From: Flavobacteriaceae bacterium
GTDB taxonomy: Bacteria > Bacteroidota > Bacteroidia > Flavobacteriales > Flavobacteriaceae
DNA length: 52,185 nucleotides
Assembly (NCBI GenBank): GCA_009827225.1
Contig: WUAI01000022.1
Location: forward strand, 1 to 52,185
Direction of reading: 5' to 3'
The notes beneath the pieces were generated by a model. It ran no database searches and was not told where the DNA came from. It saw only the letters and a program-made list of their open reading frames with translations. Made by a program: the position numbers and the translations under genes. The first letter of the stretch is position 1. Every line of letters begins with the position of its first letter. Shown here piece by piece: positions 1 to 52,185 of the stretch.

Positions 1-113
1 TAATGGCGGTTGTCCATTTCATCGAAATAATAATTTAATTAAAAGTAAAAATAGCTTGAAAATAATAGTTTGTGTAAATTCGTTTAAAATTTGACAACAA
101 TTAAACTTAAACT

Positions 114-668
114 ATGAAAAAATTATTGTTCTTAGGAATGTTGACTCTTGGTACCTTATCCATGAATGCTCAAGGAATAGATTTTGGTATCAAAGCCGGG
201 GTTAACTTCGCTAATATTACAGATGCAACCGGGTTGGACAACCGTACAGGGTTTGTAGCCGGTGTGTTTGTTGGTGGGAAATTCAATGACAACCTTGGTA
301 TCCAGGCCGATCTGTTGTATTCTCAGCAAGGAGGGGAGTTCAGTGCCGGGGATTTCAACCTTGACTATGTGAACGTTCCGATTCTTATAAAGTATTTTGT
401 ATCTCAAGGATTTAATATTCAGGCGGGTCCTCAGTTCGGTGTGGTTGTTAATGACGACACACAAACCGTAGTGGGTGAGACCATTAATGATATTGCCACC
501 AACAATTTCGATGTTGCCGGGGTCATTGGGCTCGGGTATGATTTACCAATGGGTCTTCGAGTGGATGGAAGATATAGTTTCGGACTTTCCGATGTACCGG
601 ACGAAAGAGACTTTGATAAGGGTAAAAACAGTGTAATTACGCTATCTGTAGGATATTCCTTCCTTTAA
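114..668 (+). CDS. PorT-like outer-membrane beta-barrel protein
   Basis: A 184-residue protein with a clear signal peptide (Lys-Lys start, hydrophobic core, cleavage after MNAQ near residue 20). The mature part begins with IDFGIKAGVNFANI and continues as alternating hydrophobic/polar strands ending in an aromatic-hydrophobic tail (VGYSFL). This is the pattern of the PorT-type 'outer membrane beta-barrel' family (PF13568-like), predicted to sit in the outer membrane as an eight-strand barrel. The 'LGYDLPMGLRVDGRYSFGL' segment recurs almost unchanged in the next gene, so the two are paralogues. Members of the family mostly have no assigned substrate. A terminator follows directly. Confidence 0.85.
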   Translation: MKKLLFLGMLTLGTLSMNAQGIDFGIKAGVNFANITDATGLDNRTGFVAGVFVGGKFNDNLGIQADLLYSQQGGEFSAGDFNLDYVNVPILIKYFVSQGFNIQAGPQFGVVVNDDTQTVVGETINDIATNNFDVAGVIGLGYDLPMGLRVDGRYSFGLSDVPDERDFDKGKNSVITLSVGYSFL

Positions 669-688
669 AAGAGAAAAATAATTATGAG

Positions 689-715
689 AAGCCGTCCAAT
701 GGGCGGCTTTTTTTA
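689..715 (+). terminator. Intrinsic terminator after first barrel gene
   Basis: AAGCCGTCC (689-697), loop aat, GGGCGGCTT (701-709) form a nine-pair stem with one G-T wobble, followed by a run of T. It lies about 20 nt after the stop codon and isolates the first barrel gene from the second. Confidence 0.85.
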
Positions 716-825
716 TTGATTATCAGCATGTTAACAACTGTGTTGACAAAAATATGACTTTTATCATAGTGGTAACACCTAATTATTGCTTAGCTTTAAT
801 GAGCTATTAATCAAACAATTACATT

Positions 826-1407
826 ATGAAAAAAGCAATCTTAACCATGATGCTGCTCGCTTTCATCCCGGCAGCTGTTCATGCTCAGGTCACATTTGGA
901 GGTAAGGCAGGTTTAAACATTGCAGGTGTGACAGGAGACGACACGGATGATACAGAAAGTCTTATCGGTTTTAGAGTAGGTGCTCTTGCAAATATTCCCG
1001 TTTCAGGGGAATTCGATGTACAACCAGAAGTCACTTACTCATTGCGTGGTTTTAAAGATGGAGATTTTGATATTAAAATCGACTACGTAGACTTAGAGGT
1101 ATTGGGTAGTTATGAGATCGTGGATGGGCTTGATCTTCAAGCGGGTCCGCTTATTGGTTTTAATGTCTCAGGAAAAGTGGACGGGCCAGGTGGAGAACAA
1201 GATCTTGACAATTTGGAGTCCATTAATTTTGGAATTGGAGTGGGGGCACAGTACACACTTCCTATGGGTTTATTCTTCCAGGTTCGATATGATATGGGAT
1301 TCAACAACGTATTCGAGGACCAGGGTGAAGGATCTTTTGATGCTAAAAACTGCAACATCGGTTTTAACATAGGTTATATGTTTGGTAATGGAGAAGAGGA
1401 ACTCTAG
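826..1407 (+). CDS. PorT-like outer-membrane beta-barrel protein
   Basis: A 193-residue protein with signal peptide (cleavage after AVHAQ, about residue 21). The mature N-terminus VTFGGKAGLNIAGVTGDD matches the family opening 'FGxKAGxN'. The later GAQYTLPMGLFFQVRYDMGFNNV corresponds to the YDLPMGLRVDGRYSFGL segment of the upstream gene, so this is a tandem paralogue. Predicted outer-membrane barrel; no ligand or partner can be inferred. It lies 158 nt after the first gene and has its own terminator downstream, so it is probably a separate transcript. TAGCTTTA at 791-798 could be its -7 promoter box, but no -33 TTG is convincing. Confidence 0.85.
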   Translation: MKKAILTMMLLAFIPAAVHAQVTFGGKAGLNIAGVTGDDTDDTESLIGFRVGALANIPVSGEFDVQPEVTYSLRGFKDGDFDIKIDYVDLEVLGSYEIVDGLDLQAGPLIGFNVSGKVDGPGGEQDLDNLESINFGIGVGAQYTLPMGLFFQVRYDMGFNNVFEDQGEGSFDAKNCNIGFNIGYMFGNGEEEL

Positions 1408-1428
1408 TCCATTTTTATAAAATTAATG

Positions 1429-1455
1429 AGGGAAGGCGTAGACCTTCCCTTTTTT
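1429..1455 (+). terminator. Intrinsic terminator after second barrel gene
   Basis: AGGGAAGG (1429-1436), loop cgtaga, CCTTCCCT (1443-1450) and then a T run. Perfect eight-pair stem beginning 21 nt after the stop codon. Confidence 0.9.
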
Positions 1456-1483
1456 CAATATACAGGATAAGGCATATGTCGTA

Positions 1484-1515
1484 TTGGGTTCACGCCATAT
1501 ATAACTTAGATTTAC
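1484..1515 (+). promoter_or_regulatory. Bacteroidota-type promoter for third barrel gene
   Basis: TTG at 1484-1486 and TAGATTTA at 1507-1514 are separated by 20 nt. This fits the published Flavobacterium pattern (TTG at -33, TAnnTTTG at -7, 17-23 nt spacing) except for the final base. The ATG at 1542 follows after 27 nt. Inferred from the pattern only. Confidence 0.5.
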
Positions 1516-1541
1516 TTTATTATTAATCAAATACTTTCATT

Positions 1542-2045
1542 ATGAAAAAATTCAATTTAATAATTGTGTTGGTTGTCTTCGCGGTATCTAGCGTTATGGC
1601 CCAGGGACAGTTCAGAGCAGGTGTTTCCGGTGGAATTCCAATAGGAGATGCCGGTGATTTTGCCATATTTGCCATTGCCGTAGACCTTGGATATCTATTT
1701 GAAATATCCGACACCTTCGATGCCGGGGTTGCTACAGGGTACTCTCATTCTTTTGGAGATGAACAAGATCTTGGTGTTTTAGGTACATTGGATTTGGATG
1801 ACGAACAATTTATACCCGTGGCTGCATCGGGAAGATTTGAAGTTGCTCCTAGTTTTACGATAGGAGGTGATGTGGGATATGCCATTGGCATCAATGACAA
1901 TAACGATGGTGGTTTTTATTATTCTCCACGCGCTCAGTATAGTGTATCCGAAGCCATAGATATTGTAGCAGCATATAGAGGAGTAGCCGTTGAAGGCGGT
2001 AGCTGGGATATTATTTCAGCAGGTGTCGAATTCGGAATTGACTAA
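1542..2045 (+). CDS. Small outer-membrane beta-barrel protein
   Basis: A 167-residue protein with signal peptide (MKKFNLIIVLVVFAVSSVMAQ). The mature chain opens QFRAGVSGGIPIGDAGDF and has repeating amphipathic strands rich in Gly, Tyr and Phe, ending SAGVEFGID. It belongs to the same broad outer-membrane barrel superfamily as the two genes before it but is more divergent and shorter. It is third in a tandem set, each unit separated by a terminator, which suggests separately controlled paralogues. Specific role unknown. Confidence 0.8.
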   Translation: MKKFNLIIVLVVFAVSSVMAQGQFRAGVSGGIPIGDAGDFAIFAIAVDLGYLFEISDTFDAGVATGYSHSFGDEQDLGVLGTLDLDDEQFIPVAASGRFEVAPSFTIGGDVGYAIGINDNNDGGFYYSPRAQYSVSEAIDIVAAYRGVAVEGGSWDIISAGVEFGID

Positions 2046-2070
2046 TCCTTTGAGTTTTAACTAAAAAAAT

Positions 2071-2093
2071 GGAGGGTTAAGCCCTCCTTTTTT
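2071..2093. terminator. Bidirectional intrinsic terminator
   Basis: GGAGGG (2071-2076), loop ttaag, CCCTCC (2082-2087), flanked by A-rich sequence on the left and T-rich sequence on the right. It lies between a plus-strand barrel gene and the minus-strand symporter gene and can serve both; its T run overlaps the symporter stop codon. Confidence 0.85.
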
Positions 2094-3843
2094 ATTTCCG
2101 TTTCCAGATTCTGTAAATAAGGTATGCCGAAATAAGCGCAATGATAGCCAGAATTGCGAATCCGGTTACATTTCCGTAGATGAGATAACCAGTGGCAAAA
2201 AGCGATGTGTAGACAAATAAGATTCCTAAGAGCATAGATGCCAGGTCGGCAGTAGCATTATCTTCAGAGGATGTTATTTCAACATTTTCCGACCGTAATT
2301 TCTTTTTAAATCGATTCCAACCCACCCCATAGGGTGTTACCTCATTGTAAAAGCGAGTTAGAGTCTCAGTACTTGTAGGACGGGTTAGTAAGGTGACCAC
2401 AATCCAGCTAATGGACGTAATCAAAACTCCCAACACCAATTTTTCATAATCTTCAAGTCCAAGTTCAGTAAATTCAAACACCAAGGCTACAATAAACGAA
2501 ACCAACATTCCGGTAATCTCGCTGTAGGCATTAATTCGCCACCAGAACCAGCGAAGAATAAAGATAAGGCCTGTTCCGGCTCCTATTTGAAGTAATATAT
2601 TGAAGGTATCCAACGCGCTTTCAAACTGAAGGGCTAGCAAAGCGGAAAGGATCATGAGAATTACCGTGGAAAGCCTTCCAATACCAACAAGCTTTTTCTC
2701 AGATGCTTTTGAATCTACAAAGCGTTTATAAAAATCCAGGGAAATATAGGAGGATCCCCAATTCAAGTGAGTCGATATGGTACTCATAAAAGCAGCGATC
2801 AATGAAGTGACCACAAGACCCAATAATCCGGCCGGCAAATGCGTGAGCATCGCCGGATAGCCTAAATCATGTCCTAATGTGGCATTTGGGAATTGAGAAG
2901 CAATATCCGAAAGTTCAGGGTACAGAACCAAAGAAGCCAGAGCAATCAGAATCCAGGGCCATGGTCTCAAAGCATAGTGAGCGATATTGAAGAGGAGGGT
3001 GGCTCCAATAGCATTCTTTTCATCTTTCGCGGAAAGCATTCTTTGTGCAATATAACCGCCCCCGCCAGGCTCAGCTCCAGGATACCAAACACTCCACCAC
3101 TGCACTGCAATGGGTATGATCAATAATACGATCAGTGATTCTGTACTATTGAAGTCGGGAAGAAAGTCGAGTTTATCTGAGACATTTGCATGGGTTAAAA
3201 GATTGTCTAGCCCGCCTATTTCGGGCATTCCAATGATATATATCGCAGCCCAAATAGAACCTACCATCGCAATGGCAAACTGAAGAAAATCGGTAAAGAT
3301 TACACCCCGTAATCCACCAATCGAACTGTAGATCACCGTAATAACCGATGCATAGACAACAGATTGCCATGGCTGCAGATCGAACAAAATCCCACCAATT
3401 TTTATGGCCGCCAGGCATACGGATGCCATAATCATAACATTGAAAAATACTCCCAGATATAATGCTCGAAATCCACGCAGGAAGGCAGCTTCTTTTCCGC
3501 TATAGCGCAATTCATAAAACTGAAGATCGGTAAGTACTTTGGACCGTCTCCATAATTTGGCATATACAAATACTGTAAGCATACCGGTGATGAGGAACGC
3601 CCACCATACCCAATTTCCGGAAACTCCGTTCTGTCGAACGATATCAGTAACCAGATTGGGGGTATCCGCAGAAAAAGTAGTAGCCACCATGGAAATACCC
3701 AATAGCCACCAGGGCATATTTCGACCAGACAGGAAAAATTCTTTGGTGTTTTTACCGGATCTTCTGGCGACTAATACTCCAATTAGTAGGAAGAATGCAA
3801 AAAAGGTAATGATAAGAACCCAATCGAGCGTGGCTAGTTTCAT
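2092..3843 (-). CDS. Sodium:solute symporter (SSS family)
   Basis: A 583-residue polytopic inner-membrane protein with about 13-14 hydrophobic segments. The N-terminal region has the family signature: an early helix (VLIITFFAFFLLIGVLVARR), then TKEFFLSGRNMPWWLLGISMVATTFSADTP, the Na-binding region typical of SSS carriers. It couples sodium entry to uptake of an organic solute; the substrate cannot be deduced. A hydrophilic stretch near residues 490-530 precedes the last two helices. It is last in a minus-strand group of three (OmpA-like, helix-hairpin-helix, symporter), 10 nt after the preceding gene. Confidence 0.9.
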   Translation of the reverse strand: MKLATLDWVLIITFFAFFLLIGVLVARRSGKNTKEFFLSGRNMPWWLLGISMVATTFSADTPNLVTDIVRQNGVSGNWVWWAFLITGMLTVFVYAKLWRRSKVLTDLQFYELRYSGKEAAFLRGFRALYLGVFFNVMIMASVCLAAIKIGGILFDLQPWQSVVYASVITVIYSSIGGLRGVIFTDFLQFAIAMVGSIWAAIYIIGMPEIGGLDNLLTHANVSDKLDFLPDFNSTESLIVLLIIPIAVQWWSVWYPGAEPGGGGYIAQRMLSAKDEKNAIGATLLFNIAHYALRPWPWILIALASLVLYPELSDIASQFPNATLGHDLGYPAMLTHLPAGLLGLVVTSLIAAFMSTISTHLNWGSSYISLDFYKRFVDSKASEKKLVGIGRLSTVILMILSALLALQFESALDTFNILLQIGAGTGLIFILRWFWWRINAYSEITGMLVSFIVALVFEFTELGLEDYEKLVLGVLITSISWIVVTLLTRPTSTETLTRFYNEVTPYGVGWNRFKKKLRSENVEITSSEDNATADLASMLLGILFVYTSLFATGYLIYGNVTGFAILAIIALISAYLIYRIWKRK

Positions 3844-3853
3844 AATAAGTAAA

Positions 3854-4465
3854 TTAAACCATCAGATTCTCTGCCTGTCCCACCCAATCGTCTCGTTCAA
3901 TTCTACCCGGGAAGAAGTCGATCAACTCGGTGATAACCCTAATGTCTTCCTCCGTTAATCGGCTGATCTGCTCTACGGTAAAAATACCAATCTCATTAAG
4001 CTTTAACTCGATATAAGGGCCAATTCCATTGATGCGGGTAAGATCCTCTTTCATGGAAGCATCTGCATGACCGAAATTATCAAAATTAAGACGGGGTTTA
4101 TTCTTGGTATAAGTAATGTAACTGGTTCTGGCTTGTTGTGTAATTTCTTCTTGTGTCTTTAGCTGAGGGGTAGTTTCTTCTTCCTGTTCTTCCTCAACAA
4201 TATCCCGTTTCATCTCTTCTTGAGTTTCTTTAACCACTTCGATGATCTTTGGCTTGATCTCAGTAAATATCACTTCCAGGTCTTTCTCCTTTTTTGTTAT
4301 TTCTGAAAATTCGCTGTTATGCTTCAATTTCCGGAGCATCTTCTGGTATTTCGATCGTTGCATTCCCCAGGCTGCAAAGTACCCGATTAAGAAGGTGCTC
4401 AGCATTAAAAGGAATATGCCAAGGTAATCAGGCAACTGGTTGATAAAATCGGTGAGGTATTGCAT
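3854..4465 (-). CDS. Membrane-anchored helix-hairpin-helix protein
   Basis: A 203-residue protein. Residues about 14-34 form one transmembrane helix (YLGIFLLMLSTFLIGYFAAWGM). A charged, Glu-rich, probably coiled linker follows (about 45-130). The C-terminal 60 residues contain a helix-hairpin-helix-like module (LTRINGIGPYIELKLNEIGI followed by FTVEQISRLTEEDI), as in COG3743/DUF4332-type proteins. In soluble proteins this fold often contacts DNA without sequence specificity; here it is tethered to a membrane, so a structural or protein-binding role is equally possible. The ATG overlaps the stop of the upstream OmpA-like gene (TAATG), indicating translational coupling. Confidence 0.65.
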   Translation of the reverse strand: MQYLTDFINQLPDYLGIFLLMLSTFLIGYFAAWGMQRSKYQKMLRKLKHNSEFSEITKKEKDLEVIFTEIKPKIIEVVKETQEEMKRDIVEEEQEEETTPQLKTQEEITQQARTSYITYTKNKPRLNFDNFGHADASMKEDLTRINGIGPYIELKLNEIGIFTVEQISRLTEEDIRVITELIDFFPGRIERDDWVGQAENLMV

Positions 4466-5466
4466 TAATTGGTAATATATTTAATTTCTATTCTACGATT
4501 CAGAAAACGCCCTCTTTCCGTCTTGTTACTGGCAATTGACTCCGATTCCCCTTTCGATTTTGCAATGACTTGCTTTCTGTCCAGTTTTCCTTTGGTTACC
4601 AGATACCAGCGAACCTGCCGGGCATGTTTTAGGGCTAGCAGGTAATTATCGTTGGCATTCCCTACATTATCGGTATGCCCGATGACTTCGATCTTTAAAT
4701 CAGGATTTCGAGCTACTGCTGTCTTCACTTCTTCCAAAATTCCCTCCAATGCAGGATTGACAAATATCTCATTATTCACAATCTTAGGATAAAGGACGGT
4801 CGTTTCAGGAATTGCGAGTTTCCGAGCAGCGATGCGCGCAGTATCTAATGGTTGAAAAACAAATGAGATTCCATTAGAATATTTGCCAAACGCATCAAAA
4901 TCGATTTCCCTGATCACAGGCTTAATCACCAATCGCTCAGGGTTAATCCCCGTTTCTATAAGCGTATTTTCAATATTCTTTGCTCGTTGAAATCCAAGGT
5001 TAGGACTTACAATATTCTCCGAAGCACTATATAAGGAGGCGATATGGAGTTCTTCATTCGGATGTTCAATTAAATAGGTGTTCAGTTTGTATTTGAAATC
5101 CAAAAGAGACGGATCGATGGTAACTTGCGCCAGATTCTTGGTGATCGTAATTCCTTTAGGATACAGAAATACTAAATCCCCTGATGGGGTAGAAGCCTTT
5201 AAGCCTGAAGGAGTCTCTATATTGTTCACCGGATCCTCAACATTCTCAACCAAACTCAACGAATCTACCTCATTCTCGTAAAGACCATTCGATTCGTCAA
5301 TTTGGAGAGGCTCATCCACCTGGGAACTACTGCTGTCTTTGATGGGTGTAGTGACCGCAGTTTCATCACTATCCTGACTTACTGAAGGTTGCAACCAGGA
5401 ATATAACCACAAGCCGAAAAAGGACCATACTAAAAACACCAAAAAGGCTATTAAGAAGTTTTTCAT
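4465..5466 (-). CDS. OmpA-family protein with N-terminal membrane anchor
   Basis: A 333-residue protein. Residues 3-25 form a hydrophobic segment (signal anchor or uncleaved helix), followed by a Ser/Asp/Glu-rich linker to about residue 95. The C-terminal 110 residues are an OmpA/MotB peptidoglycan-binding domain: IEVIGHTDNVGNANDNYLLA ... RQVRWYL ... GESESIASNKTERGRFLNRRIEI. The middle region (about 95-215) has the same architecture in weaker form (LHIASLYSASENI ... NLGFQRAKNIENTLIETGINPERL), which looks like a degenerate second OmpA-like module. First gene of the minus-strand trio; it probably anchors a complex to the cell wall. Confidence 0.75.
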   Translation of the reverse strand: MKNFLIAFLVFLVWSFFGLWLYSWLQPSVSQDSDETAVTTPIKDSSSSQVDEPLQIDESNGLYENEVDSLSLVENVEDPVNNIETPSGLKASTPSGDLVFLYPKGITITKNLAQVTIDPSLLDFKYKLNTYLIEHPNEELHIASLYSASENIVSPNLGFQRAKNIENTLIETGINPERLVIKPVIREIDFDAFGKYSNGISFVFQPLDTARIAARKLAIPETTVLYPKIVNNEIFVNPALEGILEEVKTAVARNPDLKIEVIGHTDNVGNANDNYLLALKHARQVRWYLVTKGKLDRKQVIAKSKGESESIASNKTERGRFLNRRIEIKYITN

Positions 5467-5539
5467 CAGAGGCTAGACGTTGATTTCCGCTTGTTGATTG
5501 AAATAGTTGTGATTCTAACAAACATAACAAATTTAATCC

Positions 5540-5568
5540 TTGGATTGGGCGAAATTTTAATATGTTTT
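5540..5568 (+). promoter_or_regulatory. Candidate promoter of the his operon
   Basis: TTG at 5540-5542 and TATGTTTT at 5561-5568, spaced 18 nt, fit the flavobacterial TTG / TAnnTTTG pattern loosely and would start RNA about 40 nt before the leader peptide. A closer match to the -7 box alone, TATCTTTA at 5596-5603, has no -33 partner and would leave almost no 5' leader. Which one is used cannot be decided from sequence. Confidence 0.35.
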
Positions 5569-5612
5569 TCACATATCTGTAAACAAATTTTTAATTATCT
5601 TTACCCCTCATT

Positions 5613-5669
5613 ATGAAATTAAACACATTACACCACCACCATATCACTTATTTCGCTCATGCGAGGTGA
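5613..5669 (+). CDS. hisL: His operon leader peptide
   Basis: An 18-codon ORF whose product reads MKLNTLHHHHITYFAHAR, with four consecutive His codons (cac cac cac cat) and a fifth near the end. It lies 31 nt upstream of a strong intrinsic terminator and 97 nt upstream of hisG. This is the classical layout of transcription attenuation: when charged His-tRNA is scarce, the ribosome stalls on the His run and the terminator does not form. The peptide is the regulatory device, not a functional product. A short hairpin (TCGC, tcat, GCGA at 5653-5664) and pairing of ATCAC (5643-5647) with GTGAT (5666-5670) could provide the pause structure; a specific antiterminator was not resolved. Too short for ordinary gene finders. 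Confidence 0.9.
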   Translation: MKLNTLHHHHITYFAHAR

Positions 5670-5699
5670 TTTGGTTATTGTAATAATGGCAATAATATG

Positions 5700-5730
5700 A
5701 ACCCGTTTGAGCTTTCAAACGGGTTTTTTT
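5700..5730 (+). terminator. His operon attenuator hairpin
   Basis: AACCCGTTTGA (5700-5710), loop gctt, TCAAACGGGTT (5715-5725) give a perfect 11-pair stem that runs into seven T residues. Placed between the His-rich leader peptide and hisG, it is the regulated terminator of the operon. Confidence 0.92.
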
Positions 5731-5765
5731 ATGGACAAAAAGAATTGGAAAACTAAATAGTCGAC

Positions 5766-6623
5766 ATGAAAAAATTAAAAATTGCAGTACAGAAGTCGGG
5801 AAGATTGCACGATCAATCCATCCGCTTGCTTAAAGATTGCGGAATCTCTATTGACAATGGGAAAGATCAGCTCAAAGCTGCTGCGAAAAATTTCCCCATG
5901 GAGATCTACTATTTGAGAAATGGTGATATCCCTCAATACCTGAAAGATGGAGTAGTGGACTGCGCTATCATCGGTGAAAATCTTTTGATCGAAAAAGGAG
6001 AGGGGATTTCTATTGCGGAAAAGTTGGGATTCTCGAAATGCAGGGTTTCGCTGGCGGTTTCCAAAATTTTTGAGTACGACAGTGTTCAGGATTTGGAAGG
6101 AAAACGAATTGCCACTTCCTATCCGAATACCGTCAGAAAGTTCCTGAAAGAGCAGGGGCTAAATGCGGAACTACATATCATTAACGGTAGTGTGGAAATC
6201 GCACCAAATATCGGACTCGCTGATGCTATTTGCGATATTGTGAGTAGTGGAAGTACCCTGTTTAAAAACAACCTAAAGGAAGTGGAGGAAATTCTTCGAA
6301 GTGAAGCCGTACTTGCCGTGTCTCCACGAATTCCATCCGAGTCCAGGGAGGTGCTTAGCAAGTTACAATTCCGATTCCAGGCGGTCTTAAAAGGACGTGA
6401 TTTTAGATATGTGTTGCTGAATGCACCAAATGATAAATTAGACACGATTATCAACCTTATTCCCGGAATGAAGAGCCCGACCATCCTTCCACTGGCAGAC
6501 AGTAACTGGAGTAGTGTCCACTCTGTGGTTCAAAACAATGAATTCTGGGAAGTAATCGATCAATTAAAGAATGCCGGGGCCGAAGGAATATTGGTATGCC
6601 CAATAGAAAAGATGGTGATATGA
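5766..6623 (+). CDS. hisG: ATP phosphoribosyltransferase (long form)
   Basis: First committed enzyme of histidine synthesis: joins ATP and PRPP to give N1-phosphoribosyl-ATP. The 285 residues match the long-form enzyme, which carries its own C-terminal regulatory ACT-like domain (about 210-285) and does not need HisZ. Recognisable segments are KIAVQKSGRLHDQSIRLLKDCGI at the N-terminus, DCAIIGENLLIEKG, and the PRPP-binding region DAICDIVSSGSTLFKNNL (about 158-175). It opens the operon after the attenuator; its stop overlaps the hisD start. Feedback inhibition by histidine is expected from the family. Confidence 0.97.
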   Translation: MKKLKIAVQKSGRLHDQSIRLLKDCGISIDNGKDQLKAAAKNFPMEIYYLRNGDIPQYLKDGVVDCAIIGENLLIEKGEGISIAEKLGFSKCRVSLAVSKIFEYDSVQDLEGKRIATSYPNTVRKFLKEQGLNAELHIINGSVEIAPNIGLADAICDIVSSGSTLFKNNLKEVEEILRSEAVLAVSPRIPSESREVLSKLQFRFQAVLKGRDFRYVLLNAPNDKLDTIINLIPGMKSPTILPLADSNWSSVHSVVQNNEFWEVIDQLKNAGAEGILVCPIEKMVI

Positions 6624-7909
6624 TGAAAACGTTTAAATATCCCGAAGTTGAACAATGGAGCTCCATCCTGATGCGACCCACACAATCGGTGTCAGATATT
6701 GAAGATACCGTTGAAGAAATTTTTCAGGAGGTAAAAAATAAGGGAAATATGGCTGTCCAGCGCTATACCGAGCTTTTCGACGGTGTACAGGCTGAAGAAT
6801 TTGAAGTTTCAGAAGAGACAATTTCAGCTGCAGCAAATCAAATTTCCGAGGAACTAAAAACTGCTATCAACACCGCAAAGTCAAATATCGAAAGGTTTCA
6901 CAAATCCCAGATTACAGATTATAAAATGGTGGAAACCAGCCCGGGCGTCAACTGTTGGATCCGTAAAAAGCCCATTCAAAAAGTGGGTCTGTATATTCCA
7001 GGTGGGACGGCCCCTTTATTTTCGAGTATCTTAATGTTGGCAGTTCCCGCAAAATTGGCAGGATGCGAGGAGATCATCCTTTGTTCACCTCCGGGAAAAG
7101 ACGGCACTCTAGCTCCCGAAATCTTATACACGGCAGCGCTTTGTGGAGTAAAAAAAATATTTACTGTCGGAGGAATTCAGGCAATAGCGGCTCTTACTTT
7201 CGGAACAGAAACTATTCCTTCAGTATATAAAATATTTGGACCCGGCAACCAGTTTGTTACGGTCGCAAAACAAATTGCTACCAAATACGGTGTCGCTATC
7301 GATATGCCTGCAGGCCCCAGTGAATTGATGGTGGTTTCCGATGAAATGGGAAGAGCGGATTTTATCGCTTCCGACCTATTAAGTCAGGCAGAACACGGTA
7401 CGGATAGTCAGGTGGTGTTGGTGACCACGTCTGAAACGCTCTTATCCGAGGTCGACAAAGAGATCAAAAAACAAATGGAATTACTGCCCAGGAAAGAAAT
7501 AGCGGCCAAAGCCATAAAGAACTCGAAGTCGATTCTCGTGGCAAACGACAATGATGCCTTGCGAATAATCAATGAGTACGGACCCGAACATTTAATCGTT
7601 GTTTCAGAAAATGAATCATATTATCTGGATCGAATAATGAATGCGGGATCTGTGTTTGTTGGGTCTTACACTCCCGAAAGTGCTGGAGATTATGCGTCGG
7701 GCACAAATCACACCTTGCCCACCAACGGATATGCAAAGCAATACAGCGGCGTAAACCTGGACAGCTTCTTAAAGTCGGTTACATTTCAGAAAATATCCAA
7801 AGAGGGAATACGCAATATTGGGCCAGTGGTAGAGTTAATGGCAGAAGCAGAAGGACTACAAGCTCATAAAAACGCTGTATCCATTCGTTTAAATGAAATC
7901 AACAAATAA
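6620..7909 (+). CDS. hisD: Histidinol dehydrogenase
   Basis: Catalyses the last two steps, L-histidinol to L-histidine, with NAD and a bound zinc. Family motifs are plain: KVGLYIPGGTAPLFSSILML, AGPSELMVVSDE, SDLLSQAEHGTDSQVVLV, and INEYGPEHLIVV with the catalytic Glu-His pair, then AGSVFVGSYTPESAGDYASGTNHTLPT. I place the start at the ATG at 6620, overlapping the hisG stop by four bases (ATGA); the adjacent ATG at 6623 is equally possible. The product is 428-429 residues, the usual length. The longer reading from 6596 lies wholly inside hisG and is unlikely. Confidence 0.96.
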   Translation: MMKTFKYPEVEQWSSILMRPTQSVSDIEDTVEEIFQEVKNKGNMAVQRYTELFDGVQAEEFEVSEETISAAANQISEELKTAINTAKSNIERFHKSQITDYKMVETSPGVNCWIRKKPIQKVGLYIPGGTAPLFSSILMLAVPAKLAGCEEIILCSPPGKDGTLAPEILYTAALCGVKKIFTVGGIQAIAALTFGTETIPSVYKIFGPGNQFVTVAKQIATKYGVAIDMPAGPSELMVVSDEMGRADFIASDLLSQAEHGTDSQVVLVTTSETLLSEVDKEIKKQMELLPRKEIAAKAIKNSKSILVANDNDALRIINEYGPEHLIVVSENESYYLDRIMNAGSVFVGSYTPESAGDYASGTNHTLPTNGYAKQYSGVNLDSFLKSVTFQKISKEGIRNIGPVVELMAEAEGLQAHKNAVSIRLNEINK

Positions 7910-8961
7910 TGACAGTGCCATTCAATTTAGAAAGGTTAGTTCGACCAAATATTTTGGCGATGAAGCCCTATAGTTCAGCAAGGGATGAGTTTATCAGGGA
8001 AGCCCAGGATTATGTTTTTCTCGATGCGAATGAGAATCCTTACGGAGATGGTTTGAATCGTTATCCTGATCCAAAGCAGAGAAATGTAAAGGCTGAGTTG
8101 GCTGTACTAACCGAGTTATCTGAATCGAACGTTCTTTTAGGCAACGGTAGTGACGAGGTGCTCGATCTTTTGTTCAGAGCTTTTTGCAGACCGGGTATAG
8201 ACAATGTAATCACGCTACCACCTACCTATGGAATGTATGGCGTATTGGCGAATACCAACGATGTCATGATTCGGGAGGTGTTACTCACTGAGGAGTTTCA
8301 GCCAGATGTACCTGAAATCTTGAAAAATGCGGACGATCATACAAAAATGATCTTTTTATGTTCTCCGAACAATCCAACCGGTAATTTAATGAGCACCGAG
8401 AAGATTGAAAGAATCTTAGAGAATTTCAACGGGTTGGTCGTGATCGACGAGGCCTATGCGCAGTTTACAGATTCCGACTCCTGGTTGAAACGTTTGAAAG
8501 ACTATCCAAATTTGGTGGTTACGCAGACATTTTCAAAAGCGTATGGACTGGCTGGTATCCGTTTGGGAATATGCTATGCTTCAGAAGAAATCATCAGAAT
8601 TCTGGACAAGATTAAACCTCCCTATAACGTAAATGAACTCACCCAGAAAGCCGCGATAGAGGCACTTCAGAATAGAGATTCAAGAGTGATTACAATAGAA
8701 TCAATTATAGATAATAAGAATCATTTAATTAAAGCTTTACTTGAAGTAAATTATGTTTCTAAGTTGTTTCCCAGTGACGCGAACTTTGTACTCATTAAAG
8801 TAGATGACGCTCCATTGCGTTATCAACAATTGCTGAAAGCCGGGGTGGTAACCAGAAACAGAAGTTCACAACCTCTATGTGAAAATACCCTTCGCATCAC
8901 CGTTGGAACCACGGAAGAGAACATTCGACTCATAAAAGCATTAAATAGTATCAATTCATGA
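7909..8961 (+). CDS. hisC: Histidinol-phosphate aminotransferase
   Basis: PLP-dependent class I/II aminotransferase that converts imidazole-acetol phosphate to histidinol phosphate. Visible marks: [17 protein letters not shown] near the N-terminus, [36 protein letters not shown], and the PLP-lysine segment [14 protein letters not shown] (Lys near 210). Length (350) is normal. Start overlaps the hisD stop by one base (TAATG), so translation is coupled. Confidence 0.96.
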
Positions 8962-10094
8962 AAAGAAAAGTATTATTCATAGACAGGGATGGAACGCTAA
9001 TCCTTGAGCCAGCCGATGAACAAATAGATTCTTTTGAAAAACTGGACTTCTACCCGAAAGTTTTTCAATACATGGCGTTAATCGCGAAGAATCTCAATTA
9101 TGAATTGGTCATGATCACCAATCAGGATGGCTTGGGCACCGATAGCTTCCCGGAAGAGACTTTTTGGCCGGTTCAGAATTTCATAGTGAAAGCTTTTGAA
9201 AAAGAGGGGGTTGTCTTCGATAACATTTTTATCGATCGCACATTTCCTCATGAAAAAGCAGATACCAGAAAACCGGGTACGGGAATGCTTACGGCATACT
9301 TCAGTGATCTATATGATTTGGAAAACTCTTTTGTGATAGGAGATCGACTTACCGATATCGAACTGGCAAAGAACCTTGGCGGAAAAGGGATATTGATCAA
9401 TGGGAATGCGGAGTTGGGGAAAAGTGAAGCCAACTTAAGTACAGAAGAACTTGAATCTCTTTTGGCACTCACTACGGATAGCTGGGAAGAGACATACAAT
9501 TTCTTATTGACGCTTGACAGAAAAACACGTGTGGTAAGAAATACGAACGAAACTCAAATTGAAATTGAGCTGAATCTGGATGGATCAGGAAGTAACAATA
9601 TTGATACGGGATTACCTTTTTTCGACCATATGCTGGAGCAGATTTCTAAACATGGGCATATAGACCTGAATTTGAAGGTAGACGGAGACCTCCAGGTAGA
9701 TGAACATCACACTATTGAAGATACCGCCATTGCTTTGGGAGAAGCATTTTCTAAGGCACTGGATAATAAATTAGGCATTGAACGCTATGGATTTTGCTTG
9801 CCTATGGACGATTGCCTGGCGCAGGTAGCGATCGATTTCGGTGGCCGTAATTGGCTGGTTTGGGACGCGGATTTCAAAAGAGAAAAGATAGGTGACATGC
9901 CTACTGAAATGTTCTTCCATTTTTTCAAGTCTTTTACCGACGGTGCCAAGGCGAATTTGAACATAAAAGCCGAAGGGACCAATGAACATCACAAAATAGA
10001 GGCGATATTCAAGTCTTTCGCTAAAGCCATTAAGGCAGCAGTAAAAAGGGACCGGGAGCGAATGATTTTACCAAGCACCAAAGGAGTTTTATAA
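8958..10094 (+). CDS. hisB: Bifunctional histidinol-phosphatase / IGP dehydratase
   Basis: A fusion of two enzymes. Residues 1-165 are a HAD-type histidinol-phosphate phosphatase ([12 protein letters not shown] with the nucleophilic Asp, [30 protein letters not shown]). Residues about 185-378 are imidazoleglycerol-phosphate dehydratase ([64 protein letters not shown]), including the His-rich manganese ligands. Together they catalyse the sixth and eighth steps. The same fusion is known from Escherichia coli. Overlaps hisC by four bases (ATGA). Confidence 0.96.
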
Positions 10095-10678
10095 TGAAGA
10101 CAGTCATCATTGATTATGGGGCAGGCAATGTGAAGAGTTTGCAGTTCGCTTTCGAAAGATTAGGCGTTAATGCAAAGTTGTCCAATCGGCGGGAAGAGAT
10201 ATTGGCAGCAGACCGGGTTCTATTTCCTGGGGTTGGTGAGGCCAGCAGTGCTATGGACAAGCTCAGGCAGTCCGGACTGGATGCACTCATCCCTGAATTA
10301 AAGCAACCCGTGTTAGGGATTTGCCTGGGAATGCAACTCATGTGCGATCATTCCGAAGAAAACAATACGCAAGGATTAGGGATATTCAAACTACCGGTAC
10401 TCCGGTTTGCAGAAAGTGAAAAGATTCCACAGATCGGATGGAACTCAATATCCGGACTTGACTCAAAAATATTTGAAGATATCAATGAGGAGGCCTTCAT
10501 GTATATGGTGCATAGTTATTATGTTCCGTTGAGCGATGAAACTATCGCCAAATCGTTTTATGGGTTGGATTATGCATCGGCAATTCAACGAAACAACTTT
10601 TACGGAGTCCAATTTCATCCCGAGAAGAGCAGCAAAGATGGCAGTAAGATCTTACAAAACTTTTTAGAATTAGAATGA
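10094..10678 (+). CDS. hisH: Imidazole glycerol phosphate synthase, glutaminase subunit
   Basis: Class I glutamine amidotransferase of 194 residues. It hydrolyses glutamine and channels ammonia to HisF. The nucleophile elbow GICLGMQLM (Cys about residue 77), the oxyanion region VLFPGVGEA and the catalytic HPE in VQFHPEKSS are all present. The ATG overlaps the hisB stop by one base. Its partner hisF lies downstream, separated by hisA and a DinB-like gene. Confidence 0.96.
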
Positions 10679-11403
10679 GAATTATACCGGCCATGGATAT
10701 TATCGAAGGAAAGTGCGTGCGCCTGTCTAAAGGGGACTACAGTACGCAGAAAGTCTACAATGAGGACCCTCTTGAAGTTGCCAAATCCTTTGAGGACCAC
10801 GGTATCGAATATTTACATTTGGTAGACCTGGATGGAGCAAAAAGCAAACATATTGTGAACTATGGGATATTAGAGCAAATCGCAAGCAAAACCCGTCTCA
10901 AAATTGATTTTGGTGGCGGAATTAAAAGCGATGAGGACATCAGGATTGCTTTCGAAAGCGGAGCCCAACAAATTACCGGGGGTAGCATTGCTGTTTCCGA
11001 TCGACCGCTATTTATAAGTTGGTTGGAGCGCTATGGCAGTAAGAAAGTTATTTTAGGAGCCGACGCTAATGAAGGCAAGATCGCCACTCAGGGATGGCTT
11101 GAAAACAGTGAGCTGGAGGTGATTCCCTTTGTTGCCGAATATGTGAGCAAAGGCGTAGAGTATGTGATTAGCACCGACATTCAAAAAGATGGTATGCTGG
11201 AGGGCCCGTCGTTCGAATTATATAACAGAATGTTGAACGATATACCGAACTTGAAGCTTATTGCTTCAGGTGGAATTTCAAAATTGGAGGAACTGCCGAA
11301 ATTGTCAGAAATGGGATGTGAAGGGGTAATTATTGGGAAGGCTATTTATGAGAATAGAATTTCGCTCAAACAACTGGAAGAATTGATCATATCAGAAATC
11401 TAA
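10675..11403 (+). CDS. hisA: ProFAR isomerase
   Basis: (Beta-alpha)8-barrel isomerase of 242 residues that opens the ribose ring of ProFAR to give PRFAR. The opening [20 protein letters not shown] and the second half [18 protein letters not shown] carry the two catalytic Asp positions (Asp in AMDI, Asp in STDIQKDG). The phosphate-binding segments [12 protein letters not shown] and [11 protein letters not shown] also match. Overlaps the hisH stop by four bases. Confidence 0.96.
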
Positions 11404-11407
11404 TCGT

Positions 11408-11911
11408 ATGTGGATCGAAGAATTTAAGCAAAACGCCATTTATCGCCTACGGGAAAGCAACCGAATGAATGAGATTTCATTGGAAAATATCACTGAAGAA
11501 GAGTTATGGAAACGACCCAATGAGAACTCCAATAGCATTGGTAACCTGTTGTTACATCTCTGCGGAAATATTCGTCAATATGCCATTTCGTCCCTAGGTG
11601 AACAACCCGATACAAGAGCAAGGGACGAGGAGTTTGCGGCTCAGAACGGGCAATCTAAGCACGAGTTAATGAAAAGGTTGATCGATACAGTCGACCAGGC
11701 CATTTCAATTATTCAGGATGCTTCGGAAAAACAGCTTCTCAGAAAACGGAAAGTACAGGGCTTCGAATTCTCAGGAATAGGAGTGGTAATACATGTTGTG
11801 GAACATTATTCCTATCATACCGGTCAAATTGCATTTTGGGTAAAATTACTGAAGGATCGATCCCTGGGATTTTATGATTCCATGGATCTTAATACTAAAA
11901 ACGAAGACTAA
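11408..11911 (+). CDS. DinB-like four-helix protein inside the his operon
   Basis: A 167-residue helical protein with the DinB / DUF1572 pattern: an N-terminal helix, SIGNLLLHLCGNIRQY carrying the first His (about residue 49), and a C-terminal VIHVVEHYSYHTGQIAFWVK with two further His spaced as in the metal-binding site (His-x3-His). Family members are metal-binding; many act as bacillithiol, mycothiol or glutathione-type thiol transferases, and others have no known reaction. It begins four bases after hisA and its stop abuts the hisF GTG, so it is fully embedded in the his transcript. No step of histidine synthesis needs it, so its presence is unexplained. Confidence 0.8.
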   Translation: MWIEEFKQNAIYRLRESNRMNEISLENITEEELWKRPNENSNSIGNLLLHLCGNIRQYAISSLGEQPDTRARDEEFAAQNGQSKHELMKRLIDTVDQAISIIQDASEKQLLRKRKVQGFEFSGIGVVIHVVEHYSYHTGQIAFWVKLLKDRSLGFYDSMDLNTKNED

Positions 11912-12667
11912 GTGCTCACAAAAAGAATCATTCCCTGTTTGGATATTAAGAACGGCCGCACGGTGAAAGGAGTCAACTTTGTTGATTTAAAAGATGCCGG
12001 GGATCCTGTGGAGCTGGCAAAGATATATTCTGAAGATGGTGCGGACGAGCTGGTATTTCTGGACATAGCAGCCACTGAGGAAAACAGAAAAACCCTGGCA
12101 GACCTTGTTTTGGATATCGCCAGGGAAATCGACATTCCATTTACCGTTGGAGGAGGAATTTCGAGAGTCCAGGATGTAGAAACGTTACTAAAAAATGGTG
12201 CAGACAAAGTATCGGTGAATTCTTCGGCGGTAAAGCGTCCAGAGCTCATCAATGAATTGGCCTCTACCTTTGGTTCACAGTGCATCGTGGTTGCCATTGA
12301 TGCGCGACAGATGAACGGAGATTGGAAAGTACATCTGGTGGGAGGTAAGGTTCCTACGGAAATCGATCTGTTTGATTGGGCCAGGGAAGTCGAAGAACGG
12401 GGTGGGGGTGAAATTCTTTTTACCTCAATGAATCACGACGGTACTAAGAACGGATTTGCCAATGTGACCCTCGCAAAACTGTCTGACATGGTCAATATTC
12501 CAATCATCGCTTCTGGAGGTGCCGGCACTATCAGCCATTTTAAAGATGCGTTTGAAATTGGTAAGGCAGATGCTGCGCTGGCTGCTAGTGTATTTCATTA
12601 TAAAGAAATACCGATTCAGGAATTAAAAGAAAATTTAAGAGAAGCCGGAATTCCGGTGCGATTATAA
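11912..12667 (+). CDS. hisF: Imidazole glycerol phosphate synthase, cyclase subunit
   Basis: (Beta-alpha)8-barrel of 251 residues that uses ammonia from HisH to make imidazole glycerol phosphate and AICAR. The N-terminus [22 protein letters not shown] and the repeated barrel-half signature [13 protein letters not shown] (catalytic Asp residues in CLDI and HDGT) identify it, and [11 protein letters not shown] is the phosphate loop. The start is GTG at 11912, immediately after the stop of the DinB-like gene; no upstream ATG gives the conserved N-terminus. Confidence 0.96.
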
Positions 12668-12678
12668 ACTACTTCAGA

Positions 12679-13293
12679 ATGGAAATAAATTTTAGCAAAT
12701 ACAATGATGGCCTTGTTCCAACAATTATACAGGATGATATCACCAGGAATGTCTTAATGTTGGGATTCTCAAACCAGGAATCAATTGATAGAACTGTGGA
12801 AACCGGAAGAGTTACCTTTTTTAGCAGAAGCAAAGATAAATTGTGGACGAAAGGCGAAGAGTCCGGTAATTTTTTAAATCTGGTCGATATGAAGGTGGAT
12901 TGTGACCACGATTCTCTACTTATATCGGTAAATCCTGAAGGACCCGCATGCCATAAAGGAACCGACACCTGCTGGGGAGATAAGAACCACTCCAGTTTTG
13001 GTTTTCTTTCTGAGTTGGAAGCAGTGATTGAGAGAAGAAAGAACAATAAGGATATGGAAGATTCCTATACCGCATCACTATTCAGGAAGGGGATCAATAA
13101 AATATCTCAGAAAGTAGGGGAAGAGGCAGTGGAAGTAGTTATTGAGTCCAAAGACGACAATGATCTGGCTTTTCTTAATGAGAGTGCCGATCTGCTTTTC
13201 CATTTCATGATTCTATTGCAGGCCAAAGGATTTCACCTTCGGGATGTAGAAAAAACGCTTCGTTCGCGCCACAAAAAGGACGTTTCCAAATAA
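12679..13293 (+). CDS. hisI: Bifunctional PR-AMP cyclohydrolase / PR-ATP pyrophosphatase
   Basis: HisIE fusion of 204 residues covering steps two and three. The N-terminal cyclohydrolase (1-about 110) shows LMLGFSNQESIDRTVETGRVTFFSRSK, KVDCDHDSLLISV and GPACHKGTDTCW with zinc-ligand Cys residues. The C-terminal pyrophosphatase (about 115-204) shows the MazG-like helix KISQKVGEEAVEVVIESK and NESADLLFHFMILL. It ends the operon and is followed by a hairpin terminator. Confidence 0.95.
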   Translation: MEINFSKYNDGLVPTIIQDDITRNVLMLGFSNQESIDRTVETGRVTFFSRSKDKLWTKGEESGNFLNLVDMKVDCDHDSLLISVNPEGPACHKGTDTCWGDKNHSSFGFLSELEAVIERRKNNKDMEDSYTASLFRKGINKISQKVGEEAVEVVIESKDDNDLAFLNESADLLFHFMILLQAKGFHLRDVEKTLRSRHKKDVSK

Positions 13294-13297
13294 AAAA

Positions 13298-13329
13298 GGC
13301 CCTGCAAAAATCAGGGCCCTGTATATATT
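13298..13329. terminator. Bidirectional terminator after the his operon
   Basis: GGCCCTG (13298-13304), loop caaaaat, CAGGGCC (13312-13318). On the minus strand the stem runs directly into six T residues, so it serves the convergent gene well; on the plus strand the T run (13328-13335) is offset by about 10 nt. Confidence 0.75.
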
Positions 13330-13338
13330 TTTTTTCAA

Positions 13339-13773
13339 TTATCGAAGCCAACCTCTGCCGGCAGCTCCTTTGCTGTAAAAATATAGGAAAATGGCCACAG
13401 CCACCACGATCAATGGCATCACTACACCCATCACTGTTCCCATTACCTCAATTGCATCGGTAGCAAACCAGTTATATCCCATTTGAACCAAAACAGCAAG
13501 CATTGAAATACCGAAGATCGGTACCGCCCATTTCTTTTTGATCAGCATCAAAAGACATCCTAAGGCTCCCGAAAACACAGCAATTGCGAAAACTCCGGTA
13601 AGCCAGGCAGGGGCACTGTCAATAAGTGCCAATTGTTCGGCGGTGTAGCCGGCTCTTGATTCTTCTGTAGGATATACAGAACCTAAATAACTCATTACTC
13701 CCATGATGTTCCAGATTAAAGCGATAATTGCGATGATCCAAAACGCCACATTGGGTTTGTTTGAATTTGACAT
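13339..13773 (-). CDS. Four-helix membrane protein, unknown function
   Basis: A 144-residue integral membrane protein with four hydrophobic segments: about residues 10-30 (FWIIAIIALIWNIMGVMSYL), 56-78, 83-103 and 113-134. The second half keeps Trp/Tyr residues at the membrane edges. Start placed at the ATG at 13773 (MSNSNKPNV); a longer reading would add 22 residues of unlikely leader. It resembles small conserved membrane proteins common in Flavobacteria with no established role. Convergent to the his operon. Confidence 0.7.
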   Translation of the reverse strand: MSNSNKPNVAFWIIAIIALIWNIMGVMSYLGSVYPTEESRAGYTAEQLALIDSAPAWLTGVFAIAVFSGALGCLLMLIKKKWAVPIFGISMLAVLVQMGYNWFATDAIEVMGTVMGVVMPLIVVAVAIFLYFYSKGAAGRGWLR

Positions 13774-13851
13774 GATTATTGGTTTTATGGTTGAATGAAT
13801 TAAAATTACGGAAAAAAAATTAGGCCTATCTTTAAGCATAAATTAATACCC

Positions 13852-14532
13852 ATGAAAACTACAGTCCCGGAATCGGCGTTCACATTTCTGAAAAAGCTTA
13901 AAAAAAACAATCACAGGGATTGGATGCAGGAGCACAAAAAGGAATACCAGGCCAATGAGAAGGCCTTGAAAGCTTTCTATGCTGATATAGAATCAGGATT
14001 GAACGAAGATGATGAAATTGAAAAATTAAAAGTATTTCGGATCAACAGAGATATTCGTTTCAGCAAGGATAAGACGCCTTATAATGTACATCGCAGTGTA
14101 AGTTTTAGCAGGGCGGGAGCGCACAGGCGTGGCGGGTACTACCTACGGATAGAACCGGGTAATACCCTGGTTGCCGGTGGTTTTTTCGGTCCGGAGCCTG
14201 CCGATCTTATGCGAATACGCAAAGAATTTGAAATGGACGGAGAGACCATTCGGGGCATACTGGATAAAAAAGATTTCAAAAAAGCGTTCGACGGTTTTGT
14301 ACAGGAGTTTGCTGTAAAAACAGCACCCAAGGGATTCAGTAAAGACGACCCGAACATTGATCTCATCCGCTTAAAAAGCTACTTCGTAACCCATAAATTT
14401 ACCGATGCAGAAGTGATGGCAGAAGATTTCGGTGATAAATTATTATATCATTACCGCCTCATGCGACCGTTTTTCGATTATATGAGTGATGTACTTACCA
14501 CCGATTTAAACGGTGTATCCACCATAGATTAA
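13852..14532 (+). CDS. DUF2461 / TIGR02453 family protein
   Basis: A 226-residue soluble protein. Diagnostic segments are AFTFLKKLKKNNHRDWMQEHKKEY at the N-terminus, VFRINRDIRFSKDKTPYNVH (about 62-81) and GGYYLRIEPGNTLVAGGFFGPEP, all hallmarks of the DUF2461 family found in bacteria and fungi. No biochemical function is established. Its last four bases overlap the convergent gene at 14529. Confidence 0.85.
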   Translation: MKTTVPESAFTFLKKLKKNNHRDWMQEHKKEYQANEKALKAFYADIESGLNEDDEIEKLKVFRINRDIRFSKDKTPYNVHRSVSFSRAGAHRRGGYYLRIEPGNTLVAGGFFGPEPADLMRIRKEFEMDGETIRGILDKKDFKKAFDGFVQEFAVKTAPKGFSKDDPNIDLIRLKSYFVTHKFTDAEVMAEDFGDKLLYHYRLMRPFFDYMSDVLTTDLNGVSTID

Positions 14533-14936
14533 GAGGCTACTGCGGGCTCCATTAACTGGATATTGCTTTTTAGTCTTTCCTTTACGATATTCATCATCCG
14601 CTTATTAAGCGCTGACGAATTTTGAATATATTTTTCATACTCTTCCAAAGTAAATTGCCCTATAACAATGCCTTTCAGTGAATTCCTGAATTTCATGTCT
14701 TTATGAATGGCATTCTCTATATAATCCAGTCGTTTTTCAACGGACAGATCATAAAAGACATTCTTATGTTTTCGTACGTAATTCCGGAAAACGGCTACCA
14801 ATAAATCGTCTTGCAACTTGGCAACAGGACGTAAGGTTTGATTTTGGAATTTTTCATCTTCAGACATGCCGGGAAAGATTTTTGCTGAAGGAATTTCGGG
14901 GCGCAGCTCCAGGAGAACTCGATCTCTAGAATCCAT
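14529..14936 (-). CDS. Conserved flavobacterial protein, unknown function
   Basis: A 135-residue, mostly alpha-helical, charged protein without signal peptide. Segments such as LRPVAKLQDDLLVAVFRNYV, KNVFYDLSVEKRLDYIENAI and SLKGIVIGQFTLEEYEKYI look strongly constrained. I recall close relatives in Flavobacteriaceae that carry an automatic 'glyoxalase' label, but no glyoxalase metal-site motif is visible, so I do not adopt it. It is cytoplasmic; the role is unknown. Confidence 0.65.
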   Translation of the reverse strand: MDSRDRVLLELRPEIPSAKIFPGMSEDEKFQNQTLRPVAKLQDDLLVAVFRNYVRKHKNVFYDLSVEKRLDYIENAIHKDMKFRNSLKGIVIGQFTLEEYEKYIQNSSALNKRMMNIVKERLKSNIQLMEPAVAS

Positions 14937-15071
14937 GGGTTCGTTTGTTTAAACTAAATTACTGAATTGCAATTGTGGTTTCCATGGCAGGTTGTATGAG
15001 TTATTAACGCCTTTTCAACAGAAGAATTGTGCTTCTTTCCTTACCTATTTGTACCTTACCCATAAAAAAGA

Positions 15072-16433
15072 ATGTCTGTCAAAACTTCGACAAATCCTTA
15101 TACTGGAGAACTCATTGCAAGCTACTCAACTCATTCCGATTTGGAGCTGACTTCCATACTTGAAACAGCGCATTCCCGTTTCAATTCCTGGCGCAAAACA
15201 TCCTATACAGAACGAAAAGAACTGATGCTCAAACTGGCTAAGGAGCTTGAAAGCAATAAAAATGAATATGCCATAACCATCACCCGGGAAATGGGTAAAC
15301 CCATTAACCAGTCCTTGGCAGAAATCGCGAAATGTGCGTGGCTCTGTCGTTATTATGCCGAGGAAGCTGAAGCACATCTGGCAGATCAATTTGTTGAAAC
15401 AGATGCCGATTCAAGTTATGTAACCTATGAACCTTTGGGAATAGTACTAGCAGTCATGCCGTGGAATTATCCGTTCTGGCAGGTCTTTCGATTTGCGGTA
15501 CCGGCTCTGATGGCAGGGAATGTTGGGTTGTTAAAGCACGCTTCCAATGTGTTTGGTTGTGCTCTGAACATTGAAAAGGCATTCCTGGATGCCGGGTTCC
15601 CCGAAGGATGTTTTACCACATTACTCATTGGAAACTCGAAGGTGGAATCGATACTGAGCGATTCCCGGGTAAAGGCCGTTACTCTCACCGGAAGCAAACC
15701 GGCGGGTAGCAAGGTTGCCTCTGTTGCGGGTTCACTTGTCAAGAAATCGGTATTGGAACTAGGAGGAAATAATGCGCTGATCGTGTTTCCCGATTGTGAC
15801 CTGCCTGCTACCGTCGATACCTGCGTGAATGCCAGGTTTCAAAACACAGGACAAAGTTGTATCGCAGGTAAGCGATTGTTGGTCCACCAGGATATTTCCG
15901 AAGTATTTATTGAGAAGCTTATTCAAAAAGTAGAAACACTACAAACAGGTAATCCTGAAGATGAGGCCACCTTTATCGGCCCAATGGCGAGAGAAGATCT
16001 TGCTGTAGAATTGGAGCAACAGCTCAGGGAGACCATTGATGCCGGGGCTACTTTGTTGTTGGGAGGCAATAGGGAAGGGGCTCTATTTGAACCTACCCTG
16101 GTTAACAACGTAACACCAGCCATGCGCATGTTTAATGAAGAGACATTTGGGCCTGCACTTGCCATCACTAGCTTTAGTAGCTTAGAAGAAGCCATTGCAC
16201 TTTCCAATAATTCAGCATTTGGTTTAGGAGTTTCAATTTTTACCAGTGATATCAATGCAGTTCGGCCATACCTATCTGAATTCGAAGAGGGAGCTGTATT
16301 TATAAATGAACTGGTTAAAAGTGATCCCAGGTTACCCTTTGGTGGTATTAAAGACAGCGGTTATGGCCGTGAATTGGGCAAACAGGGAATCCTTGAATTT
16401 GTCAATTGTAAAACAGTTTACATTAAAGCATAA
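15072..16433 (+). CDS. NAD(P)-dependent aldehyde dehydrogenase, succinate-semialdehyde type
   Basis: A 453-residue member of the aldehyde dehydrogenase superfamily, probably oxidising succinate semialdehyde to succinate. Visible motifs: PLGIVLAVMPWNYPFWQVFR (cofactor fold), VTLTGSKPAGSKVA, the catalytic Glu in VLELGGNNALIV (about 229), the catalytic Cys in NTGQSCIAGKR (about 262), and the C-terminal LPFGGIKDSGYGRELG. Length and the NTGQSCIA version are typical of the short GabD/Sad-like group. Substrate is inferred from overall resemblance only. Confidence 0.88.
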   Translation: MSVKTSTNPYTGELIASYSTHSDLELTSILETAHSRFNSWRKTSYTERKELMLKLAKELESNKNEYAITITREMGKPINQSLAEIAKCAWLCRYYAEEAEAHLADQFVETDADSSYVTYEPLGIVLAVMPWNYPFWQVFRFAVPALMAGNVGLLKHASNVFGCALNIEKAFLDAGFPEGCFTTLLIGNSKVESILSDSRVKAVTLTGSKPAGSKVASVAGSLVKKSVLELGGNNALIVFPDCDLPATVDTCVNARFQNTGQSCIAGKRLLVHQDISEVFIEKLIQKVETLQTGNPEDEATFIGPMAREDLAVELEQQLRETIDAGATLLLGGNREGALFEPTLVNNVTPAMRMFNEETFGPALAITSFSSLEEAIALSNNSAFGLGVSIFTSDINAVRPYLSEFEEGAVFINELVKSDPRLPFGGIKDSGYGRELGKQGILEFVNCKTVYIKA

Positions 16434-16435
16434 AA

Positions 16436-16460
16436 AAAGCCGGCTTTTGGCCGGCTTTCT
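16436..16460. terminator. Bidirectional intrinsic terminator
   Basis: AAAGCCGGC (16436-16444), loop ttttg, GCCGGCTTT (16450-16458); perfect nine-pair stem with A run on the left and T run on the right. It separates convergent genes. Confidence 0.9.
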
Positions 16461-16462
16461 GA

Positions 16463-19400
16463 TTAATCCTTTTTAAGGAATTCTTCCTTTGGTTTTACTG
16501 CTGGTTTATCGATATCATTCTTTTCAAGGAAATTCATAAACTTCTTTCCTTCTTTTGCCATAATGGCCGCATATCGATCTTTTTCTTTACTGAACTCCTC
16601 GGAAATAAGCTCAAAATTACGCTTACGGGCATCTGAAACTCGATCGTAGCTTCCTGCTACGCTCGAATAAAGATCTCCCATCCGCTCTCTTAATTCCGGC
16701 TCTGCGGAAGCGACATAGTTATCTCCTGTAGTAATCACAAGGTCTTCTCGCAGTCCTTCCAGGGCGTCCCATAATTTCTGTGCGGATTTCTTTCCTTTAG
16801 GATGATCTTGAATCACCGCTTTGGCTTTAGCTTGTGTTTCACCTATCTCATAGACCATATAAGCCAGATCCTCTACCATGTCGAACAAGGTTTTAGTAAG
16901 TGCTTCCTGCTCCTTGCGCTCTTCCAAAGTGGTGAGTGCAGAATTGTCATATTTCAAATTGATGATATGCTCATAGGTCTTCTTGCCTTTGGTGAGCACG
17001 ATCTTATAATTTCCGGCTGGAACACGCATCGGTGTGAAACCACCAAAAGCGAGCGTCTTTCCTTCAGCCATTTTAGGTGCAGTACTCACAAAATTCCAGT
17101 TTACCACATTAATTCCTTTAGACTTTCCAGGGGTAAGCGTACTTATTTTATTACCGTCCATATCCTGTACTTCCATTTTCATCTTACCAAAAGTGTGTCG
17201 TTTTTTCAGATAATAGATGATTCTTGCCGAAGTGGATTTATTTCTTCCCACGAACTGGGTTTCAGCCCCAAAGCTACCGGCAAACCCACTTTCCTCCACC
17301 ATAGTAAACGGTACAGTTTTAAAGAAATGAACGTCTTTCGCTAATACTTCTTGGTTGAGTTCTCGTAGCGGAGAAATATCATCGATAATGATGACACCAC
17401 GACCATGAGTTCCCATAACGATATCGTTCGTTTTGGCTTGTTGGTCTACAAAATGAACCGCCACGGGAGGCATATTGTTGGTAAACTGAGACCAGTTCTT
17501 TCCTCCATTAATAGTCACATATAGTCCCATTTCTGTTCCAAGGAACAAAAGATCTTCATTGATATAGTCTTCCTGAATGTTTCTCACAAAGGCATTTTCA
17601 TCAATATCATCAGAAACTATGTTCACCCAGGTAGCACCAAAATCGGTTGTCTTTAAAGCGTACGGTTTCATATCTCCACTGGTATGTCCATCGAACACTG
17701 CGTAAGCTGTTCCTTTTCCATGTACACTGGCCTCAATATGATACACCCATGTATTCGCCGGGATTCCAGTAAGATTGGCTGTCACATTGGTCCATGTTTT
17801 TCCTCCATCTCGTGTTACCTGAACATTTCCATCATCTGTTCCTACCCATAAAATATTTTGATCAAGGGGAGATTCTGCAATGGTAAATATGGTGGTATGG
17901 TTTTCAGCGCCACTATTGTCCATTGACAGACCGCCCGATTCAAGCTGATTCTGCTTTGCGGGATCATTAGTGGTAAGGTCCGGAGATATAATGGTCCAGC
18001 TATCACCCATATCATCAGAACGATGCACGAACTGACTTCCCATATAGAATCTATCCGGTATATGAGAACTCACAGCCATAGGCGCGTTCCAATTCCATCG
18101 CAATTTTGGTTTTCCTTTCTCCTGTAGTGGTTGAACGGTCTTTGTCCGGTTTCGGTCTACATCATATCGCCAAACATTTTGGGCCCCTTGCATTTCAGAA
18201 TAAATAATATTCTTGGTGGGATGCTTCAATACACGAAATCCATCACCATATCCCACACTATTCCAGTCACGGGCATTCACACCACCTGGTGAAGAAGATG
18301 GTCCGTACCAACTTCCGTTGTCCTGCAATCCACCATAAACATTATAAGGTTCAGCATCGTCTACACTGATATGATAGAATTGCGATAAGGGAAGGTTTTC
18401 CACAATTTCGAAAGTTGCGCCTCCGTCCCAGGAACGATAGACTCCACCGTCGGTACCCGAATACATAATATCACTATCATTGATATGAAAAGTAACATCG
18501 TGAATATCACTATGCATATTTCCAAGGTTCTTGAAAGTCTTTCCTCCATCCCGGCTAATAGAACCACTGAGTCCGCCTTTTACAACTACGTCAGGGTTTT
18601 TGGGATCAACGGTAATACGTGAAAAGTAGAAAGGACGAACTGTAAGTCCGAAATCATTGTTAAGGTGTTCCCAGTTAGCACCGGCATCTGTGGATTTCCA
18701 AAGTCCGTTCTTAGATTTGTCTTCCGTTTCGAGCACCGCATAAATAACATTGCTATCACTCGGTGCAACGGCAACTGCGATACGACCCAAATCCCCAGGA
18801 GGGAAACCATTGTGAATCTTATTCCAGGAAGCTCCTCCATCTGTTGATTTATACAAGGCGCTATTAGGACCTCCGGAATTGAATCCCCATCCTGATCTTC
18901 TAAATTGCCACATAGAAGCATACAGTATGTTTGGGTTGTTTGGATCCATGATTACATCGGCCGCCCCGGTAGAGGGGCCTATATAAAGGATCTTATTCCA
19001 GGTTTTTCCGCCATCGGTACTTTTATACACACCGCGATCTTCGCTATCACTCCATAGAGCACCCAGCACTCCTACATATATCTCATCGGTATTTTCGGGA
19101 TTTATGATCACACTGGCAATTCGTTCGCTATTTTCAAATCCCGGAATCTCTTTCCAGTTCTTACCTCCATCTGTCGAGCGGTATAATCCGTCACCAATAG
19201 ATACCGAATTTCGTGTCCATGTTTCTCCTGTTCCTACCCAAATTATCTGATCTGGGTTTTTTGGATCAAGGGTTACCACTCCGATGGACTGGGCATAATC
19301 GTCAAAGATTGGATTAAAAGTGGCACCGCCATCATTGGATTTCCAAACACCTCCACCGGCAGTACCGGCGTATATAATTCGTGTGTTAGTGGGGTGCATT

Positions 19401-19555
19401 TCAAGATCGTTGATTCGGCCACTCATAAGCGCAGGACCGATATGCCTGGCTGTCATATCGCCAAACAGTTCTTTTCCTTTTAGTTCTATTTCCTGGGCAG
19501 ACGTCCAAAATGGAAGTAAGGCCAGCGCACCAGCAATGCAAAGTATTTTTTTCAT
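16463..19555 (-). CDS. Large secreted Asp-box beta-propeller (sortilin/VPS10-like) protein
   Basis: A 1030-residue secreted protein with signal peptide (MKKILCIAGALALLPFWTSAQ). Residues about 35-760 hold at least ten Asp boxes of the form S/T-x-D-G-G-x-T/S-W/F (SNDGGATF, STDGGKNW, STDGGKTW, STDGGASW, STDAGANW, SRDGGKTF, SWDGGATF, TRDGGKTW, TTDFGATW, TINGGKNW), i.e. one or two BNR/VPS10-type propellers. The C-terminal 250 residues form a beta domain followed by a helical tail rich in Glu/Lys. Family members in Bacteroidota are often called 'glycosyl hydrolase', but no sialidase catalytic set is evident here; a binding or peptidase-accessory role is equally likely. No T9SS tail is visible. Confidence 0.8.
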   Translation of the reverse strand: MKKILCIAGALALLPFWTSAQEIELKGKELFGDMTARHIGPALMSGRINDLEMHPTNTRIIYAGTAGGGVWKSNDGGATFNPIFDDYAQSIGVVTLDPKNPDQIIWVGTGETWTRNSVSIGDGLYRSTDGGKNWKEIPGFENSERIASVIINPENTDEIYVGVLGALWSDSEDRGVYKSTDGGKTWNKILYIGPSTGAADVIMDPNNPNILYASMWQFRRSGWGFNSGGPNSALYKSTDGGASWNKIHNGFPPGDLGRIAVAVAPSDSNVIYAVLETEDKSKNGLWKSTDAGANWEHLNNDFGLTVRPFYFSRITVDPKNPDVVVKGGLSGSISRDGGKTFKNLGNMHSDIHDVTFHINDSDIMYSGTDGGVYRSWDGGATFEIVENLPLSQFYHISVDDAEPYNVYGGLQDNGSWYGPSSSPGGVNARDWNSVGYGDGFRVLKHPTKNIIYSEMQGAQNVWRYDVDRNRTKTVQPLQEKGKPKLRWNWNAPMAVSSHIPDRFYMGSQFVHRSDDMGDSWTIISPDLTTNDPAKQNQLESGGLSMDNSGAENHTTIFTIAESPLDQNILWVGTDDGNVQVTRDGGKTWTNVTANLTGIPANTWVYHIEASVHGKGTAYAVFDGHTSGDMKPYALKTTDFGATWVNIVSDDIDENAFVRNIQEDYINEDLLFLGTEMGLYVTINGGKNWSQFTNNMPPVAVHFVDQQAKTNDIVMGTHGRGVIIIDDISPLRELNQEVLAKDVHFFKTVPFTMVEESGFAGSFGAETQFVGRNKSTSARIIYYLKKRHTFGKMKMEVQDMDGNKISTLTPGKSKGINVVNWNFVSTAPKMAEGKTLAFGGFTPMRVPAGNYKIVLTKGKKTYEHIINLKYDNSALTTLEERKEQEALTKTLFDMVEDLAYMVYEIGETQAKAKAVIQDHPKGKKSAQKLWDALEGLREDLVITTGDNYVASAEPELRERMGDLYSSVAGSYDRVSDARKRNFELISEEFSKEKDRYAAIMAKEGKKFMNFLEKNDIDKPAVKPKEEFLKKD

Positions 19556-19580
19556 GTTGGAAGTTTTTTAAATACAAAAA

Positions 19581-19601
19581 ATCCCCAAAAGGAATGGGGA
19601 T
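19581..19601 (-). terminator. Intrinsic terminator between LolA-like gene and propeller gene
   Basis: ATCCCCA (19581-19587) and TGGGGAT (19595-19601) with a seven-base loop; on the minus strand the stem is followed by TTTTTTG. It ends the transcript of the gene at 19619-20395 before the propeller gene begins. Confidence 0.85.
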
Positions 19602-19618
19602 CTTTGTTTTATGGTATG

Positions 19619-20395
19619 TTATTTTTTGTCGGTTTCGGCTGCTGGCTCAGGGAAGCTGAACAATGCATCGTCGATTTCGCCATTGACTTCAATTCCGGTC
19701 ATGCTTAGTGTTTGACCTCCTGGCATATCCTTTACACCCTGAGTCATCGAGAATGCAAAGTACAGTCCATCCACCTCTTCATAGTCGCTGTACTTCAGTA
19801 CAATAGTCATTCCTTTGGCAGGACCACTGGTAACGGTGCGTTCTTCCATGATTGGAACAAAATTTTCGGTTTCAAAGTAGAAATACACTGAATTGGGTTG
19901 CTCTACACCATCTACCATATAAGGATCTATATCCAGTTTTAGTTTCATGGTTTCTGTGCCTTCGACAGTTTCAGGACCTACCATTTCAAGAGTGTATCCT
20001 TTTTCTTTGTAGTTCAACAGCGGACTGATAAGGTCTTTCGCTTCCAGTTTATAGTTTGCCGTAGATTCAGCGTCGCTTTTTTCCGCTTCCATGGTCATTT
20101 GATTGGTTCCCCAAAGTGTTTCTCCGTCGAACACATCCTGGTAGAACATCTGACCCTGCACATCTGCCGTTGTAGCAGAACGTCCATCTTTTGTTACGTA
20201 TCTGTCGAATGGAATGACCATTCCGCCGAGGTCTACTTTCCCGGTCCATTTCACAGATTCTACATTTTTCCAGTTATCAAGACCTCCGGTATTTTCAAAA
20301 TAGTTTGAAACGATCTCATCGGCTGTCTGAGCAGTTGCCATAGGGGCTGCCGCCAAGAGCAGTGTTGCAATTAGTAATGATTTAATGGTTTTCAT
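19619..20395 (-). CDS. LolA-like outer-membrane lipoprotein-sorting protein
   Basis: A 258-residue secreted protein with signal peptide (MKTIKSLLIATLLLAAAPMATAQ). The mature part starts TADEIVSNYFENTGGLDNWKNVESVKWTGKVDLGG, the start typical of the Bacteroidota LolA/LolB-fold family (curved half-barrel). It then continues as long beta strands with YKEKGYTLEMVGPETVEGTETMKLKL and YSDYEEVDGLYFAFSM. Such proteins are annotated as outer-membrane lipoprotein-sorting proteins on fold alone; a lipid or hydrophobic ligand is plausible. Own terminator downstream. Confidence 0.75.
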   Translation of the reverse strand: MKTIKSLLIATLLLAAAPMATAQTADEIVSNYFENTGGLDNWKNVESVKWTGKVDLGGMVIPFDRYVTKDGRSATTADVQGQMFYQDVFDGETLWGTNQMTMEAEKSDAESTANYKLEAKDLISPLLNYKEKGYTLEMVGPETVEGTETMKLKLDIDPYMVDGVEQPNSVYFYFETENFVPIMEERTVTSGPAKGMTIVLKYSDYEEVDGLYFAFSMTQGVKDMPGGQTLSMTGIEVNGEIDDALFSFPEPAAETDKK

Positions 20396-20492
20396 GTGAT
20401 GATTTTTGGATTTTATTTAAAAGTAAGACTTGGTACGCACAAAAATGTTACAAAATACCTACACTTTTTTTCTGTCATTGACACCTCGGAAG

Positions 20493-20500
20493 TATCTTTG
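20493..20500 (+). promoter_or_regulatory. Candidate -7 promoter box of thioesterase gene
   Basis: TATCTTTG is an exact match to TAnnTTTG and ends 28 nt before the ATG at 20529. The nearest upstream TTG (20478-20480) is only 12 nt away, shorter than the usual spacing, so the -33 box is uncertain. Confidence 0.5.
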
Positions 20501-20528
20501 CAATCAATACAATCAGAAAGATAGTTTT

Positions 20529-20918
20529 ATGAGATTTCACACGCGTAAATGGATCAAACCTGAAGACCTGAATCCGAACAGTACTTTATTTGGTGGACGC
20601 CTTTTGGAATGGATCGACGAAGAAGCGGCATTATATGCCATTATACAACTTGAGAATTCCCGCACCGTGACCAAATTTATGAGTGAGATCAATTTCCGAA
20701 GCTCCGCTAATAAAGGAGATATCATTGAGATTGGGCTAGAGGTGGTGAAATTTGGTAAAACTTCATTAACACTGGCATGTGAAGTCAGAAATAAAATGAC
20801 CCGTGAGACGATCATCACTATAGACCGAATCATCATGGTGAGCCTTGATGAGCATGGAACCCCTAAACCACATGGTAAAACTCAATTAGAATTCGTAAAA
20901 GATCGATTGAAGGATTGA
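20529..20918 (+). CDS. Acyl-CoA thioesterase (hotdog fold)
   Basis: A 129-residue single hotdog domain. HTRKWIKPEDLNPNSTLFGGRLLEWIDEEAALYA carries the N-terminal strand and the central helix with the catalytic-type Asn/Asp region of the YciA/BFIT acyl-CoA hydrolase group. TVTKFMSEINFRSSANKGDIIEIG and the KTSLTLACEVRNKMTRETI strand follow. It hydrolyses acyl-CoA to free acid and CoA. I place the start at 20529, just after an exact -7 promoter box; the open frame extends 33 codons further upstream but that part does not look like this family. Nearly abuts the convergent MscS gene. Confidence 0.88.
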   Translation: MRFHTRKWIKPEDLNPNSTLFGGRLLEWIDEEAALYAIIQLENSRTVTKFMSEINFRSSANKGDIIEIGLEVVKFGKTSLTLACEVRNKMTRETIITIDRIIMVSLDEHGTPKPHGKTQLEFVKDRLKD

Positions 20919-20919
20919 A

Positions 20920-22173
20920 CTATGAACTGAAATCGGTTCCGGTAGGCAATTCCATCACCTCGAGATCGAAGTAACGCACTGAAGCCAGGACATGATCCAA
21001 AATATCGGCCTGGATGTGTTCATAATTTTCCCACTTTTTATCCTTACTGAAACAATAGATTTCCACCGGGATACCTTTATCCGTAGGTTGCAAATACCTT
21101 ACCATCATGAACATTTCCTTATTGATAGCAGGATTTTCGTGGATGTAAGCACTGAGGTATTTACGGAATACCCCAAGGTTCGTTTGATTTCTTCCGTTGA
21201 TCTCGGCCGACTTATCAGCTTCAATTCTTTGGTTGTGATCGTTGATATCCTTTTGACGATGATCAATGTAATTTTTGATCCGTTGAATACTGCTCAACTT
21301 TTCGAGTTCCTCTTCAGTTAAAAATTTTACAGAAGACTGTTTAATGAATATCGATCGCTTTATCCGGCGGCCATCGCTTTCCTGCATTCCTCGCCAGTTT
21401 TGGAAGGAATCTGAAATAAGGCTATAGGTTGGAATGGTAGTGTAGGTGTTGTCGAAATTCTGAACGCGAACCGTAGCCAGATTGATTTCAGAAACAAATC
21501 CGTCGGCACCATATTTACTGAAGGTAATCCAATCACCGATTCTCACAATATCGTTCACCGAAACCTGAATACTCGCCACGAACCCAAGGATTGTATCCCT
21601 AAAGATCAACAAAAGTGCTGCGGAAACCGCACCCAGGGTGGTCAAACTGATGATCGAATAACCTGTGATGGTATTTACGATAAAGAATACACCAACACCC
21701 CATGCGAAGATCATCAGTACCTGGACATAGCTCTCCAAAGGTTTGTCCTTGAACCTGTCGTTGGTTTGAAGGTAATTCTTAATGGATCTTAGAACACTTC
21801 GGAAAATAAGCACTCCCAGTATTACCGCATATACCTTGAGTACCATAATCGCCAATTTCGAAATAAAAGGATACCCATGAAATAGGTACGGTTCCACGAT
21901 CCACAGGATCAGGAGCGGAATGATATGTGCTACGAATCGCGGAAAATTACTTTTAACAAGATAATTGTCGAAACGCGTTTTAGTTCGATCACTGAAAATA
22001 TTGAAAGAACCAACAATCATCTTGCGCGTGATAAAGTCCACCAGCAAAACAAGGATACCTACACCAATGAGATTTATCCCTGTGCTCACTGCCATAGCGA
22101 TATCAGGATTCATTCCTTGATCAAGGAAATAGCGGTTCAACCATTCAAAGTAATAGGTGAGTATGGAATCCAT
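20920..22173 (-). CDS. Mechanosensitive channel, YbdG-like (MscS family)
   Basis: A 417-residue inner-membrane channel protein. Five hydrophobic helices occupy roughly residues 20-45, 75-95, 105-125, 145-165 and 170-195. The pore-lining helix and start of the beta domain read SAALLLIFRDTILGFVASIQVSVNDIVRIGDWI, followed by the VSEINLATVRVQNFDNTYTTIPTYSLISDSFQNW segment. The SFQNWRGMQESDGRRIKRSI motif and total length are those of the E. coli YbdG group, which gates under osmotic downshock. It is co-transcribed with the DUF3817 gene upstream (TAATG overlap). Confidence 0.9.
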   Translation of the reverse strand: MDSILTYYFEWLNRYFLDQGMNPDIAMAVSTGINLIGVGILVLLVDFITRKMIVGSFNIFSDRTKTRFDNYLVKSNFPRFVAHIIPLLILWIVEPYLFHGYPFISKLAIMVLKVYAVILGVLIFRSVLRSIKNYLQTNDRFKDKPLESYVQVLMIFAWGVGVFFIVNTITGYSIISLTTLGAVSAALLLIFRDTILGFVASIQVSVNDIVRIGDWITFSKYGADGFVSEINLATVRVQNFDNTYTTIPTYSLISDSFQNWRGMQESDGRRIKRSIFIKQSSVKFLTEEELEKLSSIQRIKNYIDHRQKDINDHNQRIEADKSAEINGRNQTNLGVFRKYLSAYIHENPAINKEMFMMVRYLQPTDKGIPVEIYCFSKDKKWENYEHIQADILDHVLASVRYFDLEVMELPTGTDFSS

Positions 22174-22454
22174 TATTTCAGATATTTACGTTCTGCGTAA
22201 AAAGGGCCAAAAGGAAGAACAGAGCAAATGAAAATGACTCCCATTGTTCCCCATGACCAATTCATTCGCTCTTTGAGCAAATATGCTCCCAATATGTACA
22301 GCATGAAAAGTACACCATGGGCCATACCCACAATTCTGACCGCCTCCGGCATATCCCAGATGTATTTTAAAGGCATGGCAATTCCTAACAACAGAAGAAA
22401 TGAGATGGCTTCCATCGTGCTTATTAATCGAAAGTTTTTTACGGAAAGTTCCAA
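22173..22454 (-). CDS. DUF3817 small membrane protein
   Basis: A 93-residue protein with three hydrophobic segments. The order LISTMEAISFLLLLGIAMPLKY, then VRIVGMAHGVLFMLYILGAYLL, then the Pro-rich VLPFGPFYAERKYL end is the DUF3817 pattern. In relatives the helix with MAHG is conserved; function unknown. Its stop overlaps the MscS start by one base, so the two are translationally coupled and may work together in the inner membrane. Confidence 0.85.
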   Translation of the reverse strand: MELSVKNFRLISTMEAISFLLLLGIAMPLKYIWDMPEAVRIVGMAHGVLFMLYILGAYLLKERMNWSWGTMGVIFICSVLPFGPFYAERKYLK

Positions 22455-22515
22455 GATTCAAATTTTGGCGCAAAGATATACCATGTGATTGATTGTAAGC
22501 TATTTTAACATGAAT

Positions 22516-23118
22516 TTAATCACAGGGCAGGGGTTCGTTCTGAATGGGATAGCTGAGATTCTTTCTAAAACTGTAGTGCCACCATTCACTACGTATCGTG
22601 TTGAAGCCATGCGAACGCATACCCTCGATCAATAAATCACGGTTGGCCAGAATTTCTTCTGAAAAGTTCCTGTTGTCGATATGTGCTTCTCTTCCGAAGA
22701 AATCATAATCGGAACCCATTTCCACATAACATCCGTCCAGGGTGACCAGCGTAATATCAACTGCTGCCGCACGATTATGGACCGATCCTTTATCGTAGGG
22801 ATTAGCTACATACGTGGCTCGGGGTACTTTCTTCCACATTTTTTTCTGAACATCCAAAGGCCGATAACAATCATATATCTTGATACGATATCCCTTTTCG
22901 CAAAAGTATTGATTAGCTGCCACCAGAGCATCAGCCACTTCAGGTTGTAACAGGCACACTGCACAGTCGTACAAGATTTCACCGATAAAATTGTTTTCGG
23001 TGGCGTAACGAATCTCGTAGGCGAAAGTATCGTCTAGGTCGGCAACATTGATCAAATTGGTTTGACCCGTTCCGGAGAATGAGACCATCAACAACCAAAA
23101 TGTCCAGTAAATTTTCAT
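22516..23118 (-). CDS. D-alanyl-D-alanine dipeptidase, VanX/DdpX-like (M15D)
   Basis: A 200-residue zinc peptidase with a short signal peptide (cleavage about residue 18, SGTGQ). Zinc ligands and catalytic residues of family M15D are visible: SVHNRAAAVDITL (the SxHxxxxAxD motif, about 113-122) and the catalytic Glu and third ligand His in SEWWHYSF (about 178-183). The Arg in KIYDCYRPLDVQ (about 86) matches the substrate-positioning Arg of VanX. It should cleave D-Ala-D-Ala, here in the periplasm, for cell-wall turnover. There are no vanHA genes nearby, so resistance is not implied. Confidence 0.88.
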   Translation of the reverse strand: MKIYWTFWLLMVSFSGTGQTNLINVADLDDTFAYEIRYATENNFIGEILYDCAVCLLQPEVADALVAANQYFCEKGYRIKIYDCYRPLDVQKKMWKKVPRATYVANPYDKGSVHNRAAAVDITLVTLDGCYVEMGSDYDFFGREAHIDNRNFSEEILANRDLLIEGMRSHGFNTIRSEWWHYSFRKNLSYPIQNEPLPCD

Positions 23119-23185
23119 GACTTTAAAAATAGGAATTATAAGTCGTAGGTTTTACATTAGTAGAGAACTTTCAACTTTTGGAGAT

Positions 23186-23911
23186 ATGGTAAAATTGCAA
23201 GGGAAAGTCGCTTTGATCACCGGCGGAACGAAAGGAATAGGATACGGTATTGCTGAAGCTATGATGGCGCAAGGCATTCATGTGGCCATTACCGGCAGGT
23301 CTGAGGAGACTGCCGAAGCAGCTGCGAAAAGTTTGAATGCTCATGGAAACGATTCAGTGTATGCCATTGGAATTGCAGCGGATGTAAGGGATTTTGAAAG
23401 TATGCGTGATGCTGTGAAGAGGGTCCTTGACGAATTCAAAAAACTGGATGTCGTGATCGCAAATGCGGGATTGGGGCATTTTGCACCGGTTCATGAACTA
23501 AGCCTGCGACAATGGAATGAAACTATAGATACCAATCTTACCGGTGCATTTTACACCTTGAAAGCGGCATTGGGTCAGCTCATAAAGAACAAAGGATACT
23601 ATATTACGATCTCCAGCCTGGCGGGAACAAATTTCTTCGCTAACGGCAGCGCCTATAATGCCAGTAAGTTTGGCCTCACCGGATTTTCACAGGCTGTGAT
23701 GCTTGATTTAAGACACTACGGGGTAAAAGTTAGTACGATTATGCCCGGTAGCGTTTCTACTCATTTCAACGGAAACACTCCAAGCGAGGAACAGGCGTGG
23801 AAGATTCAAATTGAAGATATCGGACAAATAACAATCGATCTATTGCGGATGAATCCTCGAACTTTGCCCAGTAAAATTGAGGTCAGACCGTCAATTCCAC
23901 CGTCCAGATAA
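23186..23911 (+). CDS. Short-chain dehydrogenase/reductase
   Basis: A 241-residue classical SDR. Cofactor motif GGTKGIGYG (TGxxxGxG, about 12-20), structural NAG in VIANAGLG (about 93), catalytic Ser in ITISSLAG (about 143), and YxxxK as YNASK (about 157-161). Residues PGSVSTHF follow. NAD(P)-dependent reduction or oxidation of an alcohol/ketone; the substrate is unknown, and 3-ketoacyl reductases are the nearest-looking group. The start at 23186 gives the family N-terminus VKLQGKVALITGG; the longer frame adds 23 unlikely residues. Confidence 0.88.
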   Translation: MVKLQGKVALITGGTKGIGYGIAEAMMAQGIHVAITGRSEETAEAAAKSLNAHGNDSVYAIGIAADVRDFESMRDAVKRVLDEFKKLDVVIANAGLGHFAPVHELSLRQWNETIDTNLTGAFYTLKAALGQLIKNKGYYITISSLAGTNFFANGSAYNASKFGLTGFSQAVMLDLRHYGVKVSTIMPGSVSTHFNGNTPSEEQAWKIQIEDIGQITIDLLRMNPRTLPSKIEVRPSIPPSR

Positions 23912-23917
23912 TAAAAA

Positions 23918-23948
23918 AAACGGTTCCATCGAAATGAAACCGTTTCAT
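23918..23948. terminator. Bidirectional intrinsic terminator
   Basis: AAACGGTT (23918-23925) and AACCGTTT (23938-23945), with the inner part CCAT/ATG partly pairing in the loop. A run of A precedes and T-rich sequence follows. It separates the SDR and the convergent OmpA gene. Confidence 0.75.
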
Positions 23949-23967
23949 CAAGTGAGCTAAGTATGGA

Positions 23968-24822
23968 TTAGTTTGCACTCAACAATGCCAAAAACTTGTC
24001 AAGATTCGGCAATATCACAATTCTTGTTCTTCTGTTCTTTGATCTGCCTTCCGCAGTTTCATTCTCAGTAAGTGGTTGATAGCTGCTTCTTCCTGCTGCA
24101 ATCAATTTCGCAGGATCTACGTTGAAGTCATCCTGAAGTTTTCTTATCACCGCTGTGGAACGTTCCACGCTTAAATCCCAGTTATCCTTCACATAAGCAC
24201 CCTTCTTGACAGTTTGAGCATCGGTATGCCCTTCAATGAGCACTTCCATAGCAGGTTCGCTGTTGATAACATCAGCCAGGCGTTGCAATAAATTGTTTGC
24301 CTTCGGATTTACTTTGTAGCTTCCAGATTTAAACAAAAGCTTGTCGGATATCGTGATCATTACCACTGTTTCGTCGATATCGATACTGATTTCGTCTTCT
24401 TCACCTTCTTCCACCAAACTGTTGTCAAGATTCTTTTTCAAATTATAAGAAACGATCAGGTTCATGGAATCTTCCAGGGTTCTGGCTTCCGCCAATTCTT
24501 TAGGATCTACTTTGGCCAGGGCCTCTTTCATTTGTTCTTTATCCTTATTGGAGATCACCACGTTCCCATAATTTCTCAAACTTGTGTTTTCCAGCTCAAC
24601 ATTGGCTTCGGTTAAAGAACTGATTTTGGCATTATAACTGGCCACACGTTCTTCAATCTTGGCATATTTAGCTTCAATAGCTTCTTTCTCTACTTGAGTT
24701 TTGGTTAGAGTGGATCGCGTTTCGTTGTATTGGCTTTCCAATTCAACATACCTCTTCTTGGAAACGCAGGAGGATAGGACCACCGCCGCGCCGAGCACGG
24801 TTAGTGCAATAGATTTTTTCAT
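23968..24822 (-). CDS. OmpA-family peptidoglycan-binding lipoprotein
   Basis: A 284-residue lipoprotein: signal peptide with lipobox LSSC (Cys about 19), a coiled-coil region (about 25-95, SQYNETRSTLTKTQVEKEAI and following heptads), then an OmpA_C domain from about 165: DKLLFKSGSYKVNPKANNLL, VLIEGHTDAQTVKKG, WDLSVERSTAVIRKL and the closing TAEGRSKNRRTRIVI. The domain binds diaminopimelate in peptidoglycan and the lipid sits in the outer membrane, so it tethers the two. Start placed at the ATG at 24822; the longer frame would hide the lipobox signal. A 20-bp palindrome lies about 80 nt upstream. Confidence 0.88.
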   Translation of the reverse strand: MKKSIALTVLGAAVVLSSCVSKKRYVELESQYNETRSTLTKTQVEKEAIEAKYAKIEERVASYNAKISSLTEANVELENTSLRNYGNVVISNKDKEQMKEALAKVDPKELAEARTLEDSMNLIVSYNLKKNLDNSLVEEGEEDEISIDIDETVVMITISDKLLFKSGSYKVNPKANNLLQRLADVINSEPAMEVLIEGHTDAQTVKKGAYVKDNWDLSVERSTAVIRKLQDDFNVDPAKLIAAGRSSYQPLTENETAEGRSKNRRTRIVILPNLDKFLALLSAN

Positions 24823-24900
24823 TTTACTAAGTATTAATGGTTTGTCATGCAAAATAACGGTATAAACCTAAATATAATTTACTCAAAAATGCTATAATTT

Positions 24901-24920
24901 TGTTAAGAATATTCTTAACA
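24901..24920. promoter_or_regulatory. 20-bp perfect palindrome between divergent genes
   Basis: TGTTAAGAATATTCTTAACA is perfectly self-complementary with no spacer. It lies 79 nt upstream of the OmpA lipoprotein start (minus) and 113 nt upstream of the small membrane protein at 25034 (plus). Its length, position in a divergent promoter gap and lack of a loop suit a dimeric repressor or activator site rather than a terminator; the binding protein is unknown. Confidence 0.5.
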
Positions 24921-25033
24921 CTTTTTGGCCGTTAATTATTTCTGAAATTTTCGGTTTGAACACAATAATTTATGTTCATTTGGATTTAATGTGTATTTTT
25001 CCGTTCCAAGGCTTTCTGAAATACTAACGATTT

Positions 25034-25207
25034 ATGCAGATACCCAGAGATGTTCCGCATCCCGATACAAATACCCCGGTGGATTTCACTAATCCACTCG
25101 AGATCATTGTATATATCGTTATACCAGTTGCCCTGTTCTTTGCGTATTTCTATTTCCGTAGAAAGTCACACAAGAACCTGAAAGATGATGAACAGCAATC
25201 GGCATAA
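25034..25207 (+). CDS. 57-residue single-pass membrane protein
   Basis: A small gene. The N-terminus is polar and Pro-rich (MQIPRDVPHPDTNTPVDF), followed by one transmembrane helix at about residues 23-41 (EIIVYIVIPVALFFAYFYF) and a basic then acidic tail (RRKSHKNLKDDEQQSA). I recall similarly built small proteins in many Flavobacteriaceae, usually mislabelled 'adenylosuccinate synthetase'; there is no such enzyme domain here. It is followed by a secreted-protein gene 34 nt downstream, probably in one transcript. Confidence 0.75.
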   Translation: MQIPRDVPHPDTNTPVDFTNPLEIIVYIVIPVALFFAYFYFRRKSHKNLKDDEQQSA

Positions 25208-25241
25208 TGTTTGCTCCAATAAATTATACGAAATGCCAGCT

Positions 25242-25904
25242 ATGAAAAAAATCTCGATAATTGCAACGCTGCTTATGTTCTTTGTGCTTACGTCAGGACT
25301 TGCACAGATTGAAACGAATACAAATTCCGTGGAATTTGAGATTCAGGATAACAATGTGCAGGATCCCAGTGGCTTTGAATTACCAGCCCGCCGTAAACCG
25401 AGTCTTACATTACCACCGGAAGATAGAGACCCTAAGACCGGACTCGACCTGGGCAGCAATGAGCCCGAAATGCTGGACATGTCCAAAGATGACGGACTTC
25501 TTGAAAATAATAAGGGAAAAACGCCAAAAGCGTTTACCAAAGATAAAGAACCCACGGATGAATTTGACAGAGATCAAATGCTGGGAGAGGTGTTAACAGG
25601 TTCCGAATATGTGAATGTAAAATACCGTGACCACGAATATGTGGATGGAGATCTTATTCGTGTTTATGTGAATGGTGATATTGTGCAATCCCGGGTATTC
25701 CTAAATGGTAGTTTCGGTGGATTCAATCTCACTCTCGAGCCTGGGGTAAACCGGATTGAATTTGAAGCATTAAATCAGGGGACTTCCGGGCCCAATACGG
25801 CTGAATTGCATGTGTACGATGACAAGGGACGTATTATTTCAGCAAAAGAATGGAATTTGCTTACGGGTAGGAGAGCGATTATCACTGTGGTTAAAAACGA
25901 ATAA
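25242..25904 (+). CDS. Secreted protein of unknown function
   Basis: A 220-residue exported protein: signal peptide (MKKISIIATLLMFFVLTSGLAQ), an acidic, Pro/Lys-rich low-complexity stretch (about 25-110), then a compact beta domain (about 120-218) with VKYRDHEYVDGDLIRVYVNG, LEPGVNRIEFEALNQGTSGPNTAELHVYDDKG and a terminal ITVVKNE. The beta domain looks Ig-like. No catalytic motif. I chose the ATG at 25242; one at 25233 (MPAMKK) is also possible. Probably co-transcribed with the 57-residue membrane protein. Confidence 0.65.
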   Translation: MKKISIIATLLMFFVLTSGLAQIETNTNSVEFEIQDNNVQDPSGFELPARRKPSLTLPPEDRDPKTGLDLGSNEPEMLDMSKDDGLLENNKGKTPKAFTKDKEPTDEFDRDQMLGEVLTGSEYVNVKYRDHEYVDGDLIRVYVNGDIVQSRVFLNGSFGGFNLTLEPGVNRIEFEALNQGTSGPNTAELHVYDDKGRIISAKEWNLLTGRRAIITVVKNE

Positions 25905-25925
25905 AAAACTGGATAGAAATAATAA

Positions 25926-25955
25926 AAAAGCCCCAATGACAGGGGCTTTTTCTTT
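25926..25955. terminator. Bidirectional intrinsic terminator
   Basis: AAAAGCCCC (25926-25934), loop aatgaca, GGGGCTTTT (25942-25950), perfect nine-pair stem followed by T run and preceded by A run; it lies between convergent genes. Confidence 0.9.
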
Positions 25956-25968
25956 GTTGCTTTATGAT

Positions 25969-26607
25969 CTATTCTTCTTTCACCGGTTCTTCGTCCTCAT
26001 TCAGCTTCGCCATCATTTCATCGAAGGTGGTGAGATAGAGATACATACTTCCTCCCAAGGTGATGATCGCAGTATCGATGGTCTCAAGTGGTCGTGAAGA
26101 GTTCTTGAAAGCTCTTTCCAGTTGAGCCCTTACATTCTCATCTTCTGAAATTCGATAGGCCTTATACATATAAGGCGTTTCATTCAACGGATTCATAATA
26201 CTGTCACAATTGGTACAGTTATCGGGAATGTAGATCGTAATAGGAACTCTGGGTTCGATCTTTATTTTCTCAAATTCTCTTTTAATAACTCTGCGAGATA
26301 GACTATCGCTAACATCAAGCGTATACGTATATACCGGTTGTTTTCCTCTTTCGATAACCAGGCTAATCAGGTTTACTTTGGAAGTGGCGGGTACGCGAAT
26401 TTTTCTGGGGATTCCTTTTCGTTGGCGGAAACCGGTTCCTTCCACTTTGATGGAGACGTCCAGATCCACCAGGTTTTTATTTACAGCATCTAGAAATAAA
26501 CGGTTCGCTTGTTTTCTTTCTTCAATATCCACAGTGTATTCCTGAGCAAACGATATACCGGTAGTGAGCAAGCAGGTTAAAAGGCAATAAAATAGATTCT
26601 TAAGCAT
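25969..26607 (-). CDS. Secreted protein of unknown function
   Basis: A 212-residue exported protein with signal peptide (MLKNLFYCLLTCLLTTGISFAQ). The mature part mixes helices (IEERKQANRLFLDAVNKNLVDL) and strands and has a single close Cys pair in IPDNCTNCDSIMNPL (about 144-156), which could bind metal or form a disulphide. C-terminus is acidic (LNEDEEPVKEE). I do not recognise the family. The start at 26607 gives a standard signal peptide; the longer frame does not. Confidence 0.6.
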   Translation of the reverse strand: MLKNLFYCLLTCLLTTGISFAQEYTVDIEERKQANRLFLDAVNKNLVDLDVSIKVEGTGFRQRKGIPRKIRVPATSKVNLISLVIERGKQPVYTYTLDVSDSLSRRVIKREFEKIKIEPRVPITIYIPDNCTNCDSIMNPLNETPYMYKAYRISEDENVRAQLERAFKNSSRPLETIDTAIITLGGSMYLYLTTFDEMMAKLNEDEEPVKEE

Positions 26608-26681
26608 AAATAGCGTTTTTAGGGAGTCGAATATATGAATTATTTGATAATATCGTAATTTTAAAGTCAATCGATTTTCTT

Positions 26682-27218
26682 ATGAAAAAAAAGTTTTGGA
26701 CCTCCGATAAGGTTGTGAGTTTCGTCGCTATCACAATTAGTTTATTTACACTCTTCATTTTTGTGAAGCAAACCAATATCATCGAAGAACAAAGCCGCCT
26801 GTCAGTAATGCCATATCTATTGCTTGAAACTTCCAATGATTCTTATGCTAAAACGTTTAAGATCGAAATCGTGAATCACGGCGTTGGGCCCGCCATTATC
26901 GAGAGCAGAATTATTTATTTGAATGGAGAAGCTTACGATATGGAATTCGCAGATTTCTTTAAAAATCAACTCATCGGGACGGATAGTGTTGAAATTTTAA
27001 ATAGAACTACCTTACAAAATGGATTTGCTCTTCCTTCCGGAAACGCCAGAAACCTAATTACGGTGGGCGGTGATGACTATAGTTACAAAACCTTTCTAAA
27101 AATAATGAACGCTGCTCAAAAAGATAGCTTTAATTACGAAATTAAATACAAATCTATCTATGGTGATCGTTGGCTCATTTCAGGTAATACTAATGCACCC
27201 GAGGGAATTGAAGATTGA
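26682..27218 (+). CDS. Membrane-anchored protein of unknown function
   Basis: A 178-residue protein beginning with a Lys-rich stretch and one hydrophobic helix (about 10-27, VVSFVAITISLFTLFIFV), then an extracytoplasmic-looking beta domain. MPYLLLETSNDSYAKTFKIEIVNHGVGPAIIESRIIYLNGE and the later SFNYEIKYKSIYGDRWLISG recur in many small bacterial membrane proteins that share the phrase 'N-x-G-x-GPA'. No enzyme motif is visible and no role can be given. Confidence 0.6.
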   Translation: MKKKFWTSDKVVSFVAITISLFTLFIFVKQTNIIEEQSRLSVMPYLLLETSNDSYAKTFKIEIVNHGVGPAIIESRIIYLNGEAYDMEFADFFKNQLIGTDSVEILNRTTLQNGFALPSGNARNLITVGGDDYSYKTFLKIMNAAQKDSFNYEIKYKSIYGDRWLISGNTNAPEGIED

Positions 27219-27324
27219 TAAACCAAAGGCTGAATTTATAAACCCGGAGTACAATTATATCTAATTTAACTATTTACTACTTTCAAAAATGTACATTTAA
27301 GTGCTAATCCTTCAAAAAAGAGAG

Positions 27325-28983
27325 ATGAAACAAATTTACCTCCTCATTCTTGTAATGCTGAATTCTTCCTTATTAGTAATCGCTCAAGAAAATACCGCAG
27401 CAGAACGAAACTTCCATAATGAAACTCCGGACGATCCTTATATCTATGTGGACAAGAGCCTGATGCCACGTCAAGCGCCCTATCAGGTTCGTCGTTCCGA
27501 TTACTTCACAACCCAGGTGAATATCGATGCCCAGGGCATGGACATTATCGGTGATGCCGGAAATGAGCCATCTTTGGCGGTAGATCCTACGAACCCTGAC
27601 CGAATCGTGATTGGATGGAGACAGTTTGATGTTATATCCAATAATTTCAGGCAGGCTGGTTATTCGTATTCGCTGGATGGCGGACAAACATTCACCAATC
27701 CCGGAGTGTTAGATCCCGGGAATTTCAGATCCGATCCGGTATTGGATTTCGATCGTGATGGGAATTTCTATTACAATAGTTTGCAAGGAACCTTTGCCTG
27801 TGATGTGTTTGAAATTGATGATGGAGGAGTGATTTGGAGCAGCCCGAAACCCGCGTTTGGAGGAGACAAACAATGGATGCGTCTCGATCGTACGGACGGA
27901 ATAGGTTCCGGTAACAACTACTCATACTGGAATTTTGGATTTACCACCTGCGCCTCGGGTCAGTTCACCCGTTCTACGGATGGCAGTGAAACTTTTGAGG
28001 AGTGTATTCTTATCGATGAACAGCCGTTTTGGGGAACCCTGGCAGTCGATAAAGATGGCACCCTGTATATAACAGGAAGAGATGCTTCCGGTGATATCAA
28101 TGTAATTCGCTCTACCAATGCCAAGGATCCTTTGGCTACCATTGTTTGGGATCAGGTGACAGAAGTAGATCTGGGAGGTTCGCTTGCGGTATCACAGGCT
28201 ATCAACCCATCCGGCCTAAGTGGTCAGGCCTGGGTAGATGTAGATATTTCTGACGGCCCTGGAGAAGGTAATGTGTATGTGTGCGCTTCGGTAACGGTTT
28301 CAGGAGATCCGGTAGATGTAATGTTTGCAAAGAGCACCGATGGAGGAGCTACCTTCGAACCGCCTATTCGAATTAATAATGATGATACTGGTAACTACAA
28401 CTGGTTTGGAACGCTTTCAGTAGCACCGAATGGTCGTATTGATGTAATTTGGCTCGATACCCGAAATTCGGGAGCAGGCAGCAGGGATTCTCGTTTGTTT
28501 TATACTTTTTCCGAGGATCAGGGTGCTACCTGGTCCAACAATGAAGTCATTTCTGAATTCTTCGATCCTAATATTGGGTATCCCAACCAAAACAAAATGG
28601 GAGACTATATTGACATGGTGAGTGATGACAATTATGCTCATATCGCCTGGGCAAATACATTGAATGGTGGGCAGGATGTATATTACACTCGTATTACGCC
28701 AGTGTTTCTTGGTCTAGGAGAAGAAAGCAATGCCCTGAACGCAAGTGTGAGTCCGAATCCATTTACTAAAACTACGCAGGTTCAATTTTCAGCGGATAGT
28801 TCATCTAAAACCACTGTTGACGTCTACGATATACAGGGGAGATTGGTTGAAACTATATTTGACGGTCGGGTTGAGGGTAATCAGACGATCGAATGGAGTC
28901 CTGAACGAGTGATTTCAGGGATCTATTTTGTTTCGATTAGCAACGGAAACCGCGAAGCTGTATTGAAAGCAATTCAAAAGTAG
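27325..28983 (+). CDS. Sialidase-like BNR-repeat protein with T9SS sorting domain
   Basis: A 552-residue secreted protein. Signal peptide ends near VIAQ; the body (about 60-460) is a beta-propeller with Asp boxes SLDGGQTF, STDGSETF, STDGGATF and SEDQGATW. The last 80 residues form a type A T9SS sorting domain (SVSPNPFTKTTQVQF ... TVDVYDIQGRLVETI ... ISGIYFVSISNG ... AVLKAIQK), so it is exported across the outer membrane and probably fixed on the surface. Full sialidase catalytic residues (Arg triad, Tyr/Glu pair) were not confirmed, so a binding function is possible. The ATG at 27325 is preferred over a GTG at 27301. Confidence 0.8.
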   Translation: MKQIYLLILVMLNSSLLVIAQENTAAERNFHNETPDDPYIYVDKSLMPRQAPYQVRRSDYFTTQVNIDAQGMDIIGDAGNEPSLAVDPTNPDRIVIGWRQFDVISNNFRQAGYSYSLDGGQTFTNPGVLDPGNFRSDPVLDFDRDGNFYYNSLQGTFACDVFEIDDGGVIWSSPKPAFGGDKQWMRLDRTDGIGSGNNYSYWNFGFTTCASGQFTRSTDGSETFEECILIDEQPFWGTLAVDKDGTLYITGRDASGDINVIRSTNAKDPLATIVWDQVTEVDLGGSLAVSQAINPSGLSGQAWVDVDISDGPGEGNVYVCASVTVSGDPVDVMFAKSTDGGATFEPPIRINNDDTGNYNWFGTLSVAPNGRIDVIWLDTRNSGAGSRDSRLFYTFSEDQGATWSNNEVISEFFDPNIGYPNQNKMGDYIDMVSDDNYAHIAWANTLNGGQDVYYTRITPVFLGLGEESNALNASVSPNPFTKTTQVQFSADSSSKTTVDVYDIQGRLVETIFDGRVEGNQTIEWSPERVISGIYFVSISNGNREAVLKAIQK

Positions 28984-28986
28984 TTG

Positions 28987-29640
28987 TTAAAATCCTGAGG
29001 GTAGGGGAGCGGTGCCTGTTTCGGCATCACCCATGTCCACGGAAATATTGCTTTGCGTTTTAGTAATAAAACCTTTTCTATAAATCACGGTATTAAGGTA
29101 CATATCCACGGAGGTATCACCAAATGACGCCCCGAATCTTGTTTTAAATTTGGAATCGTTTACAAAAGCTCGGATGAACCACGTATTTGTGCTGGAGTTA
29201 GGATACGCATAGATTTGATATCCTTCGATGTTGTCATCATCCGTATTACTATTCAGCATGATATCTGTATCATTGGTTCCGGCCTCAAGGAAGTAGTAAC
29301 CTTGTATGATCAATACATAATCTGTAGTATTTATTTTGGTGTCGTAATCCTGCAACCCATCCGTTGAGAGGTCATTAAACGCAAATTCAACGTAATTCAC
29401 CGGTCCATATTTACTGGCATTGATATCATATTCTAGTAAATCATTGGTAGTGGAACGGATCAATAATTTAGATCCTCTAATTTCGGTATTTTCCCCAGGA
29501 TTTTCCAGGTATAGTTGTTCATCTACAACCACATCACCAATCACATCTAATGCCGCCGACGGATTAGAATTGTTGATCCCAACTTGAGAGAAAGCGACCG
29601 AAACAGATATAAAAAATAAAAATGTGTAAAGTATACTCAT
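28987..29640 (-). CDS. Secreted protein, 'QVGI-NPSAALDV' family (third of three)
   Basis: A 217-residue exported protein. The signal peptide (MSILYTFLFFISVSVAFS) is followed at once by QVGINNSNPSAALDVIGDVVVDEQL, the motif that opens many Bacteroidota surface and tail-spike-like proteins. The rest is beta-rich (DYVLIIQGYYFLEAGTND, TNTWFIRAFVND) with a Gly/Pro tail. It is last in a minus-strand row of three related genes (30918 to 28987), separated from the second by 10 nt. Surface or adhesive role is plausible; nothing catalytic seen. Confidence 0.65.
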   Translation of the reverse strand: MSILYTFLFFISVSVAFSQVGINNSNPSAALDVIGDVVVDEQLYLENPGENTEIRGSKLLIRSTTNDLLEYDINASKYGPVNYVEFAFNDLSTDGLQDYDTKINTTDYVLIIQGYYFLEAGTNDTDIMLNSNTDDDNIEGYQIYAYPNSSTNTWFIRAFVNDSKFKTRFGASFGDTSVDMYLNTVIYRKGFITKTQSNISVDMGDAETGTAPLPSGF

Positions 29641-29650
29641 AATTCAGGCT

Positions 29651-30277
29651 TTAGTATAAGTCGGGTATCGCTGATGCATTACCATTATTTCTCCCTTCAA
29701 GATCTGTAGTGATGGGCGTAAGATTTTTAAAAAACTTCTTATCGTATACCACCAGTGTTACATAGTATTCCAAAGAATCGGTAACATCCAAATCCAATGT
29801 TCTGTTTCTGATTTCCAAATGCCAGGTACCTCCATCTTCGAAAGCATTTACAACGAAGTTTCCAATGCTGTAAGTAGTTCCCAACGGAACTTTCTTAATC
29901 GGATCTCCTACATATCTGAAATTCGCGACACTCACGATATACTTACTGGTATCGTACTGCAAATCGACATCTGTTAAGTTATCCAGACTGATATTGCTGA
30001 AATGATAATCCACAGTATTTACAGGTGCTACATTTAATGTAGAAACATCTAACACAGTCACCTCTCCGGCAGGAGTGGAATTCGAAATCCGGGTAACCAA
30101 TTCGAAGTTTTCATCGGTGTTACTTACGGTGGTTAGATTGCTCAAAACCAGTTTGTCTTGAAAAGTGGTTTTACCTGCCACGTGTAAATCGGCGGAAGGT
30201 GTAGTAGTACCTATTCCAACCTGAGCCTGTAGGCCCAATCCGTAACTTACCAAGAAAGTAAAGACTAGTTTTTTCAT
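29651..30277 (-). CDS. Secreted protein, 'QVGIGTTTP' family (second of three)
   Basis: A 208-residue exported protein: signal peptide MKKLVFTFLVSYGLGLQAQ, then VGIGTTTPSADLHVAGKTTFQDKLVL. Downstream beta segments DVDLQYDTSKYIVSVANFRYVG, GGTWHLEIRNRTLDLD and VTLVVYDKKFF align by eye with the flanking genes (NTWFIRA, GGTWHIIADY), so the three are tandem duplicates with a common core of about 200 residues. Start at ATG 30277; the frame could begin 15 nt earlier at a TTG. 11 nt separate it from the gene upstream. Confidence 0.7.
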   Translation of the reverse strand: MKKLVFTFLVSYGLGLQAQVGIGTTTPSADLHVAGKTTFQDKLVLSNLTTVSNTDENFELVTRISNSTPAGEVTVLDVSTLNVAPVNTVDYHFSNISLDNLTDVDLQYDTSKYIVSVANFRYVGDPIKKVPLGTTYSIGNFVVNAFEDGGTWHLEIRNRTLDLDVTDSLEYYVTLVVYDKKFFKNLTPITTDLEGRNNGNASAIPDLY

Positions 30278-30288
30278 AAGTAGGGGCT

Positions 30289-30918
30289 TCAATTAATGAT
30301 AGGGCTGCTGGCACTTCCTGAGGTGCCATCGTTCATGTCGACATTCATCGTTCCATAATTTTTAGAAAGATCATTGGAAAAAATCAAGGTTTTAATGGTC
30401 CATGTACCTACTTCGGCAGGGTTGGCCGTAGCAGCCATTGGATAATCTGCAATGATATGCCATGTTCCGCCCTGAATAAATGTTGCGGTGTATGGCAAGC
30501 TGGAATTCAATTCCGCTCCGGCGCTTTCAGTTAAATCCAATTCACGATCAAAGCTAGCTGAAGTGGTGATTAAGACGAAGTCGGTTGCGCTAATTCCTGT
30601 ATCAAAATCACGCACCCAATCTTCGTCCATATTTACTATAATATACTCCTGAATATAGGCCAACGCAGCACCGGTGGGGTTGCTCACGTCTAGTTGCTTG
30701 ATACTATTATCTGAATCTTGAATTAGGAAGGTACTGTTGTCGGCATCTTTAAGTCCGTTAAAAGTTGCTATGTCGAGTGTACCTGAAATTTCCACATCGC
30801 CTGCCACATCCAGAGTAGTTCTCGGAGTAGTAGTTCCGATTCCAACCTGCGCATGAAGGCTACCAGCCATTATTAGACCGATGATGAAAATATACTTATT
30901 GAGAACAGGGGCTTGCAT
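30289..30918 (-). CDS. Secreted protein, 'QVGIGTTTP' family (first of three)
   Basis: A 209-residue exported protein: signal peptide to about SLHAQ (24), then VGIGTTTPRTTLDVAGDVEISGTLDIATFNGLKDADNSTF. Later segments DTGISATDFVLITTSASFD and GGTWHIIADYPMAATA match the two downstream paralogues. First gene of the three-gene minus-strand unit. A good -7 box (TATATTTG on the minus strand, 30939-30946) lies 20 nt upstream, so transcription probably starts here for all three. Confidence 0.7.
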   Translation of the reverse strand: MQAPVLNKYIFIIGLIMAGSLHAQVGIGTTTPRTTLDVAGDVEISGTLDIATFNGLKDADNSTFLIQDSDNSIKQLDVSNPTGAALAYIQEYIIVNMDEDWVRDFDTGISATDFVLITTSASFDRELDLTESAGAELNSSLPYTATFIQGGTWHIIADYPMAATANPAEVGTWTIKTLIFSNDLSKNYGTMNVDMNDGTSGSASSPIIN

Positions 30919-30938
30919 AAGTAGTCAAATTTACTCTA

Positions 30939-30946
30939 CAAATATA
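30939..30946 (-). promoter_or_regulatory. -7 promoter box of the three-gene surface-protein unit
   Basis: Minus-strand TATATTTG exactly matches TAnnTTTG and ends 20 nt before the ATG at 30918. It is framed by an inverted pair GTAGTC (30921-30926) and GACTAC (30957-30962), which could be a regulator site. No clear TTG at -33. Confidence 0.5.
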
Positions 30947-31095
30947 GTAGGAATACGACTACATAATTGTTAATAAATGATTCTCAACAGGTTGTATAAC
31001 GATTATTTAGGTATTATATCGAATAATTCAATTTTTTGACCTTGATATGTAGGAATTACTTGTAAGAATACAAATAATAAGTGTTCTTCCGATTT

Positions 31096-32157
31096 CTACA
31101 TTTGAACGTGATATTGTTCCGGGAATTGGGACGGAATAGACTCTGGTTCTTCATCCAGCATTTGTCTGAGATCAATTTCAATTCCCCTTGCAATAGTCGA
31201 GATAGGTACATCGTTCGGACTTCCCTCAAACGGATTTTCTCCGACGCGCCCGATGCGTTCCATGGTATGAAATACCCAGGAAACCGCTGCACAGAACGGA
31301 ACGCCCAACCAAACAAAATAAGGTGCAAATAATGGGAAAGATCCCTCCAGGGTTTCTCCTATTTCAGAAAACTCCGGGACGATCCCAAAAGGCAACAACA
31401 GTATAAATATCCGCACGAATAAGTGAGATAACGTAGCATATTGCCTGGGATAAGGGAAGTTTTTAATTCGTTCCGACTTTCCTTGCAATGTAAAAAACTC
31501 TTCCAATACATTTTCCAACTCCAGGAATGCAAATTCCCATACCAGCCCTTTTTCCTTTAATCTTCTCAAATGCCTGGATTGAAGAAATAGAAGAGCACCA
31601 TGTTTGTTTTTTTTGGTGAGCACATAGTCTCTTTCAGAATCCGACAAATAGGGGGTAAGGGCGGTTTTCAGATCGGTGATCTTCTCCGGAATATGAATCA
31701 TATTCAGCCATTCACGATTGGTGTGCTCCTCGGCCAGTACCTCCCAGGACCTGCCTTCTCTCATGGCATATCTTAAAGCAGTAAGCCATGCGACATGGCG
31801 ATAGACAAGTGTTTTACGATGCTCTTGTAATTCTGCTTCCGAGGTTTCATCCACTGCATGTTCCGACGTTACCATATCCATCACCTTCATGGCCCAGGTT
31901 CGAGAAGTATTTACAATCCCACCCCATATCTTTCTCGCTTCCCAAATCCGTCCATAGGCCGAATTGTTCTGAAAACCAATTACGAAAGCAACGGCAGTAC
32001 CCACCAGCGCAATTGGGGTCCAGGGAAAGTTCAGAAAGGTTAGTTCCAACACCGCATACAGTACTGTTACTATTACGGCATAAAGGACAAATACCAGGGT
32101 TTCCCATCGGGTCCAAAGGAACATGTTCTTTGGAGTGTATCTTTTTTTGGTGAGCAT
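31096..32157 (-). CDS. Bestrophin-family channel protein (UPF0187)
   Basis: A 353-residue membrane protein. KRYTPKNMFLWTRWETLVFVLYAV and the following FPWTPIALVGTAVAFVIGFQNNSAYGRIWEARKIWGGIVNTSRTWA (about 45-90) are the bestrophin core with the pore-helix region; further helices lie around residues 230-285, followed by ENPFEGSPNDVPISTIARGIEIDLRQML, another family signature. Bacterial homologues such as KpBest form pentameric ion channels. The start at 32157 (MLTKKRYTP) fits the family; the frame runs 11 codons further upstream. No terminator was seen downstream. Confidence 0.9.
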   Translation of the reverse strand: MLTKKRYTPKNMFLWTRWETLVFVLYAVIVTVLYAVLELTFLNFPWTPIALVGTAVAFVIGFQNNSAYGRIWEARKIWGGIVNTSRTWAMKVMDMVTSEHAVDETSEAELQEHRKTLVYRHVAWLTALRYAMREGRSWEVLAEEHTNREWLNMIHIPEKITDLKTALTPYLSDSERDYVLTKKNKHGALLFLQSRHLRRLKEKGLVWEFAFLELENVLEEFFTLQGKSERIKNFPYPRQYATLSHLFVRIFILLLPFGIVPEFSEIGETLEGSFPLFAPYFVWLGVPFCAAVSWVFHTMERIGRVGENPFEGSPNDVPISTIARGIEIDLRQMLDEEPESIPSQFPEQYHVQM

Positions 32158-32240
32158 AGCTATAGAATTTTGACAGATAAATATAGTCAATTCATATGGC
32201 TATTCAGATTGAGGAAAGAGGTTGAAAATGAAGCAAATAA

Positions 32241-32273
32241 AAAAATCCTCAACTGCTTCAGAAGAGGATTTTT
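32241..32273 (-). terminator. Intrinsic terminator of first ASSYAIHR small gene
   Basis: AAAAATCCTC (32241-32250) and GAGGATTTTT (32264-32273) pair over 10 bases; inside, CTG/CAG adds an inner stem. On the minus strand it runs into TTTTTTT. It begins 27 nt after the stop of the 32-codon ORF at 32300-32398 and 80 nt upstream of the bestrophin gene. Confidence 0.85.
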
Positions 32274-32299
32274 AACGAAAATCTAAGTTTGAACGATCA

Positions 32300-32398
32300 T
32301 TATCTGTGGATAGCATAGCTACTGGCTTTTGCGAATTCCTCTAATTTAACGTTCCATAGTTTCAGTTTTTCGCTCCAAAATACTTTGAAAGTTTTCAT
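32300..32398 (-). CDS. 32-residue small protein, ASSYAIHR family (copy 1)
   Basis: The product begins MKTFKVFWSEKLKLWNVKLE and ends EFAKASSYAIHR: a Lys/Trp-rich amphipathic N-terminal helix and a sharply conserved tail. A homologous ORF of 34 codons lies at 38703-38807. The shared tail differs at the DNA level only by synonymous changes (AGC/AGT, ATC/ATT, CAC/CAT, stop TAA/TAG), which argues that it is translated. It stands alone in a 420-bp gap between the nitroreductase and bestrophin genes and has its own terminator. No known family comes to mind; a membrane-active or signalling peptide is only a guess. Confidence 0.7.
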   Translation of the reverse strand: MKTFKVFWSEKLKLWNVKLEEFAKASSYAIHR

Positions 32399-32510
32399 AC
32401 TGATAGAATTTAAAGGTTCATATTCGGTTTACATTTCTTGGACTTAAAATTATCGTCAGGGTTTATTCTGAAATTAAAAAGTCCTTTAGTAACCGATTTT
32501 CAACAAGCAT

Positions 32511-32534
32511 GCCACGAATTGACGAATTCGTGGC
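32511..32534 (-). promoter_or_regulatory. Inverted repeat upstream of small gene copy 1
   Basis: GCCACGAATT (32511-32520), spacer gacg, AATTCGTGGC (32525-32534): a perfect 10-bp inverted repeat 113 nt upstream of the small ORF and 78 nt after the nitroreductase stop. There is no T run on either side, so it is more likely a 5' leader hairpin or protein site than a terminator. Confidence 0.5.
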
Positions 32535-32611
32535 TGTCTATGGTACATAACTCGTAATGAAGGGATTATAGATTAAAAAAATCTACCAAAATACTAGGAT
32601 AACGGAATTTT

Positions 32612-33343
32612 TTAATCGAGATGATGATATACTTCTTCAAAAGGAACTCGAAATCGTGGTCCGTAAATTCCTTTTTCATCGCGAACACCACAACTTATGA
32701 TCATATTGATCTCTGCTCTGAACGGGAGTTTAAGGAGTCTTTTTACTCTTAATGTATCGCTTCCTTCCATAGGGCAGGTGTCGTAACCCTTTGCCGCCAT
32801 GCTTATCATGAAGTTTTGCGCTGCCAGTCCGGCACTCTTATGGGCTACGATTCGCAGATCGTTTGAGCGCACTTGTCTGTAGATAGGGCGGAAGAGGCCC
32901 ACACACCAAAAGAAGATATACTTCAGCCATCCAAAAATACCAAGGAAATCGGAATAGGTAATCGGAATTAGTTTTCCATAGTAGTTGAGTGCCATCTTCT
33001 TTCGCTTCAGCCCTTTCTCAGAAACTTCCATTCCTTCATATTGCGAATTAACCCAATCGATATTCGCTTTTGCGCGCTTGGGCCATAGATCTTTTCTGGA
33101 CAACACAACCACCAATTGCTGGGCCGTTTTAGCGGCATTTTGGTTAAAACAGAGCCTGGCAATCTTCGAAATGAGATCCTTATTCGTGATATGATAAAAT
33201 TCCCACAGTTGCAGATTGCTACTTGTCGCGGCGAGCGTAGCATTCTTAAGGCATTGCTTAACTATTTCTGGATCAATAGGTTGGTCTTTATATATTCTAA
33301 CGGCCCGTCTGTAGGCGATCGCTTCTGAAACGGTTTTTTCCAT
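32612..33343 (-). CDS. Nitroreductase-family protein
   Basis: A 243-residue FMN-dependent oxidoreductase candidate. KTVSEAIAYRRAVRIYKDQPIDPEIVKQCLKNATLAATSSNLQLWEFY is the standard nitroreductase N-terminus with the FMN-phosphate Arg residues (RRAVR) and the Ser-Asn-Leu-Gln stretch. AHKSAGLAAQNFMISMAAKGYDTCPMEG and the C-terminal CGVRDEKGIYGPRFRVPFEEV complete the family pattern. An insert with hydrophobic character (about 130-165, DFLGIFGWLKYIFFWCVGLF) is longer than usual and may be a membrane-association element. Substrate unknown. Confidence 0.85.
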   Translation of the reverse strand: MEKTVSEAIAYRRAVRIYKDQPIDPEIVKQCLKNATLAATSSNLQLWEFYHITNKDLISKIARLCFNQNAAKTAQQLVVVLSRKDLWPKRAKANIDWVNSQYEGMEVSEKGLKRKKMALNYYGKLIPITYSDFLGIFGWLKYIFFWCVGLFRPIYRQVRSNDLRIVAHKSAGLAAQNFMISMAAKGYDTCPMEGSDTLRVKRLLKLPFRAEINMIISCGVRDEKGIYGPRFRVPFEEVYHHLD

Positions 33344-33571
33344 ATTCCTTTGGATTTAAGGCAAGATAGTCTAAAGATTGTGTTCGCAGCCTCTTGCAAT
33401 TATCATTTATTTATGGCTATCTTTAAAGAGATGAAACGATGTCTGTTTGATTGATTTCCCTGTTTTATTTTGAAAACTTGAAGAATATTGAAAATATACC
33501 CGGTAATGGGTACGATAATCGTTTGTCATTTATTCAATATTTGTAAAGAAGAAATAGTCTTATTTATCCTT

Positions 33572-35212
33572 ATGAGAAAAATGTTCGCCAAAATTATCCT
33601 CGGTCTGTTTTTAATAGCAGGTTGTTCAATGATTGCTCAAACTAAAAAAACCAAGGTGATATCATTTGATCTTGACAAAAGAGAAATAGGGGATATGCCT
33701 TTTGATGAACGTTTTAAGCTTTCTGGGTTTGACACTAAGTATGATGAAATTAAGTTGCAATACACTCTGGATCCTAATTACTTGGAGAAACCTAGATATA
33801 ATGATGGCGGATCTTTAGACTTCGAAATTGACAAGATCACAGGAAAAGCGAATTATTATGGAACTTTAGGTCCTTTACATCCGAATGTGCCTTACGATTT
33901 TACCTTCACCGTATCAAAGGAGATCACTCTCAACGATACAGAGGAAGAAGGATTAAGGAATGAAATTTATAGTTTGATTAATAATTATATCAAAAATCCG
34001 GCAGCTGGGACAGCGAGTGAAATCAAAAATTTCAAAACCTCACTCCAGGGTTTGTTGGAAAAGTACGCCAAGTCGGATAAAATAAAACAGGCTGATGGAT
34101 CGCCACTTGATTTCAATACCTCTCCATTATTTTCAAGTCAATTGAGCACTGTGCTAGCAAATATGATAGTTGATTACAACACCATCCAAAGGCTATATAG
34201 CGGAGGCAATGATGCTCGCACCAGGGCTAGCGATAACGCGTCCACTGAATTAACAACAAATGCCAATGGAAGTTTATTTTTCTCCAACCTGGATATAGCA
34301 TTAAACGATGATAATAGATTATCTGAATCCTTTGTGGCGCTATTGGAAGCACCGATTGATCCAGTTCCCGGTGTCAATGAAAAACTTACCCTTAGACAAT
34401 ACTTAAACTTCATTAATGAAGACCCGAAGGTTTTATTAGGCGAGATTATTCAAGGTAATAGAAAAATTGAAGGAGACGCACATAAAGTGTCCAATGGGAT
34501 TGATATTCCTTCCATCGAATTGCTAAAAAAGGTGTTCGAAAAACTAAACCGTAAATCGGTCAAAAAATCAAGCGGCTCTGGATTCTTTAGTATAAATGAA
34601 AAAAGCTTTCTCACTGCTATGATTGGTAAACTGAATACAATAATATCGGTTTTTGATGCATACAATACAGTACAAAGTAATATAGCAAAGAATAAAGAAA
34701 GCATTCCAAATTTGCTTCGAAACGCTATCCTTGTGAAAGAGATTAAAATTTCTGAATCTGTAAATATTGATGTATTAGCAGAGAAAAACCCCTATATAGG
34801 ATTGGACGCAGGTTTGGTTTATGCATTTGGCAGTGCCAATGGACTCTTTGCATACCAGGGCGCTAATTTTTATAGAAGACCGGTAAATCATCAAACGCCT
34901 TTTAGCGACCTAGAAGGGTGGGATGAGTTCTACAAACGATTCAGTTTATACCTTGGTATTGCAGAGATACTTACTGAGAAAGAAGATCGTTTTGAAGCGT
35001 TGATAGGAAATACAAGTTTGTTATTTGGTGCTGGTTATAGAGTGGTTAATGGTTTCCGTATAAATGTTGGAGGATTGTTGCATTATGTTAAAGATGCCAA
35101 CCCGGTTGTAGATAACAAAGAAATTAAAGTTTCACCAACTGTTTCTGTATCCATTGATATTAACTTAGTGAAAGCATTAGGTGCAGTGGGAGGATTATTA
35201 AATATTGATTAA
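33572..35212 (+). CDS. Large secreted/envelope protein of unknown function (cassette gene 1)
   Basis: A 546-residue exported protein: signal peptide MRKMFAKIILGLFLIAGCSMIAQ, cleavage probably after IAQ; the Cys in AGCS could also serve as a lipobox. Residues about 25-120 are beta-rich, 120-370 mostly helical with several VKK/LKK segments, and the last 150 residues alternate strands rich in Gly and aromatics (NPYIGLDAGLVYAFGSANG ... NTSLLFGAGYRVVNGFRINVGG ... SPTVSVSIDINLVKALG), which looks like a small outer-membrane barrel. I do not recognise the family. First of three genes spaced by two bases each. Confidence 0.65.
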   Translation: MRKMFAKIILGLFLIAGCSMIAQTKKTKVISFDLDKREIGDMPFDERFKLSGFDTKYDEIKLQYTLDPNYLEKPRYNDGGSLDFEIDKITGKANYYGTLGPLHPNVPYDFTFTVSKEITLNDTEEEGLRNEIYSLINNYIKNPAAGTASEIKNFKTSLQGLLEKYAKSDKIKQADGSPLDFNTSPLFSSQLSTVLANMIVDYNTIQRLYSGGNDARTRASDNASTELTTNANGSLFFSNLDIALNDDNRLSESFVALLEAPIDPVPGVNEKLTLRQYLNFINEDPKVLLGEIIQGNRKIEGDAHKVSNGIDIPSIELLKKVFEKLNRKSVKKSSGSGFFSINEKSFLTAMIGKLNTIISVFDAYNTVQSNIAKNKESIPNLLRNAILVKEIKISESVNIDVLAEKNPYIGLDAGLVYAFGSANGLFAYQGANFYRRPVNHQTPFSDLEGWDEFYKRFSLYLGIAEILTEKEDRFEALIGNTSLLFGAGYRVVNGFRINVGGLLHYVKDANPVVDNKEIKVSPTVSVSIDINLVKALGAVGGLLNID

Positions 35213-35213
35213 T

Positions 35214-35660
35214 ATGTCAAACGTCAAGTATCTTAAAAGATTAAAAAGACCAGCCGGTGATAAGTTACTATTCACCAAGCAGGGAAATGATATCATTTCC
35301 GAAGAAATTAATTTGAAATTTAGGATAGAGCTAAGCTCCCAAGCACCGGACGTTATGGATACGGTTCGATTAAAGTTCACAATGCAGGAGCCTACACAAT
35401 ATGTGTTTTCAGATGACAGTAAAGAAATAGTCACTGATTATGAAAATGTAAGTGAAGATTTTGACACGGAAACTTTCAGTTTAAACGTAAAGGTAATCGA
35501 TCCGGATGCTCCGTTAGAATTACCAGTGATGTTTGTTGTCACCGTAATGGATGTTGATGAAGGCATACCATTTCCACTAGATGGTAGAAAAGGATTGTAT
35601 AAATGGAACCCGGTTCCACCATTCAATAACTTGGTTCCTGCAAACTTTTATTTCTCTTAA
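35214..35660 (+). CDS. Unknown 148-residue protein without signal peptide (cassette gene 2)
   Basis: MSNVKYLKRLKRPAGDKLLFTKQ opens a basic N-terminus with no signal sequence, then a beta-rich acidic chain (EEINLKFRIELSSQAPDVMDTVRLKFTM ... FDTETFSLNVKVIDPDAP ... LPVMFVVTVMDVDEG) ending in an aromatic tail (NLVPANFYFS). One base separates its ATG from the stop of gene 1. The regular strand pattern suggests a beta sandwich. It is sandwiched between two exported proteins but appears cytoplasmic, or exported by a route without a classical signal. No family recognised. Confidence 0.6.
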   Translation: MSNVKYLKRLKRPAGDKLLFTKQGNDIISEEINLKFRIELSSQAPDVMDTVRLKFTMQEPTQYVFSDDSKEIVTDYENVSEDFDTETFSLNVKVIDPDAPLELPVMFVVTVMDVDEGIPFPLDGRKGLYKWNPVPPFNNLVPANFYFS

Positions 35661-35662
35661 TT

Positions 35663-36754
35663 ATGAATTCAAAGTATAGATTAGATATGTTTCGCTTATT
35701 GATGTTATTCCTTGTTCTTGGATTTCTTTCTTCATGTGTTGAAGATGATGATCAGGTGACAAATGAAGAAATAATTAATTTGATCATATTAAACGATGAA
35801 GGTTCAGAGATTGAGGAGGCTATTGGTGATGGTGAGAGATTCATTGTTTTACGGGCCCAATTACCCCAGGAAGTTGGTGATGATTTTAAAACGGTAACCT
35901 TCAAATCATCGGAAGGCAATTTTTTGGGAACGACCGAGCTAACTACTCAGGAAAGAGTTAATCTAGAGGGCATTGCTGAAGCTGTTCTGGAACTTCCATT
36001 GAGCTCTGGTGAACTTATTTTAACCGTTCAGGTTGGTCCAGCAGCCAATCTATTTAAATCAGAAAAGCGAATCACATTAATCGCCGTCGACCAGGTAATC
36101 TCCCTCGAGTTCCAGGATATCGATGGTGAGAATTTGAACGAAATTCCGCGTGCGGATGGCACTAGCCTTATCCAACTAAAAGGAAGCATACTGGCAGATC
36201 AGGACAATCTTACCCAGGTGAATTTTACAGCGACCAAGGGAACGTTTTTGAATACCGGGAATACTACGGAAGTTAAAAATACCGATGCCAACGGTGATGC
36301 GGTTGTCAATTACATTGTACCCCAAGAGGTCGGAACCGTTTTCTATACCGCTAAAACCGGAACCAACGGACAATACGTTTCTCCTCCTGCAAATCTTACT
36401 TTCGAAAGAGCACATGCAAACAGTTTGTTTGTGGAACCCGCTCAAATTAATATGAGTACTTCTGCAAGTAATAATATCAAGGCTTTTCTTTCTCGTTCCG
36501 TAGGGAAAGTTAGCGTGGGAACCGAAGTGAACTATCGCGCTACGCAATTCATCGATAATGAGACCACTGATGTTGGGAGATTTACCGGTGAGTCCAATGC
36601 ATCCACCGATATGAATGAACAAGTGACAGGGGTTAATTTCCTGGCAGACACAGGCGATATTAACCTGGACTTCCCCGTGTTTATTACAGTTTCTACTTTA
36701 AACGATGAAGGAGCCACCTTGGCAGTAACAATTTCGGTGAACGTTACCGAGTAA
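35663..36754 (+). CDS. Lipoprotein with Ig-like repeats (cassette gene 3)
   Basis: A 363-residue lipoprotein: signal peptide with lipobox LSSC (Cys about 25), then acidic VEDDDQVTNEE. The body holds about three beta-sandwich repeats resembling bacterial Ig-like (Big_1/invasin) domains: KTVTFKSSEGNFLGTTELTT, LTQVNFTATKGTFLNTGNTTE ... DANGDAVVNYIVPQEVGTVFYTAK, and GTEVNYRATQFIDNETTDVGRF. It is displayed on the outer membrane and is two bases downstream of gene 2. Adhesion or complex formation with genes 1 and 2 is inferred only from layout. Confidence 0.65.
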   Translation: MNSKYRLDMFRLLMLFLVLGFLSSCVEDDDQVTNEEIINLIILNDEGSEIEEAIGDGERFIVLRAQLPQEVGDDFKTVTFKSSEGNFLGTTELTTQERVNLEGIAEAVLELPLSSGELILTVQVGPAANLFKSEKRITLIAVDQVISLEFQDIDGENLNEIPRADGTSLIQLKGSILADQDNLTQVNFTATKGTFLNTGNTTEVKNTDANGDAVVNYIVPQEVGTVFYTAKTGTNGQYVSPPANLTFERAHANSLFVEPAQINMSTSASNNIKAFLSRSVGKVSVGTEVNYRATQFIDNETTDVGRFTGESNASTDMNEQVTGVNFLADTGDINLDFPVFITVSTLNDEGATLAVTISVNVTE

Positions 36755-36786
36755 ATTGGATTCGTAAAATATTTCCTTATTTCACT

Positions 36787-36820
36787 TTGAACTGACAATT
36801 ATCATTGCTCAATAGCTTTG
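36787..36820 (+). promoter_or_regulatory. Bacteroidota-type promoter of GerW-pair operon
   Basis: TTG at 36787-36789 and TAGCTTTG at 36813-36820 (exact TAnnTTTG), spaced 23 nt; ATG of the next gene follows 29 nt later at 36850. This is the best full promoter match in the window. Confidence 0.6.
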
Positions 36821-36849
36821 CGTTCAGTTCCTTTGTAGAAAACCATGAA

Positions 36850-37356
36850 ATGACGACTCTGTTGATTATTTTATTGGTTGTTTTTGCATTTCTCGCCTTC
36901 CTTCTTTTCACGCCAATTGTTCTTTTTATCGATACTTCCACGAACCAATATTTCGTCCAGGCGAAAGGGGTTGTTAAAGCCAGCATCCTTCCTGACGAAA
37001 AGGAGTTCATTAAAGTACGTTGTAAGATTTTCTTTTACACGTTCTATTTCTTTCCGTTGCGAAAACGAAAGAAAAAAATTGGGGAAAAAAGTGCTGATAC
37101 CAAGAAGAAAAAGAAAAAGAACCGTCGATTCAATGCCAGGAAAATAGGGGAGGTATTGAGGTCGTTCCGGCTGAAACGTTTAGAACTTCAGCTGGACACC
37201 GGAGATTATGTCCTAAACGCCAAACTTGTACCTGTTTTTGTATTTCTGAATTACAAACTAGGAAACTTTGCCATCAATTTTCAAGGCAAGAACCATTTTG
37301 CAATGGAACTTCAAAACAGACCTGTATATCTTATTAAATCATTTATTCACTATTAA
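36850..37356 (+). CDS. Membrane protein adjoining gerW-like gene (DUF2953-like)
   Basis: A 168-residue protein with one N-terminal hydrophobic helix (about 3-25), a beta stretch (LFIDTSTNQYFVQAKGVVKASIL), a very basic Lys-rich loop (KRKKKIGEKSADTKKKKKKNRRF, about 75-100) and a C-terminal part with FRLKRLELQLDTGDYVLNAKLVPVFVFLNY. The architecture (one helix, KIxxRxF-type central loop, LxxLxLxxGxxDxxxA-type end) resembles DUF2953, which in Bacillus (ytfI) sits beside the gerW-type gene ytfJ. The same adjacency is seen here, with 11 nt between them. Start at ATG 36850, 29 nt after a promoter box. Confidence 0.6.
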   Translation: MTTLLIILLVVFAFLAFLLFTPIVLFIDTSTNQYFVQAKGVVKASILPDEKEFIKVRCKIFFYTFYFFPLRKRKKKIGEKSADTKKKKKKNRRFNARKIGEVLRSFRLKRLELQLDTGDYVLNAKLVPVFVFLNYKLGNFAINFQGKNHFAMELQNRPVYLIKSFIHY

Positions 37357-37367
37357 AAATTTGGATT

Positions 37368-37739
37368 ATGGAATTACATTTTGAAGAATTATTATCACAA
37401 ATCACAGATTTTATTAAAGCGGAAGCTAAAACTGAAACCGTAATCGGTGAACAATTCGTATTAGGCGAATTTAGTTGTGTTCCTGTTATTAAAGTAGGAA
37501 TGGGCTTTGGTTCCGGTGGAGGAGAAGGCAGTGAAAAGAACACTAAAAAAGGCCAGGGAATGGGTGCCGGTGCCGGTGTAGGTATCGAGCCTCTTGGATT
37601 CCTGGTAACTAAAGGTGACGAAATTAGTTTTATCGAAGCCGGTAAAGCTCACGGACTTTCAGCCGCTTTTGAAAAAGTACCCGACATGATCGAAAAGATC
37701 TATGAAAGTAAAAGCAGAAAAGAAGAAGCAACCGCGTAG
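37368..37739 (+). CDS. GerW/YtfJ-family protein
   Basis: A 123-residue protein of the GerW/YtfJ family. The key run is VIKVGMGFGSGGGEGSE ... GAGAGVGIEPLGFLVTKGDEISFIEA: Gly-rich strand, then the conserved GVGxxPxGFLV. The family was named from Bacillus spore germination but occurs widely in bacteria that do not sporulate, such as Bacteroidota, so a sporulation role is not implied. It is coupled to the upstream DUF2953-like gene. Biochemical function unknown; the C-terminus is a Lys/Glu helix. Confidence 0.88.
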   Translation: MELHFEELLSQITDFIKAEAKTETVIGEQFVLGEFSCVPVIKVGMGFGSGGGEGSEKNTKKGQGMGAGAGVGIEPLGFLVTKGDEISFIEAGKAHGLSAAFEKVPDMIEKIYESKSRKEEATA

Positions 37740-37757
37740 TGCTCCTTCCTTTCAAAG

Positions 37758-37788
37758 AAAAACGGCAGTTCATACTGCCGTTTTTTTT
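37758..37788. terminator. Intrinsic terminator after gerW-like gene
   Basis: AACGGCAGT (37761-37769), loop tcat, ACTGCCGTT (37774-37782), extended by A/T pairs and followed by eight T residues. The upstream A run lets it also serve the convergent SPFH gene. Confidence 0.92.
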
Positions 37789-37792
37789 GTCA

Positions 37793-38524
37793 CTAATTAT
37801 TCTTTGGCAACACTTCTTCAGGAAATGGGAACAGTATGGTAGAATTCTTTTCCGCAGCTATATTGGAAAGCGTTTGATACAGACGCAGCTTGATCGCTGA
37901 AGGTGACTGGTCGATGAGCTTTCCAGCCTCCAACAACTTCCCGGCGGCCTGTTCTTCTGCAACAGCTAATATAATTCTTGCTCGACGAGATCGTTCCGCT
38001 TCTGCCTGATTCGCCATCATTCTGCGCATATTCTCAGGCAACTGAATGTCTTTAATCTTTACATCCATAATTTCAATACCCCATTCCTTGGTTTCCATTT
38101 CCACGATCGATTTGATGTTTTTACCCATCTCTTCCCGTTTGGACAAAATAGTATCTAATTCGACCTTACCGCAAACATCCCTCAAAGCAGCCTGCGATAA
38201 TTGGCTAATGGCAAATTTGTATTGCTCCACCTCTAAAACTGCTTTCTCAGGGTCATTGATCTTAAAAAATACCACCCCGTCTATGCTACAAGGCACGTTG
38301 TCCTCAGTCATCACCTCCTGGGAAACAATATTTATGGTGATCACTCGAATGTCCACCACCTGGATGGTTTCGACTATGGGAATGATCCATCTAAACCCGG
38401 GTTGTAAAGTCTTTATATACTTACCAAACCTGAATTTTAAAGCTCTTTTGTATTCAAATACGATTCGTATGCCGGACAGCAGAAAAACCCCGAAAAGGAT
38501 TCCGGCAAATAACATTGGATTCAT
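37793..38524 (-). CDS. SPFH/Band 7 (slipin-like) membrane protein
   Basis: A 243-residue protein with one N-terminal hydrophobic helix (about 4-20) and an SPFH domain: FRWIIPIVETIQVVDIRVITINI, VPCSIDGVVFFKINDPEKAVLEV, SQAALRDVCGKVELDTILSKR and the helix MANQAEAERSRRARIILAVAEEQAAGKLLEAG. This is the slipin/stomatin type of bacterial flotillin-like scaffold that oligomerises at the inner membrane, often working with an NfeD-like partner; no such gene is adjacent. A palindrome lies 26 nt upstream of its start. Confidence 0.9.
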   Translation of the reverse strand: MNPMLFAGILFGVFLLSGIRIVFEYKRALKFRFGKYIKTLQPGFRWIIPIVETIQVVDIRVITINIVSQEVMTEDNVPCSIDGVVFFKINDPEKAVLEVEQYKFAISQLSQAALRDVCGKVELDTILSKREEMGKNIKSIVEMETKEWGIEIMDVKIKDIQLPENMRRMMANQAEAERSRRARIILAVAEEQAAGKLLEAGKLIDQSPSAIKLRLYQTLSNIAAEKNSTILFPFPEEVLPKNN

Positions 38525-38549
38525 AATCTTGTTTTTTAATTAATTCTGA

Positions 38550-38566
38550 AATGATACCGTATCATT
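38550..38566. promoter_or_regulatory. Palindromic operator candidate upstream of SPFH gene
   Basis: AATGATAC-c-GTATCATT: eight-base arms around one central base. It lies 26-42 nt upstream of the SPFH start codon, where a promoter would be expected. No T run follows, so it is not a terminator. Confidence 0.5.
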
Positions 38567-38653
38567 CATTGTTATAAGAAATTGAATATCAGGTTAAAAA
38601 ACTATGAGATTAATCATCTGGGAGATTCAGCAACTGATTTCTTGGAAATGAAA

Positions 38654-38679
38654 AAACCCTTACATTTCTGCAAGGGTTT
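38654..38679 (-). terminator. Intrinsic terminator of second ASSYAIHR small gene
   Basis: AAACCCTT (38654-38661) and AAGGGTTT (38672-38679) with a ten-base loop; on the minus strand the stem is followed by TTTTTTC. It begins 24 nt after the stop of the 34-codon ORF, the same arrangement as for the other copy. Confidence 0.85.
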
Positions 38680-38702
38680 CATCGTGAGTGTGGGAATAAA
38701 AA

Positions 38703-38807
38703 CTATCTATGAATAGCATAACTACTGGCTCGGGCATACAGCGCGAGCTTTTCGTAAAACTTCCATTCCTCTAATTTTTTCTTCCACCAGTGTAATAGTT
38801 TTTTCAT
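38703..38807 (-). CDS. 34-residue small protein, ASSYAIHR family (copy 2)
   Basis: The product starts MKKLLHWWKKKLEEWKFYEK and ends LALYARASSYAIHR. Against copy 1 it keeps the Trp and Lys-Leu positions of the N-terminal helix (W-x-x-K-K/L-L-x-x-W) and has an identical eight-residue tail encoded with different synonymous codons. It lies alone in a 545-bp gap between the SPFH and GH16 genes, with its own terminator. The helix is strongly basic on one face and aromatic on the other. No signal peptide; the peptide could act at the membrane. Function unknown. Confidence 0.7.
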   Translation of the reverse strand: MKKLLHWWKKKLEEWKFYEKLALYARASSYAIHR

Positions 38808-38890
38808 ACGCTACCTCTTTATAAAAGTTAATACTCAGTTACAGGACCAAACGTCCATACTTAGCGTAAGCCACAGGTTTTTAAGGAATT

Positions 38891-38910
38891 GACAGGTTGA
38901 CATTCCTGTC
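38891..38910 (-). promoter_or_regulatory. Hairpin upstream of small gene copy 2
   Basis: GACAGG (38891-38896), loop ttgacatt, CCTGTC (38905-38910): a six-pair hairpin 84 nt upstream of the small ORF, comparable in placement to the 10-bp repeat upstream of copy 1. Minus-strand TACATTTA about 20-30 nt further upstream could be the -7 box. Confidence 0.4.
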
Positions 38911-39069
38911 TAGGAAGATTCGAGTGAAGTATAAATGTACGAAATTTCTTTGAATGCACGTATAATTCATTCGAATTTAATTAGATACAACGGGTGTATT
39001 TTGCTTCTTTTTATACCATAAATGGGTCATTGACTTTTATCGTATCTTTAGCTTTCTAAAAAAATAACT

Positions 39070-40137
39070 ATGAAACTTCGATTATTCCTCGCTTGTTTTT
39101 GCCTTACTTTTATGGGGTTTTCCCAAGGCACGAACTATGAATTGGTTTGGTCCGACGAATTTGACGGTAATGGCGCTATTAATACAGACAAATGGTTCCA
39201 TCAAACCTTGCTTCCCAACGGACAAAGTTGGTACAATGGTGAAATTCAGCATTACACAGACCGAATCGATAATTCTTACGTAAGTAATGGAACACTCAAA
39301 ATCGTAGCCAAGAAAGAAACTTTTACGGACCAGGGTGTAACCAAAGAATATACATCCGCCAGACTAAACTCTAAATTTGCCTTCACCTACGGTAGAGTAG
39401 AGGTGCGGGCAAAATTACCATTTGGCGTGGGCACCTGGCCCGCAATCTGGACTCTAGGTCAAAATATTATCGAACCGGGTGGCTATTGGACCGATACCTA
39501 CGGAACCATAGGATGGCCAGCTTGTGGAGAATTGGACATCATGGAACATTGGGGCAATAATCAGGATTTCATTCAAAGTGCCACACATACGCCATCCAGT
39601 CATGGGAACACCGTAAATAAAGGAGGTAGAATTGTAACCGATGTTTCAAACACCTTTCATATTTATGCTATGGAATGGGATTCGGAGAAAGTGGTATTTT
39701 CTGTGGATGATATTGTGCATTATACCTACGAACCTTCCGTCCAAAATCCGGATACCTGGCCATTTGATGAAAATCAATACCTTCTTTTAAATGTGGCAAT
39801 TCTTCCGGAAATCGATCCTGTTTTTACAGAAAGTGAAATGGAGATCGACTATGTACGAGTGTACCAGGAATCAATTTTATCCAACGAAACTTCGGATATA
39901 GGCCTGGCGGATATTGAGTTTGCCAGCCCGTCAAGAGATTCTTTGCAAATCAAAATTCCGGAGGAGAAAATAGGCACAACGGTAACGATTTACAGTCCCA
40001 ACGGTAAGTTCGTTGCGACCTATACTTTGTATGATGAGCTAACCACCCTGGACCTTAGTTCAAAAGCTTCCGGGCTGTACATGCTTAAAATTGTGACTAA
40101 GGAAGGTACTTTCTATAAAAAAGCGATCAAGAACTAG
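39070..40137 (+). CDS. GH16 endo-beta-glucanase (laminarinase-like) with T9SS tail
   Basis: A 355-residue secreted glycoside hydrolase. Signal peptide to about GFSQ (19); then YELVWSDEFDGNGAINTDKW, NGEIQHYTDR, and the GH16 catalytic motif in GELDIMEHWG (Glu nucleophile and acid/base about 155-160). FHIYAMEWDSEKVVFSVDD and the DYVRVYQ end close the domain near residue 270. Residues 280-355 are a type A T9SS sorting domain (TVTIYSPNGKFVATY ... SSKASGLYMLKIVTKEGTFYKKAIKN). It likely cleaves beta-1,3- or mixed-linked glucans such as laminarin outside the cell. No SusCD pair is adjacent. Confidence 0.92.
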   Translation: MKLRLFLACFCLTFMGFSQGTNYELVWSDEFDGNGAINTDKWFHQTLLPNGQSWYNGEIQHYTDRIDNSYVSNGTLKIVAKKETFTDQGVTKEYTSARLNSKFAFTYGRVEVRAKLPFGVGTWPAIWTLGQNIIEPGGYWTDTYGTIGWPACGELDIMEHWGNNQDFIQSATHTPSSHGNTVNKGGRIVTDVSNTFHIYAMEWDSEKVVFSVDDIVHYTYEPSVQNPDTWPFDENQYLLLNVAILPEIDPVFTESEMEIDYVRVYQESILSNETSDIGLADIEFASPSRDSLQIKIPEEKIGTTVTIYSPNGKFVATYTLYDELTTLDLSSKASGLYMLKIVTKEGTFYKKAIKN

Positions 40138-40167
40138 ATTCTGCCTTTAGATCTCTGTAAATAAGAG

Positions 40168-40202
40168 ATATGTATACGTCATTCAGTAAAATGTATACAT
40201 AT
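40168..40202. promoter_or_regulatory. Twin palindromic operator candidate upstream of SDR/AraC genes
   Basis: ATGTATACGT (40170-40179) and ATGTATACAT (40191-40200) are near-identical palindromes 21 bp apart, i.e. two helical turns. The outer bases extend to a perfect inverted pair ATATGTATAC (40168-40177) / GTATACATAT (40193-40202). They lie 18-28 nt upstream of a TAATTTTG -7 box. A dimeric or tetrameric regulator is expected; the AraC-type gene at 41137 is the nearest candidate, although AraC proteins usually use direct repeats. Confidence 0.6.
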
Positions 40203-40219
40203 TCCAAAATTGACACCCC

Positions 40220-40227
40220 TAATTTTG
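40220..40227 (+). promoter_or_regulatory. -7 promoter box of the SDR gene
   Basis: TAATTTTG matches TAnnTTTG exactly and ends 24 nt before the ATG at 40252. No TTG stands at the usual -33 position, consistent with an activated promoter. Confidence 0.5.
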
Positions 40228-40251
40228 CCTTGTAATTTTAAATCAATTAAA

Positions 40252-41082
40252 ATGAAAAAGGTAATATTAATCACAGGAGCATCATCGGGAATGGGCAAAC
40301 ATGCTGCCTTAGCACTTATTAAAGAAGGTCATGTGGTATATGGTGCTGCCAGGCGCATAGAGAATATGAAAGATCTCGAAGAAGCTGGCGGACATGCGAT
40401 TCAGATGGATATCACCAATCCCACGCAAATTAAAGGAGCCGTCTCTCAAATTGTTAATGAACAAGGTGGTATCGACGTGTTATTCAATAATGCCGGGTAT
40501 GCGGTATACGGTGCGGTTGAAACTGTATCCATCGAAGATGCCAAGAGGCAATTTGACGTAAACTTATTTGGTCTGGCTCGAATTACAAAGGAAGTTCTAC
40601 CCTATATGCGTAAAAGCAAAAGCGGATTGATCATAAACACTTCGTCCATGGGAGGTAAGATATACACTCCTTTTGGCGCCTGGTATCATGCCACAAAACA
40701 TGCTTTGGAAGGTTGGAGTGATTGCTTGCGGCTTGAATTGAAGCAATTCAATATCGACGTTGTGGTGATTGAACCCGGAGGCATAAATACCGAATTTGGA
40801 GCCGTTATGTACGATCCCATGGTAAAGCGTGCCGAGGGCACTCCCTATGAATCAATGAGCAACCAACTGGCTGAGGCCATGCAAAACATGTATAGTGAAA
40901 ACTCACTTTCATCTCCGGATGTAATCACTAAACTTGTTGTAAAGGCCATAAATGCTCGAAGGCCAAAAACCCGCTACGTGGCCGGGAAGTTCGCAAAACC
41001 TATGATGTTTATACGTAAATATTTTGGCGATCGCGTATTCGATAAAGTGATCATGGGCCAAATAAAAGCCAAACCTGCTTAA
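40252..41082 (+). CDS. Short-chain dehydrogenase/reductase
   Basis: A 276-residue classical SDR. MKKVILITGASSGMGKHAALAL carries the NAD(P) motif (TGASSGMG), then FNNAGYAVYGAVE (NAG), INTSSMGGK (catalytic Ser about 138) and WYHATKHALEGW (YxxxK, about 151-155), followed by VVIEPGGINTEFG. The C-terminal ending (TRYVAGKFAKPMMFIRKYFGDRVFD) is typical of the retinol-dehydrogenase-like SDR group. Substrate unknown. Two palindromes and a promoter box lie upstream; the AraC-type regulator follows 54 nt downstream. Confidence 0.88.
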   Translation: MKKVILITGASSGMGKHAALALIKEGHVVYGAARRIENMKDLEEAGGHAIQMDITNPTQIKGAVSQIVNEQGGIDVLFNNAGYAVYGAVETVSIEDAKRQFDVNLFGLARITKEVLPYMRKSKSGLIINTSSMGGKIYTPFGAWYHATKHALEGWSDCLRLELKQFNIDVVVIEPGGINTEFGAVMYDPMVKRAEGTPYESMSNQLAEAMQNMYSENSLSSPDVITKLVVKAINARRPKTRYVAGKFAKPMMFIRKYFGDRVFDKVIMGQIKAKPA

Positions 41083-41136
41083 TCCTTACTTTTGAATAAA
41101 AGATAGTATCTTGTTTTTCCTCAATAATAGTATTTT

Positions 41137-42045
41137 ATGAGTGACATCATTCGAATAGGAACAGTGACCGAGGCGCATGAATTGTTGAGACTGGAACCTC
41201 CAAAACATCCATTGATTTCCGTGATGGATGTGAAAGATATGCCCGATCATAAGGAATTTGGCGATGCCCGTTTCGCATTGGATCTTTATATCATCTCACT
41301 GAAGGATGGGGTTACAGGTTCCATGGGCTATGGACGTAATACGTATGATTTTACCAATGGCACGATGATTTTCAGCAAACCCAACCAAGTATTCACCTCG
41401 GGTTCAAAAGAAATTGAAGCAGACGCCAAAGGATGGATGTTGATATTCCATCCCGACCTGATCCGTAGTTCCGAACTTGGAGCAAATGTTGACAACTATA
41501 CTTTTTTTTCATATGAAGTGAATGAAGCGTTGCACCTTTCAGAAGAAGAAAAAAAGACTGTTACGGAAGTGGTCAGGAAAATAGAAAAGGAGTACAGTCA
41601 GATGATCGATGCCCACAGCCAAAAACTGATCATTTCCAACCTGGAGTTATTGATGAATTATTGTACTCGCTATTACGATCGTCAGTTTTATGTGAGGACC
41701 AATCATAACAAGGATCTTATCTCTAGTTTCGAAAGGCTCCTGAATGATTATTATAGCTCAGACAAACCTATCGAACTTGGACTTCCTACCGTTCAGTATT
41801 GCGGGGATGAATTGAACATGTCACCAAACTATTTGAGTGATCTGCTGAAAAAAGAAACCGGAACAAATGCTAAAGATCATATCTATTCTCACGTCATTAA
41901 TAATGCAAAGAATAAATTGCTGGGAACGAATGAACCGGTGAGCGCTATCGCCTATAACCTTGGCTTTGGATATCCTCAACATTTCAGTAAACTTTTCAAG
42001 AAAAAGGTGGGCTTGAGTCCCGTTCAGTATCGTAGCTTGAATTAA
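41137..42045 (+). CDS. AraC-family transcriptional regulator
   Basis: A 302-residue protein with an N-terminal cupin-like sensor (about 20-170; YGRNTYDFTNGTMIFSKPNQVFT) and a C-terminal double helix-turn-helix (about 205-302): LPTVQYCGDELNMSPNYLSDLLKKETG is the first HTH and the second half ends in AYNLGFGYPQHFSKLFKKKVGLSPVQYR, the AraC signature. Probably controls the adjacent SDR and metallo-hydrolase genes. A short palindrome AAGATA-g-TATCTT (41100-41112) lies before its start. Confidence 0.92.
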   Translation: MSDIIRIGTVTEAHELLRLEPPKHPLISVMDVKDMPDHKEFGDARFALDLYIISLKDGVTGSMGYGRNTYDFTNGTMIFSKPNQVFTSGSKEIEADAKGWMLIFHPDLIRSSELGANVDNYTFFSYEVNEALHLSEEEKKTVTEVVRKIEKEYSQMIDAHSQKLIISNLELLMNYCTRYYDRQFYVRTNHNKDLISSFERLLNDYYSSDKPIELGLPTVQYCGDELNMSPNYLSDLLKKETGTNAKDHIYSHVINNAKNKLLGTNEPVSAIAYNLGFGYPQHFSKLFKKKVGLSPVQYRSLN

Positions 42046-42089
42046 TCCCGGTAATTATTTTGAAAATAATTCTAATACTTCTTAAACGT

Positions 42090-43193
42090 ATGTTGATTGC
42101 AATTGTTGGTCTGATCGTATTAGTGGTCCTTTTCTATTATGCTTTTGTGTCCTTTTATCCTAGTTTTGGTGGTGATTTAAGTGAAACTGACAAAGAACAA
42201 TATTCCGTTTCGGAAAATTTCAGAAATGAACAATTCGTGAACGTAAAAAATGTCCCCGAAGACCTTAGTTTCGGGGAAATGCTTTCCTTGTCGAGAAAAT
42301 TCTTTTTTACTAAAGTACCCAACTCCCGACCCGAACAGCAAATCCCAGTACAATCTATCGATTCCTCTTCCGTGGCAGAATATAATGGGGAGACCCGACT
42401 GGTATGGTTCGGTCATTCCTCCTTCTTGTTGCAGATGGATGGTAAAACACTGCTTATCGATCCTATGTTGTCTGAAGTACCGGCGCCACATCCGTTGCTT
42501 GGAGCTAAGCGCTTCAATGAGGAAAATCCGCTGGACACAGACAAGCTGCCCAAAATCGATGCGGTGGTTATTTCCCACGACCATTACGATCACCTGGATT
42601 ACAAAACGATCAAAAAAATAAAAGACAAGGTCTCAAAGTTCTATGTTCCTCTTGGGGTTAAAGTACATTTGCTGGCTTGGGACGTTACGGAAGAAAAGAT
42701 CGTTGAACGGGACTGGTGGGAGGATGCCAATCATGACGGAATCCAGTTGGTCTGTACTCCCGCTCAGCATTTTTCAGGAAGAAAATTCAATAACCGTCAG
42801 AGTACTCTTTGGAGTTCCTGGGTTATAATTGGAAAAGAGCAAAAGTTGTTTTTCAGTGGTGATAGCGGCTACAGCGATCATTTCACGGCAATAGGGGAGG
42901 CCTATGGTCCGTTCGACTTTGCCATGCTGGAATGCGGGCAATACAATACTATGTGGCCCGATATTCATATGTTTCCGGAGGAGACGGCGCAAGCTGCACT
43001 CGATGTCCGCGCAAAAGCGATGATGCCTATCCATTGGGGAACTTTCAAACTGGCGCTCCACGAGTGGACAGACCCAATTCTCCGGGTACAAGCGAAGGCT
43101 GCAGAGTTGAATGTTCATCTGGTGACACCCATAATAGGAGAACCTGTAATCCTCTCCAAACTTCCCACGACCCAATCAGAATGGTGGAAATAG
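42090..43193 (+). CDS. MBL-fold metallo-hydrolase with N-terminal membrane segment
   Basis: A 367-residue protein. The first 25 residues form a hydrophobic helix (MLIAIVGLIVLVVLFYYAFV), so it is anchored or exported. The metallo-beta-lactamase fold follows: TLLIDPMLSEVPAPHPLLGAKRF, VISHDHYDHLDY (HxHxDH zinc ligands, about 162-168), CTPAQHFSGR, FFSGDSGYSD and MMPIHWGTFKLALHEW. The layout is that of the NAPE-PLD/UlaG-like group, so a phosphodiester or lactone substrate is possible. I prefer the ATG at 42090; a TTG at 42060 would add ten residues. Downstream of the AraC-type gene by 44 nt. Confidence 0.85.
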   Translation: MLIAIVGLIVLVVLFYYAFVSFYPSFGGDLSETDKEQYSVSENFRNEQFVNVKNVPEDLSFGEMLSLSRKFFFTKVPNSRPEQQIPVQSIDSSSVAEYNGETRLVWFGHSSFLLQMDGKTLLIDPMLSEVPAPHPLLGAKRFNEENPLDTDKLPKIDAVVISHDHYDHLDYKTIKKIKDKVSKFYVPLGVKVHLLAWDVTEEKIVERDWWEDANHDGIQLVCTPAQHFSGRKFNNRQSTLWSSWVIIGKEQKLFFSGDSGYSDHFTAIGEAYGPFDFAMLECGQYNTMWPDIHMFPEETAQAALDVRAKAMMPIHWGTFKLALHEWTDPILRVQAKAAELNVHLVTPIIGEPVILSKLPTTQSEWWK

Positions 43194-43310
43194 AAGTGTC
43201 GCCATATTTCTTTAGAGCTATCTTTTAATAATTCAGAAATAGTATATTTTCTTGAAATTTATGTGATTTTTCTGCGGAAGGATACACTGATAGAGTATAC
43301 AAACAACTGA

Positions 43311-43445
43311 ATGCACCAAAACGAGTTCACCGAAATTATCAAGCAAAACGAAGGGCTGATTTACAAAGTCACTCGCATCTACAGCAAAAAATATTTAAGG
43401 GGAGATGTCTCTTTGAACGGGACTAAAGTTGTGATGGTAAGTTAA
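43311..43445 (+). pseudogene. Remnant of an ECF sigma factor gene
   Basis: A 44-codon ORF. The first 24 residues, MHQNEFTEIIKQNEGLIYKV and TRIYS, are the N-terminus of a flavobacterial ECF-type sigma-70 factor (start of region 2). The next residues should be the region 2 helices (EDLYQEIVYQLW-type), but the frame instead continues KKYLRGDVSLNGTKVVMVS and stops. Regions 2 and 4 are absent in the next 90 bases, so the gene has lost about 130-150 codons, probably by deletion. It is not expected to act as a sigma factor. Confidence 0.7.
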
Positions 43446-43538
43446 CATTAAAATATTAATAATTCAAAGTATTAGTATCCTATTTTATTGAAAACCATAT
43501 TATTAGTAACTTACCAATTCAAACAAAATACTTCAATT

Positions 43539-43973
43539 ATGAAATGGAAACTTATTTTGGGGTTGTTTCTATTCTCGGCATTCTTCAGTATTCAACCTGC
43601 GAAAGCTCAAACAAATGCCAGCGTGGCGGAGCTGCAGGAATTCTTTAACGGACAACAATTACTCATTACCTACAGGGATGGCGAGGCGCTCTACGGAACC
43701 TATTATTTCCTGGAAGTACATTATTGCCCTAATGGTTACTATGGATTGTACGGAAACACTGTAAAGCGAACGGTACTGGATAACGAACAGAAATCTAATT
43801 GGCAGGAATATGGCAGTTGGAAGATCACCACACAAAACGGACTCAATGGTATCCATTACGCGGCCACTAATGGTAGTCAGAATTTTTATCCTATGTACCG
43901 GCTTCAAAATGGGGACATGTTCCTTAGTGAAGGGGTTTCTATTGTAAAACAAGGGATGGCGATATGCCAGTAG
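43539..43973 (+). CDS. Secreted protein of unknown function
   Basis: A 144-residue exported protein with signal peptide (MKWKLILGLFLFSAFFSIQPAKAQ). The mature chain is one beta-rich domain: LQEFFNGQQLLITYRDGEALYGTYYFLEVHYCPNGYYGLYGNTVKRTV ... WQEYGSWKITTQNGLNGIHYAA ... LQNGDMFLSEG. It has two Cys residues (CPNGYY and the C-terminal MAICQ) that could pair. No recognised family. The ATG at 43539 is preferred over a longer frame starting inside the preceding gap. Confidence 0.65.
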   Translation: MKWKLILGLFLFSAFFSIQPAKAQTNASVAELQEFFNGQQLLITYRDGEALYGTYYFLEVHYCPNGYYGLYGNTVKRTVLDNEQKSNWQEYGSWKITTQNGLNGIHYAATNGSQNFYPMYRLQNGDMFLSEGVSIVKQGMAICQ

Positions 43974-44011
43974 TTCATTATGACCTAAATCATAGAAATT
44001 GGGATTTGTAC

Positions 44012-44041
44012 TGCATAGATTTATCCTTCAAAATCTATGCA
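44012..44041. promoter_or_regulatory. Inverted repeat spanning start codon of repeat-protein gene
   Basis: TGCATAGATTT (44012-44022), spacer atccttca, AAATCTATGCA (44031-44041): a perfect 11-bp inverted repeat. The left arm contains TAGATTTA, a -7-like box; the right arm contains the first ATG (44037). It could be an operator over a promoter or an RNA hairpin that masks translation initiation. Confidence 0.55.
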
Positions 44042-44657
44042 TATGAAAACTCTTGAAACACTCTCACATAGAATACCGTTGTTGTTTCTCACAGTCTTGG
44101 CTCTGTTATGCATAACTGAAATGCCGGCGCAAGTATTGATTCAGAAGAAACCTACGACCAAATCCGCGGAGAAAGAGGAACCCCAGGACATTTACTGGAA
44201 CGTAAAAGCCTATAGTCATGACGGACAGCTACTGCGCATTAAAGCTATTGATGATTCCGGTAAAATTTTCGATGTGAAGGCGATCCAGACTTCCGACGAT
44301 ACGAGTGTGCTGAATGTAAAAGCACTTGTTGATGGAAAACGACTACCCATTAAACTCATTGTAGAAGAAGGTGCCCCTTATTACGCCGTAAAGGCCATTC
44401 GACCGGATGGAACCCTGATGGGAGTAAAGGCGTTAACTCCGCGTGGAGAACCACTAAATATAAAAGGAATCAACCGCACAGGTAATGTGATCAATCTTCG
44501 GGCGATTACCCAGGAAGGAATATTCTTTAATATAGTGGCTGTTTCACCAGAGGGCGTTATGAATTATGTAAAAGGTTTAAAGATGATGGATGAAGATCAG
44601 GAGGCAATTATTAATGGGGTCCCTGTTTTTGCCCATGTGAAAGCCCTGAAACAATAA
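44037..44657 (+). CDS. Exported 12-residue-repeat protein
   Basis: A 206-residue exported protein with signal peptide ending near MPAQ (about 32). From residue about 55 to the C-terminus it consists of tandem units of mostly 12 residues, consensus K-A-I-x-x-x-G-x-x-x-x-V: KAIDDSGKIFDV, KAIRPDGTLMGV, KALTPRGEPLNI, KGINRTGNVINL, RAITQEGIFFNI, VAVSPEGVMNYV, with longer units at each end. Such short beta-hairpin repeats build an elongated solenoid or flat sheet; relatives occur in Flavobacteria without assigned function. ATG at 44037 or 44043; the inverted repeat covers the first. Confidence 0.75.
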   Translation: MHMKTLETLSHRIPLLFLTVLALLCITEMPAQVLIQKKPTTKSAEKEEPQDIYWNVKAYSHDGQLLRIKAIDDSGKIFDVKAIQTSDDTSVLNVKALVDGKRLPIKLIVEEGAPYYAVKAIRPDGTLMGVKALTPRGEPLNIKGINRTGNVINLRAITQEGIFFNIVAVSPEGVMNYVKGLKMMDEDQEAIINGVPVFAHVKALKQ

Positions 44658-44738
44658 ATAATTAGCTGAAAAAATTCTTCCATGCCTGGCTGTACCGCAT
44701 CGTAATTTTTGTATTTTTAATAAAATAAAACCCGAATT

Positions 44739-45101
44739 ATGAGAAAACTACAAAATATAGGCCTTCTAAGTGTACTTTTTTTATTTACCGCAACGTTATG
44801 GGCCACGCCATTCTCAGATACCGAACCAAAAGTAGGAGACGTGCTAGTCATCCAGGAAACCGAAAATGGGAATTACGATGCCATCAAATTTCCTGAGCGA
44901 AACATACTGCATAAGAAAACTGGCCTTTCTCAATATAACAGGGTAGAAGGGATGGCAGTAGAAGTCATAGCTGTTACGACAAATGCGAAAGGGGAGACTG
45001 TGGTGACCATTCAGCCGAAAGACGGTTCTAAGTTTTTCCGATACTGGAAAAGTGTGAAAGCCAATTACCAAAAAGCTATTGAAAACGGGGAATTGAAATA
45101 A
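44739..45101 (+). CDS. Conserved flavobacterial exported protein
   Basis: A 120-residue exported protein with signal peptide (to about LWATP, residue 24). The mature domain PKVGDVLVIQETENGNYDAIKFPERNILHKKTGL ... VEVIAVTTNAKGETVVTIQPKDGSKFFRYWKSVKANYQKAIENGELK is compact beta, then a helical end. I recall close relatives in many Flavobacteriaceae mislabelled 'dihydroorotase'; the 120 residues contain no such enzyme. Function unknown. Confidence 0.7.
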   Translation: MRKLQNIGLLSVLFLFTATLWATPFSDTEPKVGDVLVIQETENGNYDAIKFPERNILHKKTGLSQYNRVEGMAVEVIAVTTNAKGETVVTIQPKDGSKFFRYWKSVKANYQKAIENGELK

Positions 45102-45135
45102 TTCCATTCTCATTCACACCTAAAAAACCCATTGG

Positions 45136-45155
45136 AGGTATATAAATACCTTTTA
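45136..45155 (+). terminator. Weak hairpin between exported protein and S41 gene
   Basis: AGGTAT (45136-45141), loop ataa, ATACCT (45146-45151), followed by TTTATC. The stem is short and AT-rich, so it is a weak terminator at best and may instead be a leader structure of the next gene (ATG 45164). Confidence 0.3.
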
Positions 45156-45163
45156 TCATTCTT

Positions 45164-46609
45164 ATGCCACGCTTTTTTCTCGCACTTGCAATCTTTTGTT
45201 CGTTATTAATTCTGTCTTGTAAGGATAGTGCAACTACTGTAAACACCAGCCCTGAAGGCGCGTGGGAGTCGATTGGCTACGGAAGGGTTGCTATCATTGA
45301 AAATGGTGAATTCGAATTGTATGATGTGACTACAAAGTCTTGCCTGTTGCTTCTTGAGGGCAATATTGAAATCTACGGGGAGTCTCTCAAAGTATCCGGC
45401 GATTCTATGTCGATTAAAGACGGTATCAACAATTACCATTTCACGAGAATTCAAGATCTTCCCGAACTCTGCACAACTGCCACGGATTCTGTCCTCGCTA
45501 TCGATCCCGTCCACAATTTTGAAGTGTTGTCCGAAACTTTCAGTAGTCATTATGCCTATTTTAAACTTCGGAATGTCGATTGGAATGCCACGTACCAAAA
45601 GTATCATGCCAAAGTAAATCCGGAAACCAGTCCTGCCGAACTTTATATTATCATGGAAGATATGCTGGACGAGTTTAACGACGGCCACGTGTATATAGAC
45701 GCCCCGGATGAAGTGATGATCGCAGCAGATTCGTTACGGCAGATTTCTGCTGAAATTTCCGAAGAAACAGAAACGGAAAGTCCTCAGAAGGTATTCAATA
45801 ACTATGGTGTTGCTGAAATGATCGCGAATCACTATCTCGAGGAGAAACAAATTCGTGCCAACGGTATGGTACGCTGGGGTAGATTGAAAGAAAACGTTGG
45901 GTACATCCAGGTGAACCAGATGATGGGCATGGTGAACTACGGCATTCCTGATAGCCTATCTTTTCGGGATTATTGGATGACCTACTTCGGAATGATGAAC
46001 GAAGATCTAGAGCATTCTGAAAATGAACGAAAGGGCATTGTGGGTATTATGGATGAAGCCATCGCCGACCTTGAGAATACGAAAGCCATCATCCTGGATG
46101 CGCGATTTAATGGAGGAGGGCAAGATGAAGTAGGGCTCGAGATCATGAGCAGGTTCAACAATGAGGAAAGGCTGGTATTCACCAAGCAGGCAAGGGTAGG
46201 AGAGGACTATACTGCACCGAACAAAGTGATATTGCACCAGGGAAAAAGCTTGTATGATAAACCTTTGTACCTATTGACATCATACGAATCGGCCAGTGCG
46301 ACTGAGATAATGATTCTCAGTTCTTTATTGCTGGACAAGGTGACTCGGATTGGCTCTGCGAGTGAAGGTGTTTTTTCGGATGTGCTGGACAAAGCACTTC
46401 CCAACGGATTCGAATTCGGGCTCTCCAACGAGGTCTACCTGGATACACAGGGAAATAATTACGAAGGGATCGGAATTCCACCTGACTTAGAAATGGGATA
46501 TACGCGCGACAAACAAACTTTCTTTAATACAATAGTAAATGCACTCCCATCCGGAGGGGATCCGGCAGTGGAACGAGCGATTGATTTAATCAACAATTCA
46601 ACTCAGTAA
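45164..46609 (+). CDS. S41-family C-terminal-processing-type peptidase (lipoprotein)
   Basis: A 481-residue lipoprotein; signal peptide with lipobox ILSC (Cys about 19). An N-terminal helical domain (about 110-190, FEVLSETFSSHYAYFKLRNVDWNATYQKY ... DMLDEFNDGHVYI) precedes the S41 peptidase core: VGYIQVNQMMG, AIILDARFNGGGQDE and the nucleophile region LLTSYESASATEIMILSS (catalytic Ser in SATE), with the lysine-containing strand after it. A PDZ domain as in classical CtpA is not obvious. It acts at the outer membrane, probably on short peptides or unfolded protein. Confidence 0.88.
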   Translation: MPRFFLALAIFCSLLILSCKDSATTVNTSPEGAWESIGYGRVAIIENGEFELYDVTTKSCLLLLEGNIEIYGESLKVSGDSMSIKDGINNYHFTRIQDLPELCTTATDSVLAIDPVHNFEVLSETFSSHYAYFKLRNVDWNATYQKYHAKVNPETSPAELYIIMEDMLDEFNDGHVYIDAPDEVMIAADSLRQISAEISEETETESPQKVFNNYGVAEMIANHYLEEKQIRANGMVRWGRLKENVGYIQVNQMMGMVNYGIPDSLSFRDYWMTYFGMMNEDLEHSENERKGIVGIMDEAIADLENTKAIILDARFNGGGQDEVGLEIMSRFNNEERLVFTKQARVGEDYTAPNKVILHQGKSLYDKPLYLLTSYESASATEIMILSSLLLDKVTRIGSASEGVFSDVLDKALPNGFEFGLSNEVYLDTQGNNYEGIGIPPDLEMGYTRDKQTFFNTIVNALPSGGDPAVERAIDLINNSTQ

Positions 46610-46693
46610 ATCGACAGTACAATCTTTTCTGTTGTGTCATAATGAATGATTTTTGCTAATTTGAAGCAATTATTCATCATCAAAACAACCATT

Positions 46694-47125
46694 ATGACCG
46701 CTTCAGAAGTATTCTCCATTGCTAATCTCATAGCGATGCCCATGTGGGTCCTCATGATTTTCTTACCTAAATGGAAGGTAACCCAATGGCTTATAAAGTT
46801 TAAATTGATTCCACTTGTATTGGCACTTATCTATGCTGTCTACATTATTATGACCATGCTGGACGGCCCTGCGTTGGACTTTGGAAGTATGGAATCTGTC
46901 ATGGAACTCTTCAAGGATGACAGGGCGTTACTGGCCGGATGGGTACACTACCTGGCTTTCGATCTTTTGATAGGAATGTGGATGCTCGACCAGAATAAAC
47001 AACTCAAGATCCATCAGATCATCATGGCGCCGATTCTTTTAGCGACCTTTATGTTGGGACCTGTTGGTTTCCTCTTATTCATGATCATTCGTGCCACTAA
47101 AAAACAATCTCATGAAGCAGCTTAG
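46694..47125 (+). CDS. ABA4-like (DUF4281) membrane protein
   Basis: A 143-residue integral membrane protein with four helices. TASEVFSIANLIAMPMWVLMIFLPKW, FKLIPLVLALIYAVYII, LAGWVHYLAFDLLIGMWMLDQN and ILLATFMLGPVGFLLFMIIR follow the ABA4-like pattern, where the conserved WxHxLAFDLLxG helix is diagnostic. In plants ABA4 affects neoxanthin formation; in bacteria the role is unknown. The ATG at 46694 fits the family. Its last 14 bases overlap the next membrane-protein gene. Confidence 0.85.
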   Translation: MTASEVFSIANLIAMPMWVLMIFLPKWKVTQWLIKFKLIPLVLALIYAVYIIMTMLDGPALDFGSMESVMELFKDDRALLAGWVHYLAFDLLIGMWMLDQNKQLKIHQIIMAPILLATFMLGPVGFLLFMIIRATKKQSHEAA

Positions 47126-47912
47126 ACATGTAATCAGGACTGTTAGATCGGAAAGCCCAATTCTATTTACGATTGCGATGTTCCATTTTTTGGGTGCATT
47201 GATCTGTATTGGAGGGTTGTTAATTGATGAGCGAACCTTAATGGGAGTCAATGTTTGGTTAAAACCATTGAAATTTTCTATTTCAGTAGGAATCTACATT
47301 CTAACTGTAGGATTCCTTACCACTTTGTATCCTTTTTCTAATCTGAAAAGAAACATCATCAACAATATCGTTTCGTTTACATTATTGCTGGAGGTTGGAA
47401 TTATTTGTTTTCAGGGTGCGCGTGGTGTGCAGTCGCATTACAATCAGTCGAGTCTATTTGACGGAATTCTCTTCGGAATGATGGGACTTCTTATTGCGAT
47501 CAATGTTTTGGTGATGGCTTTTCTGGCTATTGAAACCCTCCGACTCAAAATGAAGGTTCCCCGACCTGTTCAATGGGCAATATTGATGGGTTGGCTGATT
47601 GTGATCTTCGGAAGTTGGATAGGAGGGCAGATGATTAGTCAGATGGCTCATAATGTAGGGATAGCCGACGGCGGGGAAGGGCTACCAATTGTGAACTGGA
47701 GTACCCTTGGTGGTGATTTGAGGGTGGCTCATTTCTTCGGACTTCACGCCATCCAGGTGGTACCCTTATTTGCGCTCCTAATTAATAGGAAATGGAAAGT
47801 TTCAGTAAGAACACAAAACCTGGTCGTTGTAGTCTTTGGCTTATTATATTTTGCATGGATCGCCTATACTTTTTACCAGGCGAAACAAGGAATGCCCTTT
47901 ATTTCGATGTAG
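47112..47912 (+). CDS. Seven-helix membrane protein of unknown function
   Basis: A 266-residue integral membrane protein with about seven hydrophobic helices (ILFTIAMFHFLGALICIGGL, FSISVGIYILTVGFLTTLY, IINNIVSFTLLLEVGIICF, GMMGLLIAINVLVMAFLAI, WAILMGWLIVIFGSWIGGQM, AHFFGLHAIQVVPLFALLI, LVVVVFGLLYFAWIAYTFY). Conserved-looking His in AHFFGLHAIQ and WSTLGGDLRVAHF suggest metal or haem contact, but this is only an impression. It overlaps the ABA4-like gene by 14 bases in another frame, so the two are coupled. Family not recognised. Confidence 0.7.
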   Translation: MKQLRHVIRTVRSESPILFTIAMFHFLGALICIGGLLIDERTLMGVNVWLKPLKFSISVGIYILTVGFLTTLYPFSNLKRNIINNIVSFTLLLEVGIICFQGARGVQSHYNQSSLFDGILFGMMGLLIAINVLVMAFLAIETLRLKMKVPRPVQWAILMGWLIVIFGSWIGGQMISQMAHNVGIADGGEGLPIVNWSTLGGDLRVAHFFGLHAIQVVPLFALLINRKWKVSVRTQNLVVVVFGLLYFAWIAYTFYQAKQGMPFISM

Positions 47913-47919
47913 AAACAAC

Positions 47920-48076
47920 GTCACCTCGAGCGCCCGCCAGAACGAAGACTTTCGGGCTGGCAGTCGAGAGGTCACTAAGAGCGCCCGCCAGAATGAAGTC
48001 TTTCGGGCTGGCAGTCGAGAGGTCTCGTTGAACGCCCTCCTTCGTTCTTGAAACTTCGGAGGACTTGCAGTCGAGA
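47920..48076. repeat. Tandem 51-bp hairpin repeat, three units
   Basis: Two near-identical 51-bp units (47920-47970 and 47971-48021) each run from GTCAC through CGCCCGCCAGAA to GCAGTCGAGAG, with only a handful of mismatches; a third, more divergent 55-bp unit covers 48022-48076, ending GCAGTCGAGAA. In each unit CTCGA pairs with TCGAG, GCC-GCC with GGC-GGC and CGAA with TTCG, giving a long imperfect hairpin. It lies between convergent genes, a typical place for REP-like elements, and any open frames across it are artefacts. Confidence 0.8.
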
Positions 48077-48081
48077 AGTCT

Positions 48082-48684
48082 CTAATTAAACCGATGCCCC
48101 ACAGACACCTGGAAAGACAAAATGGTGGATCCTTCCGAATCACCACCTTCTTTGCGCACTACATCCGACAATTTGAGGGTAGTTCTGAACTGTATAAACC
48201 AGTCTTCAGACACATCATAGGTGGCTCCACCGTTAATCCCGGGAGCGATTCTTTTAAATCGGTTCCGACTTTCGGTTTCTCCGGTTGTTCCAAACTTAGT
48301 GCGCTCGTATAATTTGATACCCGTATGGACACCACCATCGAGGGAGAGCCCATCCGCCACCGGAAATTTTCCGAAGAAAGGAAGATTCAGATAAAGAATA
48401 CGATCGTAACCGCCGTTGAGTTCTTGTCCTTCGATGGCCAAATGCGGTTCGAAACCCAAAATAATTTCTTCAGTAAGAGATTTGTCGATTACTGCACCGG
48501 CATGTGGAAAAATGAGGTAGGAATTGTTCCCTACATCCCCGAACATATTAGAGGCACTTACTCCGGCTTTAACTGCGAAATCCCATCCGCTGAAGAAGGT
48601 GCCGGAACCAGTATCGTCATCTTGAGCACCGATTGGAGCAATGATTATTAGGAATACAAACAAAGTGGAAATTAAATGTTTCAT
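48082..48684 (-). CDS. PorT-like outer-membrane beta-barrel protein
   Basis: A 200-residue protein with signal peptide (MKHLISTLFVFLIIIAPIGAQ). GWDFAVKAGVSASNMFGD opens the mature barrel in the same way as the PorT-like genes at the start of the window (KAGVNxAN), and the later EDWFIQFRTTLKLSDVV and closing FQVSVGHRFN are outer-membrane strands with the terminal aromatic-x-x motif. Paralogue of those genes, but at the other end of the window. The tandem repeat lies directly after its stop. Confidence 0.8.
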   Translation of the reverse strand: MKHLISTLFVFLIIIAPIGAQDDDTGSGTFFSGWDFAVKAGVSASNMFGDVGNNSYLIFPHAGAVIDKSLTEEIILGFEPHLAIEGQELNGGYDRILYLNLPFFGKFPVADGLSLDGGVHTGIKLYERTKFGTTGETESRNRFKRIAPGINGGATYDVSEDWFIQFRTTLKLSDVVRKEGGDSEGSTILSFQVSVGHRFN

Positions 48685-48823
48685 GATGTTGTTAGTTAAT
48701 TGATTTACAAATACATCGGGGAAACTTAGGAATGTCATCACTATAAAATTAAACCTTTTGTAAATAACAGAGTCATAGAAGCAAATAAGGAAAACAACTA
48801 GTAATTAATTAAAATTCTTAGCC

Positions 48824-49228
48824 ATGTTAAAAACCATAGGAACCCTTTTAGTAAGCGCTGTATTTTTTATCAGCTTATCAAGTTTCGAAGCCCCAACCGT
48901 AAAGAAAGAATGGGTAAAGCTGGGTAGTAAGAAAGTAGATTATCGCTTGGATCGCGATGTGATCTTAGTCGGACCGCAGGACGGACTCTTCACCAAGCTA
49001 AAGTTGGTGGTGACCAACGGAAGCCTGAATATGCATAAAATGAAGGTGCATTATGCCAACGGAACGAGTCAGACCATCGAATTACGTCACAACTTCAGCA
49101 GAAGATCATCTTCCCGAGTGATCGATCTGAAAGGGAACAAGCGCGTCATAAAGAAAATCACCTTTATTTACGATTCGAAAAATGTCTCCCGCAGAAAAGC
49201 AAAGCTGCATGTTTTTGGGAAACACTAG
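48824..49228 (+). CDS. Exported DUF2541-like protein
   Basis: A 134-residue exported protein; signal peptide to about SSFEA (24). WVKLGSKKVDYRLDRDVILVGPQDGLFTKLKLVVTNGSLNMHKMKVHYANGTSQTIELRHNFSRRSSSRVIDLKGNKRVIKKITFIYDS has the repeating strand pattern and the 'LGxxxVDxxxDRDVI' opening of the DUF2541 family, a small beta-sandwich of unknown function. Basic C-terminus (SRRKAKLHVFGKH). A terminator follows. Confidence 0.75.
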   Translation: MLKTIGTLLVSAVFFISLSSFEAPTVKKEWVKLGSKKVDYRLDRDVILVGPQDGLFTKLKLVVTNGSLNMHKMKVHYANGTSQTIELRHNFSRRSSSRVIDLKGNKRVIKKITFIYDSKNVSRRKAKLHVFGKH

Positions 49229-49254
49229 ATCGTAAACCTTTATCTATCAACGTG

Positions 49255-49281
49255 AACCGCCTGTGAGGGCGGTTTTTTTAT
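49255..49281 (+). terminator. Intrinsic terminator
   Basis: AACCGCC (49255-49261), loop tgtgag, GGCGGTT (49268-49274) then seven T residues. Ends the DUF2541-like gene. Confidence 0.9.
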
Positions 49282-49356
49282 GATCCTTCGGAAATGTTAG
49301 ATACTGCAAGGAATTCTGTTTCAGAATAATAGCTATATTGTTGATGAAATCAGAAT

Positions 49357-50727
49357 ATGATGAAGTCGGCAGCCCGATATACATTCCGTTTCAGCTTGTT
49401 TTTCCTATTGTTTCTTGCGCTGAATGCCTGCAAGAGCAATGACGATATGGTGGTGCAGGAAGAAGAACAGGTAGAGGAGGAGCAGGAAGAGCAAGGGGAA
49501 GAGGACCTGTTGGTTCGATTAAATAATATAGACGGTATTACGGCCACCGAACTCCCTTCTGAAGACCATTTTGCGCGATTATTCGAAGTGTGGGTGACTC
49601 AGCCCATCGATCATAACAATCCGAGTGGGGTAAAATTTCAGCAGAAAGTATATATAGGGCATGTGGATGAAAATGAACCGGTAATATTCGAAACTGAAGG
49701 ATATTCCAGATCCTCCCATCGTACAAGAGAGATTTCATTCATATTAGGGCTCAACCAGATTGCCGTGGAGCACCGTTTTAACGGGGATTCCAAGCCCAAT
49801 AGTATCGATTGGACAAATCTCACCATCTGGCAGGCCGCCAATGATCATCATCGCATCGTAGAACTCCTAAAGCCTTTGTATTCGGGCCGTTGGGTCTCCA
49901 GCGGAGTGAGCAAAGGAGGTGATACCGCTTTGTTCCACCGACGCTTTTTCCCGAATGATGTAGCGGGTACTGTAGCTTTTGTGGCGCCTATATTGTTTGA
50001 AGAAAGGGATGTACGGTTTTTGGAATATTTCGAGAGCCAGGGAGATGAGGCCTGCCGACAAAAAATGCGCGATTACCAACGCAATATGTTGCTCAATATC
50101 GACGAATTTCCTCCTTTGTTTGATGACTATGTGGATTTTGTGAATACCACCTATGGTACCGATATCACGTTTTCCTTGTCCTATGAAGCCATCGTATATT
50201 TTGCTACAAGGGAGGATTACGCCTTTGAATTCTGGAGTTCCGAAACCGAGAATTGTGACAGTATTCCGGAGAATGATGCGAGTGTACAGGAATTATTCGA
50301 TCATTTTGTGGCTGTATTTGACATATTTCTGTTCTTTTCCGATTTCGGCACTGAATTCTGGACGCCCTGGTATTACCAGAGTTTGACCGAGATTGGCAAC
50401 TATGCCTTCGATGCATCGCATTTAGAAGATCTGGAGATGGAATTCGATCCGCTGGTGGATTTGGGAATCTCTACGACCTTTGACCCGACAGCCATGAACG
50501 ATTTCGCCAACTGGTTTGCCACCGAAGCCGAAAATGTAATCCTTATCTATGGAGCCGATGATCCCTGGACAGTGGGCGCCCTGGAAGCCAATGGAAATGA
50601 ATCCGTTTTAAGAATCGTCAATCCTGGAACCAAGCATAGCACGGGAATTTATAACCTGGGAGCCGGAGATAGAGGAGCAATTTTAGAGATGTTGGATAGT
50701 TGGTTGAATCAAAAGTCTTATTCTTAG
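49357..50727 (+). CDS. Serine aminopeptidase, S37 (PS-10)-like lipoprotein
   Basis: A 456-residue lipoprotein: signal peptide with lipobox LNAC (Cys about 25), then a Glu/Gln-only stretch (EEEQVEEEQEEQGEE). The catalytic part begins VTQPIDHNNPSGVKFQQKVYIGHVDENEPVIFETEGYS. LNQIAVEHRFNGDS and the nucleophile elbow SSGVSKGGDTALFHRRFFPNDVAGTVAFVAP (Ser in VSKGG) match the PS-10/S37 tripeptidyl aminopeptidase family, related to S28. The acid and base lie in IYGADDPWT and NPGTKHS. It likely releases short peptides at the cell surface. Two adjacent ATGs (49357, 49360). Confidence 0.8.
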   Translation: MMKSAARYTFRFSLFFLLFLALNACKSNDDMVVQEEEQVEEEQEEQGEEDLLVRLNNIDGITATELPSEDHFARLFEVWVTQPIDHNNPSGVKFQQKVYIGHVDENEPVIFETEGYSRSSHRTREISFILGLNQIAVEHRFNGDSKPNSIDWTNLTIWQAANDHHRIVELLKPLYSGRWVSSGVSKGGDTALFHRRFFPNDVAGTVAFVAPILFEERDVRFLEYFESQGDEACRQKMRDYQRNMLLNIDEFPPLFDDYVDFVNTTYGTDITFSLSYEAIVYFATREDYAFEFWSSETENCDSIPENDASVQELFDHFVAVFDIFLFFSDFGTEFWTPWYYQSLTEIGNYAFDASHLEDLEMEFDPLVDLGISTTFDPTAMNDFANWFATEAENVILIYGADDPWTVGALEANGNESVLRIVNPGTKHSTGIYNLGAGDRGAILEMLDSWLNQKSYS

Positions 50728-50738
50728 GAATTAGATCT

Positions 50739-51872
50739 TTAATCGTAATTGAGTTTTGGCATAAAGAACTTGTCAAGACTTAAGGTAACACCAAACTGGG
50801 TGGAGTAAATAATGTCATCGTATCTAATATTCATATAATCTCGACCATAGTAAATTGACACAAAATATCCTATAGATCTATGATTATTTGGTGACATTTC
50901 AAAAAATCCACGAATAGCAAATCGATACTTGTTATCATTTCCTTCTGCCAAAGCAAGATTTGGAACAAAATCGTCTAAATTTCCAATAATGTATTCGGTT
51001 TCTACACGGAAATGATAAGCCATTTTATTCTGTAGTCTTTCAGTACGATAATCATACTTAAAAATCGCTCTATTTTTCCCATATGCATCTTCTTGTTCCT
51101 TTGAAAATGCAAAGGTGGATTCTTCGGTACCTAAGTCCAATCGATATCCTAAGCTAAACTGATGTAATGAATTGTGTAATTTATTGTACCAACCTCTCGT
51201 CAACTGACCATAAAAGTAATTGGTAGAAAAATCTCCATCTCGGTATGAATTTCTTTTGAAATCTGGATTTTCCTCATTGGGGACAAAAAAGAATCCCGGT
51301 GCCTGTCCATTACTATAATGATGGGCCTGTATGAGTAGATTCCAAAACTTTAAATTATCCGGTTTAAAATTGATTTTTTCTTCAACTTTATTATCCTTAA
51401 AAATTCCTCGGGTAAAATTGTTATGTAAAGCAATGTACCAGCTGAACCCAACCTTGTTATTTCCCGGTAAAATTGGTTTAGAATCATCTAAGGACATTCT
51501 AAAATTACCATTGTAATCAAAAGTAAACATATGTCTTTGATTAACTCTCCATCCCTTGGGTTTACCAAAAAACAAAGGAAAACTGAGGTTTATATTAGCC
51601 TCAATTAAACTGAAATCGCTATTTGCGCCTTCGCCTTGTTCCAACGGAATTCTGCGTTCATCAATTGAAGGAATGAAAGGTAACACAGATGCATATGAAG
51701 GTTCCATATTGGCAACCCAAGCTCTTTGTAGTAAGTAATTAACTTTATCTTTGAAACCGACTTCCATACGTTCTAATTCTGTTAAGCCTTCCAACTGATC
51801 TTTTTGCTGAGCATCACATACAGTCAAACCAAAAACAAATAAGAATACAGCGTAGCGAATTGCATTATTCAT
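50739..51872 (-). CDS. Outer-membrane phospholipase A-like barrel
   Basis: A 377-residue protein with signal peptide (MNNAIRYAVFLFVFGLTVCDAQ). AHHYSNGQAPGFFFVPN carries HxSNG, the His-Ser pair of outer-membrane phospholipase A (OMPLA, H142/S144 in E. coli); STNYFYGQLTRGWY may supply the Asn. Later YIIGNLDDFVPNL and the end IRYDDIIYSTQFGVTLSLDKFF resemble OMPLA's YVVGNTDDNPDI and LIDYNFNQTRVGVGVMLNDLF as I recall them. Predicted to hydrolyse phospholipids that reach the outer leaflet. Length is greater than the E. coli enzyme. Start at ATG 51872 gives the signal peptide; the frame extends 14 codons upstream. Confidence 0.6.
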   Translation of the reverse strand: MNNAIRYAVFLFVFGLTVCDAQQKDQLEGLTELERMEVGFKDKVNYLLQRAWVANMEPSYASVLPFIPSIDERRIPLEQGEGANSDFSLIEANINLSFPLFFGKPKGWRVNQRHMFTFDYNGNFRMSLDDSKPILPGNNKVGFSWYIALHNNFTRGIFKDNKVEEKINFKPDNLKFWNLLIQAHHYSNGQAPGFFFVPNEENPDFKRNSYRDGDFSTNYFYGQLTRGWYNKLHNSLHQFSLGYRLDLGTEESTFAFSKEQEDAYGKNRAIFKYDYRTERLQNKMAYHFRVETEYIIGNLDDFVPNLALAEGNDNKYRFAIRGFFEMSPNNHRSIGYFVSIYYGRDYMNIRYDDIIYSTQFGVTLSLDKFFMPKLNYD

Positions 51873-52185
51873 AACTCCAATTTTTAAAGCCCTAAATAGG
51901 GTATTAATATTCAAAAATTTAAAAGGAGTTAAATCCGCAGAGTTGCGATGAAGTGAATTAAAGTTACAAAATAGAGTTGTACTTGGTTCAAAGAATTATA
52001 AAAAATGCGTTATTTCAAAGAAATGGGGTATGAGTATTAAATTTCCTATTTTACATAATATAAATTATAGTACACATACAGCAAATGGGTGGATACGCTA
52101 GTATTTTACATAACTGTAGATATCGACGGCCACGGCTATATCGTCAACAATTATGTAAAAGCCCATTGCGTTTCGCGCAAGCGGA
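51873..52185. other. Gene-free AT-rich end of window with structured element
   Basis: About 310 bases upstream of the OMPLA-like gene. No convincing gene; a plus-strand frame from 52086 to the edge is open but Arg-rich and not persuasive. A 57-bp imperfect inverted repeat lies at 52104-52160 (separate entry). The last 25 bases contain a small hairpin, TTGCG / CGCAA. GC content rises in the final 70 bases. Confidence 0.5.
52104..52160. repeat. 57-bp imperfect inverted repeat at window edge
   Basis: TTTTACATAA (52104-52113) and TTATGTAAAA (52151-52160) are perfect 10-bp inverted arms; inside, TGT/ACA, GA/TC and TAT/ATA continue the pairing with small bulges around a GC-rich centre (CGACGGCCACGGC). 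A long stem with extrahelical bases is seen in recombination sites and in some small mobile elements. What lies beyond the window is unknown. Confidence 0.55.

What the first reader, a model, noticed from the sequence alone, without database searches (positions are those of the whole stretch)
32300..38807. Two homologous tiny genes ending in ASSYAIHR, each with a private terminator
Seen: minus-strand ORFs of 32 codons (32300-32398) and 34 codons (38703-38807) occupy otherwise empty gaps 6.4 kb apart. Both products have a Lys/Trp-rich amphipathic N-terminal half and an identical eight-residue tail ASSYAIHR, preceded by AK or AR. Across those eight codons plus stop the DNA differs only synonymously (AGC/AGT, ATC/ATT, CAC/CAT, TAA/TAG), which points to selection on the peptide rather than on RNA or on a recent duplication. 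Each ORF is followed after 24-27 nt by an intrinsic terminator on its own strand. Inference: an undescribed small-protein family, possibly membrane-active or a signal with a conserved C-terminus.
Basis: partly seen in the sequence, partly recalled or inferred. Interest (0 to 1): 0.82.

Follow-up and report, generated by a model that had tools for sequence, protein, structure and literature searches.

The report
Paired stress-regulated 32-residue proteins in Flavobacteriaceae
Two tiny genes in this marine bacterium belong to a family of about 32-residue proteins that we found in no library searched; one carries what looks like a private stress-type (sigma-54) switch and the other a housekeeping-like switch, which gives a concrete way to find out what they do.

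Summary
Confirmed and extended. Both minus-strand ORFs, the shared ASSYAIHR tail, the synonymous-only codon differences and a terminator behind each are real. I collected 78 distinct copies, from Flavobacteriaceae or loosely labelled Bacteroidota MAGs; 54 of 78 are exactly 32 residues and all carry net positive charge. The two window peptides match nothing in Pfam, NCBIfam, PHROGs or PADLOC. Coding selection on the tail is strong: pN 0.003 against pS 0.53.

New here: two paralogue types. Type A (38703-38807) has a conserved housekeeping-like promoter element; type B (32300-32398) has a sigma-54 box plus an ECF-like element. In nine of nine genus genomes the box pattern occurs once, always before type B. 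In 13 of 13 contigs known to hold both, A precedes B on the same strand. In Flavobacterium psychrophilum sigma-54 promoters drive chaperones, Lon and envelope-stress genes (PMC9723704), so B is probably stress-induced. Best mechanism (inferred): a cationic helix with a C-terminal docking tail for an unknown partner in protein or envelope quality control. Expression and partner are untested.

The parts
32300..32398 (-). type B small protein gene, 32 aa, tail KASSYAIHR
32241..32273 (-). intrinsic terminator behind the type B gene
   Evidence: fold -14.8 kcal/mol, z -2.5; missed by the simple finders (interior loop)
32501..32514 (-). sigma-54 type -24/-12 box TGGCATGCTTGTTG, 116 nt before the start codon
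   Evidence: only match to the pattern TGGCAYRCWTNTTG in the genome
32438..32465 (-). ECF-like two-box element TAAACC-N16-GTCCAA
32511..32534 (-). 24-nt inverted repeat overlapping the upstream edge of the sigma-54 box; role unknown
   Evidence: sequence
38703..38807 (-). type A small protein gene, 34 aa, tail RASSYAIHR
38653..38680 (-). intrinsic terminator behind the type A gene
38932..38949 (-). conserved promoter element of type A, AGAAATTTCGTACATTTA, about 141 nt before the start codon; holds a TAnnTTT -7-like box

Best explanation
SHOWN by sequence: a real family of about 32-residue, positively charged, predicted-helical microproteins of Flavobacteriaceae. They are free-standing small genes, most with their own terminator. 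Their last eight residues (A-S-S-Y-A-I-H-R-COOH in the main group) are held by strong purifying selection while the first 20 or so residues drift. Two paralogue types coexist in many genomes: type A with a housekeeping-like promoter element and type B with a sigma-54 box and often an ECF-like element. INFERRED: A supplies a basal level and B is induced by the sigma-54 protein-quality/envelope-stress response. INFERRED, least certain: the cationic helix sits on the inner membrane surface or on a protein groove, and the tail, fixed at the free carboxyl end, docks into one conserved cytoplasmic or membrane partner of protein or envelope quality control and adjusts its activity. It would work like other stress-induced small regulators with a C-terminal contact tail, but with a partner still to be found.
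For: Family and selection. Free-standing genes: of 52 copies examined, the nearest downstream ORF is on the opposite strand in 25, the same strand in 25, absent in 2; a terminator was found in 48 of 76 copies, 1.5 expected from shuffles. Sigma-54 box: 16 of 77 upstream regions match TGGCAC-N5-TTG at all 9 fixed positions, none in 40 shuffles of each; 21 of 77 reach 8 or more, 1.15 expected. A degenerate form of the box occurs once per genome in 9 of 9 genus genomes, each time before type B. Sigma-54 itself is present in 35 of 35 genomes tested. Promoter and peptide types go together: R precedes ASSYAIHR in 15 of 19 strict-tail copies with the A element, K in 17 of 19 with the sigma-54 box. Sigma-54 and stress in flavobacteria: SM4 promoters drive groESL, dnaK, grpE-dnaJ, lon, htpG, clpB, skp in F. 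psychrophilum (PMC9723704 section 15; passages of PMC12316311). Helical model: helices 2-14 and 17-33, mean pLDDT 84.4. Net charge +1 to +11 in 78 of 78; mean hydrophobic moment 0.38 against 0.22 in shuffles.
Against: No expression data. The family is patchy (28 of 397 family genomes at E<=0.01), so it is not a core part of a universal stress response; sigma-54 is present with or without it. The box could not be compared with heat-shock promoters of the same genome: a motif scan found no chaperone gene in the DNA held. The -12 element mostly reads TTGA or TTGG, not the textbook TTGC (recalled). 30 of 78 copies have none of the three upstream elements as defined. The ECF-like pattern as such is not enriched genome-wide. 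No gene family recurs in more than 8 of the 40 stretches compared, and those that recur reflect local synteny. Upstream regions of related copies are not independent. Copies were gathered with a tail pattern, and the genome-wide box pattern was written after seeing type B boxes, so both counts are partly circular.
Confidence: 0.4

Rival explanations
1. A small cationic toxin or antimicrobial-type peptide (type I toxin or self-acting membrane peptide), kept in several copies with tight promoter control.
For: Cationic in 78 of 78, amphipathic on average; close-set copies: three in L099 and three in L098; patchy distribution.
Against: Tail nearly invariant across genera (pN 0.003), unlike drifting toxins (recalled); only 3 of 78 have a strongly hydrophobic stretch; the two window peptides have no PADLOC or PHROGs match; 8 of 9 genus genomes show two family copies by reading of the matches (the ninth, G303, 80% complete, shows one). 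Antisense RNAs were not searched for.
Confidence: 0.15
2. A precursor of a secreted peptide signal: the invariant tail is released and sensed by a receptor.
For: Conserved C-terminal 8 residues behind a variable N-terminal part; a LytTR-type response regulator lies directly upstream on the same strand in two loci, L099 and L081.
Against: No hydrophobic signal sequence in most copies; direct LytTR neighbours in only these two of the loci scanned; no transporter or protease recurs beside the genes among the neighbours compared; the tail hardly diverges between genera, where pheromones usually do (recalled).
Confidence: 0.12
3. Core peptide of a modified natural product (RiPP) with a helical leader.
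For: Leader-core layout: variable helix, invariant short tail.
Against: No shared modifying enzyme recognised in the neighbourhoods compared (cluster representatives read by eye, only 14 neighbouring proteins scanned with Pfam).
Confidence: 0.05
4. Leader peptides that control the downstream gene by attenuation.
For: In the window each is followed by a terminator and then a gene on the same strand: bestrophin-like channel behind B, Band 7 protein behind A.
Against: Over 52 copies the next ORF is on the opposite strand as often as on the same one, 25 and 25; the downstream genes differ between genomes.
Confidence: 0.03
5. A regulatory RNA whose ORF is incidental.
For: Short transcripts of roughly 200-300 nt ending in a terminator are expected from the elements found.
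Against: Codon-level conservation with free synonymous change; frame and length held (54 of 78 exactly 32 residues); the type A leader is not conserved in sequence beyond the promoter element and the start region; no Rfam match in the window.
Confidence: 0.02

Closest known systems
LarA, heat-shock activator of the Lon protease in alpha-proteobacteria (PMC10665427; passages and section 10 read)
   Same: Small, induced by a stress sigma factor, acts through a short conserved C-terminal sequence at the free carboxyl end.
   Different: LarA is 89 residues (numbering in section 10), sigma-32 controlled, and ends in hydrophobic residues plus His. Here 67 of 78 copies end in Arg, and a C-terminal Arg ranked among the residues most disfavoured by Yersinia Lon (PMC11986505 section 5). 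No sequence relationship is claimed or was tested.
Sigma-54 (SM4) stress regulon of Flavobacterium psychrophilum (PMC9723704; sections 15 and 20 read)
   Same: Same class of -24/-12 promoter in the same bacterial family.
   Different: The listed targets are chaperones, proteases, envelope and gliding genes, plus one putative RNA; no 32-residue protein with this tail is named in the sections read. The full promoter list is in supplements and a website that were not available.
Small amphipathic proteins such as SpoVM or type I toxins like TisB (recalled)
   Same: Size and a helical, amphipathic character.
   Different: As recalled, those families lack this fixed C-terminal octapeptide; no direct comparison was run.

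Membership tests
sigma-54 dependent gene (type B) | -24/-12 box TGGCAC-N5-TTG close upstream | tested here: met
   Window site 32501-32514 with one change (TGGCAT), 8 of 9 fixed positions; 16 of 77 copies perfect, none in shuffles; degenerate box once per genome in 9 of 9
sigma-54 dependent gene (type B) | genome encodes sigma-54 | tested here: met
   35 of 35 genomes incl. G000
sigma-54 dependent gene (type B) | transcription lost without rpoN or activator | not testable with these tools
   needs a mutant
ECF sigma target (type B) | AAC-type -35 and GTC-type -10 at 16-17 nt | tested here: inconclusive
   15 of 77 copies score above 9, but the bare pattern is no rarer than its backward-read control genome-wide; the published flavobacterial ECF motif is a CGT box and identity with it was not shown; the sigma factor is unknown
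LarA-like Lon regulator | Lon-preferred C-terminus (terminal His, hydrophobic before it) | tested here: not met
   67 of 78 end in R, 8 in H, 3 in K; the penultimate residue is H/N/R/Q/K, against the preferences in PMC11986505
leader peptide / attenuator | conserved co-directional downstream gene | tested here: not met
   25 opposite, 25 same, 2 none of 52 copies
type I toxin | hydrophobic membrane-spanning helix | tested here: not met
   3 of 78 with a 15-residue Kyte-Doolittle mean of 1.6 or more
type I toxin | antisense RNA antitoxin | not tested
   no transcript data
RiPP precursor | neighbouring modification enzyme | tested here: inconclusive
   no recurrent neighbour recognised, but only 14 neighbouring proteins were annotated with Pfam
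any described Pfam, NCBIfam, PHROGs or PADLOC family | profile match | tested here: not met
   four peptides against Pfam and NCBIfam, two against PHROGs and PADLOC; one relative gave a chance hit at E 0.096, below the curated cut-off

The most novel reading that the evidence does not exclude
A constitutive/stress-inducible pair of 32-residue microproteins forms a dedicated regulatory module of the flavobacterial sigma-54 stress response: the free C-terminal ASSYAIHR docks into a conserved quality-control or envelope machine not previously known to be controlled by a small protein.
Probability: 0.3. Interest if true: 0.8.

Novelty: new variant of a known kind. Interest (0 to 1): 0.62.

Why it matters
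Genes this short are often missed by annotation (stated in several of the abstracts listed). Here comparative evidence gives the protein, its promoter class and a paralogue pair at once, so function becomes testable: an octapeptide tail for pull-down, a candidate rpoN-dependent promoter for induction, and a genus in which the searched sigma-54 pattern occurs only before this gene. What sigma-54 does in environmental flavobacteria is little studied (few papers), and a target this specific would be a handle on it.

Tried and rejected
Leader-peptide attenuation: suggested by the terminator plus same-strand gene in the window; dropped because over 52 copies the next ORF is opposite in 25 and same in 25. 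Type IV secretion partner: in Flavivirga and Aquimarina relatives a copy sits just before a TraG/VirD4-like coupling protein, but of 25 family-positive genomes tested only 2 carry a close version (G072, the query's own genome, and G001 at 70% identity), 8 have only 26-30% matches and 15 none. LytTR two-component partner: directly beside the gene in only two loci. Lon C-degron: disfavoured by the Arg end. RNA structure in the type A leader: the alignment shows conserved promoter and start region only; no fold was obtained (one search failed for length) and I did not pursue it. Structure libraries were not searched with the helix model, because a short helix pair would match too widely; a profile search of solved-structure sequences gave only E 1.3 and 1.6. 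Mobile elements: no tblastn hit in plasmids with one type B query; the one viral-contig pattern hit shows no family ORF there and is taken as chance; the phage collection was not searched. Outside Flavobacteriaceae: 8 class-level genomes had hits at E 0.0126-0.048; only one (G529) was read, and its frame runs on past the motif without a stop; the other seven were judged by match span and frame length only. ECF-like element as a genome-wide regulon: backward-read control counts are as high or higher in nearly all genomes. Box survey in held DNA: 19 of 25 intergenic boxes precede a family member by the script's test and a twentieth (L111) by reading, but that DNA was fetched around family copies, so it only shows that other boxes nearby are rare; I do not count it as independent evidence. 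A second box-like site in the genome lies inside a rhomboid-like ORF and was set aside. One paper on structured RNAs and short ORFs in bacteria (PMC6429828, passages) holds no mention of Flavobacter.

Rows dropped: the 78-copy set uses a regular expression for the tail and takes only ATG starts giving 27-42 residues, so start codon and tail are partly fixed by construction; real but divergent copies seen (tails such as SSSYAIHR, SASYAIHR, AAAYVLNH, ASHTLNH, AGYAIRH) are left out, as are weak hits without a tail. In some searches one copy with too little upstream DNA was left out (77 used); two with under 90 nt downstream (76 used). pN/pS pairs were limited to equal length and at least 70% identity and are not independent. 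The strict-pattern count (18 of 299) includes two genomes (G164, G232) whose hits are chance on reading.
Full report
Observation. The two ORFs read exactly as reported. In the whole assembly, the degenerate pattern for the tail plus stop matches only these two places. Each has a stem-loop with a T run shortly behind the stop (the simple scan lists only the one behind 38703). Chance is not a serious explanation, because the family is found again in many genomes.

Family. A protein search with the 34-residue peptide finds family copies in all nine same-genus genomes searched; on reading the matches, eight show two copies and one (G303, 80% complete) shows one, the remaining weak matches being chance. 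A strict tail pattern matches 18 of 299 family genomes, two of them chance on reading; a profile of 25 rows matches 28 of 397 at E<=0.01, and a broader profile of 35 rows 43 of 397 at E<=0.05, where the weakest hits lack the tail. At class level, 10 of 295 genomes reach E<=0.05; two are family members already known (G000, G342) and the other eight lie at E 0.0126-0.048, of which one was read and is not a member. A scan of named genomes gave 45 stretches. 42 hold a family copy; those of Nostoc, an Acidaminococcaceae MAG and Flavobacterium cucumis do not. Named genera include Aquimarina, Gilvibacter, Altibacter, Aureitalea, Aureisphaera, Pukyongia, Ulvibacter, Flavivirga and Dokdonia, plus MAGs labelled only Flavobacteriaceae, Bacteroidia or Bacteroidetes, one labelled Flavobacterium and one Cytophagaceae. 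The window's genus contains Aureisphaera galaxeae: handle G156 C14 and record NZ_JAQQTF010000004.1 have the same length.

Sequence anatomy. 78 distinct copies were collected; 54 are exactly 32 residues. The collection took ATG starts only. They have A at -13 to -10 in 73-92% of copies, and a Shine-Dalgarno-like motif in only 2 of 78. This is close to the A-rich -14 to -11 region and the positive -12/-13 adenines reported for Flavobacterium johnsoniae; A at -3, also reported there, is not dominant here, 35% (PMC6847099, passages). Tail variants outside the strict family keep the pattern small-x-S-aromatic/polar-A-aliphatic-polar-basic-COOH. Tail counts are partly circular because copies were gathered by the tail; the variants came from profile hits. 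Over pairs at 70% identity or more, pS/pN is 0.574/0.110 for the whole ORF and 0.531/0.003 for the tail. AlphaFold2 on the 35-row alignment gives helices 2-14 and 17-33 at mean pLDDT 84.4, pTM 0.38; for so short a chain this supports helix propensity only. Net charge is positive in 78 of 78; mean hydrophobic moment is 0.38 against 0.22 for shuffles, with 34 of 78 individually at p<=0.05 and the two window copies not among them.

Transcription units. A terminator-like stem-loop plus T run lies within 110 nt of the stop in 48 of 76 copies, 1.5 expected; this finder misses the window's type B terminator because of an interior loop. Genes on either side vary: of 52 copies in 40 stretches the nearest downstream ORF is opposite in 25, same strand in 25, absent in 2, and no neighbour family recurs in more than 8 of the 40 stretches. 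Shared neighbours look like local synteny. I read the genes as free-standing units; without transcripts this is inference.

Two paralogue types with different promoters. Upstream regions show three elements. (i) A sigma-54 box: the best match to TGGCAC-N5-TTG is 9/9 in 16 of 77 copies and at least 8/9 in 21 of 77; shuffles give 0 and 1.15. The copies are related, so the 16 are not independent; they do include separate lineages such as Aquimarina (L101) and G177 (L092). In a set of 63 thinned upstream regions the strongest two-part signal is again this box (9 regions, 0.06 expected). The pattern TGGCAYRCWTNTTG, written after seeing these boxes, occurs exactly once in each of nine genus genomes, always before type B; the backward-read control gives seven hits in the nine genomes. 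(ii) An ECF-like pair TAAACC-N16-GTCWAA in 15 of 77 copies at score above 9, among them the window's B gene; as a bare pattern it is common in the genome, so its claim rests on position and recurrence only. (iii) For type A, AGAAATTTCGTACATTTA or close variants lie 91-189 nt before the start in 19 of 78 copies (20 with a looser pattern). The exact pattern is found once in each of 6 of 9 genus genomes, before type A; of the other three, G299 and G305 carry a variant before their A copy and G303 has no A copy found. The element contains a TAnnTTT box like the flavobacterial sigma-A -7 element TAnnTTTG described in PMC9723704 (section 15), so I read it as a housekeeping-type promoter. Promoter and peptide types go together: among 54 strict-tail copies, R precedes ASSYAIHR in 15 of 19 with the A element and K in 17 of 19 with the sigma-54 box. 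30 of all 78 copies show none of the three elements as defined there.

Arrangement. In 12 of 12 stretches listed by hand as holding both types, A lies upstream of B on the same strand, 0.4 to 12.3 kb apart with different genes between; a thirteenth, G299, is the same at 14 kb. Many of these are related by descent, so they are not independent, but both genes have been kept while their surroundings changed.

Meaning. Sigma-54 is present in 35 of 35 genomes tested, with or without the family. In F. [quoted passage not shown] Whether the ECF-like element here corresponds to SM6 was not shown. PMC12316311 (passages) states sigma-54 dependence of grpE in B. thetaiotaomicron and F. psychrophilum and of groES in B. 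thetaiotaomicron. I infer that type B is stress-induced and type A basal. The closest working analogy is LarA, a stress-induced small protein acting through its C-terminus (PMC10665427, passages and section 10); but the preferred Lon end is His and Arg is disfavoured (PMC11986505 passages and section 5), so I do not propose Lon as the partner.

Not in print, as far as searched: SSYAIHR gives 0 of 5.39 million papers; four further term searches on small proteins in this group showed no description of this family in the titles and abstracts listed, which are capped lists. Most subscription papers are not in that library, and supplements were not available.

Confidence split (judgement): coding family about 0.97; sigma-54 control of type B about 0.85; stress function about 0.55; tail-docking mechanism about 0.35-0.4.

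Noticed in passing
L080 9125-9223 and 9288-11240 (Flavivirga, G072); L121 6922-7020 and 7075 onward (Aquimarina spongiae): A family copy sits 54-64 nt before a TraG/VirD4-like coupling protein gene, without a terminator found between, followed in L080 by TraM-, TraG P-loop- and DUF4138-type genes: a copy apparently drafted into a secretion or conjugation operon.
   Followed up: partly
L090 about 9863-9949 (G001): A degenerate copy with an in-frame stop lies upstream of the orthologous coupling protein gene.
   Followed up: no
L099 9666-10337 (G342): Three close-set family copies directly behind a gene read by eye as a histidine kinase and a LytTR response regulator gene.
   Followed up: partly
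window 32511-32534: 24-nt inverted repeat GCCACGAATTCGTCAATTCGTGGC overlapping the -24 edge of the sigma-54 box; possible regulator site, not seen by eye in the relatives.
   Followed up: no
window 36805-37739: A YtfJ-type 'sporulation' protein (PF09579) with an adjacent 183-residue protein without Pfam match, kept as a pair near the small genes in 6 of the 40 stretches compared, although flavobacteria do not sporulate (last clause recalled).
   Followed up: no
L101 and L092, between the sigma-54 box and the start codon: These two copies share, by eye, a short inverted repeat around GATTGGGCAA...TATC in the 5' leader.
   Followed up: no
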